Part shown: piece by piece, positions 1-64,000 of the stretch
How the letters are laid out: each line of letters begins with the position of its first letter
Position numbering within the stretch: position 1 is the first letter of the stretch
Source of the DNA: Anaerococcus vaginimassiliensis
GTDB lineage: Bacteria; Bacillota; Clostridia; Tissierellales; Peptoniphilaceae
Assembly (NCBI RefSeq): GCF_900626155.1
Contig: NZ_LR130844.1
Location: 744,061 to 808,060, forward strand
DNA: 64,000 bases
Direction of reading: 5' to 3'
Notes under the pieces: model-generated
The model's database searches: none
Told to the model about the DNA's origin: nothing
Seen by the model: the letters and a program-made list of their open reading frames with translations, nothing else
Program-made: the position numbers and the translations under genes

Positions 1-297
1 GCAACAAGCAAGGGTAAAGGAACTCAAGGTGCCATCAAGAGATGGAACTACGGAAGAGGTCCAGCAAGCCACGGTTCTAAATCACACAGAGTTGCAGGTG
101 CAAGAGCTGCAGGTTCAGATCCAGCAAGAGTTTTCAAAGGTAGAAAAGGTTCAGGAAAGATGGGTAACGAAAGAGTTACTATCCAAAACATTGAAGTCGT
201 TAAAGTAAATGTTGAAGATAACTACATCTTAGTTAAAGGTGGAGTTCCAGGACCTAAAGGCGGACTTGTTCAAATCAAACAAGCTATAAAAGCCTAA
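1..297 (+). CDS. rplC: 50S ribosomal protein L3, C-terminal part
   Basis: The window opens inside this gene. Frame 1 is open from base 1 to a TAA at 295-297 and encodes 98 residues. They contain the glycine-rich L3 core ([11 protein letters not shown] near the start, then GRKGSGKMG) and the typical ending [17 protein letters not shown]3 is an early-assembling 23S rRNA-binding protein near the peptidyl transferase centre. The start codon and N-terminal half lie upstream of the window. It is followed 14 bases later by rplD, the standard S10 operon order. Confidence 0.96.
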
Positions 298-311
298 TTA
301 AGGAGGAATAA

Positions 312-935
312 ATGCCTAAAGTAGATATTTTAAACATTAAGGGAGAAAATGTTGGTTCTTTAGAGCTAAACGAAACTCTATTTAATACTGAAATAAGCGA
401 ACACACAGTTTATGAAGTAGTTAAAAACCAACTAGCAAATAAAAGACAAGGAACACAATCTGCGAAAACTCGTTCAGAGGTTCGTGGTGGTGGACGTAAA
501 CCATTTAGACAAAAAGGAACAGGACGTGCTCGTCAAGGTTCAATCAGAGCTCCTCACTACACAGGCGGTGGAGTTGTATTTGCACCAAAACCAAGAGATT
601 ATAGTTACAAAGTTCCAAAGAAACTAAGAAGAAAAGCATTATATTCAGTTCTTACATCAAAGGTTAATGACAATGAACTAATCGTACTTGAAGACTTAAA
701 CCTAGAAAATGCTAAGACTAAAGAAGCAGTTGCAGTTCTTAATGCAATCGATGCTGGCAAGAAAGCATACATCGTTACAGCTGAAAATGATAGCAATGTA
801 TATAGATCATTTAGAAATATCGAAGGTGTTGATGTTTCAGCCGCAAGCTTAATAAATGTTTATGACTTAGTAAAACACAACAAGTTAGTAATTACTAAAG
901 ATGCAGTTGCTAAACTTGAGGAGGTATTTATCTAA
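312..935 (+). CDS. rplD: 50S ribosomal protein L4
   Basis: This 207-residue protein has the L4 hallmarks: the [13 protein letters not shown] and GTGRARQGS stretch at about residues 50-75 forms the extended loop lining the exit tunnel. The AGGAGG at 301-306 fixes the ATG at 312. Its stop overlaps the rplW start by one base (TAATG), so the two are translationally coupled. In some bacteria L4 represses its own operon; its leader would lie upstream of the window. Confidence 0.98.
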
Positions 936-1228
936 TGAAATCACCTTACGAAATAATCAAAAGACCAATAATCACAGAAAAAAGCATGGAAATGCTTGAT
1001 GAGAACAAATACACTTTTGAAGTAGACAAGAATGCAAACAAACCAGAAATCAAAGCTGCAGTAGAAGCTATTTTTGACGGAGTTAAAGTTAAAAATGTAA
1101 GAACTATGAACTTTACTGGTAAATCTGTTAGAACAAGATACGGATACGGTAAAAGAGCTGACTGGAAAAAAGCTATCGTTACATTAACAGAAGATAGTGC
1201 AGAAATTGAATACTTCGATGGACTATAA
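935..1228 (+). CDS. rplW: 50S ribosomal protein L23
   Basis: The 97-residue product begins [17 protein letters not shown], the L23 signature. L23 sits at the tunnel exit and docks trigger factor and SRP. The start overlaps the rplD stop by one base, and a GAGGAGG at 918-924 inside rplD serves as ribosome-binding site. rplB follows after 11 bases. Confidence 0.98.
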
Positions 1229-1239
1229 GGAGGGTTTAA

Positions 1240-2073
1240 ATGGCTATTAGAAAATTAAAACCATCTTCAAACGGTCATAGAAATATGTCTGTTTCAACAT
1301 TCGAAGAAATAACTACAGATAGACCAGAAAAAAGTCTTACAGTTGATCTTAAATCAAAGGGTGGTAGAAATAACACAGGTAGAACAACAGTAAGATTCCG
1401 TGGCGGCGGAGTTAAGAGAAGATATAGAATAATCGACTTTAAAAGAGATAAAGATAATATCCCAGCAAGAGTTAAAACTATAGAATACGATCCAAACAGA
1501 TCAGCAAACATTGCTCTAGTAGCATATGCAGATGGAGAAAAAAGATACATCCTTGCTCCTAAAGGACTAAAAGTAGGCGATGTAATCGAATCAGGATCTG
1601 AAGCTGATATCAAAGCAGGAAACGCTCTTGAACTTAAAGATATTCCGGTAGGTACAACAATCCACAATGTAGAGCTTAAAGCAGGAAGAGGAGCAATCCT
1701 TGTAAGAAGTGCTGGAGTTGGTGCTCAACTTATGGCTAAAGAAGGAAACTTCGCAACACTTAGACTTCCTTCAGGCGAAATGAGAATGGTTCACTTAAAC
1801 TGCAAAGCTACAATAGGAGTTGTAGGAAACTCTGAACACGAACTAATTAGAGTTGGTAAAGCTGGAAAGAGCAGATATATGGGCAAGAGACCTCACGTCA
1901 GAGGATCTGTAATGAACCCTGTTGACCATCCACATGGTGGTGGTGAAGGTAGAACACCAATTGGTAGACCAAGCCCAATGACACCATGGGGTAAAAAAGC
2001 TATCGGTGTTAAGACAAGAAACACTAAAAAACAATCTGAAGCTTACATCGTAAGAAGAAGAAACGAAAAATAG
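1240..2073 (+). CDS. rplB: 50S ribosomal protein L2
   Basis: A full-length 277-residue L2 that supports peptidyl transferase assembly. The C-terminal [14 protein letters not shown] block with the conserved histidine is present, as is the basic N-terminal RNA-binding half. An AAGGAGGG lies just before the ATG. It sits in canonical order between rplW and rpsS. Confidence 0.98.
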
Positions 2074-2082
2074 GGGGATATA

Positions 2083-2370
2083 ATGGCAAGATCTATTAAA
2101 AAAGGACCATTTGTCGATGATCATTTAATAAAGAAAATTGACGAATTAAATGAAAAAAATGAGAAAAAAGTTATAAGAACTTGGTCAAGACGTTCTACAA
2201 TATTCCCTGAATTTGTAGAACATACTATCGCAGTTCATGACGGTAGAAAACATGTTCCAGTATATATAACTGAAGATATGGTAGGCCACAAACTAGGTGA
2301 GTTCGTACCAACAAGAACATTCAGAGGCCACGCTAAAAAGGCTACTGAAATGAAAAGCAAATTAAGATAG
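2083..2370 (+). CDS. rpsS: 30S ribosomal protein S19
   Basis: The 95-residue protein starts [15 protein letters not shown] and contains HNGRKH-like ([12 protein letters not shown]) and GHKLGEF motifs typical of S19, the head protein that contacts S13 and the A-site finger. It lies 9 bases after rplB with a GGGGGA ribosome-binding site. Confidence 0.98.
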
Positions 2371-2380
2371 GAGAGAAACG

Positions 2381-2728
2381 ATGGAAGTTAAAGCAATAGC
2401 TAAGTATCAAAGAATTTCTCCTCTAAAAGTTCACTATATAGCAAGAGAAATCAGAGGCAAACAAGTAGATGAAGCGCTTGATATCTTAAGATTTACTAAC
2501 AAAAAAGGTGCAAGACTTCTTTCAGACGTACTAAAAAGTGCAATTGCCAATGCAGAAAACAACAATGGACTAGACAGAGCAAATCTTTATGTTAAAAAAG
2601 CATACGCAAATGACGCTCCAACTATGAAAAGATGGCACCCAAAAGCTAAAGGTGCTGCATACCCAATACTAAAAAGATCAAGTCACATTGGTGTTGTACT
2701 AGCAGATATAGAAGATACGGAGGAATAA
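2381..2728 (+). CDS. rplV: 50S ribosomal protein L22
   Basis: The 115-residue protein shows the L22 N-terminal region ([16 protein letters not shown]) and the C-terminal hairpin [18 protein letters not shown] that lines the exit tunnel near the macrolide site. The loop looks wild type, without insertion or deletion. The gene starts 10 bases after rpsS and is separated from rpsC by one base. Confidence 0.98.
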
Positions 2729-2729
2729 G

Positions 2730-3446
2730 ATGGGCCAAAAAGTAAACCCAAAAGGATTTAGAGTAGGTGTTATCAAGGACTGGGATTCAAAATGGTTCGC
2801 AGACAAAAAAGATTTCTCAGATCTACTAGTAGAAGATTATAACATCAGAAAAATTGTAAAAAAAGAAGTATATGATGCAGGAATTGCAGATATAGAAATC
2901 GAAAGAGCAGTAAACAACCTTAAAGTTACAGTATTTGCTGGAAAACCAGGAATGGTAATTGGTAAAGGTGGTGCTGGAGTTGAAGAACTTAAGAAGAAGC
3001 TAGAAAAAGCTGCACCAGGTAAGAGAATTATCATTAACGTTGAAGAAATCAAATACCAAGACCTTTCTGCACAACTTGTAGCTGAAAATATCGCAGGCCA
3101 ACTAGAAAACAGAGTAGCTTTCAGACGTGCAATGAAACAATCAATGCAAAGAACAATGAGAGCTGGAGCTAAGGGTATCAAAACAATGGTATCAGGTAGA
3201 CTTGGCGGTGCTGATATGGCTAGAAGCGAAGGATATTCAGAAGGAACAATTCCACTTCAAACACTAAGAGCAAACATTGACTACGGATTTGCAGAAGCAG
3301 ATACAGAATATGGTAAGATCGGTTGTAAAGTTTGGATCTACAAAGGCGAAGTTCTTCCAGGAGAAAAAGCTCAAAGAGAACCAAAAATGAAACAACCTAG
3401 AAATAACAGAAGAAGAAGAAATAATAGACGTCCTAACAATAAATAA
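2730..3446 (+). CDS. rpsC: 30S ribosomal protein S3
   Basis: A 238-residue S3 with its KH domain ([19 protein letters not shown] around residues 71-90) and the [19 protein letters not shown] block. S3 forms part of the mRNA entry channel. The C-terminal tail is strongly basic, rich in Asn and Arg, as often seen in low-GC anaerobes. Its GGAGGA lies within the end of rplV. Confidence 0.98.
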
Positions 3447-3483
3447 GGATATCGCTATTTAAAAGAATTAGGAGAGAATCATT

Positions 3484-3912
3484 ATGTTAATGCCTAAAAG
3501 AGTTAAATATCGTAGACAACACAGAGGCAGAATGAAGGGGTTTGCTCACAAAGGTAATGAGCTAGCTTATGGAGAATATGGTCTTCAAGCTACAGAAGCT
3601 ACATGGATGACTGCAAACCAAATCGAGGCTGCTCGTCGTGCGATGACAAGATATATAAAAAGAGGCGGAAATATTTGGATTAAAGTATTTCCAGACAAGC
3701 CAGTTTCAAAGAAACCAGCAGAAGTAAGAATGGGATCTGGTAAAGGTGCTCCAGAATATTGGGTTGCTGTAGTAAAACCAGGTAGAGTATTATTTGAGAT
3801 GAGTGGTGTTAGTGAAGAAGTTGCAAGAGAAGCTATGAGACTTGCTGCACAAAAACTTCCAATTAAGACTAAATTCATCCAAAGACTTGAAGTTACAGGT
3901 ACGGAGGAATAA
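3484..3912 (+). CDS. rplP: 50S ribosomal protein L16
   Basis: The 142-residue product starts [19 protein letters not shown], the exact Firmicutes L16 start, so the ATG at 3484 is chosen over the second ATG at 3490. L16 binds 23S rRNA near the A site. AGGAGAG lies 9 bases upstream. The 37-base gap after rpsC holds nothing else recognisable. rpmC starts 2 bases after the stop. Confidence 0.98.
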
Positions 3913-3914
3913 GG

Positions 3915-4121
3915 ATGAAAGTAGCAGAAATCAGAAATTTATCAGACCAAGATTTAGATAAACAATTATATGATTTACAAAGTGAGCTTTTCAATCTTCG
4001 TTTTAGACTTGCAACAGGACAACTTGAAAATCCATCAGCTATAGGAACTGTTAAAAAAGATATAGCTAGAGTTAAGACAATCCAAACAGAAAGAAAGCTT
4101 AATTTAAATAGGGAGGCTTAA
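3915..4121 (+). CDS. rpmC: 50S ribosomal protein L29
   Basis: A 68-residue helical-hairpin protein starting [18 protein letters not shown], with the [16 protein letters not shown] motif of L29. L29 sits beside L23 at the tunnel exit. The ribosome-binding site GGAGGA overlaps the end of rplP, indicating coupling. Confidence 0.98.
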
Positions 4122-4126
4122 GTTTC

Positions 4127-4387
4127 ATGGAAAGAAATAATAGACACATACTGAAAGGTGTTGTTGTATCTGATGCAATGGACAAGACAATATCTGTTCT
4201 AGTTGAAGAAAAGATCCAACACCCAGTATATAAAAAGAGAATTAATAGAAGCAAGAAATACAAAGCTCACGATGAACTAAATGAAGCTAAACTTGGCGAT
4301 ACAGTAGAAATAATGGAAACAAGACCACTATCTAAAACAAAAAGATGGAGACTAGTTCGCGTTAGCCAAGCGGCAGAAATTGTTTAA
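4127..4387 (+). CDS. rpsQ: 30S ribosomal protein S17
   Basis: An 86-residue OB-fold 16S rRNA-binding protein with the S17 motif [17 protein letters not shown] and the [11 protein letters not shown] ending. GGGAGG upstream is followed by a somewhat long spacer to the ATG at 4127. The gene lies between rpmC and rplN as expected. Confidence 0.98.
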
Positions 4388-4406
4388 TTAGATATAGGAG
4401 ATTATT

Positions 4407-4775
4407 ATGATACAACAAGAAACTCGTATGAGAGTTGCAGATAACTCCGGAGCAAGAGAACTTTCAGTAGTTAAGGTTCTTGGAGGAACTGGAAGAAGAT
4501 ATGCTAATATCGGAGATGTGGTAACTTGTTCAGTTAAAAGTGCAACACCCGGAGCAGCGGTAAAAAAAGGTTCTGTAGTTAAAGCTGTTATAGTTAGAAC
4601 AAAAAGAGGTCTAAAAAGAGCTGATGGTTCAACAATTAGCTTTGATGAAAACGCAGCTGTAGTTATAAAAGATGACCTATCACCAGTAGGAACAAGAATC
4701 TTTGGACCAGTTACAAGAGAATTAAGAAGTGAAGGATTCATGAGAATCATCTCACTTGCACCGGAAGTATTATAG
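4407..4775 (+). CDS. rplN: 50S ribosomal protein L14
   Basis: The 122-residue protein starts [18 protein letters not shown], and the conserved GPVTRELR block is near the end. L14 forms intersubunit bridges with 16S rRNA. The length is exactly typical for the family. A TAGGAG motif precedes the ATG. Confidence 0.98.
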
Positions 4776-4784
4776 GAGGATTAT

Positions 4785-5093
4785 ATGCACATTAAAAAAG
4801 GCGATAAAGTCCAAGTAATATCAGGTGAATATAAAGGACATGTAGGTGAAGTTATAAAAGCCCTACCTAAAGAAAACAAAGTAATAGTTGAAGGTGCAAA
4901 CGTAAGAATCAAACACCAAAGAGCAACTCAAATGGGTGGCGAAAGCGGAAGAATCGAAAAAGAATGTCCAATCGATGCTTCTAAAGTACTTCTATATTCA
5001 GAAGAACTTAAAAAAGGTGTTAGAACTAGAGTAGAATTTGTAGACGGCAAAAAAGTTCGTGTATCTACTAAGACAGAAGAAAAATTCGACTAG
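4785..5093 (+). CDS. rplX: 50S ribosomal protein L24
   Basis: A 102-residue KOW-domain protein (KKGDKVQVISGEYKGHVGEV near the N-terminus) that initiates large-subunit assembly. An AGGAGG-type site precedes the ATG and rplE follows after 15 bases. Confidence 0.98.
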   Translation: MHIKKGDKVQVISGEYKGHVGEVIKALPKENKVIVEGANVRIKHQRATQMGGESGRIEKECPIDASKVLLYSEELKKGVRTRVEFVDGKKVRVSTKTEEKFD

Positions 5094-5108
5094 TTCAAAG
5101 GAGATATT

Positions 5109-5651
5109 ATGACAAGTAGACTTAAAGAAAAATATCAAAACGAAGTTGTTGGAAAACTTATCGAACAATTCGGTTACGAAAATGTTAACGAAGTTCCAAA
5201 ACTTACAAAAATTGTTATAAATGTAGGACTAGGTGAAGCTAAAGATAACCAAAATCTTTTAAATGCAGCTAAAGATGAACTTGCTCTAATCACAGGTCAA
5301 AGACCAATAGAAATTAAAGCAAAAAAATCAGTAGCTAACTTTAAACTAAGAGAAGGTCAAGCAATTGGTACAAAAGTTACACTAAGAAGAGAAAAAATGT
5401 ATGACTTCCTAGACAAACTTATAAACATTTCTCTACCAAGAGTTAGAGACTTTAGAGGAATCAATCCAAACAGCTTTGACGGACGTGGAAACTATTCACT
5501 AGGAATCAAAGAACAATTGATCTTCCCTGAAATCAAATATGATGATGTTGACTTCCTACACGGAATGGACATCACAGTAGTTACTACAGCAAAAACAGAC
5601 GAAGAAGCAAAAGCATTCTTACAACTAATGGGAATGCCTTTTAAGAAATAA
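5109..5651 (+). CDS. rplE: 50S ribosomal protein L5
   Basis: A 180-residue L5 with the [11 protein letters not shown] start and the [19 protein letters not shown] block that binds 5S rRNA. L5 contacts the P-site tRNA. The AAAGGAG site is followed by 6 bases and the ATG. It is followed by the zinc-type rpsN. Confidence 0.98.
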
Positions 5652-5664
5652 CTAAGGAGCAAAA

Positions 5665-5850
5665 ATGGCTAAAAAGTCACTAAGAGCTAAACAACAAAGA
5701 AAACAAAAATTCTCCACAAGAGAATATTCAAGATGTAAACTTTGTGGAAGACCACACGGCTACTTAAGAAAATATGGAATCTGCCGTATTTGCTTTAGAG
5801 AACTTGCAAATAACGGACAAATTCCTGGAGTTAAAAAAGCAAGCTGGTAA
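5665..5850 (+). CDS. rpsN: 30S ribosomal protein S14, zinc-binding type
   Basis: A short 61-residue S14 with two CxxC pairs (CKLCGRPHG and CRICFRELA), hence the zinc-ribbon form. Many bacteria also carry a longer zinc-free paralogue for zinc starvation; none is visible here. It is tightly packed between rplE and rpsH with an AAGGAG site. Confidence 0.98.
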
Positions 5851-5869
5851 TTAAGGGGGAATAATAATT

Positions 5870-6265
5870 ATGATGACAGATCCAATAGCGGATATGCTAA
5901 CAAGAATCAGAAATGGTAACAAAGCAAACCATACAAAAGTTTCATTACCATCTTCTAATGAGAAAAAAGCTATTGCCCAAATTCTGCTTGATGAAGGCTT
6001 TATTACAGGATTTAACGTAGAAGAAGACGGCAAACAAGGTATTCTTACAATTGATTTAAAATATACTGAAAATGGTGAAAAAGTAATCTCAGGTCTAAGA
6101 AGAATTTCTAAACCAGGCCTTAGAGTTTATGTTAAAGCAAATGAAGTTCCAAAAGTACTTAACGGACTAGGAACAGCAATCATTTCAACATCAAAGGGAC
6201 TATTAACTGACCGCGCTGCAAGAAGCGAAAATGTAGGTGGCGAAGTTATTTGTTACGTATGGTAA
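5870..6265 (+). CDS. rpsH: 30S ribosomal protein S8
   Basis: A 131-residue S8 that binds 16S helix 21. The product reads [15 protein letters not shown], and the family usually begins at the second Met (5873), so the true start could be either ATG. The C-terminal block with [11 protein letters not shown] is typical. AAGGGGGA precedes it. Confidence 0.97.
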
Positions 6266-6275
6266 GGAGATATAT

Positions 6276-6815
6276 ATGTCAAGAATAGGAAAACTTCCAA
6301 TTGAAATACCTTCTGGAGTAACAATAGAAATAAACGACCGTACAGTTGTTGTAAAAGGACCAAAAGGCGAAGATAGCCTTGAAGTTTCAAAAGGTGTAGA
6401 ACTAGAATTAGCTGAAAACGAACTTTTAGTTAAAATTCCAGAAAACTACACAAAAGCACAAAACATAGACCACGGTCTATACAGATCTCTAATTAACAAT
6501 ATGGTAGTTGGAGTATCAGAAGGATATGAAAAAACACTTCAAATCGAAGGTACAGGTTACAGAGCTATGAAACAAGGTAACAACCTAGTAATGAACTTAG
6601 GTTTCTCACACCAAGTAACAATGGCTGACCCTGAAGGAATCGAAGTAGAAGTACCAAATGATAGAACAATTGTAGTTAAAGGATTTAACAAACAATTGGT
6701 TGGTCAACATGCAGCAAACATCAGAAACTGGAGAAAACCAGAACCATACAAAGGTAAAGGTATCAGATACGTTGATGAGCATGTTAGACGTAAAGTTGGT
6801 AAAACAGGTAAGTAG
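6276..6815 (+). CDS. rplF: 50S ribosomal protein L6
   Basis: A 179-residue L6 with two homologous domains. The frame is open from 6237, but the start chosen is the ATG at 6276: it follows AAGGAGA (6264-6270) and begins MSRIGKLPIEIP like all L6 proteins. L6 contacts the sarcin-ricin region. The C-terminal EPYKGKGIRYVDE motif is intact. Confidence 0.97.
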   Translation: MSRIGKLPIEIPSGVTIEINDRTVVVKGPKGEDSLEVSKGVELELAENELLVKIPENYTKAQNIDHGLYRSLINNMVVGVSEGYEKTLQIEGTGYRAMKQGNNLVMNLGFSHQVTMADPEGIEVEVPNDRTIVVKGFNKQLVGQHAANIRNWRKPEPYKGKGIRYVDEHVRRKVGKTGK

Positions 6816-6824
6816 GAGATAGTA

Positions 6825-7190
6825 ATGGCTAAAAAAACTAAACAAGAAAGACTTTTAACTCGTAAAAAAAGAGTAAGAGCTAAAATAAGTGGTACTCCTC
6901 AAAAACCAAGACTAAGTGTTTATAAATCAAACGCTAATATTTACGCTCAAGCAATTGATGATGTAAATGGTGTAACACTTGCAAGTGCAAATACCTTACA
7001 AGAATCAGTTTCAAATGGAGCTAAAAATAACGCTAATGTTGAAGCTGCTAAAAAAGTTGGCGAAGCAATAGCAAAAGCTTTAAGTGAAAAGGGAATCGAA
7101 GAAGTAGTATTCGACAGAAATGGTTACCTATACCACGGAAAAGTTAAGGCTATCGCTGAAGCAGCAAGAGAAGCTGGTCTTAAATTTTAA
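6825..7190 (+). CDS. rplR: 50S ribosomal protein L18
   Basis: A 121-residue 5S rRNA-binding protein with the basic N-terminus and [19 protein letters not shown], and the closing [20 protein letters not shown] motif of L18. It is in standard spc-operon position between rplF and rpsE. Confidence 0.98.
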
Positions 7191-7205
7191 TTGGGGAGGT
7201 ATTAG

Positions 7206-7715
7206 ATGAATTATTTATTAAGAAGCGAAGTAGAAAAACTAAACCTCGAAGATAGAGTAGTAGCGATTAACAGAGTTGCTAAAACTGTAAAAGGTGGACG
7301 TAACATCAGATTTTCAGCACTAGTAGTTGTTGGAAATGGAAATGGTTATGTTGGAATCGGAACAGGTAAAGCTACAGAAGTACCAGAAGCTATTAGAAAA
7401 GCTAGTGAAGATGCTAAAAAACACATGATCAATGTGCCATTAGTTGGAACAACAATCCCACACAGAATCCACGGACACAAAGGAAGCGGTAAGGTTCTAT
7501 TAATGCCTGCAACAGAAGGTACTGGAGTCATCGCTGGTGGTCCAGTTCGTGCAATCTGTGAACTAGCAGGATATAAAGATATTAGGGCTAAGAACTTAGG
7601 TTCATCAAACCCAAGAAATATTATCAATGCATGTATGGAAGCATTCGCTAACATGAAAACTGTAGAAGAAGTTGCAAAACTTCGTGGTAAATCGGTAGAA
7701 GAATTTGATTATTAA
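7206..7715 (+). CDS. rpsE: 30S ribosomal protein S5
   Basis: A 169-residue S5 with the double-stranded RNA-binding N-terminal domain ([20 protein letters not shown]) and the C-terminal [15 protein letters not shown] motif. S5 affects decoding accuracy and mRNA unwinding. GGGGAGG lies before the ATG. Confidence 0.98.
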
Positions 7716-7725
7716 GGAGAGTAAA

Positions 7726-7908
7726 ATGGCAAAACTTGAAATCACATTAAAGAAATCTTTTATCGGTAAAAAAGATGGACAAATTGCAACATGTAAAGCT
7801 CTAGGCCTAAAAAAAATTGGCCAAAGCGTTGTAAGAGAAGATAATAAAGCAACCAGAGGAATGATCAAAAAAGTTTCATTCATGGTTGATGTAAATGAAT
7901 TAAACTAA
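7726..7908 (+). CDS. rpmD: 50S ribosomal protein L30
   Basis: A 60-residue protein with the L30 motif [27 protein letters not shown] split around the loop. The frame is open from 7705, but the ATG at 7726 follows AAGGAGAG directly and gives the standard start [11 protein letters not shown]. It sits between rpsE and rplO as usual. Confidence 0.97.
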
Positions 7909-7918
7909 GGGGTGTAAG

Positions 7919-8398
7919 ATGAAACTACATGAATTACAACCTAATGCGAAGTTAAAAAAAGCTAAAAGAAAAGGTAGAGGTCCAGGTTCAGGAAACGGTA
8001 CTCGTGCAGGTCGTGGACAAGACGGACAAAACTCAAGAAGCGGTGGTGGAGTAAGACCAGGCTTCGAGGGTGGTCAAATGCCTCTATACAGAAGACTTCC
8101 AAAAAGAGGTTTTAAAAACATCAACAGAAAGATTTATGAAACAATCAACGTTGAAACATTAAATGCTTTCGAAGATGGAACAGAAATAACACCAGAACTA
8201 TTATTTGCAAACAAATTCTTAAACGAGAACAAAGCAAAAGCTGGAGTTAAAATCCTAGGTGATGGAGAACTTAACAAAAAGCTTACAGTAAAAGCTCACA
8301 AATTCACAAAATCAGCTGTAGAAAAAATCGAAAATGCTGGCGGCACTATCGAAGTAATCGAAGCTAAAAAATGGGTAAAACCATCAAAAAAAGCTTAA
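7919..8398 (+). CDS. rplO: 50S ribosomal protein L15
   Basis: A 159-residue L15, starting [18 protein letters not shown], with the long glycine-rich N-terminal extension [19 protein letters not shown] that threads into 23S rRNA. It is followed 18 bases later by secY, as in most Firmicutes. Confidence 0.97.
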
Positions 8399-8416
8399 CA
8401 GAAAGCATGGTGAGCA

Positions 8417-9691
8417 ATGCTAGAAATAATTAAAAAAGCAGCAAAAGAAGAGGAAATCAGAAAAAGATTTTATTTCACTCTTCTAATGCTAGTCGTATAC
8501 AGACTGGGAAATAATATTCCTATACCATTTATAGATACAAAAGCACTAGCAGATGCATATCAAAATATTCAAGGAACTCTTGTTGACTACCTAAACATGT
8601 TAACAGGAGGTGGACTATCCACACTTTCAATCTTTGCTCTAGGTGTACAACCATACATCACAGCTTCAATTGTAATGCAACTTTTAACAGTTGTAATTCC
8701 AAGACTTGAAGAGCTTTCAAGAGAAGGAGAGCAAGGAAGAAAAACAATTCAAAAATATACAAGATATGTAACAATTGCACTAGCTATATTCCAAGCAGTA
8801 GCAATAACAAACGGACTTTATGGAGCAGCCCTATCATCTGCGACTGGATTCCAAAAGGTTGTAATGAACATAGTCCTAATCGGTGGCACTATGTTTGTAA
8901 CATGGATGGGTGAAACCATCACTGAAAAAGGTTTGGGAAATGGTACAAGTCTTATAATCTTTATGGGTATCATTGCATCATTCCCAAGAACAATAGCTAG
9001 ATGGCAACAAGGCCTCCACTATGACACAACAAGTATTCTATCAATCATAATAATGGCAATAATTGTTGTACTAATAGTGTTTGCTGTAGTTGAAATATCT
9101 GAGGGAGAAAGAAAAGTACCAATCCAATATGCTAAAAGAGTAGTTGGACGTAAGATGTACGGTGGTCAATCAACCCACATTCCAATCAAGGTTAACATGG
9201 GTGGAGTAATGCCAATAATCTTTGCATCAGCAGTACTTGCTATACCATCAACCGTTTCACTATTTTTCGGTGGCAACGGAGAAAGTTCAATAGCAAACTT
9301 CTTCCAAAACTCAAACTTTGGATTTGCAGTATATCTAATAATCCAATCTATATTAATCCTAGTATTTGCTTATTTCTACAACCAAATTCAATTTAACACT
9401 GTAGAATATGCAAAACAACTTCAACAAAACGGGGGATTTGTCCCTGGAATAAGACCTGGAAAACCAACTAGTGATTTCCTAGCTAATGTATCAACAAAGA
9501 TTACATTTATAGGCTCAATCGCACTGGCACTATTGACCATAGTTCCAGCAATTGCATCAAGAATTTTAGGACTTCAAATCTCATTCGGTGGTTCATCAGT
9601 AATCATCGTCGTAGGAGTTATAATTGAAACAATCAAACAAATTGAAGCAATGATGACAATGAAACAATACAAAGGATTTTTAAACAGGTAA
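8417..9691 (+). CDS. secY: Protein translocase subunit SecY
   Basis: A 424-residue polytopic membrane protein forming the SecYEG export channel. It shows the SecY family start (IIKKAAKEEEIRKR), hydrophobic stretches consistent with ten transmembrane segments, and the conserved NNGGFVPGIRPGKPT-like loop (QNGGFVPGIRPGKPTSDFL) of the cytosolic C5 region. It would export the large surface proteins encoded downstream. A GGTGAG-type site precedes the ATG; adk starts 3 bases after the stop. Confidence 0.98.
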   Translation: MLEIIKKAAKEEEIRKRFYFTLLMLVVYRLGNNIPIPFIDTKALADAYQNIQGTLVDYLNMLTGGGLSTLSIFALGVQPYITASIVMQLLTVVIPRLEELSREGEQGRKTIQKYTRYVTIALAIFQAVAITNGLYGAALSSATGFQKVVMNIVLIGGTMFVTWMGETITEKGLGNGTSLIIFMGIIASFPRTIARWQQGLHYDTTSILSIIIMAIIVVLIVFAVVEISEGERKVPIQYAKRVVGRKMYGGQSTHIPIKVNMGGVMPIIFASAVLAIPSTVSLFFGGNGESSIANFFQNSNFGFAVYLIIQSILILVFAYFYNQIQFNTVEYAKQLQQNGGFVPGIRPGKPTSDFLANVSTKITFIGSIALALLTIVPAIASRILGLQISFGGSSVIIVVGVIIETIKQIEAMMTMKQYKGFLNR

Positions 9692-9694
9692 GAG

Positions 9695-10351
9695 ATGAAT
9701 ATTATTTTATTAGGCCCACCAGGAGCTGGTAAGGGTACACTATCAAATAAGATCATAGACAAAAAAGAAGCAGTTCAGATAGCTACTGGAGATATATTTA
9801 GATATAATATCTCCAATGAAACTGAACTAGGACTAAAGGCTAAGTCCTACATGGACAAGGGCGATCTTGTACCAGATGAATTAACAATTGATCTGGTATG
9901 GGATGCTTTCGACAAGCACAAAGACGAAAGTAAAGAAGGAAAGATCATTCTTTTTGATGGATTTCCAAGAAACATTGAACAAGCAAAAGCGCTTGATTTA
10001 GGAATGGAAGAAAGAAATCAAAAAATAGATCATGTCGTATATTTTAATGTAGACGAAGAAATTCTAATACAAAGAATAACTGGTAGAAGGGTTTGTACAA
10101 ACTGTGGCGCAACCTTCCATGTAACAAACAATCCTCCTAAGAAAGAAGGAATTTGTGATAAATGCGGAAGTGAGCTTATCCAAAGAAATGATGATAACGA
10201 AGACACAGTTAAAAACAGAATTGATGTTTACAACGCTCACACATCTGTGCTCATTGATTACTACAAGGAAAAAGGTATATTATTTAGTATTGATGGCACA
10301 AATTCTCCAGATGAAGTTTTTGAAGAATTTCTAGATAAATTAGGAGAATAA
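9695..10351 (+). CDS. adk: Adenylate kinase, zinc-lid type
   Basis: A 218-residue kinase interconverting ATP, AMP and ADP. The P-loop GPPGAGKGT is at residues 7-15, the AMP-binding FDGFPRN block is near residue 88, and the LID domain carries two cysteine pairs, CTNCG and CDKCG (about residues 133-155), which bind structural zinc. The start has only a weak ribosome-binding site and lies 3 bases after secY, so coupled translation is likely. The map gene that often follows adk is absent. Confidence 0.98.
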   Translation: MNIILLGPPGAGKGTLSNKIIDKKEAVQIATGDIFRYNISNETELGLKAKSYMDKGDLVPDELTIDLVWDAFDKHKDESKEGKIILFDGFPRNIEQAKALDLGMEERNQKIDHVVYFNVDEEILIQRITGRRVCTNCGATFHVTNNPPKKEGICDKCGSELIQRNDDNEDTVKNRIDVYNAHTSVLIDYYKEKGILFSIDGTNSPDEVFEEFLDKLGE

Positions 10352-10382
10352 TTCTAATTTATGCAAATAAGAAGGAAAGCGG

Positions 10383-10485
10383 CGATAGAATCTTTAAGAG
10401 ATTTTTAGTCCTTGATGTCTTATTGATATAAGACAAGTAAAATGGCGTTCAATAGACATGGGAAAGAGAAAAGGAGGTTCTATCG
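10383..10485 (+). promoter_or_regulatory. Structured leader before infA
   Basis: The 134-base gap after adk holds no ORF but has clear secondary structure. CGATAGAA at 10383-10390 is the exact complement of TTCTATCG at 10478-10485, which lies between the infA ribosome-binding site and its ATG. Inside the loop is a perfect 7-bp hairpin (10417-10423 with 10428-10434, loop TGAT). Closing the outer helix would occlude the infA start, so translational control is plausible but inferred. Confidence 0.5.
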
Positions 10486-10704
10486 ATGTCAAAAAAAGAT
10501 GCTATAGAAGTTACAGGAGTTGTTACTGAAGCACTACCAAATGCGATATTTAAAGTGGAGCTAGATAACGGACACGAAATCCAAGCTCACATTTCTGGAA
10601 AGCTTCGTATGAACAGCATTAGAATACTAGAAGGAGATAAAGTAACAGTAGAATTATCTCCATATGATCTAAGTCAAGGTAGAATAACTTGGAGAAAGAA
10701 GTAG
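10486..10704 (+). CDS. infA: Translation initiation factor IF-1
   Basis: A 72-residue S1/OB-fold protein with the IF-1 motifs ([21 protein letters not shown], split here by eye, and [18 protein letters not shown]). IF-1 binds the 30S A site and assists IF-2 and IF-3. An AAAGGAGG is 8 bases before the ATG. It lies between adk and rpmJ in a locus that has lost or never had map. Confidence 0.98.
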
Positions 10705-10801
10705 TCCCATCATCTTGGGTGATAAATCGAAAGATTTTACATTGGGATACACTTCAAGATCTACTTATTCATTAAGAATAATCGAAAGATGAGGAGTCAA
10801 A
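10704..10801 (+). promoter_or_regulatory. Structured infA-rpmJ intercistronic element
   Basis: The 97 bases between infA and rpmJ can fold. TCCCA at 10705-10709 can pair with TGGGA downstream. Inside are a short hairpin TCATC/GGTGA and a GAAA tetraloop hairpin (AAATC-GAAA-GATTT). A second ATCGAAAGAT and a TTATTC/GAATAA hairpin lie just before the rpmJ ribosome-binding site. It might bind a ribosomal protein or be a processing site. No known leader family was recognised. Confidence 0.35.
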
Positions 10802-10915
10802 ATGAAAGTTAGAGCATCAGTAAAAAAAATGTGTGATAAATGCAAAATTATCAAAAGAAACGGTAAAGTTATGGTAATTTGCGAAAATCCAAAACATAAA
10901 CAAAGACAAGGTTAG
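10802..10915 (+). CDS. rpmJ: 50S ribosomal protein L36
   Basis: A 37-codon gene beginning [17 protein letters not shown] and ending NPKHKQRQG. The CxxC, a later Cys and a His form the zinc-ribbon of the zinc-binding L36 type. TGAGGAG precedes the ATG. The TAG stop (10913-10915) is 9 bases before rpsM, the canonical alpha-operon order. Confidence 0.98.
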
Positions 10916-10924
10916 GAGGGGCTA

Positions 10925-11269
10925 ATGCCAAGAATAGCTGGTATAGATTTACCTAGAGAAAAAAGAGCAGAAATTGGATTAACTTATATATATGGTATAG
11001 GTCGTTCAACTGCAAACGAAATACTAAAAAATGCAGGAATCAATCCTGATACAAAAATGAAAGATCTTACAGAAGAAGAATTAGGTAAAATCCGTGAACA
11101 ATTAAACAACTACAACATCGAAGGAGATCTAAGAAGAGAAGTATCTATGAACATTAGAGCTCTAAAAGAAATCGGTAGTTACAGAGGATTAAGACACAAA
11201 AACAATCTTCCAGTAAGAGGACAAAATACAAAGAACAATGCAAAAACCAGAAAAGGTAGAAGGGGTTAA
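10925..11269 (+). CDS. rpsM: 30S ribosomal protein S13
   Basis: A 114-residue S13 with the [12 protein letters not shown] start and the [24 protein letters not shown] block that contacts P-site tRNA and bridge B1. It is a few residues shorter than most homologues because the basic C-terminal tail ends early, at GRRG. The reading frame is clean and the next gene follows directly, so this is probably natural. Confidence 0.97.
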
Positions 11270-11277
11270 AGAGAATT

Positions 11278-11673
11278 ATGGCTAACAAAAAGAAAGCTAC
11301 TTCTAGAAGAAGAAGAGTCAAAAAAAATGTTGAACGTGGCCAAGCTCACATTAACTCAACATTTAACAATACAATGGTAACACTTACAGATATGCAAGGT
11401 AATGCATTATCTTGGGCTTCTGCTGGACAATTAGGATTTAGAGGTAGCAGAAAATCTACACCATTTGCAGCAAGTGAAGCAGCAGATGTTGCAGCTAAGA
11501 AAGCTATCGACCAAGGACTAAAAACTGTAGAAGTTTACGTTAAAGGACCTGGTTCAGGAAGAGAATCAGCAATCAGAAGTCTACAAGCAGCAGGACTTGA
11601 AGTTACAATGATTAAAGATGTAACACCAATCCCACACAATGGATGTAGACCTCCAAAGAGAAGAAGAGTTTAA
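11278..11673 (+). CDS. rpsK: 30S ribosomal protein S11
   Basis: A 131-residue S11 with the [18 protein letters not shown] core and the [13 protein letters not shown] and [16 protein letters not shown] motifs. It forms part of the platform near the Shine-Dalgarno helix. The ATG is 8 bases after rpsM. Confidence 0.98.
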
Positions 11674-11685
11674 TAAGGAGAGATT

Positions 11686-12279
11686 ATGGCAGTATCAAAA
11701 GATCCAGTATACAAAAAAGCTAGAGCTTTAGGAATTTCTCCAGCATACCTAGGATATACAGGAGAAAGTAACAGAACACTTCCAAGAAGAAGAGCTAAAC
11801 TTTCTGAATATGGAATGCAACAAAGAGAAAAACAAAAAGCTAAATTCATTTACGGAGTAAGTGAAAAACAATTTAGAGGATACTACGAAGCCGCTTCAAA
11901 AATGAAGGGACAAACAGGTGAACAACTAATCATCCTTTGCGAAAGAAGATTAGATAACGTAGCATTTAGATCAGGACTAGCTAGAACAAGAAGAGAAGCT
12001 CGTCAAATCGTAACTCACGGACACCTTACAGTAAATGGTAAGCAAGTAGACATTCCTTCATACCAAATTGAAGAAGGAGATGTTATAGAAGTTCGTGAAA
12101 AATCTAGATCAAGTCAACTTTTCAAAGCAATCAAAGAAACAAACGCAACATTTGGTGTTGTTGAATGGTTAACAAGTGATATAGAAAACCTAAAGGTTAC
12201 AGTAGACAGATTCCCTACAAGAGAAGATATCGACATCCCAGTTGAAGAACGTATGATCGTAGAGTTCTACTCTAAATAG
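11686..12279 (+). CDS. rpsD: 30S ribosomal protein S4
   Basis: A 197-residue S4 with an RNA-binding S4 domain (LDNVAFRSGLARTRREARQ near residues 90-110). S4 nucleates 30S assembly. In many Firmicutes rpsD stands alone with its own leader; here it sits inside the alpha operon between rpsK and rpoA. Confidence 0.98.
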   Translation: MAVSKDPVYKKARALGISPAYLGYTGESNRTLPRRRAKLSEYGMQQREKQKAKFIYGVSEKQFRGYYEAASKMKGQTGEQLIILCERRLDNVAFRSGLARTRREARQIVTHGHLTVNGKQVDIPSYQIEEGDVIEVREKSRSSQLFKAIKETNATFGVVEWLTSDIENLKVTVDRFPTREDIDIPVEERMIVEFYSK

Positions 12280-12310
12280 GTAGAATTTAAGTTAGAACTA
12301 AGGAGTTACC

Positions 12311-13267
12311 ATGATCGAAAAATTAGATACAAATATACAAATATTGGATATAGTCGAAGAAGAAAATTATGGAAAATTCGCTTTATATCCACTTGAGCGA
12401 GGATATGGTACAACCATTGGAAACAGTATGAGAAGGGTGCTTTTATCATCCTTACCTGGTTCTAGCGTCTCAAAAATACTTATAGAAGGAGTTCTTCATG
12501 AATTCTCCACAATAGATGGGGTTGTTGAAGACGTGCCTGAAATAGTTCTAAACATTAAAGGTCTAGACGTTACAAAACACACAGATGAAGATGTAACATT
12601 GTTTTTAGATGTAGAAGGTCCAAAGATTGTAACAGCAAAAGATATTAAGGCAGATAGCCTAGTAGACATTGCAAATCCTGACCACTACATTGCCACAGTT
12701 AACGAAAAATCCAGACTATTTATAGCTATGGATGTAACTGATGGTAAGGGATATAGAATCTCTGAAAACAATAAGGATGAATCAGACCCTATAGGTACTA
12801 TAGCTATAGATTCATCATTCACTCCAGTTGAAAAAGTCAACTATACTGTAGAAAATACTAGAGTTGGAGAGTCAACTGACTATGACAAACTTATATTAGA
12901 AGTTTGGACAAATGGTACAATTTCACCACAAGAAGCCTTAAGCTTAGGATCAAATATCCTAATCGAGGACGTTTCATTGTTTAATAACCTTCCTGATATG
13001 AAGTTCCCTCCAGAAGAGGAAATTATTGAGGAAGAAGAAAACAATGAAGAAGAAGCACTAAGTGAAGACTTGAGTATGACTATAGAAGAGCTTGATTTAA
13101 GTCTAAGATCATTTAACTGCTTAAAACGTGCAGGATTTGATAAAGTGGCTGATATTGTAGAAGTAAGCGAATCAGAACTAAAATCAATCAAGAATTTCGG
13201 TAAGAAATCATTAACAGAAGTAATGGACAAGCTAGACGAATTAGGTCTTAGCTTAAAGGATGAATAG
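12311..13267 (+). CDS. rpoA: RNA polymerase alpha subunit
   Basis: A 318-residue alpha subunit. The N-terminal dimerisation domain shows PLERGYGTTIGNSMRRVLLSS, and the C-terminal domain (LDLSLRSFNCLKRAGFDKV, then NFGKKSLTEV) binds UP elements and activators. The linker is unusually acidic, with runs of Glu near residues 236-248. AAGGAG lies upstream. Confidence 0.98.
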   Translation: MIEKLDTNIQILDIVEEENYGKFALYPLERGYGTTIGNSMRRVLLSSLPGSSVSKILIEGVLHEFSTIDGVVEDVPEIVLNIKGLDVTKHTDEDVTLFLDVEGPKIVTAKDIKADSLVDIANPDHYIATVNEKSRLFIAMDVTDGKGYRISENNKDESDPIGTIAIDSSFTPVEKVNYTVENTRVGESTDYDKLILEVWTNGTISPQEALSLGSNILIEDVSLFNNLPDMKFPPEEEIIEEEENNEEEALSEDLSMTIEELDLSLRSFNCLKRAGFDKVADIVEVSESELKSIKNFGKKSLTEVMDKLDELGLSLKDE

Positions 13268-13276
13268 GAGGTAAGT

Positions 13277-13618
13277 ATGGCCGATAAAAGAAAACTTGGC
13301 AGAAGAACTGACCACAGAAATGCTATGCTTAGAAACCTTGTGCAATCATTACTAGAAAATGGTAGAATTGAAACTACTGTAACTAGAGCAAAAGAAGCCC
13401 AAAAAATGGCTGACAAAATGATTACACTTGGAAAGAAGAATACACTTCACACAAGAAGACAAGCAGCAGCTTATTTATATAAACCAGAAACTGTTCAAAA
13501 GCTATTTGAAGAAATCGCACCTAGCTATGAAGACAGAAATGGTGGATACACAAGAGTATTAAAACTAGGACCAAGAAGAGGCGACGGATCTGAACGTGCT
13601 ATTCTTGAATTAGTATAA
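13277..13618 (+). CDS. rplQ: 50S ribosomal protein L17
   Basis: A 113-residue L17 with the [20 protein letters not shown] start and the [14 protein letters not shown] ending. It is the last gene of the alpha operon and is followed by a strong terminator. GGAGG lies 6 bases before the ATG. Confidence 0.98.
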
Positions 13619-13624
13619 GAATAA

Positions 13625-13688
13625 ATACTTAAATTTAAGTATATATAACTTCTAGCATCTTTGAGAGATTGAAGGTGCTTTTTTTTTT
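13625..13688 (+). terminator. Terminator of the ribosomal supercluster
   Basis: Two structures follow rplQ. First is a perfect 18-bp palindrome (13625-13642). Then AGCATCTT (13654-13661) pairs with AAGGTGCT (13672-13679), with one wobble, and runs straight into nine Ts. The second is a standard intrinsic terminator. Confidence 0.88.
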
Positions 13689-13771
13689 GCAAAATTCTAT
13701 TATTAAGCTTTTTAAAACTTGTAAAATGTGATCAAAATATGATAAAATTTTAACTAAGTATAGGTACTTTA

Positions 13772-13799
13772 TTGATTAATCCATATTAAAAGATATAGT
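13772..13799 (+). promoter_or_regulatory. Predicted promoter of the PAS-phosphatase operon
   Basis: TTGATT (13772-13777) and TATAGT (13794-13799) are separated by 16 bases, close to the sigma-A consensus, and lie about 30 bases before the ATG of the next gene. No other better candidate is seen in the 209-base gap. Confidence 0.5.
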
Positions 13800-13827
13800 T
13801 AATATAACAAGTTTAAGGTAGGAAAAG

Positions 13828-14919
13828 ATGGCAGGCAAAAATAATTTTACTCAGGATAAGAACTTTTTTATACTAAACGCAATGGACGATTGGGTTAGGA
13901 TAGTTGATAAGGATGGCAAGACTATCTTTATTAACGACGCCTTCAAAAAGGAAAGTCAAAAATCTACCGAGCTTTTCAATTATATTGAGGAAAACTCAGC
14001 TATCATTCTTCCTACCAGAAACAAAGATATGAAAAATACAACTATGATAGAAGAAAGACTCATTGATGAGAGGTATTTTTCTATAAAAACTTCTCCAATC
14101 TACAATGGAGACGAGTTTTTAGGGATTGTAGAAGTATATAGGGATATAACCAGGGAAAGCCTTATGAAAATAGAGCTTTTCAATACTAATAGGGCTATGC
14201 TCGATGATGTCAGGTTTGTAAAGAAAATCCAATCCAATATCCTACCTAAAAATAAAAGCTACGGGAAAATTAGTCTAAAGAGTAAATACCTAGCAAGTGA
14301 TGATTTGTCAGGAGATTTCTTTGATGTTATTAGGATAGATGATGACAAATACGCCCTATATATAGCTGATATCATGGGTCACGGAGTAAAGGCATCTATC
14401 ATGACTATGTTTATAAAAGTAACCATGGGAGCCATCCTCGATAAACATCCGGATTATTCTCCATCAGAGATACTTTTTAAGCTAAGAGATAACTTCCAAG
14501 CCCTAGGCATGGAGTCATCTCAGTATTTAACAGCTTGGCTTGGTATATTTGACTTTGCTGATGATTCCCTGACCTTTTCCAATGCTGGGCACAATTGTCC
14601 GCCTCTTCTTTATTCAAGAAGAGAAGATAAGGTAGATTATCTTCTAGCAAGCGGAAGGATGATATCAAACATCATAGAGCCAGACAATTACGATGAAAAG
14701 AAGGTAAAGCTTACAAGTGGTGATAGGCTCTTGTTATTTTCAGATGGAGCTATAGAGGCTAAAAATGAGTCTAGGAAAGAGTACGGCCTTGAAAGGCTAA
14801 AGGAGATATTTACAAATTATCACGACTTAGACTTAACCTATGAAGATATAAAAATGTTTACATGGGGCAAGCAAGAGGACGATATAAGTCTTGTCCAAGT
14901 AGAATATAAGGAGATATAA
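13828..14919 (+). CDS. PAS domain SpoIIE-family protein phosphatase
   Basis: A 363-residue soluble protein. An N-terminal PAS sensor domain spans about residues 12-115 ([17 protein letters not shown]). A linker helix is followed by a PP2C/SpoIIE phosphatase domain at about 160-360: SGDFFDV near 161, ADIMGHGV near 181, [14 protein letters not shown] and [11 protein letters not shown], the metal-binding Asp motifs of the RsbU class. Such proteins dephosphorylate anti-sigma-factor antagonists. No partner STAS or kinase gene is adjacent, so the target is unknown. Its stop overlaps the deoC start (TAATG), making it the first gene of an operon with deoC, amylase and RNase H. Confidence 0.85.
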
Positions 14920-15557
14920 TGACTAAATTAAATTCATACATTGACCACACAAACCTAAAGCCAGAAGCACAATTAGACGATATCAAAAAACTAGTTGATG
15001 AGGCTGTCGCAAATGACTTTTATAGTGTTTGTGTAAATGGGACTTATGTAAAAGATATAAAAGAATACAACAAAGATGTTAAAATTGCTGTTGTTGTAGG
15101 ATTTCCCCTAGGAGCTATGACAACAAAAGCCAAAGCATTTGAGGCAAAATGCGCCATAGAAGATGGAGCTAGCGAAATAGATATGGTAATAGCCATAGGT
15201 AGACTAAAAGATAAGGACTACGACTATGTGCTAGATGATATAAAAGCTGTAAAAGAAGCGATTGGTGATAAGACCTTGAAGGTTATTATAGAAACCTGCC
15301 TATTAACAGATGAAGAAAAAATTAAGGCTTGTGAGCTTTCCGAAAAAGCAGGAGCAGACTTTGTCAAGACTTCAACAGGATTTTCTACTGGTGGAGCGAC
15401 TGTAGCGGATGTTTCACTTATGAAAAAAACAGTAGGAGATAGACTAAAAGTAAAAGCAAGCGGTGGCATCCACACAAGGGATGAAGCTCTATCCTTAGTA
15501 GAGGCAGGAGCTGAGAGAATTGGTGCAAGCAAGTCTATAGATATTTGTAAGGAGTAA
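14919..15557 (+). CDS. deoC: Deoxyribose-phosphate aldolase
   Basis: A 212-residue class I aldolase that splits 2-deoxyribose-5-phosphate into glyceraldehyde-3-phosphate and acetaldehyde during nucleoside salvage. The Schiff-base lysine is K150 in DFVKTSTGF, and the second active-site lysine is K179 in KASGGIHT. Start and length fit the family. It overlaps the preceding phosphatase gene by one base and lies 2 bases before the amylase gene. The usual deo partners (pentomutase, phosphorylases) are not nearby. Confidence 0.96.
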
Positions 15558-15559
15558 GT

Positions 15560-17002
15560 ATGGCAAATGAAGTCATGATGCAGTCTTTCGAGTGGGACAC
15601 AGACGGCTCGGGAGATTTTTATAATAAATTAAAAGAAAACGCCAAAAACCTCAAGGAAAATGGAATAGATGCTCTTTGGCTACCACCAATGACTAAGGGT
15701 GGATCTGACATGGACGTAGGATACGGCGTGTATGACCTTTGGGATCTGGGAGAATTTGACCAAAAAGGAACCATAAGGACAAAATATGGTACCAAAGAAG
15801 AACTATTAGCTGCTATAAAAGCCTTACAAGAAGCAGGAATTAAGTGCTACGCTGACGTAGTGTTAAATCACAAGGGAAATGCTGATTTCAAAGAAGAATT
15901 TAAGGCAGTAATGGTAGATCAAAACAATAGGAGCCATGATGTATCAGATGTGATGGATATCGAAGCTTGGACAGGCTTTAACTTCGAGGGAAGAAATAAA
16001 AAATACTCCGATATGGACTGGCACTACTATCATTTTACAGGAGTTGATTACGACGTAAAATCTGATACCTCAGCCATCTTTAGAATTGTCGGCGATGGCA
16101 AATATTGGGACGAGGACGTATCAGGAGAAAAAGGTAACTTTGACTTCCTTATGAACTGTGATATCGACCACGATCACCCAGAAGTAAGAGAAGAAATCTT
16201 TAAGTGGGCAGATTGGTTTATAGATGAAACTGGAGTAGATGGCTTTAGATATGACGCCCTCAAACACATATCTTCAAACTTCATCCACGATTTGTCAGAC
16301 CACATTATAAATGACAATGGAGAAGAAAACTTCTATCTTTTTGGAGAATTTTGGCAATATAACAAGGAAGAAATCGCCAAATACCTAGAAACTACCGACT
16401 ATAATGTAGACTTATTCGACGTTCCCCTACATTTTCACATGCAAGAAGCAAGCAAATCCATGGGAAATTATGACATGAGAAAGATATTTGACAATACAAT
16501 TGTGGCGGATTTCCCAGAACAAGCTGTAACATTTGTAGACAATCACGACAGCCAACCTGGTCAATCACTAGACTCTTGGGTTGAAGACTGGTTTAAAGAG
16601 ATCGCATATTCTATGATTTTATTTAGAAAAGACGGCTATCCTTGCATATTTGCAGGAGATTATTATGGACTAATAGGAAATGTCAAGACAGACCCTAAAA
16701 AAGATCTTCTAAATAAGATGATGAAAGTTAGAAAAGATCACAACTACGGAGAAGAGGATAACTACTTTGACGATCCAGCTGTTATAGGTTGGGTTAGAAG
16801 AGGAGATGAAGATCACACACCACTTGCAGTTTTGATATCTATAAAAGATATGGCAGAAAAACAAATGTTTGTCGGAGAAAACGAAGCTGGAAAGACTTAT
16901 GTCGACCTTTCAGGTAAAAATGAAGATGTAGTTATAGACGAAAATGGAAACGGACTCTTTACAGTTGCTCCTGGTTCTGTAACATATTGGGCAGCTAAAT
17001 AA
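15560..17002 (+). CDS. Intracellular alpha-amylase (GH13)
   Basis: A 480-residue glycoside hydrolase family 13 enzyme close to the bacterial liquefying amylases (subfamily 5 type). It starts MMQSFEWDTDGSGDF-like with no signal peptide, so it is cytoplasmic and probably acts on glycogen or imported maltodextrins. The TIM-barrel catalytic residues are in place: nucleophile D232 (GFRYDALKH), acid/base E263 (FGEFW), and D330 (FVDNHDSQ). It is packed in an operon between deoC and RNase HI. Confidence 0.94.
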   Translation: MANEVMMQSFEWDTDGSGDFYNKLKENAKNLKENGIDALWLPPMTKGGSDMDVGYGVYDLWDLGEFDQKGTIRTKYGTKEELLAAIKALQEAGIKCYADVVLNHKGNADFKEEFKAVMVDQNNRSHDVSDVMDIEAWTGFNFEGRNKKYSDMDWHYYHFTGVDYDVKSDTSAIFRIVGDGKYWDEDVSGEKGNFDFLMNCDIDHDHPEVREEIFKWADWFIDETGVDGFRYDALKHISSNFIHDLSDHIINDNGEENFYLFGEFWQYNKEEIAKYLETTDYNVDLFDVPLHFHMQEASKSMGNYDMRKIFDNTIVADFPEQAVTFVDNHDSQPGQSLDSWVEDWFKEIAYSMILFRKDGYPCIFAGDYYGLIGNVKTDPKKDLLNKMMKVRKDHNYGEEDNYFDDPAVIGWVRRGDEDHTPLAVLISIKDMAEKQMFVGENEAGKTYVDLSGKNEDVVIDENGNGLFTVAPGSVTYWAAK

Positions 17003-17003
17003 A

Positions 17004-17594
17004 ATGAAATATTACGCAGTAAAAAGAGGCAGAAATCCCGGGATATATACATCTTGGGATTCTTGTCTTAGAGAAGTGAAGGGATTTTCCAATGCCAGTT
17101 ACAAGTCTTTCAAGAAAAAAGAAGATGCCCTAGCTTTCCTAGAAGGTGATACTAAAGAAGTCACAGTAGATGACGATACCATAATCGCCTATGTAGACGG
17201 CTCATACAACCTAAACGAGAAAATATATGGAGCAGGTGCAGTCTACATAACAAAAGACGGGAAAGAAGAGCTATACGCTACTTTCACTGATGATTTCTAT
17301 AAGCATAGAAATGTTGCAGGCGAGGTAAAGGCGAGCGAACTTGCCATAAAAAAAGCCTTAGATGAGAAGGCAAAGAAGATTGTGATCTATCATGACTATC
17401 AAGGAATTTCCTCATGGGCAAATGACGAATGGAAGGCAAATAACGATCTTACCAAATCCTACAAGGACTTTATAAAAAAGGCAAGAGAAAACCTAGAGAT
17501 TGGATTTGTAAAGGTCAAGGGCCATTCCAATGACAAGTACAATGACTGGGCAGATAGACTTGCCAAAAAGGGAGCGCAAGTTGAATCTAAGTAA
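17004..17594 (+). CDS. rnhA: Ribonuclease HI with viroplasmin-like N-terminal domain
   Basis: A 196-residue protein. The first 50 residues (YYAVKRGRNPGIYTSW, then an FKKKEDALAFL helix) form the viroplasmin/caulimovirus-VI domain, which binds RNA-DNA hybrids. The rest is RNase HI with the acidic active site at D65 (YVDGSYN), E112 (KASELA), D131 (HDYQG) and D184 (DWADRLA). It degrades RNA in RNA-DNA hybrids. The ATG is one base after the amylase stop, the last gene of the operon. Confidence 0.92.
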   Translation: MKYYAVKRGRNPGIYTSWDSCLREVKGFSNASYKSFKKKEDALAFLEGDTKEVTVDDDTIIAYVDGSYNLNEKIYGAGAVYITKDGKEELYATFTDDFYKHRNVAGEVKASELAIKKALDEKAKKIVIYHDYQGISSWANDEWKANNDLTKSYKDFIKKARENLEIGFVKVKGHSNDKYNDWADRLAKKGAQVESK

Positions 17595-17602
17595 TTTGTA
17601 AG

Positions 17603-17608
17603 TATAAT
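17603..17608 (+). promoter_or_regulatory. -10 box of the riboswitch-antiporter transcript
   Basis: TATAAT lies 9 bases after the rnhA stop and 7 bases before the first aptamer base. Its placement makes the riboswitch the first thing transcribed. A clear -35 box is not seen; it would fall in the end of rnhA. Confidence 0.55.
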
Positions 17609-17614
17609 ATATCA

Positions 17615-17701
17615 GGGAAATGAAGTTCTTCCCAAAATTTATATTTTAAACCGCTATAAGCTAATGACTTCTGCACTTGCAGGGGTTGTTGGCTTTTTTT
17701 T
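17615..17701 (+). promoter_or_regulatory. Fluoride riboswitch (crcB motif) with terminator
   Basis: The leader matches the crcB/fluoride aptamer element by element. GGGAAA at 17615-17620 pairs with TTCCC across a TGAAGT loop. AAACCGCT (about 17648-17655) and AGCTAATGACTTCTGC (17659-17674) follow. The loop GAAGT can pair with ACTTC (17667-17671) as the known pseudoknot. The well-studied Bacillus aptamer has GGAGT/ACTCC there, so the pair is compensatorily changed. An extra 14-base AT hairpin is inserted before AAACC. The 3' aptamer strand also forms the 5' arm of a terminator (17659-17668 with 17685-17694, then seven Ts), ending 17 bases before the antiporter ATG. Fluoride should turn the gene on. 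Confidence 0.88.
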
Positions 17702-17717
17702 ATGTTAAGGAGGGTTT

Positions 17718-18896
17718 ATGTTAGTTAATGTAGGAATAATACTCATAGCAGGTCTTGTTGGAGGTAAAATCTTTGAAAAAATAAGACTTGCCCCAATAAT
17801 TGGCATGCTTTTGGCAGGGATTATCATAAGTCCCAATCTCTTAGGGCTTGTTAGAGGGGATATAACAAACTTATCAAAAGATCTAAGACAGATTGCCCTA
17901 GTCGTGATACTTACTAGAGCAGGTCTTTCTCTATCGTTTGAAAAGCTTAGAGAAGTTGGTATATCTGCAGTTCTTATGACCTTTGTACCTGCAAGTATAG
18001 AAATTATCGCCATTACTTTTTTTGCAGTAAAGATTTTTAACTTAGATATCCTAGATGCAGCTATCTTAGGATCTGTCCTTGCTGCAGTGTCGCCTGCCAT
18101 AGTTGTTCCTAGAATGATAAGGTTAATAGAAGAAGGCTACGGCAAAGATAAGAAAATCCCAGAGATAATCCTAGCTGGAGCATCCATAGACGATGTATAC
18201 ACCATAGTTTTCTTTACAGTATTCCTAAACTTGAAACTAGGAGGAGATTTCTCTTGGGTCAATTTTGTAAATATCCCAATATCTATAGGTACAGGCATAC
18301 TTTTTGGCGTACTTTTAGGACATGTTTTAAATATAGTGTATAGAAAAATAAACTTAACGAGTGTTTACCAGGCGATTGTTCTAATATCAATATCATTTTT
18401 TATAGTTAGTTTTGAAGATACAATAAACAACTACCTAGCATTTTCAGGGCTTGTTTCAATCATATCCATGGCTATGACTATCAAAAAACTAAACCCAGAC
18501 CTTAGCTTGAACCTACTTAAAGTATATGGAAGTTTGTGGGAGATATTTGAAATATTTCTTTTTGTCCTAGTAGGAATAACAGTTGATCTATCTGTAATAG
18601 GCAAGGAATTTATTCCGGCTATGGTACTGATAACTATAGGACTTATCTTTAGGATGTTTGGAGTATATTTTAGCCTGATTCCATCAAAGCTTGACAGGAA
18701 AGAAAAGCTCTTTACAGGCTTTGCCTACCTTCCCAAGGCGACTGTTCAAGCAGCTATTGGCCCAGTTTGCCTATCCTACGGTCTAGCATCAGGCAAATTA
18801 ATACTTGCAATCTCTGTTATAGCTATAATTTACACAGCACCTCTTGGAGCAATCCTTACAGATAAGACCTACAAGAGGCTCTTGACTAGACCATAA
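17718..18896 (+). CDS. Cation/proton antiporter, fluoride-regulated
   Basis: A 392-residue membrane protein with about 11-12 hydrophobic segments and the CPA (Na+/H+ antiporter) pattern: an N-terminal LAPIIGMLLAGIIISP segment, a SPAIVVPRMI segment, and the charged pair GASIDDVYTIVFF near residue 157 expected to carry cations and protons. It follows a fluoride riboswitch directly, with AAGGAGGG 5 bases before the ATG. Antiporters are among the gene classes known under this riboswitch, so a role in fluoride stress is likely. Whether it moves fluoride itself or restores pH or ions cannot be told from sequence. Confidence 0.88.
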   Translation: MLVNVGIILIAGLVGGKIFEKIRLAPIIGMLLAGIIISPNLLGLVRGDITNLSKDLRQIALVVILTRAGLSLSFEKLREVGISAVLMTFVPASIEIIAITFFAVKIFNLDILDAAILGSVLAAVSPAIVVPRMIRLIEEGYGKDKKIPEIILAGASIDDVYTIVFFTVFLNLKLGGDFSWVNFVNIPISIGTGILFGVLLGHVLNIVYRKINLTSVYQAIVLISISFFIVSFEDTINNYLAFSGLVSIISMAMTIKKLNPDLSLNLLKVYGSLWEIFEIFLFVLVGITVDLSVIGKEFIPAMVLITIGLIFRMFGVYFSLIPSKLDRKEKLFTGFAYLPKATVQAAIGPVCLSYGLASGKLILAISVIAIIYTAPLGAILTDKTYKRLLTRP

Positions 18897-18929
18897 GCAG
18901 GACTTTAATTTATCTTAGATATTTCTTTG

Positions 18930-18938
18930 TGATATAAT
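18930..18938 (+). promoter_or_regulatory. Extended -10 promoter
   Basis: TGATATAAT (extended -10 TGnTATAAT) lies 24 bases before the next ATG and 13 bases before its AAGGAG site. No good -35 box is visible, which extended -10 promoters tolerate. Confidence 0.6.
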
Positions 18939-18962
18939 ATTAGAAAAGCTAAGGAGTTTCAT

Positions 18963-19739
18963 ATGGATTTTTCACCAATACCAGTTTCAGATAAGAAATT
19001 TTTAAATTATATATTTATAGGCATAGTTGTAGGAGATAAGCCTGTAACAGCCATGTTTGATACTAGGGGAAATACCCTTATTCCTCAAAGTTTGGCAGAT
19101 GAGCTGGACCTAACATACATTGACAAAGAGCCAATTGACGAAGTTAGAGGCTTTAGAAGAGCGAAACTTAAAAATATGGCAATCGGAGGACTAAAGCTAG
19201 AAGGAGTGCCAGTTTTAGTATGTAAAGATAGTGTAATTGACCTAGGAGAAGATCAATTCGGAAACAAATTTCCAGCAGATATGATCCTAGGTTGGAATAT
19301 CATAAGCCAATTTGTCTTTAGAGGAGACCTCAGAAAGGGACAAATCGAGGTCCAAACCTCTGATTTTAAAAAATCAAAGAGAAAAGGAAAAGATAACACT
19401 CCTGTTTTTAAGATAATTTTTGAAGGAAGAGTCTACAAGGCAGCTATAGACACATCTAGACCACTAACAATAATTTCAGAATATATTTACGAAAAAATTA
19501 AAATAGAAAATAAAGATATCAAACAAACTATAGATATGCTTGATATAGACCATGACGATGTCATGTATGAAACAAAGTTTTCCTTCAAGATAGACGACAA
19601 TATTGTAAATATCCCTACTACCCAAGTTGAAAAAGACCTAAATGATAAGGATATCCAAGTCGTATTTGGAGCAGACCTACTAAGAAATACATCTTGGGCC
19701 ATGTATAATCCTATGGGATATATCAGAGCCAAAAACTAA
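18963..19739 (+). CDS. Two-lobed retropepsin-like protein
   Basis: A 258-residue soluble protein with no signal peptide. It consists of two similar halves. The first has AMFDTRGNTLIPQSL (D33) and later MILGWNIIS (about 109). The second has AAIDTSRPLTIIS (D163) and later VVFGADLLRN (about 235). Each half therefore shows an Asp-Thr motif and the following hydrophobic-hydrophobic-Gly motif of retropepsin-type aspartic proteases, arranged like an internal duplication. The glycine after DT is replaced (DTRG, DTSR), so activity is uncertain. It has its own promoter and a terminator after it. Family membership is by motif only. Confidence 0.6.
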   Translation: MDFSPIPVSDKKFLNYIFIGIVVGDKPVTAMFDTRGNTLIPQSLADELDLTYIDKEPIDEVRGFRRAKLKNMAIGGLKLEGVPVLVCKDSVIDLGEDQFGNKFPADMILGWNIISQFVFRGDLRKGQIEVQTSDFKKSKRKGKDNTPVFKIIFEGRVYKAAIDTSRPLTIISEYIYEKIKIENKDIKQTIDMLDIDHDDVMYETKFSFKIDDNIVNIPTTQVEKDLNDKDIQVVFGADLLRNTSWAMYNPMGYIRAKN

Positions 19740-19780
19740 CTCTTATATATTATATATAATGAAGGAAATTGATTTTAATA

Positions 19781-19811
19781 AAAAAAGAAGGATATAATCC
19801 CTTCTTTTTTT
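19781..19811 (+). terminator. Intrinsic terminator after the retropepsin-like gene
   Basis: AAGAAGG (19785-19791) pairs with CCTTCTT (19800-19806), flanked by A and T runs on both sides, so it could also work in reverse. It closes the 18963-19739 unit. Confidence 0.8.
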
Positions 19812-19910
19812 ATTCCTTAAACTTTATTTCGAATTATTAAAATAACATGCTAAATCCTTGTATTTTTCCCCAAAAACGTATAGAATTATAGTAGGAATAT
19901 AAGTGAGAGT

Positions 19911-19964
19911 AGGCTTATTTTTAAATTAGCAGCCTAATATTTATATTAGGAAACTAATAAGTCT
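19911..19964 (+). promoter_or_regulatory. Structured leader of the first giant adhesin
   Basis: AGGCTTATT (19911-19919) can pair with AATAAGTCT (19956-19964), with one wobble, enclosing a perfect 8-bp hairpin CCTAATAT/ATATTAGG (19933-19950). An ATTAG just upstream offers an alternative partner for CTAAT. A possible start region (CGTATAG) lies at 19877-19883; the same heptamer occurs upstream of the paralogous gene near 33919. Function is unknown. Confidence 0.4.
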
Positions 19965-20019
19965 ATCCAATGAAAATGTTTTATTAGATTATTATACATA
20001 AATGATGAAAGGGGTTATC

Positions 20020-23000
20020 ATGAAAAGAAGATTGAGAGATTTTATAGTGAAGTTATTCTCTTTAGTTCTTGCCATAATTATGTGTATACCAACCAATGTA
20101 TACGCTCTTGGCATAGGTGAATCAGAAGAAGAATATCCAACTATAATGACAGAAGATGAGAACGCTATAGATAGTGAAGAAAATCCTATCATAGAAGAAG
20201 AAAAGAGTGAGCCAAAATTAGAAACTGAGGCGAGCTTAAATGAGGCAAATGACACCATAATTTATAAGGTTAAGCTAACAGGAATGTTAAAAGACAAACA
20301 AGCAATCTTAAGCCTTGGACTAAACAAGAACCAAGATCTAAAATCACTCGCTGTAAGAGAAGTGAAAGATCTAGACACAGGTGATAGCATAGATTTTGAA
20401 GAAGGAAAAGACGAAGAGAGAAAAGACCTTGTTAGTCTATCAGTAAATACAATAGACACACAAAATCTTGAATACACAATAGAGGCTAAGATTGACAAGG
20501 ACAAGATAGACGATAAGAAGTTCTACTCAATGGATATCTCTGTGGATAATGGAGAAGAAAATATCTTACTTGAAAGAACATCCCACAAGTTCATCGAAGA
20601 AGAATCTAAGGAAGATCCAGAAGTTAAAGAGCTAGTCCTAACCAAGGTTAAAGCTAGTGCAGATGATCTAAAGAAAATTTCAATAAAGAAAAACGAAGAA
20701 GATAACAAGGATTATATCACATACTCTGACTATATAATATCCAAGGAAAAATCTTCAGACCCTGATGACTCAAATAGAGAAATCACCTATAACATTTCTA
20801 TAGATGAAAATCAAGATCCATCTACAGCTGAAATTGCCCTAGAATATTATAAGGCAAGCGGAACTGGATTTACTATTCAAAAGGAATTTTCAACCAAGAT
20901 TCCTTACCAAGAAGAAACAAAGATCGATCTACCAGCAGGATATCTTCTAAAGATAACCTACACCAACCAAGTAGATCCTAAAAATACAAAAGCTAAATCT
21001 TACTCTGTAAACAATAGAGAAGTAAAGAACCCACACTTCGTAAAAGAGGAAAATAAATCTACTAAGGAAGATGACCCTCTACCTGAAGAAAATAAAAAAG
21101 AAGAAAACAAAGCTAAGGAAGAAAATAAAACTACAGAAAAAACTGATGAGGAACAATCAAAAGACAAAAAAGAAGTAGCTAACAAATCTTCAAAGGAAAA
21201 CAAAGACCAAGAAAATAAAAAGGAAGAAAAACAACCCCAAGAAAAATCTGAAGAAAAATCAAAAAAGAAAGCAGAAACTAAAGAAGAAAAAAATCCTTTA
21301 GATAAAAAAGCAGAAGAAACAAAAACCCCTACACAAGAAAAACAAATAAATAAAAATGGACTAAGCCAAAGCCAAAGCAAAAATGCTGTAGCAGATTTCG
21401 AAGAAGAGCTAGACAAACAAACTAAAGAATCTTCCAAGGAACAAGAATCATCAGGAGTTTTAAATACTATTAAAAATGTATTTGGCATGTCTGACCTCCA
21501 AAAGGCAGACAGAAAATTAAAAGCTGCCTTAAAAGATGAAGCTAATGGACTTGTAGAAATTCAAAATCTGCTAACATCTTTGGGAAGTGAATATAACCTA
21601 TCAAGATCTGACCAAGCTAAACTTATGGCAGACAATGAAGATGCCATAAAGGCTCTTATAGAAAAAGATGCTAACATAAACTTTGACCCAAGCCTGCTTT
21701 TTGCTAGAGCAAATGAAACTACTACTTCAAACTTAGAAGATAAAAAGTTCACTATAAGAACTCGTTTCGATACTTCTACTAGACAAGGTCCAATCAAGGC
21801 TGGTCAATATTTTAATATTCACCTAGATAAAAAACTAACTGTAAAAGATTCATCTAGCCTAGAAGATATTATCCACAATGGAAATGTAATAGCAAAAGCT
21901 CGCTATGACCAAGCTTCAAATACTATTAAGTACGAAATAGTAAGAGATATAGATGAAGATATAAATAAGCTTCTAAATATAGATGTCGACTACAACACAA
22001 AAAACATTCCAGATGGAGAAAGCTTTACTGTCATAAATAGCATATCTGGTCTAGGAGTTACAAATCCAAAATCTCTACCAGCAGAAAAAATAGACAAAAA
22101 CGGAAATCCAGCAGGAACTATCATAGAAGAAGGTAGAGATGATGTAGTCCAAATAATTGGTGAAGATGACGAGAACTACAAGGTAAATATGGATATTGTA
22201 GGAAATCCTGTAGTTGAAGGAATTGATATGACTGGAATCAACTGGACACTAAGAGTTGACTCTACAGTAGACCTTAAAGAATTAGGCTACAAACTAAACC
22301 TAACTACAGTAGAAGGCTCTGGTCTTGGAGAAATCAAGGATGTTAAGGTAAATAGAAAATCTGTTGACCTAACAGATCAATTAGATGGAAAACTTGGAAT
22401 ATCAGACTCCAAACACCACGCTCTAAATGAAAGTGTCAAAACCCTTGTTTATACTTTCAATACTCCAGTAACAAATAAACAAGCTTCATATATGATCGAT
22501 GTATCAACTATCCTTACAGCTAAAAATAATAAGGTTGGTGCCCTAAGACATATATTAAAAGAAGGATACCCACAAGAGAAAATAGAAGAAAACTCTCCTA
22601 ACCGTACTAGTATGAATAACAGAACTACTATAAAAGGAGACTTCAAATCAGAAAAAACAGCAGAGTGGACTATAACAGATGCGGTATCTACAGGAGATAC
22701 TAATAAGGGTCTCCCACTAGAAACAAGAAGTCTGGAAAACCAAACTTTAGCTACTGGCAAAAGAGCAGTTTATGGAATAAATACCACAAGTGGTCAGATG
22801 GAAGTTAAAACTGATGAAGCGACTATCTCAAATGTTCCAGCAAAAGAAACTGATCCAGATGGCACACAAGCAGTAGGAAATATCGGAGTATATAAGTTTG
22901 ATACAAACTTAAATACACCAAATGACCCAGCTGATTACAGCGTTGGTGGAGTTACAATTTCTAAATATAAAGACATAATAGTTGACCAACACTGGTCCTT

Positions 23001-26000
23001 AGTAGACGGCTATGAGAAAATGCCAGCTCAAGATATAACTATCAAAGCTAATGATGGAACTAAGCTTGGGAAAACCAATGTAAATGAGGAAACTGGCTAT
23101 CAAAGAGTAATTACAGTTCCAAATGTAAGATTTTGGAATATAACTGGTGACGGTCAAGCTTCAATGATCGACCACAAGGTGGACCAAACTTTACCAACTG
23201 AAATTATTTCAGTAGGTGATAAAAAGTATACATTTAAAGAAAATGCTAACTACTATGATGTAAACTCCAAAAATCACTACATCACAAATGCCTTGGTGGA
23301 AAATAACAATAAAACACCTGCGACCTTTACTGTAATAAAGGTAGATGCAAATAATCCTGAAAAGAGAATCTCTGGTGCAAACTTCTACCTACTAGGTGCA
23401 AAAATGGGAATAACTACAGATTCTAATGGTGAAGCTACCTTTAGTAACATCAAACCAGGTACCTATACTCTAAAAGAGACTAAAGCACCAGCAGGCTACA
23501 AGCTTGACCAAGAAGGAAAAACTATCACAATCTCAGATGAAGGCGAAGTTTCCATATCAGGCAAAAACGCTCAATTTTCTTCTGGTTCTGGTAAAACAGA
23601 TATATTAGAACACTCTGACTATCCAAACTGGAAAGACTTCATGAATACTCAACATTATGGCAAAGTTGATGAAAATGGAAATCTTAAATTCTATGTATAT
23701 CTAAAACCATATGACCAAAGAGTGGGCGGAAGAACTGACAAGGATACAACATTTAATATTTCAATCCCAGAAGTTAATTTACGAGATTCAAATATTAAAG
23801 TATATGATGTAAATCCTTCCAAAAGACCAGATATTTTTGCCTCTATGAATAATCAAAGCGTTGATCAAGAACTATCTAGTCTAGGTCAAATTACTCTAGG
23901 AGCTCCAAATAATAACGGAGCTATTGAAGGAAAAGCAAATGCACAAAATCCTTTATCAGGAAATAATGCTTACCAAATAACTTTCCCTCAAGGAAGATTT
24001 GGTGACAACTGGGGTTTCTTAGTTGAAGTAAGTGCCAATATTGGAGATAAAGATAGTACAGTTTTATCTTATGATTGGCTTGCAAAAGATGCCCCAGCTA
24101 ATCAATCTAAGATTAGAGCAAATGTAAACTTAAGCAAAAATTCTGAGAAAAATGGACATCCAACAGTAACAATTTCTAATGAAGAGCTTCCAAAAAGTGA
24201 AATAGAAGTGGCTAAATTTGCAGACACTTCTACTGATGGAAACAAAGATAGACTTGCTGGAGCAGAATTTGTCCTAAAAGATGAAAATGGAGTTGTAATC
24301 GCCAACAAAATTACTGGCGAAGATGGTAAGGTAAGCTTTGGAAAATATCCAACAGGAACCTACTACCTAGAAGAAGAGAAAGCTCCAGAAGGATATGAAA
24401 AATCTAACGTATATTTCAGAGTAACTGTAAGTGATGACGGACAAGTTTCTTACGATGCTAAGTTTAAAGACTCAGATGCATCGCCAACAGCAGGAGTTGA
24501 CTACTATATAGAAAGAGAAGAAGGTGGTCAAACAGAAGATACTGCTATAGTAACTCGTGTAAATCAAAGCATGGTTATAAATGATGATGAAGGAAGCGGT
24601 AACTTTAGAGGAGTATGGGAAGCATACAGACTAGAATCCCTAAAATATCACTTAGATGCTACCATAAGTAATGCAGCACCAGGATCTAGATTTGAAATCC
24701 AATTTGATCCTAACCTTGACTTTACCCAATACTTCAAGACTTTCCCAAACCTATATTTCGAAGGAAAGATGATAGCAGAACCATACTTTAATTATAAGAC
24801 TAACCTATTAACTTATGTCTTTAATGAAAACTCACTAAGCAATGGTCTTACAACATTTAGTATAGATCTTAAGGGTATGATTCCATCTAAGTTCTATGCA
24901 ACTCACTCTGGAGATTGGGACTTTACCAATGTAGTTGCTCCAAATCAAAAAGCAGGAACAATTGTTGGCAACCAAGTACAAAATATAACAGTCCATGCAG
25001 ACTACGATGGTTATGATAAGCACACCACAGTAGGCAAATTCCCAAGTCAAGCCTACTACTTTAGAGATGTTTATAAGGCAGATGATGGAAATTGGTATGT
25101 AAAAGCTATTGGTTACTACAACCCACTAGGTGATTACAAAACTGGTAATGCCAACAAAATTTGGTTTAACTGGAAATTTGCAAACTACCAAGGTGCTAAG
25201 CAAGAAACTTGGCAAGGCCAATACGATCCTCCATACTACTTGGATGATGTTAAAATCTATGAAACAACTATTCCACCACTTAAAAGATACGAGGCTCACC
25301 GTGATTACTACCCACCAGTAAATGACTACATGCCATTGTCAATGGGTGTAAGACCTGAACAAAATCCAGATATTTATAGTCTTGTATATCATGCACAAAT
25401 TGATCATGAAAAAGCTTACAATAGATCACAGGGTGGATTCAATCTAAGCTATGATCCAAGCAAAGTAACAAGCTCTGGTCCACTTTATGATACAAAAAAT
25501 CCACCACTAACTATATCTGTACCTAAGATTAATCCTACAAAAGATGCTTATTTAATAGAGCAAACATTTAGGATTAGAGATATAGATGAGTTTAACACTC
25601 ACTGGAGAGCCTTCTATATGGCAAATGGTGATGAAAATGGAAATAGAGCTAAATCACTTAACTCATCATTTGTAACAGGGCCTAATGATAACTATTCTAA
25701 GGCAGATCAAACAGGTGAACAATTACCTTCATTTGCCAAAGAAGTAGTTGGTATCATAAATAGAAAATTTGTACCAGGAAGTTTCAAGATAACTAAGCTA
25801 AATGAAGCAAACCAAAATGAAAAGCTTCAAGGTGCAACCTTTGTCCTAACAGATTCTGGTAATAACAAAATCTATAGAACATCAGATCAAAACGGAGAGA
25901 TTAGCTTTGACAATCTTGCTCCTGGCAAATACACCCTAAAAGAATATAGGGCACCAGAAGGCTTCACCAAGTCTACTAAAGAATGGAATGTTACAGTATA

Positions 26001-29000
26001 CAGTGATGGAAATGTGAAAATCACTTCAACTTCAATCATAGGTGGAGGAGAAGAATACACAGGAAAAGATACTATAAATATTCCAGTAACAAACAAGCCA
26101 GCAGGACAAAAATTTAGAGTCTACAAAAAAGACAGCGATGGAAAACCACTTGCTGGAGCGAAATTTAAGATATCTGATCCAGAAGGCAAAGATACAAACT
26201 TCCCAATATATGCAAAATCAGATCAAAATGGTATTGTAGACTTTAACGGAACTCCACAAGAGAATAAAAACTACGTCCTTGAAGAAGTAGAGCCACCAGC
26301 AGGTTACAAGCCACTTAACAAGAAATGGGTTCTAAGAATAGAAAATGGTAAAACAAAAATCTATAACTATTCAAAATCAGAAGGAAATACGATTAAATCA
26401 ATTCTTGGTGAAGAAGGAACTCATTGGGTTAATGTAAAGGAAAGACCAACAACAGGCTGGTCAAGCTATGATAATAGACTTACAGGCTGGGCTGCAAACT
26501 CTAGTGAAGCTAGATACTTAGGTACAAGAATCGTAGCTATCAATAAAGATAAAAATTACGTTATCCAAAGATATGTAATAAACCCAGAAGCAAGACAAAT
26601 TAGCGATTCTACAGCGATAATTCATAGAGAAAAACCAGAATATCCAAATATGGATTGGTATGACAATGAAGAATACAAAGTATTTACTATTGAACCAAAA
26701 CAAGGTGGCAACACCAGTGGCAAAGTCACTGGATTTATCTCTGATTTAAGACTTGCGGACTTTAATGAAACAGATATAACTTCATCTGTAAGAAAATCAG
26801 TGGATGATTCTCATTATGGAGAAAAAAGGTTAAAACTAGACCTACCAGCTACTAATAAGCCAATAGTAATTGATGTCAAAATACCTTACCAAAGCATATA
26901 CGGTGGAGTAGGTACAGGAATGGATTGGTACGAAGGCGGACAAACTTACTGGAAATCTGACTACTATGAAAGAGTGTCTGATATTCTAGAAAGTGACCCA
27001 ACAACCAGAGAAGAAGGATCTATAGTAGGTTCTTACGTAGCAGAAGGATCACTTGATGTTACCAACGAGCCTAAAACTTATGGATTCAAGATTAAAAAGG
27101 TAAGAGAATTTGATAAAACTACACCAATCCAAGGTGCAGTATTTAAGCTAACTGGTCCTGACGATAGTCCAAATGAAAGATATATGACAACTGGCTCTGA
27201 CGGTATGATTGCCTTTGATAACCTAAAACCAGGTGTATATAAATTAGAAGAATCACAACCTGCACCAGGCTATCAAAAGACAGACGAAACATGGACTGTA
27301 ACTATTGCTAAAGACGGCAAGGCTTATATCAAATCAAACAAGACTAGTGAAGAAAGTACAAATAGAGTAGAAAAATCAAAAGAATTAGCTATAAATAGAG
27401 CAAGATATATCTTATTAGATAGACTTAATAAGTTTTCTGATACAGCAGATACAGGTCTAGAGATTGGACCAACTCTACCAGATACAAGAAATCCACTTGG
27501 AGCTAACACTAGTAAAATAGACTATGAAGTTTCAAATCTTAAAGATAATGAAAGATTTAGAAATCAAATAGATGTAACTTCAAGTGTAGAATATTTAGGC
27601 AATGATGAGTTTAGAGTCAGATATGATATGAAAAATATCACTGGCTCAACCCTATCTAACAAGAGATTCGAAGTAGCCTTCGATAACAATTCCACCTTTG
27701 TAGGTGGATCAACCCACACTTGGAAATGGAATACAGATGGAGAAAACGGTAATCCAAACAATCCAGAAAATGCCAGTAGATGGCATAGTGGCTATGATTC
27801 AAATCAAAAAATAATAGGGATAAGAAATAATGAGCTAACTATACCTGCTGGTGATACAGCTAGTATCACTTTTAAAGTTAAAGTTAAGTCAGACTTAGGA
27901 ATAAATGATCCTGTAAATTTAGTCAAATATATTAGGTATGACGGTGCAAATATAACACCATATCCAAGAGTTAAGAAAGTTAAGCTTTATGGTATCAACT
28001 ATGAGGCAGAAGGTGGAACAATCATAACAGAACCAATGGATTGGGCAACAAATGGACCACTTGTAGAGATAAAAGATGTAAGTCCTAAAGCAGGATATAG
28101 AAAAATATCTGGTCCAACTGTAACAAATAACACCACTGGTAGAAATATTAATATTAGAAATGACAATAAGTTCCCAATGCCAGCAAGTGATGTTACAATT
28201 TCTGCACAATTTGAAGCTAATACCTATACGGTGAAAAAGGGTAATATAGAAAATGGTTCAATGAGCCTACCAGCTAGTGCAAAAACTGACCAATTAGTTA
28301 ATATAACTGATATTAGACCAAATGATGGTTATAAACTAGGTGAAATTACTGTAACAGATTCAAATGGTAAGCCTGTAGAAGTAAATAATAATACCTTTAA
28401 AATGCCAGCGGGTGATGTAACAGTTAATGCTACATTTGTAAGGAAAGCTTATAAAATAACTAAACAAAATCCTATCAATGGTACTTTCACAGTTCCAGAA
28501 ACTGCAGAAGTAGGTTCTACTGTTACAATTTCTATAAAACCAAATGAAGGATACGAACCAGATACAATAAGTGTTAGGGGTGGTAATGGACCGATTCCGG
28601 TTAATGGAAATACTTTCACAATGCCAGCATCTGACGTTGTAGTTGATGTAACATTTAAGCCTATCCCACCAAAAGTATTTACTATAACAGTAGATCAAGC
28701 TACAAATGGTAGTGTAATTGCTAATAAGCAAAGTGCTAAGGAAAATGAAGAAGTTACTCTAACAGTAAAAGCAGATGAAGGATATGAACTCGATAAGCTT
28801 CTAGTAAATGGAAAACCTGTTGAAGTAACTAACGATACCCACACATTCAAGATGCCAAAAGGAAATGTAGTTATTTCTGCTACATTTAGGGAAAAACCTA
28901 TCACTCCTCCAGAAGGATCAACCTTAATTCCAGATACTGGTTACAAGATTACCAACAAACAAACAGGTCTTGATCTTAAGATTATAAAAAGAGGTAGCGA

Positions 29001-32000
29001 TGGTAGAATTCTTGAGAAGGCAGAATTTGAATTAGAAAAATACACTGATGGTACTTACGAAACTAAGGATGGTAACTTTACGAAAGTTCATGGTACATCA
29101 GATGCAAATGGTAATGTTAAGCTAGTAGATGATGATGGTAATCCAGTAAGCCTACCAGTTGGTTTCTATAGGTTAACAGAAACTAAGTCACCATCTGGAT
29201 ACAAGAAACCACAAGCTCCTTTTGATATAGAAGTGTACGAAGAAGCAGGTCAACTAAAGGCTAAATACAAGGGACCAGAACATACTTCTTATGACTATAT
29301 ACAAACTGATAAATCTTATGATAATACATCAGTTCAAACAGCAGATAATGGTATCAAGTATAAGTCTAAACTTGTAAGTATCAATACAGAATCTAAAACA
29401 TATATTCAAAGAATATATATTGATACAAGAAGATATACTGGAAGAAGTGACAAGATTAATATTCAAATTAATCCAAAACACAAAAGAGAAGAAACTGACC
29501 GTGGGCCAGGTAATGCACCAACTATAGATGTAGAAGGTGTCAAAACTGCCTACAGATCAACCTACAAGATAACAGGTGCTCCAAATGATGATAGTTTTGC
29601 AGACAAAGTTCTAAACAATTATGACTTGTCTAAAAATGATGTAACTATGCTAAACACAGCAAGATGGAGACCATTTGATTGGGGATTTGATGAAGATATA
29701 ATGAACCTCGATAAAGGTGGCGTATATTATATCGACGTTGAAGGTTTCTATGATGACGCAATTCTTACTGGAATTGATAGTAAACAAGGAAATATAAAGA
29801 CTATTCCAGAAGAAGATTTGAAAAAACTTGAGCTTAACTTTGATTTCTACGATGGAGCGAGAGAGTTCCAACAAGCAGTCGGTAGAGATAATCGAGGAAA
29901 TATAATATTTAAAAAAGTTGACAAAGGTTCTTACCAAGCTGGTAACTTAGCCCTTGGATTAACAAAATTTGAAAAATCACCAGATGGACAATTAGGTAAA
30001 ACAGGTGGACGTATTTATCCTCCACTAAAAGAAAGTGAGAGAACAAGGGTACAAACAAGTATAGATCTTGAATCACTTTACTCATCCAAGTATTACACAA
30101 AAATTCCACAAAGTGGCATGAATGTAATAAACGAAGTAGAAAGATACAACGTAACCTTCTCTAAACACGGTCGTGACAATCCAAACGATAAGGTTGATAG
30201 TGAAAATGTAACAACAAACAGACTTGAAGGTGCAATATTCAAACTACAAAAGGAAATTGGTAATACCTACACCGATATACCAGGAGCATATGTAGGATCA
30301 GCCTTTAACGGATACTTTGGTTTTAGAAACTTAGAGCCAGGTCGTTATAGACTAATGGAAGTGAAAGCACCAGAAGGATATAAGCCAATCACTGATCCAC
30401 TTCTATACTTCACAATCAAAACTGTAAAGACAAACACAGGGGAAGTAGTAGACCCAGAAAATGGAGATATAGTTGATATCAAAACTGTAAATGTTAGATT
30501 TGAAAGTGGTGGAACAACTTATAATCTATCTAACCTTGAAATGGTAGATCCAAAAGATTCTAATAATAAGATTAAAATTAGTGAAGTAGAATCAAAAGAT
30601 ATAAATATAGAAACAAGTAAAATAGTTAACCCTGATACAGGTGAAGAAGTTTTACTAAAAGATATGATAGTAGTAGGTAAGGAACAATTTGATGACAAAG
30701 GAAATTCATACTACAATGAATATCCAGTAAACCAAATCAAAATCGTCCCTGCATCTAGTGGTTATATCTCCCTAGAATATGACAATGCAAATGGTGTTTA
30801 CCAATACGTTCCAGAAGACAAAACTTCTGCAAAAGATGGTAAACTTATAGACTTTGTAACAAGTGCAACTGCCAAGAACATGGGTAAAATCATAAACGAA
30901 AAACCAGGCGAAGGTGAAATGACAGTTAAAAAGGTCGACCAAAATGGTAATGAAATTAAGGCAAGCAATCTCTTAGCTGGTGCTAAGTTTAAATTAACTA
31001 ACTTATCAAATGGTTCAATAACAACTAAAACTGTTGGCGAAGATGGTACTATACTTTTCGATAAATTGCCAATTGGTAACTACAGACTAGAAGAAATTGA
31101 ATCACCAGATGGATATGTAAATACTAACCAAGTTTGGAACTTCACAGTAGGTGGAGAAGGCTTAGATCCATATGCAGGTCCTATCGCAAGAGATGGAAGA
31201 AATTTATCTGATAAGATTAAACTCAGTACTACAGATATGTATGTTCTAAATCCAGACAATAAGTCAAGAAAGAAGATAAACGAAATTCATCCTCACTTTG
31301 GTGAAAGTATGGAATTTGCCAACAAATATGAGGTTGATCCTAGTGTAAAGGTAAACCCAGGGGATTATTTCGTACTCAAGATGAGTGATGTAACAGACCT
31401 AAATGGAATCTTTGAAAGTGGAATCGAAAACTTAGACATCATTGCAGCTGGTATTGGTACTATAGCTAAGGCTGATTATGATAGGAAAAAGAGAACTATA
31501 ACCTATACATTTACAGATTATGCAAAAACTTACTCTCTAGTAGAATTTTCAAACAAACTAACTTCCTTTATTGACCTATACAAGGTTAAACAAACAGACG
31601 GAAGGTTTAGTAATCAAAAAGTTGGATTCTATATTGGAAATGACACAAGTCAATTAAGGGATATGAAAGTTATCTATGACCTTGATTATGGTCATGAAGA
31701 AGATATCTATGGAAACAGGATCAACCTTGTTTCAAAGATTGTAAAATACAATCCAGAAACAGGTGAATTCCTTCATTACTATTATGTTAATAGACTAAAA
31801 GAAAATACAGCTGGTCCTGTTGAGTTAAGATATGTATCAGACCAAAATATAGAAAACTTCAATATGTCTGTAAGTTACTTATATAATAACTATGATGTTG
31901 CAGAAGATATGCCAGAATCATTTGGAGTAAATGAAAATAGTTCTAACCTATATCCTTTCGAGACTGTAAACTCTTTCCGTACTTTAGAAAAAGGATACTA

Positions 32001-33651
32001 CGCAAGTGTTAACTTTAATAATGGAATATACAAGAATAATTCCTATATAATAAAGGTAACAGGAAGGGTAGCTGAAGAGGATAAGTCTGAGTATACAGCA
32101 CACGGAACACTCCTTAAATTTAATACTAATTACTCACCAACCTACGCAGAAAGACATGATTCAGTCCGTCGATTTATAAATGAGGCAAGCGGTAGTGTTA
32201 AACCAGAAATAGTAGCAGTCAACTCAGAAAACAAAATATTGTTCAGGAAGGTTGACCAAGAAGGCAAGGCTCTAGCAAATGCTGAGTTTAAACTAAAATA
32301 TAAACAAAAAGCTGTAGATGAATGGTCTTATGTCAAGGGTGAAAATAATGAGGATTTAGTAAAAACATCAGGCGAAGACGGTAAGTTTGAATTTACCAAA
32401 CTAAAACCAGGCTTCTATGAGTTAGAAGAAGTATCCGCACCAAAAGGCTACAAGATTCTAACAAATCCTGTCTACGAGTTTGTAGTAAATAGTAACGGAA
32501 AGATAAAAACAAAAACTACAGATTCTGATGAAAATACTGGAGTAGAGGAAGAAGGACTTGTTCCAATTTATATAGAAAACAAGAAGGAACAAAAAATAAG
32601 CTTCAAGAAAGTTGACGCAGCTAATACAGATACTCCACTAAAAGGTGCTGAGTTTGAAATTTGGTATAAGAAGGACAAGGATGGAGAATACTCTAACGCA
32701 CTTCTTAAACTATATGAAAAAACTACAGATGGAAAAGTTGAACGATTAGTTCTAAAAGAAGGAGAAACTCCTCCACAAGGATTTAACCCAGTAGATAAAT
32801 TCACTACAGGTGCTGACGGTCTAGTAGACTTCACCTTCTACGAATCTGGATATTATGCCCTAAAGGAAATCAAAGCTCCTAGTGGATATATCAAACCTAA
32901 GGATTTCGTAAAAGAATTTGCGGCAATAGATGGCAAGGTAAAAGAGAAAACTAGAACTGAAACAACTATCAGTAAGATAGCAGGAACAACTAATGAAGTA
33001 GAATTTAAGTTCGATATAAATAAGGATAAGAATTCTATAACCTACTATCCAAGCGTTGCCTCTACCTTAACTATTAATAAAGATCCTAACTTAGAAGCAC
33101 TTCTTAAGAGCGATAATTCTTCAATAATAAGCGCGGTAGTTGTTGGTGAAGATGGTAAAGAAAAAGATATAAGTGGTGTGATTTCTAAGAATTCAGCTAA
33201 CTTTATCAAAATAGATCTTCATAGAGTAGTAGATATTCTATTAAACAATTCTATTGACGTGACTAATGCAAGCAAAGACCCTATCACAACAGATAAACCT
33301 ATAACTATCAAGGTTAAAGCAAATCTTGCTGACAGCATGTTTGAAACTGGCAACCTAAAAGATGGAATTAAGCTAAGCCAAACTCTAAAACTAGCCAAGG
33401 CAGACTATGGCAAGGACTTGATAGAGAAAAGGACAATCACACTTTCATCTAAGGAAGATGGAACTATGATTGATTCTTATGAGGAAATTCCAGAAGGTAG
33501 CGATCCAATACAAATTGGAAACAACAAAACTGTTCTACCATTCACAGGCTCTGCTGGAGTTTGGATTGGATTTGCTATATTAGGTGTTATCCTAATGACC
33601 TTGGCAGGAATTTATCTTGCGATGAAGGGCAAAGAAAAGAAAACTATATAA
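20020..33651 (+). CDS. Giant multi-domain LPXTG adhesin (4,543 residues)
   Basis: The frame is open from 20002, but the ATG at 20020 follows AAAGGGG and matches the start of the paralogue. Residues 1-29 are a signal peptide (cleavage after VYA). About 345-460 is a charged Lys/Glu disordered stretch. Then come adhesin-like domains and ten SpaA/Cna-B modules near residues 1100, 1392, 1920, 2030, 2353, 2983, 3376, 3631, 4071 and 4191, each ending in an E-box like YTLKETKAPAGY. Four InlB/Flg_new-type repeats lie at 27985-28887. A TYTFTDYAK motif near 31501 recalls MSCRAMM fibrinogen-binding domains. LPFTG is at residues 4506-4510, followed by a membrane helix and basic tail. Apart from the signal peptide I find no cysteine. 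Likely a wall-anchored adhesin stiffened by isopeptide bonds. Confidence 0.92.
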   Translation: MKRRLRDFIVKLFSLVLAIIMCIPTNVYALGIGESEEEYPTIMTEDENAIDSEENPIIEEEKSEPKLETEASLNEANDTIIYKVKLTGMLKDKQAILSLGLNKNQDLKSLAVREVKDLDTGDSIDFEEGKDEERKDLVSLSVNTIDTQNLEYTIEAKIDKDKIDDKKFYSMDISVDNGEENILLERTSHKFIEEESKEDPEVKELVLTKVKASADDLKKISIKKNEEDNKDYITYSDYIISKEKSSDPDDSNREITYNISIDENQDPSTAEIALEYYKASGTGFTIQKEFSTKIPYQEETKIDLPAGYLLKITYTNQVDPKNTKAKSYSVNNREVKNPHFVKEENKSTKEDDPLPEENKKEENKAKEENKTTEKTDEEQSKDKKEVANKSSKENKDQENKKEEKQPQEKSEEKSKKKAETKEEKNPLDKKAEETKTPTQEKQINKNGLSQSQSKNAVADFEEELDKQTKESSKEQESSGVLNTIKNVFGMSDLQKADRKLKAALKDEANGLVEIQNLLTSLGSEYNLSRSDQAKLMADNEDAIKALIEKDANINFDPSLLFARANETTTSNLEDKKFTIRTRFDTSTRQGPIKAGQYFNIHLDKKLTVKDSSSLEDIIHNGNVIAKARYDQASNTIKYEIVRDIDEDINKLLNIDVDYNTKNIPDGESFTVINSISGLGVTNPKSLPAEKIDKNGNPAGTIIEEGRDDVVQIIGEDDENYKVNMDIVGNPVVEGIDMTGINWTLRVDSTVDLKELGYKLNLTTVEGSGLGEIKDVKVNRKSVDLTDQLDGKLGISDSKHHALNESVKTLVYTFNTPVTNKQASYMIDVSTILTAKNNKVGALRHILKEGYPQEKIEENSPNRTSMNNRTTIKGDFKSEKTAEWTITDAVSTGDTNKGLPLETRSLENQTLATGKRAVYGINTTSGQMEVKTDEATISNVPAKETDPDGTQAVGNIGVYKFDTNLNTPNDPADYSVGGVTISKYKDIIVDQHWSLVDGYEKMPAQDITIKANDGTKLGKTNVNEETGYQRVITVPNVRFWNITGDGQASMIDHKVDQTLPTEIISVGDKKYTFKENANYYDVNSKNHYITNALVENNNKTPATFTVIKVDANNPEKRISGANFYLLGAKMGITTDSNGEATFSNIKPGTYTLKETKAPAGYKLDQEGKTITISDEGEVSISGKNAQFSSGSGKTDILEHSDYPNWKDFMNTQHYGKVDENGNLKFYVYLKPYDQRVGGRTDKDTTFNISIPEVNLRDSNIKVYDVNPSKRPDIFASMNNQSVDQELSSLGQITLGAPNNNGAIEGKANAQNPLSGNNAYQITFPQGRFGDNWGFLVEVSANIGDKDSTVLSYDWLAKDAPANQSKIRANVNLSKNSEKNGHPTVTISNEELPKSEIEVAKFADTSTDGNKDRLAGAEFVLKDENGVVIANKITGEDGKVSFGKYPTGTYYLEEEKAPEGYEKSNVYFRVTVSDDGQVSYDAKFKDSDASPTAGVDYYIEREEGGQTEDTAIVTRVNQSMVINDDEGSGNFRGVWEAYRLESLKYHLDATISNAAPGSRFEIQFDPNLDFTQYFKTFPNLYFEGKMIAEPYFNYKTNLLTYVFNENSLSNGLTTFSIDLKGMIPSKFYATHSGDWDFTNVVAPNQKAGTIVGNQVQNITVHADYDGYDKHTTVGKFPSQAYYFRDVYKADDGNWYVKAIGYYNPLGDYKTGNANKIWFNWKFANYQGAKQETWQGQYDPPYYLDDVKIYETTIPPLKRYEAHRDYYPPVNDYMPLSMGVRPEQNPDIYSLVYHAQIDHEKAYNRSQGGFNLSYDPSKVTSSGPLYDTKNPPLTISVPKINPTKDAYLIEQTFRIRDIDEFNTHWRAFYMANGDENGNRAKSLNSSFVTGPNDNYSKADQTGEQLPSFAKEVVGIINRKFVPGSFKITKLNEANQNEKLQGATFVLTDSGNNKIYRTSDQNGEISFDNLAPGKYTLKEYRAPEGFTKSTKEWNVTVYSDGNVKITSTSIIGGGEEYTGKDTINIPVTNKPAGQKFRVYKKDSDGKPLAGAKFKISDPEGKDTNFPIYAKSDQNGIVDFNGTPQENKNYVLEEVEPPAGYKPLNKKWVLRIENGKTKIYNYSKSEGNTIKSILGEEGTHWVNVKERPTTGWSSYDNRLTGWAANSSEARYLGTRIVAINKDKNYVIQRYVINPEARQISDSTAIIHREKPEYPNMDWYDNEEYKVFTIEPKQGGNTSGKVTGFISDLRLADFNETDITSSVRKSVDDSHYGEKRLKLDLPATNKPIVIDVKIPYQSIYGGVGTGMDWYEGGQTYWKSDYYERVSDILESDPTTREEGSIVGSYVAEGSLDVTNEPKTYGFKIKKVREFDKTTPIQGAVFKLTGPDDSPNERYMTTGSDGMIAFDNLKPGVYKLEESQPAPGYQKTDETWTVTIAKDGKAYIKSNKTSEESTNRVEKSKELAINRARYILLDRLNKFSDTADTGLEIGPTLPDTRNPLGANTSKIDYEVSNLKDNERFRNQIDVTSSVEYLGNDEFRVRYDMKNITGSTLSNKRFEVAFDNNSTFVGGSTHTWKWNTDGENGNPNNPENASRWHSGYDSNQKIIGIRNNELTIPAGDTASITFKVKVKSDLGINDPVNLVKYIRYDGANITPYPRVKKVKLYGINYEAEGGTIITEPMDWATNGPLVEIKDVSPKAGYRKISGPTVTNNTTGRNINIRNDNKFPMPASDVTISAQFEANTYTVKKGNIENGSMSLPASAKTDQLVNITDIRPNDGYKLGEITVTDSNGKPVEVNNNTFKMPAGDVTVNATFVRKAYKITKQNPINGTFTVPETAEVGSTVTISIKPNEGYEPDTISVRGGNGPIPVNGNTFTMPASDVVVDVTFKPIPPKVFTITVDQATNGSVIANKQSAKENEEVTLTVKADEGYELDKLLVNGKPVEVTNDTHTFKMPKGNVVISATFREKPITPPEGSTLIPDTGYKITNKQTGLDLKIIKRGSDGRILEKAEFELEKYTDGTYETKDGNFTKVHGTSDANGNVKLVDDDGNPVSLPVGFYRLTETKSPSGYKKPQAPFDIEVYEEAGQLKAKYKGPEHTSYDYIQTDKSYDNTSVQTADNGIKYKSKLVSINTESKTYIQRIYIDTRRYTGRSDKINIQINPKHKREETDRGPGNAPTIDVEGVKTAYRSTYKITGAPNDDSFADKVLNNYDLSKNDVTMLNTARWRPFDWGFDEDIMNLDKGGVYYIDVEGFYDDAILTGIDSKQGNIKTIPEEDLKKLELNFDFYDGAREFQQAVGRDNRGNIIFKKVDKGSYQAGNLALGLTKFEKSPDGQLGKTGGRIYPPLKESERTRVQTSIDLESLYSSKYYTKIPQSGMNVINEVERYNVTFSKHGRDNPNDKVDSENVTTNRLEGAIFKLQKEIGNTYTDIPGAYVGSAFNGYFGFRNLEPGRYRLMEVKAPEGYKPITDPLLYFTIKTVKTNTGEVVDPENGDIVDIKTVNVRFESGGTTYNLSNLEMVDPKDSNNKIKISEVESKDINIETSKIVNPDTGEEVLLKDMIVVGKEQFDDKGNSYYNEYPVNQIKIVPASSGYISLEYDNANGVYQYVPEDKTSAKDGKLIDFVTSATAKNMGKIINEKPGEGEMTVKKVDQNGNEIKASNLLAGAKFKLTNLSNGSITTKTVGEDGTILFDKLPIGNYRLEEIESPDGYVNTNQVWNFTVGGEGLDPYAGPIARDGRNLSDKIKLSTTDMYVLNPDNKSRKKINEIHPHFGESMEFANKYEVDPSVKVNPGDYFVLKMSDVTDLNGIFESGIENLDIIAAGIGTIAKADYDRKKRTITYTFTDYAKTYSLVEFSNKLTSFIDLYKVKQTDGRFSNQKVGFYIGNDTSQLRDMKVIYDLDYGHEEDIYGNRINLVSKIVKYNPETGEFLHYYYVNRLKENTAGPVELRYVSDQNIENFNMSVSYLYNNYDVAEDMPESFGVNENSSNLYPFETVNSFRTLEKGYYASVNFNNGIYKNNSYIIKVTGRVAEEDKSEYTAHGTLLKFNTNYSPTYAERHDSVRRFINEASGSVKPEIVAVNSENKILFRKVDQEGKALANAEFKLKYKQKAVDEWSYVKGENNEDLVKTSGEDGKFEFTKLKPGFYELEEVSAPKGYKILTNPVYEFVVNSNGKIKTKTTDSDENTGVEEEGLVPIYIENKKEQKISFKKVDAANTDTPLKGAEFEIWYKKDKDGEYSNALLKLYEKTTDGKVERLVLKEGETPPQGFNPVDKFTTGADGLVDFTFYESGYYALKEIKAPSGYIKPKDFVKEFAAIDGKVKEKTRTETTISKIAGTTNEVEFKFDINKDKNSITYYPSVASTLTINKDPNLEALLKSDNSSIISAVVVGEDGKEKDISGVISKNSANFIKIDLHRVVDILLNNSIDVTNASKDPITTDKPITIKVKANLADSMFETGNLKDGIKLSQTLKLAKADYGKDLIEKRTITLSSKEDGTMIDSYEEIPEGSDPIQIGNNKTVLPFTGSAGVWIGFAILGVILMTLAGIYLAMKGKEKKTI

Positions 33652-33661
33652 TAAAAGTTTT

Positions 33662-33691
33662 AAAGAAGGAAGGAAACTTCCTTCTTTTTTC
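33662..33691 (+). terminator. Terminator after the first giant adhesin
   Basis: A perfect 11-bp stem (AAAGAAGGAAG at 33662-33672 with 33677-33687) with a GAAA loop runs into a T tract, 10 bases after the stop codon. Confidence 0.92.
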
Positions 33692-34063
33692 ATGCTTAGA
33701 AAAACATAGATAATATTTAACTAATTACTATACGAACTGTATGTAAAAATTATAACAAATTTTAGATTAATTGAAAATAAATATAAAAATTAAATCTTTC
33801 ATATTTATAAACGTTGAAACTCTAGACTTTCTAAAAACAATCCAAAAAGAAGTTTTTAGATATATTGGTTTTTTGATAAATAAACCTAAAAACGCTGGTT
33901 TTTACTTGTAATAAATTTCCGTATAGGTTAAAATTATATTAAGAAAGTGTACTAAGTATATTAATTTAACTTAGGCTCTTGAATCGGTTATGCACATAAA
34001 ACAAGTGCATATATATCAATTAAATCTCATATAAATAGATAAAAGACAAATGTGGAGGAGATT
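33692..34063 (+). promoter_or_regulatory. Upstream region of the second giant adhesin
   Basis: This AT-rich non-coding stretch of about 370 bases carries a hairpin TATGCAC/GTGCATA (33989-33995 with 34005-34011) and a CGTATAG near 33919 shared with the upstream region of the first giant gene. GGAGGAG lies directly before the ATG at 34064. No ORF and no confident promoter is seen. Confidence 0.4.
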
Positions 34064-37000
34064 ATGAAAAGGAGATTGAAAGACTTTACAGTCAAGTTAT
34101 TTTCTCTAATCCTTGCTATTACAATGTGTATACCTACTAATGTATACGCCCTAGCAGATGATAGCGAAGAGGAAATGCCTACTATAATGAGGCTAGACGA
34201 AGATAGCGAATCAGGCCAGACAGAAGAAACTAGCGACTCGGAGGATATACCTACCATAAGCGAAGAAGATAGGAACAATTACGATATTTCCTACGATGCT
34301 AAGCTTAGCGACAGTTTTGATTCTATTATTTATACTATAAAGGTATCTAAGAAAGAAGAATCAATCCACGATCCAGAAAAGACTATGACACTTGCCCTAG
34401 CAACTAACAAAAACCAAAGCCTAACAGACCTACATATTGACGAAGTTAGAGACCTAGAAGAAGGCGAAGTAGATTATTCTGTAGATAAAGAAGAAGAGGG
34501 CAACCTACATACCTGTGCAATCACAACACCTACTGCGAAAAAGGGCGTAGAATATACAATCAAAGCTCCAATAGCTAAGGATGCGATTGATACAGAAAAA
34601 TTATACTCCCTAGATATGTCGGTAGATATAGGCGATGTTAATATTGACCTTAAGAGAATTTCTTACAAATTCATGGAAGAAGCTAGTGAGGACAATCCGG
34701 AAGAAGTGCGCCTTGTTTTAACTAATATCAAGGAAGTTGATGATGCCTTCCAAAAGATAGCCTACAACAAAAGCGATGAAGAAGATAAGGCTGACACTCT
34801 TGTCTATACTGATTATCTAATATCAAAAGATAAACAAGATGAGGCATCTATTAGCGAGAGGAAAAACGAGGTAAGCTACAAGCTTATCCTTGATGAAAAC
34901 CAAGACCCAAGTACAGCAAAGATTGCCCTTGATTACTTTAAGGCAAATGACAAGGGTTTTGTTTTACAAAAAGAATTCTCTACAGAAATCGCCTACCAAG
35001 AAGATCTTACTCTTGACGTGCCAGCAGGTTATTTATTGAAACTAACCTACACCAACCAAGCTGACAAGACAAAAACTAAGGTAGAAAACTACTCTGTAAA
35101 CAATAGACAGGTCAAAAATCCTCGCTTTGTAAAAGAAGAAGAAAAGAAGGAGGATGAAGAAGAAGACCCTGCCCCAGCAGAGAAAGAAGAACCTTCCAAG
35201 AAGGAAGAAAAAGCTAAAGAGCCAACCAACTTAGAAAAGGCTGATGCAGAACTAAAGAAGGCTCTAGCTGATCCTAAAAACACAATTACAGAAATCCAAG
35301 CTCTCCTAGATACATTTGAGAAAAAATACAACCTATCACAAGCTGACCAAGAAAAGCTAATGACAGATAACGATGCTGCCATCAAGGCTCTTGTAGAGAA
35401 GGATAGGAAAGAAAACACTAGACTTAACAATCTAAGACAAGAACCTGCGAGAGCACCATCAAATGATTTTTCTAATAAACTTTTCCACCTAAATCTTGAT
35501 ATGAATGTAAAAGCATCTCCAACAAATCCAATCCCAGCTGGTTGGTATTTCGATGTTCAACTTGGATCATATCTAAAAGAAGATATAGGTCAACAACTAA
35601 AAGACCTAACAGATGAAAATGGAAGATTTGTTGCTTATGCTACTTACAACAAAGAAAGTCATACTATCAGATATAAATTTATAAGAGATATTACAAGTGA
35701 AACAACTCTTACTGTTGACCAATATTTAGGATTTGACACAACAAATATAGGAAATAAAGAAAGCATTGATATCAATATCAAGGTTGCACCAAAAAACAAC
35801 CCTGTTCAATCAATGGATACTATAACTGTAAAGAAAGATGCACCTTCTCCAGTAGAATCTTCTTATAAAGTAGAAGAACAAGGGCCAACAACAGAAATAA
35901 CCTACCCTTACCAACTTTCATATGAAACAAAACCTAGCCTTGTAAAAGATTCCAAAGACAATGAAATAAATAACGGAGCAGATTTAAACGGGGCTTATGT
36001 AGAATGGAATATAGAAGTTGATACATCAACTATTAATAGTAAATCTGATCTTGAATATAATAAGCTTAACCTAACTGTATTTGGATCAAATAAACAAGGA
36101 CTTAAAAACTTTAAATTTAAGGCTGCTACAGATGAAGCTGACTTAGACAAAGATGGCGGATATAGATCATCAGCAGATACTAAAGAACTTTTATTCCAAA
36201 ACTCACTTATAGACAAAAAAGATATTGGAGATAAGCTCTACATTAGAGTAAAGGGATATATTGATCCTAACCATCCACACCCAGAATATTCTATAGGATT
36301 TAGGATAAATCCAGACAACAACTATGTTACAAACATGTTAAAGGATATCCAAGATAAGTTTAACAGCCTTCCTACTCCACTAAAATGGCTTGAGGGAGTG
36401 GGAAGATGCTAAAAGATTTGCAGATATTCCATTTAACTTAGTAGAAACTATGATTCCTGCAAGAGTGAACCTAAGAGATAACTTTACAAATGAAGGATTC
36501 TATTATGATCATTCAAGAACTGTAGTTGCAACTGTAGAATCTAATACAAGAGTAGACTGGCATGCACTCGATTTACTTAGAATCGACGAAACAGAAGACC
36601 CTGCTCTTTCAAATCCAGAATTCTTGCTAAACGGATCAAACGAGAAAAATCCAGAAAGAATAAACAAAGTTTACTATGTGCCACTTCAAACAGGATCTTA
36701 CAGAAGAACAACTAATATAAATGATGTACTTACAGATGAAGACAAGTTCTATCCAGGAACTATAGTAGCTTATGAGTACGTTAATCAAGAAGGTAACGCA
36801 GATGATGTCTACAACCTTATAGCAAATATCAAGGAGAAAAAAGTAGATAATTTTGATCCTTCATATAATGCGGCTACTGAAGGTGGACTATTAAACTTAT
36901 TTATAGAAAGAGTTTCAAATAGCTCACTAAAGGATAACTATGTTGCCTATATTGAACACCCATACAGTATAATGCGTATCAATAAGAACTTCGATATGGT

Positions 37001-40000
37001 TCAATGTTTCAACTCTGGTATCCAAGATCCAACCTATAAGGGAAGTAAAGGAATCTTCCTTGATATACACGAAGATGTATCAGGTGATTATCTAATATCA
37101 AGACTTAATGAGTCAATTGGAAAACCAACTAATAAACACAGGTTGGTAGATATATTAAATGGAAAGCCATATGACGGCGTAAACTTTAACCCAACGGGTA
37201 AAGCTCAAGGCGAAGCCATGGAAGATTTGATGAAGAGAGTCTACTTCTATGGTGAAGAAGTTAAAAAACAATACGCTAATAACGACTATGGTGAAAATAT
37301 CCAAAAAGAAGAAATGCATAGGATGATAGAAACATCCATGTACCAAAGGGTAGTTCACCACCTAACTGACGGCAAGAGCTTGGGAGAAGATTATTTCACA
37401 GCTCCTTCAGATTACAACATAAAAGAATGGAAAGTTCCTTATACTCTAACAGGTAAAAGAGAAACTTATCCAAAACAAGGCTATGAAGATCAATATACAG
37501 GTAATGGCACTCAAGAAGATCGTTACCTAACTAATCCAGATAAATTAAGAAAATTAAAAGATAATGAAAAACAAATAGCAGATTGGCCATCAGTTCAAGG
37601 AACTGAATATAGCATGGCTGAGAAATTGTGGGAGAAGGTAAAGGAATCTTATGGAGCAAACTCAAATTGGACCAAGGCTAAAGCTGATTCTGTTCAATTA
37701 GTATTCTACAGCCACACCGAATCAAAAAAATACCAAGAGCTAATCACAGGTCGTGTAACAGAACCAATCCAAATCGACAAATACGACGAATCTGGAAATA
37801 AAAAACTAGAAAACGCAGAATTTTCTTTCTACAATATCTACACAGGTGAAGAAGTAAAATGGACATCATCAAAAGATGATAAAGAGCACAAACTTTACCT
37901 AAAACCTGGTACTTACAGAGTAAGAGAAACAAAAGCTCCAACAGGCTATCAAAAACTAAAAGACTTCACTATAGAAGTTTCAAGAGAAGAAGTAAATGGA
38001 GATAAGGGTCCTTATGACTTTGTTAAACTTCCAGAAATTCATGTAAATGATGGATACAAAACAAAAATAAGCCTAGATGATGTACCAGTTTCTGCCACAG
38101 GCAAGAAAATGGTAGAAATTGATGAAAATAACAATATAAAAGTTAAAGTTATCAACATCCAAGACAATCTAGGGAAGATAAGATTTACAAAGAAAAATAA
38201 ATACACCAAGCTAAATGGTGCAGAATTTACTCTAAGAAGAATAAAAGCTGATACACTTGAAGCAGCAAGAGCACAAGTTGATAAGCCAACTTATGACGAG
38301 AAAGCTTACAAACAAGTATCAACTGGTTCATATGGAAATTTCCAATTTGATCAAATTCCAACTGGCTTTTATGTATTAGAAGAAACAAAAACACCTGCTG
38401 GCTACAAAAAGGTAGATAACAAACTTATAGTAGCTACACCTGGAACAGACGCTCAAGGAAAAGCTATTATAGATGTCAAATTTGATGATGAAAAAGTCTA
38501 TCAAAATGATGAAGCAGTTATCGTAAACGAGCCAAAAGATACAGAAATTAAATTTAGAAAAATTAGAAAAGAATATCTAAAGGATAAGAATATTGAACAT
38601 TTAGGTCTTGCCAATGCTAAGTTCAGACTAGAGTCAATCTGGACTATAGACGGTAGTACCTACTCTAAAGAAGTATTCTCAAATCAACCAGAAAAAAGTG
38701 AAGGTGACAAAAAAGTCGACGATGAAAACCTAGTAGGTGGAGGATATTTCTCATTTAAAAACATTCCAATAGGAGAATATAAACTCATAGAGTTACAATC
38801 TCCAAGCGGCTATCAAAAAACAGACCTTGCTTATTGGAAACTTGTAGTAAAAGAAAATAAAGAAGAAGGTCATGTTGGTGAAGTAATCTATGAACTATAT
38901 GAAGTTCCAAAAAATACCGATCCAAATAGCCCTAACCTAACAAAAGTTGATCTTGACCAAGTTCTCTACAATGGAGATAGAATCCCAGCCTTCCAAATTG
39001 GAAATGAGCCTAGAAAAAAAGATACTGAGTTTATCAAAAAACTAGGTGTAATCAAAAGAGAGGAAGATGGAAGCATTGTAAAAGGTGAAGACGGAAAGCC
39101 AGTTATAGATAAAACTGTCTATGACAGAACAAAACTTGATGGAAAAGATGGTAATCCAGTAAGCTTTAACCTATACAAGGCAGACTATTACGGAGCTATC
39201 TTAAAGGATAAAGACGGTAATCCTATCTTAGCTCAAGAAAATATCACCCAACAAGCTGATGGCAAGTTCCACCTAAAAGGACTAGAGTTTGGTGGCTACT
39301 ATGTACTTAGAGAAATGAATCCACCAGCTGGCTATACAAATGCCAATGACATCTTACTAAAAGTCGAAGCAGAAGCCATTGCCAGTGAAGGTGAAATGAG
39401 AATAACTGTTAGAGACCCTAACACAAACACCGAATTTGGCGACCATGCAGTATTTGAAGGTGTAGTTGACTTTAAAGAAGGCGAACGACTGGGAGGATTT
39501 TCAATCAAGAAAACAGGTAGAGCCATCGACTATTACGACAAGGATGGAAACTTAGTCAAAGTAGACGAGAACAATCCAATAGACGTAGGATTAAGACGTG
39601 CATACTTTAGACTATATACTACCGATAGTAACTTTGAAATAATAAAAGAAGGAAACTTCGCTAAGGAATACATCCAAAAAGTAACTCCTGGTGAACCAAT
39701 AATAAGATACGAGAAAAAACCTGACGGTTCATTTAAATTAGACAAAAATGGTAACAAGATAAGAATTGGTGTTGACCCATCAAGCCTACCAAAGAATCAA
39801 GGTATTGTTACATTTGATAACTTAACACCAGGCTACTATCTATTAGAAGAATACAGAGGACCAGCAGGTTACGAAAAAACTACCGACAAATGGTATGTTA
39901 GAGTTTTAGATAATGGAAGAGTAATCAGATCATCTGATAAGAACGATCCTGCCTTTACAGATACTTCCTTCAGATCAAGAAGACTAGTAGAAGTAAACAA

Positions 40001-43000
40001 TCTAAACGTTGGAGATGTTTCAGCTGAAAGCCTAAGAAACAATATCCTAAAAGCACCAAAACCAGTTCCAGCTGACCCTAGGTTAAAAGAAGAAACCTAC
40101 ACAATACCAAGTGATGATGCAACAATCACATTAAATGCTGGTAAGGTTGATACAAGCACAGGTAGTAGAGATATTAATATTTCTATTAAACCAACAGGTC
40201 CAGTTTCAACTCTACAAGGAGAAAAAATCCACGCAGTATTTATGGTTGATAGACTAAAAGACCAAAGTGGTGGCAACTTAGATAAAAATATCAACTATTA
40301 TATAACTCAGCTTGTAGATAGGGCAAAAGCCAATGGATCACAAATTGATTTAACTATCATGCAGTTTGATAATGGTCAAAATAACAATAGATTGTCAGAT
40401 ATTGTAACAAAAGATTCAGACACTATAAGTACAACAACTAAGAAATTTACTCAAGTTAACTTAGATGGAACAGAAGGTAGTGAAGTAAGCTTTAGAGATT
40501 ACTTAGAAGCTGGAAAAGTTGATCCAAGGAAAACTAATAACCTGAAAGATCCTAGTGCTAGCTTAAAGGATAAATTTAACAACAACAAATTTAAAAAAGA
40601 CTTTTTAACTAAAGAAGGATACAATAATAAGTATTTATTTGTTATAAATACACACAGAACTCCAACTAAAAGTTCAGCTGATAATTACAAAAATGTCATA
40701 GATCAATTTAAGAATAATGGATTTAATATCAAATTTACTCACATAGTAGGTGCAAGTGATTTGGTAGGTAAAACAAAAACCTATGTTGAATTAATGCAAG
40801 AAGCTTATGGAAATGACTTTGAACATTACCTTGGTGGTAAAGAATTAGGTAGTACTGGAAATAGTATGTTAGGTCTAGGTATCTTCCAACCATTAGCTGA
40901 TTATAAATCACCAATAAAAGATACAACAATAAATCTAAACTTGGCTAATTCTATCAAGCTTAATGGAAATATGACTGAAACTATTGATGGAAATCAAAGT
41001 TCCGTAAGTCTAGATAATAGATCTTATACAAAGACTTTCTCACTTCCAAAGGCTGATTCAGAATATAAGCTTTCATATAAGATTTATGTAGATGAAAATG
41101 CAAAAGATTCTCACGATCAAATCCTTAAGATCAATGATTTGATTAACTTTAAGGCGAATACTACAGCAACAGAAACTAGCCTAGATCCAGATAATAAACT
41201 TGTAACTTATAGGCAAAAAGAAGAAGACACACCACAACCACCAGACCCAGAAGAACCTAGTGGCGATGTAGGTCTAAATGTCAAGTTTGTTTATTCAAAT
41301 TCAAAGGATGGACAAATTGACAATACTATCCCTACTAGTCCAAAATATCCTGGTAGGATTAACCTACAAGTAGAAGAAAATGGAGCATATAGAACTATAA
41401 AAGAAGTTGACGCTTTATATTCTGGAAATCTTGATTTAGCAGATATTGAATCAAGCAAAAATTATAGATTAGTTTATAATAGAGATAGTAAAAAAGCTGA
41501 AGATTGGTCTTTACCAGTAACTTCAATTTACAACATTGATAGCAAAAACATTGATAAAGATACCAAAACTATTAACCTAACCATCCAAAATGGTAACACA
41601 ATGGAAATCTTCAATATCGACGAAACTGGATTTAGAATTCCACTAAGAGTTACCAAAGTCAATGAAAACAAAGGATTGTTGACAGGTTCAAGATTTAAAG
41701 CTCGTAAGCTAGTCAATGGAGAGCCAACTCCAATCTATGAAGATGGAAAACCAACTGGTGAATCAGAATATCCAAAATATCACGCTGAAGAGTTTGATGC
41801 TACATCAGAAGCTACAGGTCTACCTGGAGATAACTACTTTAGAGAATTAACTCCTGGTATATATGAATTGTGGGAAGTTCAACCACCAAACGGTTCTTTC
41901 AGACTTCCAACAGATAAAAATGGAAACCCTGTAAAATGGTACTTCAAGGTAAAAGTTAACGAAGGCAAGAAACCATCAGATGATGACTACATGGATATCG
42001 AATTTAACTTTGAATATACATTTAAGGGTAAAAATGATAGTTCTTGGAATGATAAAGTTCCAGAATCAGATAGAAAAGCACTAGAAGGTAAAACTATCCA
42101 CGGTCTAGAACGTACAGTAGATGGCAAGAAAGTTTTCGATCCATATACAGAAGTAGTACCAGATGACCACAGGTCAGACCCAGCCAGACCAGATGCTCCA
42201 TACAAGGGCATAAACGACGTTTGGGTTACAAACTACATGACAACAACAGAACTTAAATTTATGAAAAAAGACGCCGAAACCCAAAAGAACTTGGAAAACG
42301 CAGTCTTTACTCTAAAGAAAGCCCTAGTTGATAAAGATGGAAATGTAGAATTTGATGCAAATGGCAAGGCTAAAGTTGACCCTCAAACAGGAGTAGAAGA
42401 AGCTAAAAAGGTAAAACCAGAACCATATAACAAAGAAAAAGGCTACGCAGAGGCTACTGCAAGCAAGGTATCCGGAGTTCAATTTACAAATATTGAAGCT
42501 GGAACATATATCCTAGAAGAAACTAAACCTGCAGATGGTTACAAGCTAAATGATGATAGCTTTATAACTATCAAATTCACACCAGGTGAAGACGGTTCTT
42601 GGACTCAAGAAGTCAAAGGATATAAGAAAGAAAATGGAAGATATCAAGAAATTCCTAATGCAGATACTTCACTATTTGTAAAATCTGAAAAAGGCGATTT
42701 AGAAAGTGTAGCAAACACTCAACTAAATATTGATCTTAACTTTACAAAGATGAATGCTTCTACCAATACAAAATTAAATGGTACAGGCTTTAGGGTAGTT
42801 GAAGTTGATAAAAATGGCAAGAGAATTACAAATGGTTACGACAGAGAAATAGCTGGATTTGGTAGTGCAAGTTATAACTTTAGAGATTTAACTGTAGGTC
42901 GTTATAGACTTGAAGAAACTACAACAATCGAAGGCTTTGCAAAACCAGAACCATGGTATTTTAAGGTAGTCCAAGATCCTGATAGCTTGAAACTAAAGAT

Positions 43001-46000
43001 AGAATTTGAAAATAAAGATAATTCTATTGAATACAAGACAGATGATCAAGGAAATCTTCAAGATGTTCAAGTAAACAACTATCCAAAGATTCCACTAACT
43101 TTCAAAAAAGTAACAGGTGAAAATAAACCACTAAAAGATGCTTACTTTGTACTTAAAAAAGTAAGAGAATCAATGGATGAATCTAGCATGAGCTTTGATT
43201 ATTATGCAAATGGTAGTCTCAAAAATCTAGTCAAAGATGGCAAGACCTATTCTTACCTAGAAAATGGTGAGCTAGATACAATTGATGAAGAAAAAGTAAC
43301 TGGCGAAGCAAGATATGATTCTGTATCTGGAGCTACAAAGAAATACTATAAGTCAAATGTCAGATCTCAAGAAAACGGTGAAGTTAACTTCAGAGATTTG
43401 GACGAAGGTATCTACGAATTAATAGAAACCGACATCCCTGACGGCTACGAAGACGCAACCCAACAAATCAGATGGATTGTAGAAATTAAAAAAGGTGAAA
43501 ATGGTCTAGAAGTTATTTACAATAAGGAAACTGAAGATACTTATTATAAAACTTACGATACAGAGTATTACAAGACCTATACAGCAAATAATTTCAAAAA
43601 TATAAATAACTTTGAAAAACTTGATGGTGATTCTAACTTCGATTACAAATTAACCAACAAGAAAAACACAATTGATTTGCGATGGAAGAAATACAGCGGA
43701 AAGGATACAACTAATCTAATCAAAAAATACACAAGATTTGATTTGATTAAGGTCATCCCAGATCCAGACGATCCAAAGGCTGACCCTATGGATGAAAATA
43801 TAGCTACAAGTGGCGTATCCTATGGCGGAACTAGAAATATAGCTGCAAGTACGAACGGTATATTTGAAGTAAAAGACTTATCCAAAGGTATTTATGTCCT
43901 ATACGAAACTCAAGCCCCAGAAGGCTATGAGCTAATGGATAGACAGATAGTTATCAAAGTCTACGAAGATGAAAAAGATAACTACACACTAAAGAAGAAA
44001 TTCTTTGAGATGAAAAAGGATGAAAATGGTAATAATACTTTAGTAGAGGTAGATAATTTTGAATATATCTTCACTCAAACTAATCGAAAAACTCAACAAG
44101 AAGAACCATTCATCCAAGACGGATACTTCTTCGTAAATAACCGAGAAAAAACATCATTTATCCTTTCTAAAGGATTTATGACAAAAGTTGATGGTAAGAG
44201 TACATTTAACCACATCGACAAGGGAGAATTGCAACTATCATTATACAAAGATCCAACAGATAATAAAAATACTGACACTAATATTTATAGTCACACTATA
44301 AACTTAGGTAAAGATCAGTATTACAAATTCCCACTAGGAAATATTCAGTATAATGTAAGATACCTCTTAGAAGAAACCAAAGCCCCAGCAGGCTACGCAA
44401 AATCTAAGAATAAATACAAGATAGAATTTAGAAAAGTCGGCACAACAGTTGCCCCATACCTAGTAGGAATAGTAAAACCTGACGGAAAAGATTTAAAAGA
44501 TAAGGATGGAAAACTAATCACTGATACTGGGTTAAAGATTCCAACTGGTGGTCTAAAGATAGAGCTAACAGGAACACTTGCTGACCCATCATCAAGCTTC
44601 AAGATTGTAAACAACAAGACAGAAGTTGAATTTACAAAAGTTGGTAAAGATACTGTAAAAGAAGGAGACAAACTAGTAGATAAAGAAACTAATCTTAAAG
44701 ATGTCAAATTCTACCTAGAAAAACAAGACCAAGATAGAAACTACTATCCAGTAACAAGCAACTTAGAATTTATCAAAAAAGATGAAAAAAGATACTATAT
44801 CGAAAAAGCTAATGGCGAGAAAGATTATGGCAATGTCCTAAATCCAGTAAGCATAGAAAAGAGTGCTTACACCTTCACATCAGATGCTAATGGTAAATTC
44901 AAGATTGAAAATCTAAACGATGGTTTCTACCAACTAATAGAACCAAATGCTCCAAAAGATGAAAATGGCGAAGAATACATGAAAGTCCAAGGAGCAGTCA
45001 AGAAATTTAGAATTCTTGAAGGTGAAGTTTATATCGAAGATGACAAATCTGAGAAAAAACTAAATAATGCCACAGATGTTGAAAAAGAAAAACTTACCAA
45101 GATTACAAACGTAAAACCTGGTAAGGGAGAATTTGAATTAAACAAAACTGATGAAGATGGAGAAAGTCTCGATGGTGTAACTTTTGAGCTTTACGATTCT
45201 GAAGGAAAGGTTATTAGAACTGAAACAACAAAAGATGGTGGAAAGATTAATTTCACAGGTCTACCTTTCGGTTCATATTGGATCAAAGAAACAAAGACCA
45301 AAGACGGCTATGTAGTCGATAGGAAAATCAGACGAGTTCTACTAGGAAAAGATTGGAATGTACCAGAAAATCCAACAAATCCAAAAGATGTAACCAAAGA
45401 TGTATTATTTGAAGATGACCTACCTGAACTTAAATCTATAGGAGGAGAATCTTCAAGCAGACAAACAGTTTATCCTAACCAACAAGAGGCAATGCTTGCC
45501 TACTTCAAATTCAATTTAAGAGAAGGAGTAGAAGTAAAACCGGGAGATACTTTCACCCTTGATTTCTCAGACAATGTTGACCTCTACGGTATATTTGTAG
45601 ATAACAACGGTGGCGGAAAAGTTGAAGATGACAACTACTTTAACATAATTTCTGACGCAGGTCTTGTTGCAAAGGCACACGTTAATGATAATAAACATTC
45701 AATAACCTATACCTTTACTGAATATATTGATAACTACAAACTTGGCACTATGAAACTAAGTGCACAGTTGTATGTAAATAGGTACAAAGTTCCTAATTCA
45801 CAAGAAATCACAGTTACAGCAAAAGCTGGAAATACCTACAGCGATAAAATAAAGGTAGATTACAGAGGAAATACTCCAGGACAAAGTCATGAAGGCTACC
45901 AAGATCCTAGGGTAGATGTTTCATCATATATGTTAAGGTTAAACCCAGAAACCAATACATTTACAACAATAGTATATGTAAACCAATGGAACAAGGCGAC

Positions 46001-48230
46001 CTTCAACAAATATTTGACATTTTCAACAGATAAAGATGTAGAAATCACATCAATGAAAAAATACATCAAATTAGGTTACGGTAGTCACACTGATAAGTAT
46101 TACGATGGTGATTTGCCAGATTCTTATGGAGTAGATTTGTCAGATACATCTAAATATAAATATGATGGTGACACTTTTGATAAATTAAACAACAGAAAAT
46201 ATAGGATGTTTATAGGAGCGAAAAATCCTAATACAGAATATTATGCTAACGCTTATGTTGTAGAAATCAAAGGAAGAATCACTGAGAAAGATGCTAAAAG
46301 CTTAAGAACTAATTCTTACCTATATGCTAATAAAATAGGTAATAATTGGTGGGCAAGCTACGACAATCCGTTTAGAGAGTATGACAACACATACACATAT
46401 GGTTATTGGACAAATAAATATTGGGAGATAGGAAATTTCGAAACTTGGTCTCAATTCTACAAGCCAGAAGCATCAAGTGAAGGAAGCCTATTATATAACT
46501 TCATCAACTACAAAAACAGAATTGAATACACTAAAATCAATTCTGGAATAAGAGGTGAAGCTGTTGACAAGAAAGAAGAAGCTCAAAATGCTGAGGGCAA
46601 TCAAGCAAGTGGAAAACCAGTTGGCTCTTCAAATGGAATTGGAAGTCCGCTAGCGAAAGCTACATTCGAACTTAGAAAGAAACCTACAATAGGTGCTGCT
46701 ACAAAAGTAGAAGGATCAGAAGTAACATCAGATAAAAATGGTAAGTTTTTCTGGGAAAAATTAGCACCAGGCAAATATGAAGTTTGGGAAACAAAAGCTC
46801 CAGAAGGATTCAAAACACCAGATGAGGCAGTTTCAGAATTTGAAGTTGATAAAAATGGAAACATTATAAATATCAAAGATGGAAAACTAACCATAGAAAA
46901 CTTCAAGAATGCTCAGATTAGAATCAAGAAAACTGACGAAAAAGGTAATTACTTGGATGGAGCAAAGTTCTTGCTAACACAAACAAGTGGATCAATAGAA
47001 TATGAAGCAAATTACGGTAAGAAAGATGAAACTGATAACACACTAGTATTCGATGACCTACCAGTAGGAACTTATAAACTAGAAGAAAAACAAGCTCCAA
47101 CAGGCTACAAGAAATCAGACCAAATTTGGCAGATTGAAGTAACCAAAGACGGCGAAGTAAAATGGCTAAACTCTTTCGATGATACAAATGATCAAATGAA
47201 AGCTACCCAAAACCTCACTTATCGAGGAGATAAAACAACTCACCTTGATATAGAAGTTATTGGTATAGATAAAGTTAACAAAACAAAAAGGTCAATAATA
47301 ACAGTAAAAGCCAAACCAAGTGAACTAAAAAATAAGAGGATATTAGTTGAAAATGGCTCTGCTATCTCTCAACTAAACACCAAAGTTAGACTAGTAGTAA
47401 GTGACGATGGAAAGGCTATAAGTGATCCAGATGCCACAAGCTACAAGCTAGAAAGAACAAGTGGTTTCTCAATGGCTCTAACCATAAATCCTCAATTAGG
47501 AAATGATGCTGGTACAGCTGATGAGAAAGAAAGATACTACAAATTCATTGTAGACCTACCATATTCTCAAAAAACTGAAGCTATGCCAAAAGTAAAATAC
47601 CAAGCACTTAATGAAAATGGCGAATTTACCGATGTAGAAACCATAAGAAAAACTTTGACAGCTATATCTTATGATAATATCACTGCTAATAAAGTACCTA
47701 TGCCAGACGCAGGTAAATACCTAGCCCGTGATATCAACCTATTAACAACAGAAATAGGAAACAAGAAGCTAGTTAACCTATATTATAGAAAGGTAGACTA
47801 CGCCGATAAGACTAAAGGACTAGAAGGAGCTGTATTTGAACTACAAAATAAAGATGGTACATCTCTAGATCCTAAACGTACTGCAACATCAGACAAAGAT
47901 GGTTACTTCGAGTTTAAAGACATACCAGACGGTGAATACAAGATAACTGAAATAAAAGCACCGGATGGATATGCTCTTACAAAGAGAACTATAGAACAAG
48001 CATTTATCGTAGAAAATGACAAAGTTAGACGTAACAAAGTTACATTTACAAATACAAGTAAAGATAAGAGTAAACTAGTAATCAACCAAAAGGCTCTCTA
48101 CCCACAAACAGGTGGACCAGGTACATGGCAAGGATTCACAATCATAGGAGCAATCCTAATGTCACTAGCTGCGATATATCTTGCCCTAAAGAAAAAACAA
48201 CAACTAAACCAAGCTAACCCAACAAAATAA
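34064..48230 (+). pseudogene. Second giant adhesin, split by a frameshift
   Basis: The start at 34064 (GGAGGAG upstream) gives the same signal peptide as the first giant protein (MKRRLKDF, cleavage after VYA) and a related N-terminal half. Frame 2 ends at a TAA (36410-36412). The rest continues without a break in frame 3 to 48230. The crossover must lie in 36382-36409, consistent with one extra base (for example in AAAA at 36382-36385). Restored, the protein is about 4,720 residues. It holds a thioester domain (Cys codon 37005, Gln codon 37344), about 16 SpaA/Cna-B modules (37765-48030), a vWA-like domain with degenerate MIDAS (about 40150-41200), a TYTFTEYID motif near 45703, and a C-terminal YPQTG (48099-48113) with membrane helix. 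It is either a sequencing error, a recent mutation, or an inactivated adhesin. Confidence 0.85.
36897..37380 (+). other. Putative thioester domain in the second giant adhesin
   Basis: The only cysteine I find in the mature restored protein sits in MVQCFNSG (codon 37005-37007). A glutamine follows in a MYQRVVHHLTDG context (codon 37344-37346), resembling the TQxAIWyfTDG pattern of Gram-positive thioester domains, in which Cys and Gln side chains form an internal thioester that captures host amines. Position and motif support the call, but the Gln motif is divergent. Confidence 0.6.
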
Positions 48231-48260
48231 CCCTCCATCACGGAGGGCTAGGGTCTAGCC
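48231..48260 (+). terminator. Hairpin after the second giant adhesin
   Basis: CCCTCC (48231-48236) pairs with GGAGGG (48242-48247) immediately after the stop codon, followed by GGCTA/TAGCC. There is no T tract, so it may stabilise the mRNA end rather than terminate on its own. Confidence 0.45.
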
Positions 48261-48266
48261 AAACCC

Positions 48267-48697
48267 CGTCATTCCGAGCGAGCGAATGAAATGAGCGACG
48301 AGGAATCTCCAGTATGTACCACGGAGAAAAGGTAGAAATAAAAACCTACCCTAACCTAGTAATTCCAAATGGGCGTGGAAAATAAAATTCAAACGAGAAC
48401 ATTGCCCCAGCTCTGTCATTCCGAGCGAGGGAGGAACGACCGACGAGGAATCTCGAGTAACTACCGTGAGAAACAAACCAGCAATACGTCATTCCGACAG
48501 AGAACCCAGAGGGTTCGAGGAGGAATCTCCAGTATGTACCACGGAGAAAAGTAGAAATAAAAACAACCTCAACCCCGCCATTCCAAATGGGCGTAGAAAA
48601 TAAAACTCAAAAGAGAAAAAATCCACTCATAGCTCTGTCATTCCGACAGAGCGAATGAAATGAGCGACGAGGAATCTCCAGTATGTACCACGAGATT
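48267..48697 (+). repeat. Cluster of four palindromic repeats in a duplicated unit
   Basis: Four copies of a repeat beginning GTCATTCCGA and ending GAGGAATCTC lie at 48267-48310, 48415-48455, 48487-48530 and 48637-48679. Copies 1-2 and 3-4 belong to a tandemly duplicated block of about 220 bases; the linkers also match (AGTATGTACCACGGAGAAAA, then ATTCCAAATGGGCGT). The outer ends are complementary (ATTCC/GGAAT), and in copy 3 the centre is a perfect hairpin (GAACCC/GGGTTC). More copies lie near 57 kb. They look like dispersed REP/MITE-type elements. No gene was found in this stretch; a short open frame through it is a repeat artefact. Confidence 0.85.
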
Positions 48698-48809
48698 AAA
48701 CCAAGAACAAAAAACTTTTTAGGGAAATTTACATTTTTAGCAAAATAACCAATATACCTAAAAAATATCCCAGAAAAGTAACAAAAAAACGTACACAAAA
48801 CAAAATATC

Positions 48810-48818
48810 TGATATAAT
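48810..48818 (+). promoter_or_regulatory. Predicted pilin promoter (extended -10)
   Basis: TGATATAAT at 48810-48818 is an extended -10. A second TATAAT lies at 48842-48847. Either would give a leader of about 230-265 bases before the pilin ATG. The first fits the extended -10 pattern used elsewhere in the window. Confidence 0.45.
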
Positions 48819-48860
48819 ATAGATATATAGTATGCAAACCATATAATATAAACATTAGAA

Positions 48861-49036
48861 ATTAAATATCACAGGACAAAACAAATCCAACAGATATTTA
48901 ATCTCAAAGACCAAGTCCATAGGACAATGAAATTGTATGTAAGCCCTGCCTGAGGGCAGGGATTATATAAAAAGAATGAATTCTCATTCACTTATCCAAT
49001 CCGGTTGATAGTTGGACAAGTAGGGGAGCCTTACAT
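48861..49036 (+). promoter_or_regulatory. Long structured leader of the pilin gene
   Basis: Several helices can be drawn: ATTAAATATC (48861-48870) with 48893-48902; a GTCC/GGAC hairpin near 48916; then a closed junction. There ATGTAAG (48937-48943) pairs with CTTACAT (49030-49036) around three hairpins: CCCTGCC/GGCAGGG (48944-48961), GAATGA/TCATTC (48974-48989) and CTTATCCAA/TTGGACAAG (48991-49020, one mismatch). It ends 47 bases before the ATG without a T tract. I recognise no known riboswitch core in it. Confidence 0.5.
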
Positions 49037-49083
49037 AGAAGGTTATATCAACAAAATTGAAAAATAAAAAAAAGGAGAGGATT

Positions 49084-51270
49084 ATGAAAAACAAATTATT
49101 TTCAATTTTCACAGCACTAGCAATGGTCCTAGGAATCCTAGTATCCCCATTCACAAGTGCTCATGCGGCTGATGAAGTTACAAATTCAGTAACACTTCAT
49201 AAGATGTTAATTGACAAAGATAATCTAGATCAGTTTCCAAAAGAAGCTGGACAAGAAGGATTAGATAAGTCAATTTATGATGGTAATGCTCTAAAAAATG
49301 GATACTTCGGAGCAAATGCGAAAGACATAGGCGGAGTATACTTTGCATGGGCAAAGAAAGACACTGACGGCGAATACTACTGGGCAGACAAAGATGGTAA
49401 TATCATTGGAGAGAAAAAAGAAGAAGCAGATACCAGAGTAAAAGCTGAAAAAGGCAAATATAAAGATATGCCAGAAAACACCTACGGTGGTCTTACAGAA
49501 GATAATAACGGTTTTAAATTTAATACTGCAAAATTTTCAGGAACCTACAAAATTTTTGAAATCGAATCAAAATCAACATATGTAGGTGAAAATAATGACT
49601 CAACACTAACAGGATCAAAAGCAGTTCCAGTAGAAATTACACTTCCACTAGTAAACGAAAAGGGTGTAATTGCAGATGCACACGTTTATCCAAAAAATAC
49701 AGAAGATAAACCAACCACAAACAAAGACTTCTCTAACAAATTTGATCAAACAACTCCAAATGGAAGAGATTACAATACAGATGAAACAGAAGTCCAAGGG
49801 AATCCAGAAATATCAGAAAAAGAAAAGAAAGAAGCTTGGGAACCAAAAAACGTTGGTGACAAAGTGGATTACACAGTTAAAACAACAATTCCAGCAAATG
49901 CTAGATATGCAACAGCATACTGGAACGACGAAATGACTGATGGTCTTACACTTGACATAAATTCTGTTAAGCTTGCTTATACAGGTAATGATAATGTTAC
50001 ATTAACAATAGATCAAGACTATACTATAAAACCAACATCAAATGGCGGGAAACAAGGTTTCGAACTTGAATTTACTCCTACTGGTCTAGAAAAAATCAAC
50101 AACAAGCCTAATGAAGGTACAATTACAATAACATACTCAGCAACACTAAACGAAAATGCAGTAGTAGCAGTACCTGAATCAAACGACGTTAACTTCTTCT
50201 ATGGTAATAACCCAAGAAAAGGTAACACACCAAAACCAAACTATCCAGATGAAAATGGTAATTTAAAAGTTACAAAAACATGGGACGACGGAGTATGGGC
50301 AGAAGGCGAAAGTGCTACATTTAGACTTGTAGATGCTCAAACTGGTAAAATGGTTACAGCTGATGATCTAGTTCAAGGTAACGCTACAAAAGAAGATTTT
50401 GAAGCATACAAGAAAGAATTTAAATCTGAACAAAAAATTGGATACAACCAAGAAGATAAAACAGCAACATGGAAATACCTAGACAAAAACAAACAATATA
50501 AAGCAGTCGAAATTGACATGACAGCTGGTACAGAATCTTCATATGAAGTAAATAATAAAGGTGAGATTGTTGTTGTAAACCACAAAACAAACAACCCAGC
50601 ACCAATCAACCCAACTGAACCAAAAGTTGTAACATACGGTGCAAAATTCGTAAAAACAAATGCTGATGGAACAGAAAGACTAGCTGATGCTGAATTTGCA
50701 GTTAAAAACTCAGAAGGTAAATTCCTAACAGGAACAGCAGCAGACCGTACAGCATATCAAGCAGCTCAAGATGCTTACCTTGCTAAAATTGAAGAATATA
50801 ACGGCAAAAAAGCAGAAGAACAAACAGATGAATTAAAAGCAGAAATCAAAAAGCTTGAAGAAGCAAGAGACAAAGCTTGGAATGCAACACTAAAAGATAT
50901 GACTCAATGGGGAGATAAAGATAATGCAATCAAATTAAAATCTAACAAACAAGGTCAATTTGAAATTGCTGGTTTAGCTCCTGGAAAATACACCTTAGTG
51001 GAAACAAAAGCTCCAGAAGGATACGTAAACGCAGAAAAAGCAACTCTTGAATTTGAATTTGAAGTTACAAAAGATGGTCAAAAATTAAAAAATATTGACT
51101 TTGGCGTAAAAGATGATAAAGAAGCTGACAATGCTCAACAAGTTATCAACAAGAAAGTAACAATCCCACAAACAGGTGGTATCGGATCACTAATCTTTGT
51201 AGTAGCAGGTCTTGCAATCATGACATTCGCATACACAGCCTACAAAAAAAGCCAATACCAAGAAGCTTAA
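49084..51270 (+). CDS. SpaH/EbpB-like LPXTG-anchored major pilin
   Basis: The frame is open from a TTG at 49057, but AAAGGAGAGG directly precedes the ATG at 49084. The 728-residue product has a signal peptide (cleavage after AHA, residue 28), an N-terminal pilin D1 domain (VTLHKMLID), a pilin motif DAHVYPKNT whose lysine is K204, Cna-B-type domains, an E-box YTLVETKAPEGY with E640, and a sorting signal IPQTG at 694-698, followed by a membrane helix. Such subunits are polymerised by class C sortases into covalent pili. The last domain holds a long Lys/Glu helical insertion. No sortase or minor pilin gene is adjacent; the giant adhesin upstream could be a tip protein, which is speculation. Confidence 0.92.
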   Translation: MKNKLFSIFTALAMVLGILVSPFTSAHAADEVTNSVTLHKMLIDKDNLDQFPKEAGQEGLDKSIYDGNALKNGYFGANAKDIGGVYFAWAKKDTDGEYYWADKDGNIIGEKKEEADTRVKAEKGKYKDMPENTYGGLTEDNNGFKFNTAKFSGTYKIFEIESKSTYVGENNDSTLTGSKAVPVEITLPLVNEKGVIADAHVYPKNTEDKPTTNKDFSNKFDQTTPNGRDYNTDETEVQGNPEISEKEKKEAWEPKNVGDKVDYTVKTTIPANARYATAYWNDEMTDGLTLDINSVKLAYTGNDNVTLTIDQDYTIKPTSNGGKQGFELEFTPTGLEKINNKPNEGTITITYSATLNENAVVAVPESNDVNFFYGNNPRKGNTPKPNYPDENGNLKVTKTWDDGVWAEGESATFRLVDAQTGKMVTADDLVQGNATKEDFEAYKKEFKSEQKIGYNQEDKTATWKYLDKNKQYKAVEIDMTAGTESSYEVNNKGEIVVVNHKTNNPAPINPTEPKVVTYGAKFVKTNADGTERLADAEFAVKNSEGKFLTGTAADRTAYQAAQDAYLAKIEEYNGKKAEEQTDELKAEIKKLEEARDKAWNATLKDMTQWGDKDNAIKLKSNKQGQFEIAGLAPGKYTLVETKAPEGYVNAEKATLEFEFEVTKDGQKLKNIDFGVKDDKEADNAQQVINKKVTIPQTGGIGSLIFVVAGLAIMTFAYTAYKKSQYQEA

Positions 51271-51296
51271 TTGATAATTAAGTAAATAAATAAAAC

Positions 51297-51320
51297 AAAA
51301 AGGGCCTCAGGCCCTTTTCG
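51297..51320 (+). terminator. Terminator after the pilin gene
   Basis: AGGGCC/GGCCCT (51301-51306 with 51310-51315) with A and T flanks gives a strong near-symmetric hairpin AAAAGGGCC-TCA-GGCCCTTTT, 26 bases after the stop. Confidence 0.92.
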
Positions 51321-51497
51321 TTTATAAATAATTACTTAATGGAATATTGTAAGAAAGTAGGATGGATTTAAAAATGAAACTAGATATAACTATAGGGATT
51401 GTAACTTTTATAAGGAAATTACATAATGATAGAAAAAACAAAGAATATAATTTAACAAAAAGATAAGAAAAATCTTGAATTTTGTAATACAATATTA

Positions 51498-51784
51498 ATG
51501 GTTTTTAATCTTAATAGTATTAGAACAAAAATAGAAATATATAATTTATTTTATAATAAATATATAAAAATATTAATCAGTTACCAACATTCATACAATA
51601 CGACTTTATTGAATTATATAAATATTACAATGAATATTAATTAGAACTTACATTATTTGGATCAAAATATTATAATGAATCACAACCTGAGGAGAAGATT
51701 CTAGATACTGAGAAATCTAGAGATGATCTATACAATCGATATAATAATATATATGAGATATACTGTAAAAACTTAAAATATTGA
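51498..51784 (+). pseudogene. Decayed coding remnant
   Basis: The 780-base stretch between the pilin terminator and the helicase has no intact gene and is very A+T-rich. Within it, frame 3 from 51498 (MVFNLNSIRTKIEIYN) shifts near 51580 to frame 2, where LPTFIQYDFIELYKYYNEY is followed by a stop and then LELTLFGSKYYNES and SRDDLYNRYNNIYEIY up to a TGA at 51782. The protein-like composition across a frameshift and a stop suggests a degraded gene. No family was recognised. Confidence 0.35.
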
Positions 51785-52107
51785 TGAAAAAGTTATTTTA
51801 TAGAAAGAAAAAATAAAAAAAGATCAAACTATTAATAATGAAAATATATATTATAATAGTTAATATATTAAATTTTTATAATTTTTATGAAATCCATGAC
51901 TTAAATAATTTCTCTTATATATTTACATACTAAAATGTCATACATAGAATACTGATATTATAAGATAATTTTTAATTATTAGATATTATTGTAATCAATA
52001 AGTAACAATATAATATTGAAGTAGTTGAACGAAACTTATAACAAGTGATAAAAGTACTAGTAGTTATGATCTATATTTTATATAGCTGATATAATTAGGA
52101 GTTGAAG

Positions 52108-54645
52108 ATGGTTGATTTTAGAAAAAAAGTTGCAAATAAAAATAAATTAAAAGTTACAGATCCTATTAAATTATATGATACACTTGATAGAAAAAGTATC
52201 GCTGGACCTTTGAGACCTATACAAGAATATTCTTTAAGAGAGTGGTATGAAAATAGAAAAGAAGAAAAAGACTTAATTATAAAACTTCATACAGGAGAAG
52301 GTAAGACATTAATTGGATTGTTAATTTTATTATCATCAATAAATCAAGGTTATGGTCCTTGTTTATATGTTTGTCCTAACATTTACTTAGTTAAACAAGT
52401 ATGCAATGAAGCCGATAAATTTGGAATCCCATACTGTGTAATAAAAAGTAACAACGAAATTCCTGAAGAATTTATTTCAGGAGAGAAGATACTAATTACT
52501 CATGCACATAAAATGTTTAATGGCAGATCAATATTCGGAATAGGAAATAATTTTACGAAAGCAGGAACAGTAATTTTAGATGACTCACATGCGTGTATAG
52601 ATGTTTTAAAGGACGCATTTACAATAATTATAAGCAAAGATACTAATAAAGCTGTTTATAACAAAATATTGACACTTTTTACTGATGATCTAATAGAGCA
52701 AGGGGAAGGTAGCTTTTTAGATATTAAATCTGGAGAATATGATACATTTATGCCAGTTCCATATTGGGCATGGAATGATAAAAGGATGGAAATGCTTAAA
52801 ATTTTATCTGATAATTCAGCATTAGATGAAATTAAATTTGTATGGCCATTATTAAAAGATAAAATATTAGATTACTCATGCTTTATATCAGGTAAAAAAA
52901 TAGAAATCTCTCCATATAATATTAATGTTGAGAAATTTGGAACGTTCTCAAAAGCTAGTAGACGAATCCTGATGTCTGCTACAACCCAAGAAGATATATT
53001 TTTTGTTAAAGGTTTGAATTTTCCTAGTAGCGTTATAAAAAATCCAATTAATTATCCTTACTCAAGGTGGTCTGGAGAAAAAATGATATTATTACCATCA
53101 TTAATAGATGAAGATTGTGATAGGGATTTAGTTGCGGCCAGAGTAGGAGTGGGTGAATCTAATAAGCATGGTATCGTTACGATTGTTCCTAGTACAAAAA
53201 AAGCTGTATTTTATAATAATTTGGGTTCGATTTATCCTAAAAATAATGATCAACTTTTAAATGCCGTAGAGAATTTAAGAAAAGGAATTTTTGATCGAAA
53301 TATTGTAATAAATAATAGATATGACGGTATTGATTTACCTGATGAAAGTTGCAGGGTTCTAGTTATTGATTCGATGCCATATTTAAATAGTTATTCAGAT
53401 CGATATGAAGAACGATGTTGCCCTAACAGCGAAATAATCAATAAAAAATTAGCACAAAAAATTGAACAAGGACTTGGTAGAGCTGTACGTGGAGAAAAAG
53501 ATTATTGCGCAATTTTAATTATAGGTTCAGATATTGAAAAATTTATGAGAGGAACACTAACTAGAAAATTTTTCTCGGCTCAGACAAAAAAACAAGTAGA
53601 AATTGGATTTGATGTTGCAAAAATGGCTAAAGAAGACATTAATGATGATGATCACCCAATGGATCAAATTTTTACACTAATAAATCAGATGCTAAATAGA
53701 GACGAAGGTTGGAAAGAATATTATACTAATGAAATGAATGATATTACTGAAGAAAGCATAGATACTAATATATATGATAGATATACTCAAGAAATTGCAC
53801 CAGAGAAATTATTTTCACAAGGTGAATATGAAAAAGCGGTAGAAATGATGCAAGAATTTATTGATGGTTTTATAAAGGATAAACTAGAAAGAGGGTGGTA
53901 TTTAGAGCACATGGCAAGGTATGCATATATGTACTCAAAAGAAAAATCCAAGAAATTTCAGAAAATAGCATTTATAAATAATCAACAATTATTAAAACCG
54001 AGAAATGTTATCGAGTATTCAAAAATTAGCTTTTTGAATGAGAATAGAATAACAAATTTTAAAAAGTATATTTTAAAATACCAAAGTATTGAAGATTTTC
54101 TTCTTAATATTAATGAAGTTATAGAAAATCTTTCGTTTGGGATAGAATCAGAAAAATTCGAATCAGCTTTAAAAGAACTAGGAGATTTTTTAGGATATGT
54201 AAGTCAGCGCCCAGATAAAGAGATTAGAAAAGGCCCTGATAATTTATGGAGTGTATCTAATAACAAATATGTTTTTTTCGAGTGCAAAAGTGAGGTCAAA
54301 GAGAATCGAGAATTTATAAATAAATATGAAGTAGGACAATTTAATAATCATTGTGGGTGGTTTAAGAGTCAATACGGAGAGATGGTAGATGTATTACGTA
54401 TAATTATTATTCCTACGAATAAACTATCGTATAACGCAAATTTCACCGAAGAAGTTTATGTAATGAGTATATCGGGACTAATAAAACTTAGAAATAATTT
54501 AACAAAGTTTATAAATGAAATTAAACATTACGATTTTGATTCTCTATCCAATGAAAGTATTCAAAAATATTTTAATATGTACTATTTAAACGTTGAGGAC
54601 TTTAAAAATAAATATCTTGAAGAAATATTAGAACATAAGGAATAA
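52108..54645 (+). CDS. SF2 helicase fused to a PD-(D/E)XK nuclease domain
   Basis: An 845-residue protein. AGGAG at 52097-52101 favours the ATG at 52108 over the in-frame TTG at 52102. Helicase motifs: Walker A TGEGKT (62-67), motif II DDSH (158-161), SAT (290-292) and motif VI QGLGRAVRG (454-462). The C-terminal region has GPDN (D711) then FFECKSE (E725, K727), the D-x13-E-x-K spacing of restriction-type nucleases, after a helix ending FLGYVSQRPD. A helicase plus nuclease on one chain, in an A+T-rich island beside phage-like remnants, suggests a phage-defence role; I cannot match it to a named system. TGATATAAT lies at 52087-52095, but its predicted start would leave almost no leader. Confidence 0.75.
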   Translation: MVDFRKKVANKNKLKVTDPIKLYDTLDRKSIAGPLRPIQEYSLREWYENRKEEKDLIIKLHTGEGKTLIGLLILLSSINQGYGPCLYVCPNIYLVKQVCNEADKFGIPYCVIKSNNEIPEEFISGEKILITHAHKMFNGRSIFGIGNNFTKAGTVILDDSHACIDVLKDAFTIIISKDTNKAVYNKILTLFTDDLIEQGEGSFLDIKSGEYDTFMPVPYWAWNDKRMEMLKILSDNSALDEIKFVWPLLKDKILDYSCFISGKKIEISPYNINVEKFGTFSKASRRILMSATTQEDIFFVKGLNFPSSVIKNPINYPYSRWSGEKMILLPSLIDEDCDRDLVAARVGVGESNKHGIVTIVPSTKKAVFYNNLGSIYPKNNDQLLNAVENLRKGIFDRNIVINNRYDGIDLPDESCRVLVIDSMPYLNSYSDRYEERCCPNSEIINKKLAQKIEQGLGRAVRGEKDYCAILIIGSDIEKFMRGTLTRKFFSAQTKKQVEIGFDVAKMAKEDINDDDHPMDQIFTLINQMLNRDEGWKEYYTNEMNDITEESIDTNIYDRYTQEIAPEKLFSQGEYEKAVEMMQEFIDGFIKDKLERGWYLEHMARYAYMYSKEKSKKFQKIAFINNQQLLKPRNVIEYSKISFLNENRITNFKKYILKYQSIEDFLLNINEVIENLSFGIESEKFESALKELGDFLGYVSQRPDKEIRKGPDNLWSVSNNKYVFFECKSEVKENREFINKYEVGQFNNHCGWFKSQYGEMVDVLRIIIIPTNKLSYNANFTEEVYVMSISGLIKLRNNLTKFINEIKHYDFDSLSNESIQKYFNMYYLNVEDFKNKYLEEILEHKE

Positions 54646-54811
54646 TTGTCAATAATTTAGATGATGCTTTATTTTGAGTCAGGGATAACGAAACTGATTA
54701 AAGCCACCCAAATCGAGATAAGTTGATCTTATTATAGCTTATAGAAAATCACAATCTGTTTAAGCTTAAAAGATTAATAAAAAACTTAATTTTTAGTATT
54801 CCTATTAAGTA

Positions 54812-54849
54812 GTACAAAGTAAAAAGGGAATCCATTTTTTACTTTGTAC
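54812..54849. terminator. Perfect 14-bp inverted repeat after the helicase gene
   Basis: GTACAAAGTAAAAA (54812-54825) is the exact complement of 54836-54849, with a 10-base loop. It lies 167 bases after the helicase stop. With A and T tracts on either side it could terminate transcription, or be the trace of a small mobile element. The rest of 54646-54981 shows no gene. Confidence 0.45.
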
Positions 54850-54981
54850 CATCTAACTTTAGCAAAATATAATTTTAGAATATTAGGTGTATGCATTATA
54901 AGTATATAAATCGTTATTTACAAAACTAATTAATATAAGTTTTCCAAATTGACAATAATAAAATTTAAAAGTGTGGAGTTT

Positions 54982-55911
54982 ATGATAATGATGATTGATA
55001 TTAATTTCAGGGTGGTGAAAAAGCTTCACTTTTAATTCTTAAGAGAGCATATGAAATTTTTGGTAATTATAGAAGAGAGACTTAGCTTCGTGATTTTAAA
55101 GGAGCAGTGTTTGTATAAAAGGTGTGAACTTTGCAATAAGGAGTTTGATGAGTTACAATTGACAAAAGAACATTACCCAGCTAAAAGTGTGGGAAATAAT
55201 GACTTGGTTCTTATAAATTTATTTGATGTGTGTGAGGATATGATACAAGCTCCTAATTAATTTAGATATATTTTTAATTCTGGTCTAGGATTTTCGGGAA
55301 TTGAGAATTATTATTCAAATAGTGAAACGTCAGAGAGCATATATCCAGAAGGTAGGTATGCTAGGACTTTGTGTAAACAATGCAATAGTTTTTTAGGTAG
55401 ATATGACGAGGCTTATAAAAAGTTTTATGATAATGATGGAGATCCAAAGAAGATTAAGTGTTTTTCTAGGGAGACCAAATTAAGAATAATAAAGGCTATT
55501 TATGGTAAATTTTTATCACTTCCAGAAACCAATGGAGAAGATTTAGATTTTAGAGATTTCATTTCAGAAGAAAGATGTGAAGAGTGTAGAGGTGAGTGGA
55601 GATTATTTTTTATAAAAAGAGATACAATTACAAGTGATATGCAAACTGCAAAACTAAATTATGATAATGGAGTAGTTTATCATTTGAGTTATGATAAATT
55701 TATTTTCGACTTATTAAATTTTGAAAAACCAAATAAATATTTTATGAATAATATTTTTGATATTTTGGAAAAAAATTACAAACTGCAAGTTAAATCTGTT
55801 GAAAAAGATGGATTTTATAGCGAAGCTTTTATTACAAATCTATTTAGGAATCTTCTCCAATACATAAAATGGAGATATTATTTGGGCAATAGGCAATTAA
55901 AATGTAATTAA
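54982..55911 (+). pseudogene. Degraded HNH-type endonuclease gene
   Basis: A start ATG at 54982 follows GTGGAG. Coding similarity then jumps frames: GGEKASLLILKRAYEIFGNYR is read in frame 3 from 55011 to a TAG at 55083 and beyond, then from about 55116 the frame is 1 through 55911. That frame is cut by one TAA (55258-55260), with open sequence on both sides. The readable protein has CELC, an EHYP motif, and TLCKQCNSFLG, the Cys-pair and His pattern of HNH nucleases, plus a later CEEC. At least two frameshifts and two stops make it non-functional. It follows the helicase and may once have belonged to the same defence locus. Confidence 0.65.
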
Positions 55912-55981
55912 CAGCAAAGTGGAATGTTATCAGTGGTAGTAATATCTGTTTATTTAATAAATGGTAAGGTAAGGGAGGGAA

Positions 55982-56310
55982 ATATCGGGAACTAAATTAA
56001 AATTGATTGCACAAGGATATGAAATTTAGGTTATTGCTTATGAAAATCAAGAGGATTATATAAGTTTGACCGATATTGCTAAACAGAAAAATCCGTATGC
56101 ACCTGCTGATGTTATCAAAAATTGGCTTCGAAGCAGAAGAACTATTGAATACTGAGATCTTTGGAAACATTAAATAATTCTGACTTTATACTGGTCGAAT
56201 TCGACCAGAATAAAAATGAGTCTGGCATCAATACTTTTGTATTAAGTCCTAAAAAATAGATCGATTCAACTATATCTAGAAAGCCAATGGACTTACCAAT
56301 CTCAAAATAA
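55982..56310 (+). pseudogene. Degraded KilA-N domain gene
   Basis: Frame 2 reads KLIAQGYEI, a TAG (56027), then ENQEDYISLTDIAKQKNP and ADVIKNWLRSRRTIEY to a TGA (56153). Frame 1 continues SLETLNNSDFILVEFDQ and NTFVLSPKK to a TAG (56257), where the family has Trp. ISLTDIAK and APADVIKNWLRSR are hallmarks of the KilA-N DNA-binding domain of phage and mobile-element proteins. Two stops and a frameshift show it is dead. No intact gene lies in 55912-56647. Confidence 0.72.
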
Positions 56311-56498
56311 ACAGAACAATAGAGTTCCCTCGCGTTCGTTCGGGAAGGTAAAGGGGGGAGGTTGGGATGATAGTAGGGGATTCAATCACATTCTCAATAT
56401 ATTAAGAAAAAAGTTAAAGAAAACTACAACTGCAAAGCTTAGTAAACACATAACTCTGAGCGAGAGCATCAATTTTATCTCAACTGGACAGAGTAAAG

Positions 56499-56546
56499 CT
56501 CTGTCACTACCACCTCAACAGAGCGGAGCGACGAGGGGTCTCATAG
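56499..56546 (+). repeat. Divergent copy of the palindromic repeat
   Basis: CTCTGTCACTACC, then CAGAGCGGAGCGACGAGG and GTCTCA resemble the GTCATTCCGA...GACGAGGAATCTC repeats, in the same orientation as the 48-kb cluster, but the outer arms have changed (ACTACC, GGGGTC). Confidence 0.45.
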
Positions 56547-56617
56547 TTCCCTTTGCTTTAGGTTCTGTTTGTACATTGGGATATTTATAAGGACTAATGT
56601 TCCAATCATTACAGATA

Positions 56618-56626
56618 TGTTATAAT
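56618..56626 (+). promoter_or_regulatory. Extended -10 promoter of the GIY-YIG gene
   Basis: TGTTATAAT (TGnTATAAT) lies 21 bases before the ATG and 7 before AAGGAGA, predicting a very short leader. Confidence 0.55.
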
Positions 56627-56647
56627 ATAAAAAAAGGAGATTTCCTT

Positions 56648-56932
56648 ATGTATTATGTCTACATCCTAGTCAACAAATCTAACGGCAGAATATATGTCGG
56701 TCATACATATGATTTAAGAAAAAGAGTCTGGGAACACAAATACCACGTCAATCCAAATTCTTTTACAGCAAGATACAACATTACTAAATCAGTATATTTC
56801 GAGTATGGAGAGGATTATTACGAAACAAGAGCGAGGGAAAAGCAGATTAAAGGATATAGGCGTGAGAAGAAATATGCCTTGGTCGAATCGAACAACCTAT
56901 ATTTTAGAAAATTGTACTATGATTTGTTTTAG
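56648..56932 (+). CDS. GIY-YIG nuclease domain protein
   Basis: A 94-residue single-domain protein of the UPF0213/UvrC-N type. MYYVYILVNKSNGRIYVGHT carries the first strand with the YVYIL and IYVG motifs (the GIY and YIG equivalents). It continues with DLRKRVWEH (catalytic Arg) and YETRAREKQIKGYRREKK (Glu). The ATG at 56648 is set by AAGGAGA; an upstream ATG at 56597 has none. Single-domain members are found as stand-alone genes or mobile endonucleases; its target is unknown. It is the only apparently intact small gene in the decayed part of the island. Confidence 0.85.
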   Translation: MYYVYILVNKSNGRIYVGHTYDLRKRVWEHKYHVNPNSFTARYNITKSVYFEYGEDYYETRAREKQIKGYRREKKYALVESNNLYFRKLYYDLF

Positions 56933-57002
56933 ATAAGCTTATAAGTGTTACATATAATATATGGATACTAGTAATGTAACTACAACTGGGTATAATAATA
57001 GT

Positions 57003-57076
57003 AACCATGATGTTGTAGAAGTAAATGCATGGTTTCGACCAAACAAAAAAGACGAGCGTAGGGCTCGTCTTTTTTT
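57003..57076 (+). ncRNA. Antitoxin RNA of Fst-like module 1
   Basis: TATAAT at 56991-56996 predicts a start near 57003. The RNA would run to the shared terminator (GACGAGC/GCTCGTC, 57051-57069, then Ts). The promoter-proximal AGTAACCATGATGTTGTAGA (57000-57019) matches 19 of 20 bases of 57146-57165 on the same strand, and TGCATG recurs as well. The toxin mRNA comes from the other strand there, so the RNA can pair with the toxin start codon region in addition to the shared terminator, as RNA II does in Enterococcus par. Confidence 0.75.
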
Positions 57077-57077
57077 A
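57045..57077. terminator. Bidirectional terminator of module 1
   Basis: Six As, GACGAGC (57051-57057), a 5-base loop, GCTCGTC (57063-57069) and seven Ts. It works from both strands and would end both the antitoxin RNA and the convergent toxin mRNA. Confidence 0.92.
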
Positions 57078-57079
57078 TG

Positions 57080-57175
57080 CTAGTTATCATCGAGTTTACT
57101 ATCTAGCCATTTGCAGATTAAGTGACCAACTACATCTACTGCGATAGTAACTATGATGTTGTAGATTTTTTGCAT
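57080..57175 (-). CDS. Fst-like type I toxin, copy 1 (31 residues)
   Basis: On the minus strand GGAGGTG (57181-57187) precedes an ATG at 57175. The product is a short amphipathic peptide: MQKIYN, a hydrophobic stretch IIVTIAVDVVGHLI, then CKWLDSKLDDN. A hydrophobic helix followed by Lys-Trp-Leu-Asp and an acidic tail is the Fst/Ldr toxin pattern; such peptides disturb the membrane. TATAAT on the minus strand at 57221-57226 is the likely -10. Translation should be blocked by the convergent antitoxin RNA. Confidence 0.78.
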   Translation of the reverse strand: MQKIYNIIVTIAVDVVGHLICKWLDSKLDDN

Positions 57176-57262
57176 GATCTCACCTCCTTGCATGCTAATG
57201 GAAGCGATGATAACATATGTATTATACTATATTTGTATTAAGAAAAGGAAGATATTTACTGT

Positions 57263-57302
57263 AGATTCCTCGTCGAACCCTTCGGATTCTCTGTCGGAAT
57301 GA
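57263..57302 (-). repeat. Palindromic repeat copy, reverse orientation
   Basis: The reverse complement reads TCATTCCGACAGAG, an inner hairpin GAATCC-GAA-GGGTTC with one G-T wobble, then GACGAGGAATCT. It belongs to the family clustered at 48.3-48.7 kb and lies upstream of the module 1 toxin promoter. Confidence 0.85.
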
Positions 57303-57405
57303 TTTATTTGAAATAGGCATGTAAATTCATACACTTATCAGATTATCATAAGATAAGGGATTAGATAATACTAGAAATTAATTTACAACTGGGTATAATA
57401 TCATT

Positions 57406-57472
57406 AACCATGAATTCTAGAAATCTGCATGGTTTCAACCGAAAAAAGACGAGCCTGCACGCTCGTCTTTTT
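57406..57472 (+). ncRNA. Antitoxin RNA of Fst-like module 2
   Basis: TATAAT at 57394-57399, preceded by the same TACAACTGGG as in module 1, predicts a start near 57406. ATGAATTCTAGAAAT (57410-57424) is repeated exactly at 57556-57570, and TGCATG follows in both. These sites cover codons 1-8 of the toxin on the other strand. The RNA ends at the shared terminator (57448-57467). The pairing sequence differs from that of module 1. Confidence 0.75.
57442..57472. terminator. Bidirectional terminator of module 2
   Basis: Six As, GACGAGC (57448-57454), loop CTGCAC, GCTCGTC (57461-57467), then Ts. The stem is identical to module 1. Confidence 0.92.
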
Positions 57473-57479
57473 CTTTATG

Positions 57480-57578
57480 CTAGTTATCATCGTTTGCTTC
57501 TCTGTCTAGCCATTTGCAAATAAAGTAACCAACTATACTTGCTGCGACAGATATTATGAATTCTAGAAATTTTTGCAT
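57480..57578 (-). CDS. Fst-like type I toxin, copy 2 (32 residues)
   Basis: GGAGGTG precedes the minus-strand ATG at 57578. The peptide MQKFLEF, IISVAASIVGYFI, CKWLDREANDDN shares the start (MQK), the G-x-x-I-CKWLD core and the DDN end with copy 1, while the hydrophobic part has diverged. The ribosome-binding site, the upstream hairpin region and the TATAAT (near 57622-57627 on the minus strand) are also conserved. It is predicted to be a membrane-active toxin silenced by its own convergent RNA. Confidence 0.78.
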   Translation of the reverse strand: MQKFLEFIISVAASIVGYFICKWLDREANDDN

Positions 57579-57666
57579 GATTTCACCTCCTTCCATGCTA
57601 ATGGAAGTGATGATAACGTATATATTATACTATATTTGTATTAGGATAAGGAAAAATATTAACTGT

Positions 57667-57708
57667 AGATTCCTCGTCGAACCTTTCAGGTTCTCTGTCG
57701 GAATGACG
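57667..57708 (-). repeat. Palindromic repeat copy, reverse orientation
   Basis: The reverse complement reads GTCATTCCGACAGA, a perfect inner hairpin GAACCT-GAA-AGGTTC, then GACGAGGAATCT. Compared with the copy at 48487 (GAACCC/GGGTTC), one base pair has changed on both sides. Confidence 0.85.
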
Positions 57709-57771
57709 TATTTGGGGGACTGTAATTTTTTTATATTAACTATGCCTCGACCTATCATTACTCCAAAAACC

Positions 57772-57810
57772 CGTCATCCTGAGGAGCGATAGCGACGTGA
57801 GGATATCGAG
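57772..57810 (+). repeat. Variant short palindromic repeat
   Basis: CCGTCATCCTGAGGAGCGAT, then AGCGACGTGAGGATATCGAG. It resembles the other repeats (GTCAT...GAGGAT), with CATCCT/AGGAT arms instead of CATTCC/GGAAT. It may be a second subfamily. Confidence 0.5.
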
Positions 57811-57853
57811 TTTGTAAATTTTGGATTTAACTGAACTGCAAAGTACTAGCTGT

Positions 57854-57895
57854 AGATTCCTCGTCGCTCCTTTTAGTCGCTCTGTCGGAATGACG
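57854..57895 (-). repeat. Palindromic repeat copy, reverse orientation
   Basis: The reverse complement has GTCATTCCGACAGAGCGACT, AAAAGGAGCGACGAGG and AATCT. The outer arms are conserved while the inner arms pair poorly. Confidence 0.8.
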
Positions 57896-57916
57896 TATTT
57901 GAAGTATAATTATTTT

Positions 57917-57989
57917 AACAATGATTTTGTAGAAGTAAATGCATGGTTTAAACCACAGAAAAAGACGAGCACTTTTTGCTCGTCTTTTT
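57917..57989 (+). ncRNA. Orphan Fst-type antitoxin RNA (module 3)
   Basis: TATAAT at 57905-57910 is followed by a sequence matching module 1 antitoxin at all but two positions over about 33 bases (through TTGTAGAAGTAAATGCATGG), and by the same terminator stem (57964-57984). No toxin ORF follows: the terminator is succeeded by the end of brnQ. It may be a remnant, or an extra RNA able to silence the module 1 toxin. Confidence 0.6.
57959..57989. terminator. Bidirectional terminator shared by orphan RNA and brnQ
   Basis: GACGAGC (57964-57970), loop ACTTTTT, GCTCGTC (57978-57984), with A and T tracts. On the minus strand it lies 20-45 bases after the brnQ stop and would terminate that gene. Confidence 0.9.
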
Positions 57990-58008
57990 CTTTTGGCTAT
58001 TATATATT

Positions 58009-59310
58009 CTAATTTACTTTTTTTCCTAGTCCTAATTTTCCCAATATCCATCCTATTACAAAACAGACTAGGGATGGGATAAACCATGTGAAGCCGAATT
58101 GGGCTAGTGGTAGGGATTTTATTATTTCTACTAGTGCTCCTAGTCCTAGTTGTTCTCCGAATGTTTCTATTACTGCGACTATCGTTACTCCTATTACCAT
58201 TAGGATGTATGCCATGTTGTATGGTACTTTTTTGTCAAATATCATGTAGAATACTAGGGCAATTATTATTGGATAACCTATAGTTAGTACTGGTACTGCT
58301 AGGTTAATTATTGCGTCTACTCCGAGTGATGATAGTAAAAAGCTTATGATTGTTACTACGATTACTGTGTAGATGTATTTTACTTTGCCGTGGGTTAATT
58401 CTTCTATGAAGTTTCCTGCAGATGATGTTAGTCCTATGGCAGTTGTAAGGCAAGCTAGGGTTACGCATACGCTTAGGGCAAATTTGCCGAAGTTACCTAG
58501 AGTCATGTAAACTAGGCTTACTAGAATTTCTACACGAGAGTCATCTGCTGTAAATAAGGAGCTTCCGCTTGCGCCAAGATAGGTTAGTCCACCGTAGACA
58601 AGACTTAAAAATATTGATGCAACTATTCCTACTGAGATTATGAAGCTTAGGCGGTCTTTAGGGCTTTGCTTGCCATAGCCTTTTCTCATAAGATCAGCTA
58701 CAACTATTCCTGTAAATAAAGGAGATGCGAAGGCATCTAGGGTTTGATATCCCTCGTAGAAGCCTTTGACAAAGTATCCGCCTTCTACTGGAACGTCTAC
58801 TGGTTTTCCTATTGGACTTATTATAGCTTTTATTATTACTATAAATAGGAATACTAACAAGGCTGGAGTTATGTATTTTCCGATGATATTTACAACATTG
58901 CTTTCCTTGAAGGATAGGGCAAAGGTGATCGCGAAAAATACTATTGTTACAACCCAGATTGGTAGATTTGGGAAAAAACTTTGAAAGCCTACTTCATAGG
59001 TTGTGGCTGCAGTTCTAGGTATAGCAAAGGCTGGTCCTATGCAGATTATAGCTAAAAGTGTTAGGATTTTGGCGAATTTATCTCCTACCCTTTTTCCTAT
59101 GTCTACTGCCCTTCCTCCGGCAGCTGCAGTTACTATTACTGTTAATATTGGAATAACGGGATCTGCTAATAAAAAACCAACCATTGTGGCAAGCCATCCG
59201 TCCCCAGTTATTACGCCCAAGTAGGGTGGAAATATTAAGTTACCTGCTCCAAAAAATATTGCAAATAGGGCAAGTCCACTTATTAATATGTCTTTTTTTC
59301 TATTGGTCAA
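58009..59310 (-). CDS. brnQ: Branched-chain amino acid carrier BrnQ
   Basis: A 433-residue LIVCS-family transporter importing leucine, isoleucine and valine with sodium or protons. It begins with the family signature GLALFAIFFGAGNLIFPPYLG and has about 12 hydrophobic segments. The start is a TTG at 59310, set by AGGAG 6 bases upstream; no in-frame ATG with a ribosome-binding site lies nearby. It is monocistronic, convergent with the toxin-antitoxin region, and shares a terminator with the orphan antitoxin RNA. Confidence 0.95.
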   Translation of the reverse strand: MTNRKKDILISGLALFAIFFGAGNLIFPPYLGVITGDGWLATMVGFLLADPVIPILTVIVTAAAGGRAVDIGKRVGDKFAKILTLLAIICIGPAFAIPRTAATTYEVGFQSFFPNLPIWVVTIVFFAITFALSFKESNVVNIIGKYITPALLVFLFIVIIKAIISPIGKPVDVPVEGGYFVKGFYEGYQTLDAFASPLFTGIVVADLMRKGYGKQSPKDRLSFIISVGIVASIFLSLVYGGLTYLGASGSSLFTADDSRVEILVSLVYMTLGNFGKFALSVCVTLACLTTAIGLTSSAGNFIEELTHGKVKYIYTVIVVTIISFLLSSLGVDAIINLAVPVLTIGYPIIIALVFYMIFDKKVPYNMAYILMVIGVTIVAVIETFGEQLGLGALVEIIKSLPLAQFGFTWFIPSLVCFVIGWILGKLGLGKKVN

Positions 59311-59346
59311 AACTTACTCCTTAGTGTAATGATTATCTTAAATCGT

Positions 59347-59374
59347 ATTATACCGCTGCAAGGATAAATGTAAA
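59347..59374 (-). promoter_or_regulatory. Promoter of brnQ
   Basis: On the minus strand TTTACA (59374-59369) and TATAAT (59352-59347) are separated by 16 bases, a good sigma-A promoter about 37 bases before the TTG start. Confidence 0.75.
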
Positions 59375-59455
59375 AAAATTCTTTTATATTTATTATTATG
59401 AATTATATTTTATTATTTTAATTTCCTGATTTTTCCTATCAATTAAATTCTAATA

Positions 59456-59464
59456 TGATATAAT
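59456..59464 (+). promoter_or_regulatory. Extended -10 promoter of the ABC transporter operon
   Basis: TGATATAAT (TGnTATAAT) is 14 bases before the ATG of the small membrane protein. The leader would be very short and begin at the GAGAGAGG ribosome-binding site. Confidence 0.55.
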
Positions 59465-59478
59465 TAGAGAGAGGTATT

Positions 59479-59802
59479 ATGATTAATTTATTTTTCGATT
59501 ATCTATTTATGCCACTTGTCATGGTTTGTGTGGCTATGACTTTGTTCAATTCTATTATGGAGAAGAAGAAGACTTTCATTATAGCTTCTGCTATAGTTTT
59601 GACGGTGGCTGTTGTGATAATAGCATTAGTGTATGACAAGCTTTACGAGAGGCTTTATATTCAGATATACTTATTCTTATTTATGTTATCTATTGGACTA
59701 GTTATCCTTGCCCTAAAAAAGCAGGAGGATACTTTTACAGTTATTGGAATAGTATTGATGCTCGCTATGCTTATTATTTTGTTTGAGTTTTCCTTATTTT
59801 AA
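59479..59802 (+). CDS. Small four-helix membrane protein, unknown
   Basis: A 107-residue protein of almost only hydrophobic segments, about four transmembrane helices (LFMPLVMVCVAMTLF, FIIASAIVLTVAVVII, LYIQIYLFLFMLSIGLVILAL, FTVIGIVLMLAMLIIL, listed in order). No family is recognised. It is 17 bases before the ABC ATPase gene in the same direction and so probably co-transcribed. It might be an accessory of the transporter, but nothing in the sequence proves it. Confidence 0.7.
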   Translation: MINLFFDYLFMPLVMVCVAMTLFNSIMEKKKTFIIASAIVLTVAVVIIALVYDKLYERLYIQIYLFLFMLSIGLVILALKKQEDTFTVIGIVLMLAMLIILFEFSLF

Positions 59803-59819
59803 GTTTTTGAAGAGGTATT

Positions 59820-60890
59820 ATGATTGAGATTAATAATCTAAACAAAGTTTATGAAAATGGTTACGAGGCTCTAAAGAGAATCAACCTTGATATTGAAGAT
59901 GGTGCCTTGGTTACGCTTTTAGGTCCTTCTGGTTGTGGCAAGTCTACGATCCTTAATATTATTGCAGGTATCCTAGATCCTACCAAGGGAGATATCAAGT
60001 TTGATGGGGAATCTATCGTGAATAAACACCCCAAAGATCGTGATATAGGAATGGTGTTCCAAAACTACGCCCTATATCCACATATGACTGTTCTTGAAAA
60101 TATTATATTTCCCCTAACAGTGGGTAAGAACAAGATTAAAAAAGATAAGGCAATTAAGATTGCTCAAAAGTACATGGATCTTTGCTATATAGATGAGATA
60201 AAGGATAAGAAACCAGGACAAATTTCTGGTGGTCAACAACAAAGGGTTGCCATAGCTCGTGCTCTTATCCAAAACCCAAAGACGCTTTTACTAGACGAAC
60301 CTTTGAGTAACTTGGATGCTAGACTTAGACTTTCTATTAGAGAAGAGATTAGAAATATAGTCAAGGAAGTTGGTGTTACAACTATATTTGTAACTCACGA
60401 TCAAGAGGAGGCTCTGTCTATTTCTGATTATATCGCTCTAATGGATGGTGGTGTGATCCAACAATATGACAAACCACAAAACCTATACCTAGATCCAGCC
60501 AATCTTTTCGTTGCGAAATTCATAGGAAATCCTATTATCAATATTTTTGATTTCAAAAAAGAAGGTGATAGCCTAGTGACAGATGAGATAAAGATTAGCC
60601 TAAGTGATTTATCTAAGGATAGGTTTAGGGAAAGTTTGAGTCTGGATAAGTATCTAGTTGGTATTAGACCTGAACATTTCATTTTGGATAAGGACAGCCC
60701 AGTTCGTGTCAAGGTTTCATCTGTAGAGATGATAGGTAGATATATGGTAGTGCATTTCGATTTGAACAATCAAGCTACAAAGATGATTGTAGATAGCAAA
60801 CTTGATATAAAACCTAACGATGAGATTGGCATAGCTATCGATTATTCGTCAATATATATATTTGAGGAAGACGGAAAGAGAGTCTACTAA
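59820..60890 (+). CDS. ABC transporter ATP-binding protein, UgpC/MsmK type
   Basis: A 356-residue ATPase energising the importer downstream. Walker A GPSGCGKST is near residue 38, the Q-loop VFQNYALYPHMT follows, the signature ISGGQQQRVAIARAL is near 135, Walker B LLLDEPLSNLDARL is near 155 and the switch THDQEEAL near 193. The C-terminal part (about 240-356) is a TOBE domain, as in carbohydrate and glycerol-3-phosphate importers (CUT1 family). The stop overlaps the first permease start by one base. Confidence 0.95.
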   Translation: MIEINNLNKVYENGYEALKRINLDIEDGALVTLLGPSGCGKSTILNIIAGILDPTKGDIKFDGESIVNKHPKDRDIGMVFQNYALYPHMTVLENIIFPLTVGKNKIKKDKAIKIAQKYMDLCYIDEIKDKKPGQISGGQQQRVAIARALIQNPKTLLLDEPLSNLDARLRLSIREEIRNIVKEVGVTTIFVTHDQEEALSISDYIALMDGGVIQQYDKPQNLYLDPANLFVAKFIGNPIINIFDFKKEGDSLVTDEIKISLSDLSKDRFRESLSLDKYLVGIRPEHFILDKDSPVRVKVSSVEMIGRYMVVHFDLNNQATKMIVDSKLDIKPNDEIGIAIDYSSIYIFEEDGKRVY

Positions 60891-61771
60891 TGAAAAAGCT
60901 AAAGTATTCCGCAGAGAAAAATAACAAGGCTTGGTTGTATCTGGCTCCAGCACTTATTGCTATCCTTGTTTTTTCTGTTTATCCTTTAATCAGAACTTTT
61001 GTTATGAGTATGCAAAACAATAATATTTTAAATCCTACTTATGTTGGTTTTAAAAATTTCCCTATTGTTTTAAATGATCCGCTCTTTAGGAGGGCTATGG
61101 TCAATACCTTGGTGTATTCTGTAACTGTAGTTCCTCTATCAATAATTATTTCTATGTTTATAGCGCTTGTTTTAAACACTAATATCAAGGGTGGCAAGTT
61201 CTTTGAAACTTTGTTTTTTATCCCTTATCTAACAAGTGTTATAGCTATAGGTATTGTATTTAGATACCTTCTCCACGGTCAATATGGTTTTGTAAATTAC
61301 CTCTTGGGTTTTGTGGGAGTTGGACCGATAGATTTTCTAAATGATCCCCAATACAATATGCTTGCCCTAATCATATTTGGAGTATGGAACGCCTTGGCAT
61401 TTAATATTATAGTTATTCTTGCAGGACTAAGGTCTATAGATAGAAACTATTACAAGGTAGCTGAGATGTTTGGGGCAAGTCCATGGGAACAATTTAGAAA
61501 GATTACCCTACCTCAATTAAAGTCAATTATTACATTTTTGTTTTTGACAAGCTTTATTTCAGCTTTCAAGGTGTATAATTCAATCTTTGCTCTATTTAAC
61601 GGAAGGGCAGGAGTAGGAAACAAGCTAGTAACAGCTGTATTTTACATCTACAACAAGTTCTATGTAGAATACAGGTACGGTCAAGCGATGGCTGCTGGTG
61701 TTATATTGTTCCTTTTCCTTTTGGTGTTGACTTTCCTACAAAAGAAGATCATAGAAAGGATTGGTAGATAA
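60890..61771 (+). CDS. ABC transporter permease, UgpA/MalF type
   Basis: A 293-residue membrane protein with six predicted transmembrane segments. It has the permease EAA loop AEMFGASPWEQFRKITLPQL near residue 190, which docks the ATPase. CUT1-family permeases of this kind pair with a second permease. Both gene junctions overlap by one base (TAATG), showing a coupled operon. Confidence 0.94.
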   Translation: MKKLKYSAEKNNKAWLYLAPALIAILVFSVYPLIRTFVMSMQNNNILNPTYVGFKNFPIVLNDPLFRRAMVNTLVYSVTVVPLSIIISMFIALVLNTNIKGGKFFETLFFIPYLTSVIAIGIVFRYLLHGQYGFVNYLLGFVGVGPIDFLNDPQYNMLALIIFGVWNALAFNIIVILAGLRSIDRNYYKVAEMFGASPWEQFRKITLPQLKSIITFLFLTSFISAFKVYNSIFALFNGRAGVGNKLVTAVFYIYNKFYVEYRYGQAMAAGVILFLFLLVLTFLQKKIIERIGR

Positions 61772-62589
61772 TGAACAAGGTGCTAAAAGTAATTGGATAT
61801 ATATTTGTAGTTATCATGGCGATTATTACAGTATTTCCATTTTTATATATGATTTCATCATCTCTAATGAGCTTTCAAGAGGTAACTAGTATTCCGCCAA
61901 AGCTTATTCCAGAGAAGCTTATGTTTGAAAACTACAGGGAGGCTATGAAGGTTGCTCCTTTTGCTAGATATTTTATGAACACTATTGGAGTTTCTTTAGT
62001 AAATACACTAGTTACTCTATTTACGACAACACTTGCAGCCTTTGCCCTTAATTTTATGAATTTTAAATATAAAAAGCTCCTCCAAGGCTTTATGTTATCC
62101 CTACTTATGATTCCTTTTGAGATAATTATATTTACGAACTTCTCAACCATAGCAAGGTTAGGTCTGATTGATACTTACGCTGCCCTTATAATTCCATTCT
62201 TGGCGTCAGTATTTTATATCTTCTACCTAAAGGAGTTTTTAAGTTCTATTCCTATGGATTTTTATAAGGCAGCCAAGGTAGACGGAGCAAGCGACTTTGA
62301 GTTTATAACGAGAGTTATGATCCCAATGAGCAAGTCCACCCTATTTACTATTGGACTACTAAACTTTATTACAGGTTGGAACTCATTCTTGTGGCCAATC
62401 CTTGTAACAAACTCAACGAACATGAGGTTAATTTCAAACGGTCTATCTGCTTTTGCTACAGAAGCAGGTCAGCTAATCCACCTTCAAATGGCAGCAAGTA
62501 CAATAACTATAATGCCAATTTTAATATTATATTTCATATTTAGAAAGCAAATCCTAAGCGGAGTGTCCTATGGAGGTATCAAGAGATAA
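61771..62589 (+). CDS. ABC transporter permease, UgpE/MalG type
   Basis: A 272-residue six-helix permease with the EAA loop AAKVDGASDFEFITRVMIPM near residue 166 and the family-typical NSFLWPILVT and GGIKR ending. It forms a heterodimer with the preceding permease. The start overlaps the previous stop by one base. Confidence 0.94.
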   Translation: MNKVLKVIGYIFVVIMAIITVFPFLYMISSSLMSFQEVTSIPPKLIPEKLMFENYREAMKVAPFARYFMNTIGVSLVNTLVTLFTTTLAAFALNFMNFKYKKLLQGFMLSLLMIPFEIIIFTNFSTIARLGLIDTYAALIIPFLASVFYIFYLKEFLSSIPMDFYKAAKVDGASDFEFITRVMIPMSKSTLFTIGLLNFITGWNSFLWPILVTNSTNMRLISNGLSAFATEAGQLIHLQMAASTITIMPILILYFIFRKQILSGVSYGGIKR

Positions 62590-62590
62590 C

Positions 62591-62620
62591 TTGTTAAAGC
62601 TTGATTAAATAGTATATAAT
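62591..62620 (+). promoter_or_regulatory. Internal promoter before the binding-protein gene
   Basis: TTGTTA (62591-62596) and TATAAT (62615-62620), 18 bases apart, sit in the 69-base gap between the permease and the lipoprotein gene. A separate promoter fits the higher binding-protein amounts that ABC importers need. Confidence 0.6.
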
Positions 62621-62658
62621 ACTAGTGAAGGAAATATTTGTAAAATAAAGGAGATTTT

Positions 62659-63975
62659 ATGAAAAAGAAATTATCGTTATTGATGGCTTTAGTTTTGTCA
62701 TTAGGAGCTTTCACAGCTTGTGGATCTAACAATGACAAAGAAGCTGATACTTCAACAGATACTAAGGTTGAAGAAGAAGCTAAAGATACTAAGGAAGAAG
62801 CTGGCAAAGAAGAAACTGGAAAAACCGACGGTCAAACAGAAATAGTATTCTGGCATGCTATGGGTGGTGGACAAGGCGAAGCTCTTGAAAACTTGACTAA
62901 AAAGTTTGAAGAAGAAAACCCAGATATCAAGGTTACTCTACAAGGTCAAGGTAAATACGGAGACTTAAACCAAATTTTAGTTAACTCAATGCAATCACCT
63001 AAAGATCTTCCAACAATCACTCAAGCATATCCTGATTGGATGATCCAATTTAAAGATGCAGACATGGTAGCAGATATAACAGACTATGTTAAAAATGACA
63101 TGGACGATTATGATGATATCTTGCCAGGTGTAAGAGAAGAGCTAGAAAAAGATGGCATGATAGAAGCTCTACCATTTAACAAATCAACAGAAGTATTTTG
63201 GTATAACAAAACTCTTTATGATGAACTAGGATTAAAAGAGCCTACAAGTTTTGAAGAGTTAAAGGAAAATGCTAAAAAAATCTACGAAGAAAAAGGAATC
63301 CCAGGAGCAGGATTTGATTCACTATCAAACTTCTACCTAACATATCTAAAAAACAAGGGAATCGAATTTGATGAAAATCTTGATGTTGCTTCTCCTGAAT
63401 CTATCGAAGCTGTTGAATATTACCTAGAAGGTATCAAAGAAGGATACTTTAGAATAGCAGGAACAGACCAACACTTATCTGGTCCATTTGCAAACGAACA
63501 AGTTGGTTCATTTGTAGGATCAAACGCTGGTGAAGTATATGTAAAAGAAGCTCTAAACGATAAGTTCGAATACGCTGCAGCTCCTTATCCAGCAGAAGAA
63601 GCCTTCCAACAAGGTACAAACATTTATATGTTTGATAAAGCAAGCGATGAAGAAAAACAAGCAGCATTCAAATACATGCAATTCTTAGCTAGCAAGGATT
63701 CACAAGTTGAATTTGCTATAGCTACAGGTTACATGCCAGCAAGAAAATCTGCTGTAGAAGATGAAACATACAAATCATCTGACTCAAAGATTGCACCAAT
63801 CCTTGATAAGGCAAGTGAGAAATTATTCTCAAGACCACTTGCTCCAGGTAGCCAACAAGCTTACAACGATGTAGCAAGCTTACTTGAAAGCATTCTTTCA
63901 AACCCAGATGCAAATGTAAAGTCAGAGCTTGAAGCTTTTGCTCCACAATACAAGGCAGATTTTGAGCAACAATAA
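62659..63975 (+). CDS. Extracellular solute-binding lipoprotein, UgpB-like
   Basis: A 438-residue lipoprotein. The signal peptide ends at lipobox FTAC with Cys21, the lipid-anchored residue. An acidic Glu/Lys/Thr linker follows to about residue 55, then a family 1 solute-binding domain (VFWHAMGGGQGEALENLTKKF-type start, PFNKSTEVFWYNKTLYDELG). The N-terminal FWHAM motif and PFN-S-YYNK pattern are closest to UgpB, suggesting sn-glycerol-3-phosphate or its diesters; other sugars are possible. AAGGAG precedes the ATG. It is the last transporter gene in the window; the final 25 bases hold no feature. Confidence 0.9.
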   Translation: MKKKLSLLMALVLSLGAFTACGSNNDKEADTSTDTKVEEEAKDTKEEAGKEETGKTDGQTEIVFWHAMGGGQGEALENLTKKFEEENPDIKVTLQGQGKYGDLNQILVNSMQSPKDLPTITQAYPDWMIQFKDADMVADITDYVKNDMDDYDDILPGVREELEKDGMIEALPFNKSTEVFWYNKTLYDELGLKEPTSFEELKENAKKIYEEKGIPGAGFDSLSNFYLTYLKNKGIEFDENLDVASPESIEAVEYYLEGIKEGYFRIAGTDQHLSGPFANEQVGSFVGSNAGEVYVKEALNDKFEYAAAPYPAEEAFQQGTNIYMFDKASDEEKQAAFKYMQFLASKDSQVEFAIATGYMPARKSAVEDETYKSSDSKIAPILDKASEKLFSRPLAPGSQQAYNDVASLLESILSNPDANVKSELEAFAPQYKADFEQQ

Positions 63976-64000
63976 TAAGCAAGTAAAAAAGGCAAGGAAA

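Follow-up and report, generated by a model that had tools for sequence, protein, structure and literature searches.

In the window (the whole stretch of 64,000 nucleotides analysed), which comes from an Anaerococcus genome of 1.84 Mb in a single contig, two minus-strand toxin ORFs with strong ribosome-binding sites encode peptides of 31 and 32 aa, and their starts lie 403 bases apart (Table 1). Across a hairpin, each ORF faces a convergent plus-strand RNA region with its own TATAAT box. The hairpins are GC-rich, with an A-run on the 5' side and a T-run on the 3' side, so the terminators can be read as bidirectional. The first-pass annotation of this DNA had described tandem copies of one architecture about 400 bases apart, each with a convergent RNA, a bidirectional terminator and direct repeats, and all of these elements are indeed seen in the sequence. 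The "AGTAAC" that it counted as part of the module 1 repeat, however, lies upstream of the predicted start of the antitoxin RNA (RNA II, ~57003) and is therefore probably absent from the RNA. The promoter pattern of the toxin mRNA (RNA I), TATAAT followed by six bases and G, is retained in most of 43 aligned modules. Another complete module, the third of this genome, lies ~22 kb further on, outside the window (G000:C1:823824, locus L039).

Table 1. Features of the two tandem modules and of the adjoining toxin-less RNA, in window coordinates
Feature	Position	Strand	Basis or remark
Toxin 1 ORF, 31 aa	57080..57175	-	stop 57080-57082; hydrophobic stretch by eye, KWLD core, charged C-terminus; also supported by a profile built from relatives
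Toxin 2 ORF, 32 aa	57480..57578	-	stop 57480-57482
Ribosome-binding site of toxin 1, AAGGAGGTGA	57180..57189	-	sequence
Ribosome-binding site of toxin 2, AAGGAGGTGA	57583..57592	-	sequence
-10 box, toxin 1 mRNA (RNA I)	57221..57226	-	predicted start ~57214
-10 box, toxin 2 mRNA (RNA I)	57624..57629	-	predicted start ~57617
Upstream helix 5' arm, module 1, GUUAUCAUC	57206..57214	-	pairs with 57083-57091, end of toxin ORF
Upstream helix 3' arm, module 1, GAUGAUAAC	57083..57091	-	
Upstream helix 5' arm, module 2	57609..57617	-	pairs with 57483-57491
Upstream helix 3' arm, module 2	57483..57491	-	
DRb copy in toxin 1, codons 4-8	57153..57165	-	
DRb copy in antitoxin RNA 1	57007..57019	+	within predicted 5' hairpin
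DRb copy in toxin 2	57556..57570	-	
DRb copy in antitoxin RNA 2	57410..57424	+	within predicted 5' hairpin
DRa in antitoxin RNA 1, TGCATGGTTTCGACC	57026..57040	+	predicted duplexes with start codon and part of Shine-Dalgarno, both toxins
DRa in antitoxin RNA 2, TGCATGGTTTCAACC	57426..57440	+	predicted duplexes
-10 box, antitoxin RNA 1	56991..56996	+	RNA II predicted ~57003-57076
-10 box, antitoxin RNA 2	57394..57399	+	RNA II predicted ~57406-57473
Bidirectional terminator, module 1	57045..57075	.	sequence; folds on both strands
Bidirectional terminator, module 2	57443..57472	.	sequence; folds on both strands
Toxin-less antitoxin-like RNA, -10 box and terminator	57905..57990	+	resembles antitoxin 1 without the predicted 5' hairpin

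The terminator of the toxin-less RNA is also positioned to end brnQ (minus strand, stop 58009-58011). A deletion may have brought brnQ beside this module terminator; the orthologous brnQ genes in two other genomes (G007 and G015) are also near a module, in the opposite orientation. A short repeat, TGTAGATTCCTCGTCG...CTGTCGGAATGA, flanks the modules at 57258-57315, 57653-57715 and 57840-57906, and it is found at the site expected for the -35 box of the toxin-less antitoxin; parts of it account for 29 of the 32 matches in a search of the own genome. Directly upstream of module 1 lies a gene for a small GIY-YIG domain protein (56645-56932). A gene for a large DEAD-box helicase (52102-54645), ~2.3 kb from the modules, matches the PADLOC candidate defence model PDC-S28 at 1025 bits, and the small ORF adjoining it (55369-55911) gave no Pfam or PADLOC match. 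The window also encodes a Gram-positive pilin backbone protein with an LPXTG anchor (49057-51270). At the Rfam gathering threshold, the only match in the window was a fluoride riboswitch (17607-17680), with none at the modules.

The toxin signature is present: a hydrophobic stretch (judged by eye), a conserved Trp and a charged C-terminus. K22 and L24 are invariant in one alignment, and K22 and W23 are kept at 90% or above in a second alignment. A P/D/S/TXXXG motif in the membrane helix is attributed to the majority of par/Fst toxins in the accessible part of PMC7472228. This motif is not kept here, reading VXXXG in toxin 1 and AXXXG in toxin 2, and in other members S, T, A or C replaces the G of the TXXXG-type motif. 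With the Fst model NF033608 (cut-off 26 bits), toxin 1 reached 17.7 bits and toxin 2 gave no match; the best E-values among relatives were 0.0023 (37 toxins) and 0.00086 (42 toxins). None of the 130 family genomes matched this curated model, in a comparison where the control search was positive in 1 of 14. Neither window toxin matched the Clostridioides type I toxin model NF047374 (cut-off 60 bits), to which 5 of the 37 and 12 of the 42 relative toxins gave weak matches (best E 0.002) and one plasmid relative gave 17.3 bits. In Pfam the window toxins scored 12.2-14.3 bits, below every cut-off, and no Fst family was among the 15 families weakly matched by the 37 relatives. Assignment to a known defence family was considered and dropped, with none of 37 toxins matched by PADLOC. 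An outgroup toxin profile had a single PDB match up to E 10, the Fst/Ldr superfamily toxin LdrD (E 0.083), and the Anaerococcus toxin profile found no Fst/Ldr chain in PDB. The features expected of a par/Fst locus that were found are convergent -10 boxes and a bidirectional terminator (from the sequence), the repeats DRa and DRb, the upstream helix and the toxin signature. Since layout, repeats, helix and signature match but the PXXXG motif and the curated Fst model do not, we call the modules par/Fst-like and do not file them as members of the family.

The ungapped repeat matches between antitoxin and toxin extend over 21 of 22 bases in module 1 and 15 of 15 in module 2, with repeat scores (19.5 and 15.0) above all 1020 shuffles pooled over 51 modules (maximum 14.5). 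When pairing was predicted for all combinations, it was not equal: antitoxin 1 gave -38.7 kcal/mol with toxin 1 and -30.1 kcal/mol with toxin 2, and antitoxin 2 gave -37.3 kcal/mol with toxin 2 and -23.8 kcal/mol with toxin 1, so that own pairs were the strongest. The inner repeat, DRb, separates the pairs when taken alone (antitoxin 1, -19.0 on toxin 1 and -10.8 on toxin 2; antitoxin 2, -4.0 on toxin 1 and -18.1 kcal/mol on toxin 2). A second repeat, DRa (TGCATGGTTTCRACC), lies over the start codon and the GGTGA of the Shine-Dalgarno sequence; it is found in both antitoxins and pairs with both toxins. The earlier statement that each antitoxin matches its own toxin and not the other is thus correct for DRb and incorrect for DRa. 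With DRb private and DRa common, the insulation of the window pair would be asymmetric. Full-length co-folding favours the own pairs (-32.6 and -34.6 vs -10.7 and -4.9), a split to which the differing terminator loops presumably contribute as well. With the terminators removed, antitoxin 1 hardly distinguishes the two toxins (-17.0 on toxin 1, -14.3 on toxin 2), whereas antitoxin 2 does (-5.7 on toxin 1, -22.4 on toxin 2). The description of "insulated RNA pairs" is apt for DRb; given that DRa is common and that antitoxin 1 is predicted to pair substantially with toxin 2, it is overstated for the modules as a whole, and the insulation of this pair is better called partial.

Relatives are frequent in the genus. 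Among 31 Anaerococcus genomes, a protein search gave matches in 23 at E <= 1 and a profile search in 22 at E <= 1e-5, leaving 9 of the 31 without a match at the latter cut-off. Sixty fetched stretches of these genomes and the window yielded 51 modules, 5 of the 56 profile hits having been dropped (two alternative starts, one truncated toxin and two unrelated ORFs), and each antitoxin region was compared with every toxin start. With repeats at fixed positions, the mean score over the 51 modules was 13.2 for the own toxin, 7.3 for non-cognate toxins and 6.9 for shuffled sequences, and the own toxin was best or tied across all genomes in 40 of 51. By duplex energy, for which two RNA II starts were reset by hand, the means were -32.7 kcal/mol for own and -15.3 kcal/mol for non-cognate pairs. 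The own toxin was strictly best in 43 of the 45 modules with an in-genome paralog, and both exceptions involve L052+3583, a toxin ORF with an insertion; no within-genome reassignment out of 20,000 was as good as the real own pairing. On these statistics, the pairing rule is module-specific well beyond the window. Short inserts interrupt the ORFs at L052 3583-3742 and L075 1007-1106 (both in toxin orientation), where the private repeat is decayed (9/10) and still 15/15, respectively.

Two properties of the alignments bear on whether the repeats work as RNA. Within the repeat core (ORF offsets 9-22, 44 distinct pairs), transitions between the two repeat copies keep a G-U pair in 24 cases vs 3 in which they break it (p 5e-5), besides 39 transversions; this core was defined at 75% identity after the result for whole aligned segments (22 vs 10, p 0.050) had been seen, and one module with an interrupted toxin as well as duplicate pairs were dropped from the count. 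The other property is the upstream helix, formed between the 5'-terminal nine bases of RNA I and the nine that immediately precede the toxin stop codon. Own arms form 7.95 of 9 pairs on average vs 7.05 for mixed arms (0 of 20,000 shuffles; 43 of 51 modules, 20 distinct), with compensatory changes. The eight modules left out of this count were interrupted, shifted at the C-terminus, without a recognisable promoter or divergent, and they include L045, L067, L075 and L088, the four of the 51 modules with no helix run of 7 pairs, so the count favours helix-bearing modules. An earlier, promoter-anchored test, which was badly anchored, gave 0.68 vs 0.64 and was replaced by the alignment-anchored one after its result had been seen. 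Predicted folds of RNA I contain the upstream helix in both window modules. A 5' stem-loop at the Shine-Dalgarno sequence appears in the best fold of module 2 and not in that of module 1, and complementary stem-loop arms are visible by eye in most aligned modules. No U-turn (YUNR) was found by eye in the window terminator loops. Taken as sequence statistics, these data show that the pairing of the repeats has a strand-specific RNA nature and that there is an upstream helix.

Beyond the genus, the profile (E <= 1e-5, window genome counted) matched 25 of 249 genomes and 4 of 92 genera in the order, and 14 of 398 genomes and 10 of 267 genera in an even sample of the phylum. Tandem arrays occur there as well, with four modules at ~400-base spacing in G442 and six on one strand in G582. 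For this set, 7 of 53 profile hits were dropped as alternative starts and then 7 of 46 modules (five without a usable terminator and two with truncated toxins). In the remaining 39, mean duplex energies were -32.4 for own, -15.2 for non-cognate and -14.0 for shuffled pairs; in 33 of the 39, the energy of own pairing was lower than the 1st percentile of the shuffles. Where the genome held a paralog, the own toxin came first in 32 of 34 modules, with L183+961 and L193+969 as the two exceptions. This terminator-anchored energy, with the start codon included, replaced a cruder ungapped repeat score after the result of the latter had been seen (which put the own toxin first in 23 of 46 modules and exceeded the 99th percentile of the shuffles in 17 of them). 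Modules that look complete by eye occur on small plasmids of Mogibacterium neglectum and Aerococcus tenax, and related ORFs are present on Carnobacterium, Lactococcus and Enterococcus plasmids among the 30 matches listed of 509 records (E <= 1). The core motif was present in 67 viral contigs; 29 of these contain a total of 30 toxin ORFs that match the profile, some being identical to one another. In 28 of these 30 modules the predicted own duplex was -28 or lower, one being weak and one unscorable; these are own energies only, without a shuffled control. Judged from sequence, the modules belong to a large, mostly unannotated group of KWLD toxins that occurs in Gram-positive bacteria on chromosomes, on plasmids and in phage sequences. 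The reading of the locus as par/Fst-like modules with separately matched repeats is well supported by the architecture, the RNA covariation and the 90 analysed modules, those of the window included.

The closest likeness is to par of pAD1 (RNA I/RNA II, Fst) and parEF0409 of Enterococcus faecalis, which have convergent promoters, a bidirectional terminator, DRa/DRb and an upstream helix. In the part of PMC7472228 available, par loci are listed with the same parts and Clostridia are named among the hosts, the toxin is a short peptide with a charged tail, and the upstream helix of pAD1 RNA I, to which that of the Anaerococcus modules corresponds, sequesters its 5' end. The same portion reports that pAD1 RNA II gives no protection against EF0409 RNA I, presumably as the DRs differ. 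Unlike these loci, the Anaerococcus modules have a YICKWLD core without PXXXG, a toxin 1 under the Fst cut-off, tandem arrays, and a DRb that lies inside codons 4-8 and in the predicted 5' hairpin of RNA II. SprA1/SprA1AS and SprA2/SprA2AS of Staphylococcus aureus are likewise two Fst-type paralogs, each with an antitoxin specific for its own toxin, and no cross-regulation between them is recorded in the accessible portion of PMC6393315. As far as these sources go, insulated par paralogs are established already and are not new. Lpt of Lactobacillus plasmids has a 24-nt complementary repeat over the start codon, a UH and an SL; it differs in being plasmid-borne, and the likeness is known from the description in the available text of PMC5608710. 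The type I modules of Clostridioides difficile (RCd antitoxins) also have many paralogs, with antitoxin specificity in most, but their toxins are 50-53 aa long, vs 31-32 aa in the window; the same source, as far as accessible, mentions Ldr/Fst-like or Fst-like sequences in two Clostridium species (PMC6563280). In a literature mostly without subscription papers, no publication was found on Anaerococcus Fst toxin-antitoxin loci, on ICKWLD or on Enterococcus faecium KWLD/Fst, and tandem Fst-like modules were not found described in the accessible parts of the work on Fst-like loci. What is added here is the scale of the KWLD-toxin group, its tandem arrays and its presence on plasmids and phage contigs, with the window members below the curated Fst and Pfam cut-offs.

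Very probably, each module functions as a type I toxin-antitoxin unit in the manner of par/Fst of pAD1. RNA I would encode the hydrophobic peptide of 31-32 aa, its 5' end being locked to the end of the ORF by the upstream helix. RNA II, ~70 nt long, would be transcribed convergently to the shared terminator and would offer the private DRb, complementary to codons 4-8 of the own toxin, in its 5' hairpin domain, together with the shared DRa over the start codon; pairing of RNA II with RNA I would then block translation. The differences in DRb should make each antitoxin control mainly its own toxin, and the shared DRa leads us to expect some cross-control, above all by antitoxin 1 on toxin 2. We infer in this way the transcription of the modules, the toxicity of the peptides, the translational block and the degree of insulation in the cell.

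The modules could instead be old, decaying remnants of addiction systems, whose pairing persists only through common descent and whose toxins are not produced. The toxin-less antitoxin adjoining the modules would fit such a history, as would the toxin ORFs of relatives that are interrupted (L052+3583, L075-1007) or truncated (L069-1406, L198-989, L168-609) and the genus genomes without a match. However, each toxin in the window still has an uninterrupted ORF, a ribosome-binding site and a helix. The wobble bias, like the compensatory changes, indicates that the modules have been maintained across species. Of the two interrupted modules, L052+3583 has a decayed repeat and L075 does not; we regard decay as improbable. 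Also unlikely, if somewhat less so, is a cross-regulating network in place of insulated pairs, in which antitoxin 1 and the toxin-less copy would control toxins of other modules. Such a network would draw on the shared DRa, on the predicted duplexes of antitoxin 1 with toxin 2 (-30.1 kcal/mol) and of the toxin-less RNA with toxin 1 (-29.2 kcal/mol), set against -38.7 and -37.3 for the own pairs, and on the presence in G007 of two modules with nearly identical DRb; the preference of full-length co-folding for own pairs and the reported lack of cross-regulation between the Fst-type paralogs SprA1 and SprA2 (PMC6393315, accessible part) argue against it. Direct repeats near promoters might suggest binding sites in the DNA for a regulatory protein, but that role is hardly credible here: the repeat sequence is private to each module, its position inside the ORF is fixed, and the core mismatches obey RNA wobble in one orientation, on which ground this reading was ruled out.

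The origin of the tandem pair is a separate matter. The first-pass annotation had proposed duplication followed by divergence, and the shared architecture and 81% DNA identity over 354 bases, flanks included, could be taken as signs of a local duplication. In a tree of 47 modules (4 of 51 omitted), however, module 2 falls in a clade with copies from G007, G009 and G010 (support 95/97), and an AU test with 45 rows (6 of 51 omitted) rejected trees holding modules 1 and 2 together (p 0.0022). Module 1 is unplaced in the tree and shows 94% identity to a G015 copy across 240 bases, and the arrays of G007 and G015 carry these lineages in other combinations (L046, L071). A recent local duplication is thereby rejected; the window pair may go back to an ancient duplication in an ancestor. 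Selection for insulation after a duplication would leave same-genome pairs less alike in DRb, and they are slightly so, e.g. in one similarity class (0.60 in 3 same-genome pairs vs 0.74 in 27 pairs). Over all 58 same-genome pairs (49 of 51 modules), though, the deficit was not significant, 577 of 5000 shuffles being as low, and one pair with DRb at least 12/14 alike was seen vs 1.57 expected. Selection for insulation within genomes was not seen in these pairs, so drift with compensation can explain private repeats without it, and we think it very unlikely that the tandem pair arose by local duplication with subsequent selection for insulation.

If the modules work in the par-like way proposed above, they provide several dozen RNA-RNA pairs from nature that share a scaffold and differ in specificity, so that the rules of antitoxin specificity and cross-talk can be measured directly; the largest array seen has six modules on one strand. 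They would also draw attention to short toxin genes left without an annotated feature on the plasmid records examined. It is conceivable, though doubtful, that the YICKWLD modules form a phylum-wide, mobile par-like branch outside present models, with the ~14-nt DRb as a drifting specificity code. Orthogonal arrays would then collect in chromosomes as incoming plasmid or phage modules addict the cell only when resident antitoxins mismatch, and toxin-less antitoxins such as the one in the window would be anti-addiction genes. A natural candidate for cross-talk is found in G007, where two intact modules in one genome, L046+1798 and L050-971, have DRb sequences 13/14 alike.
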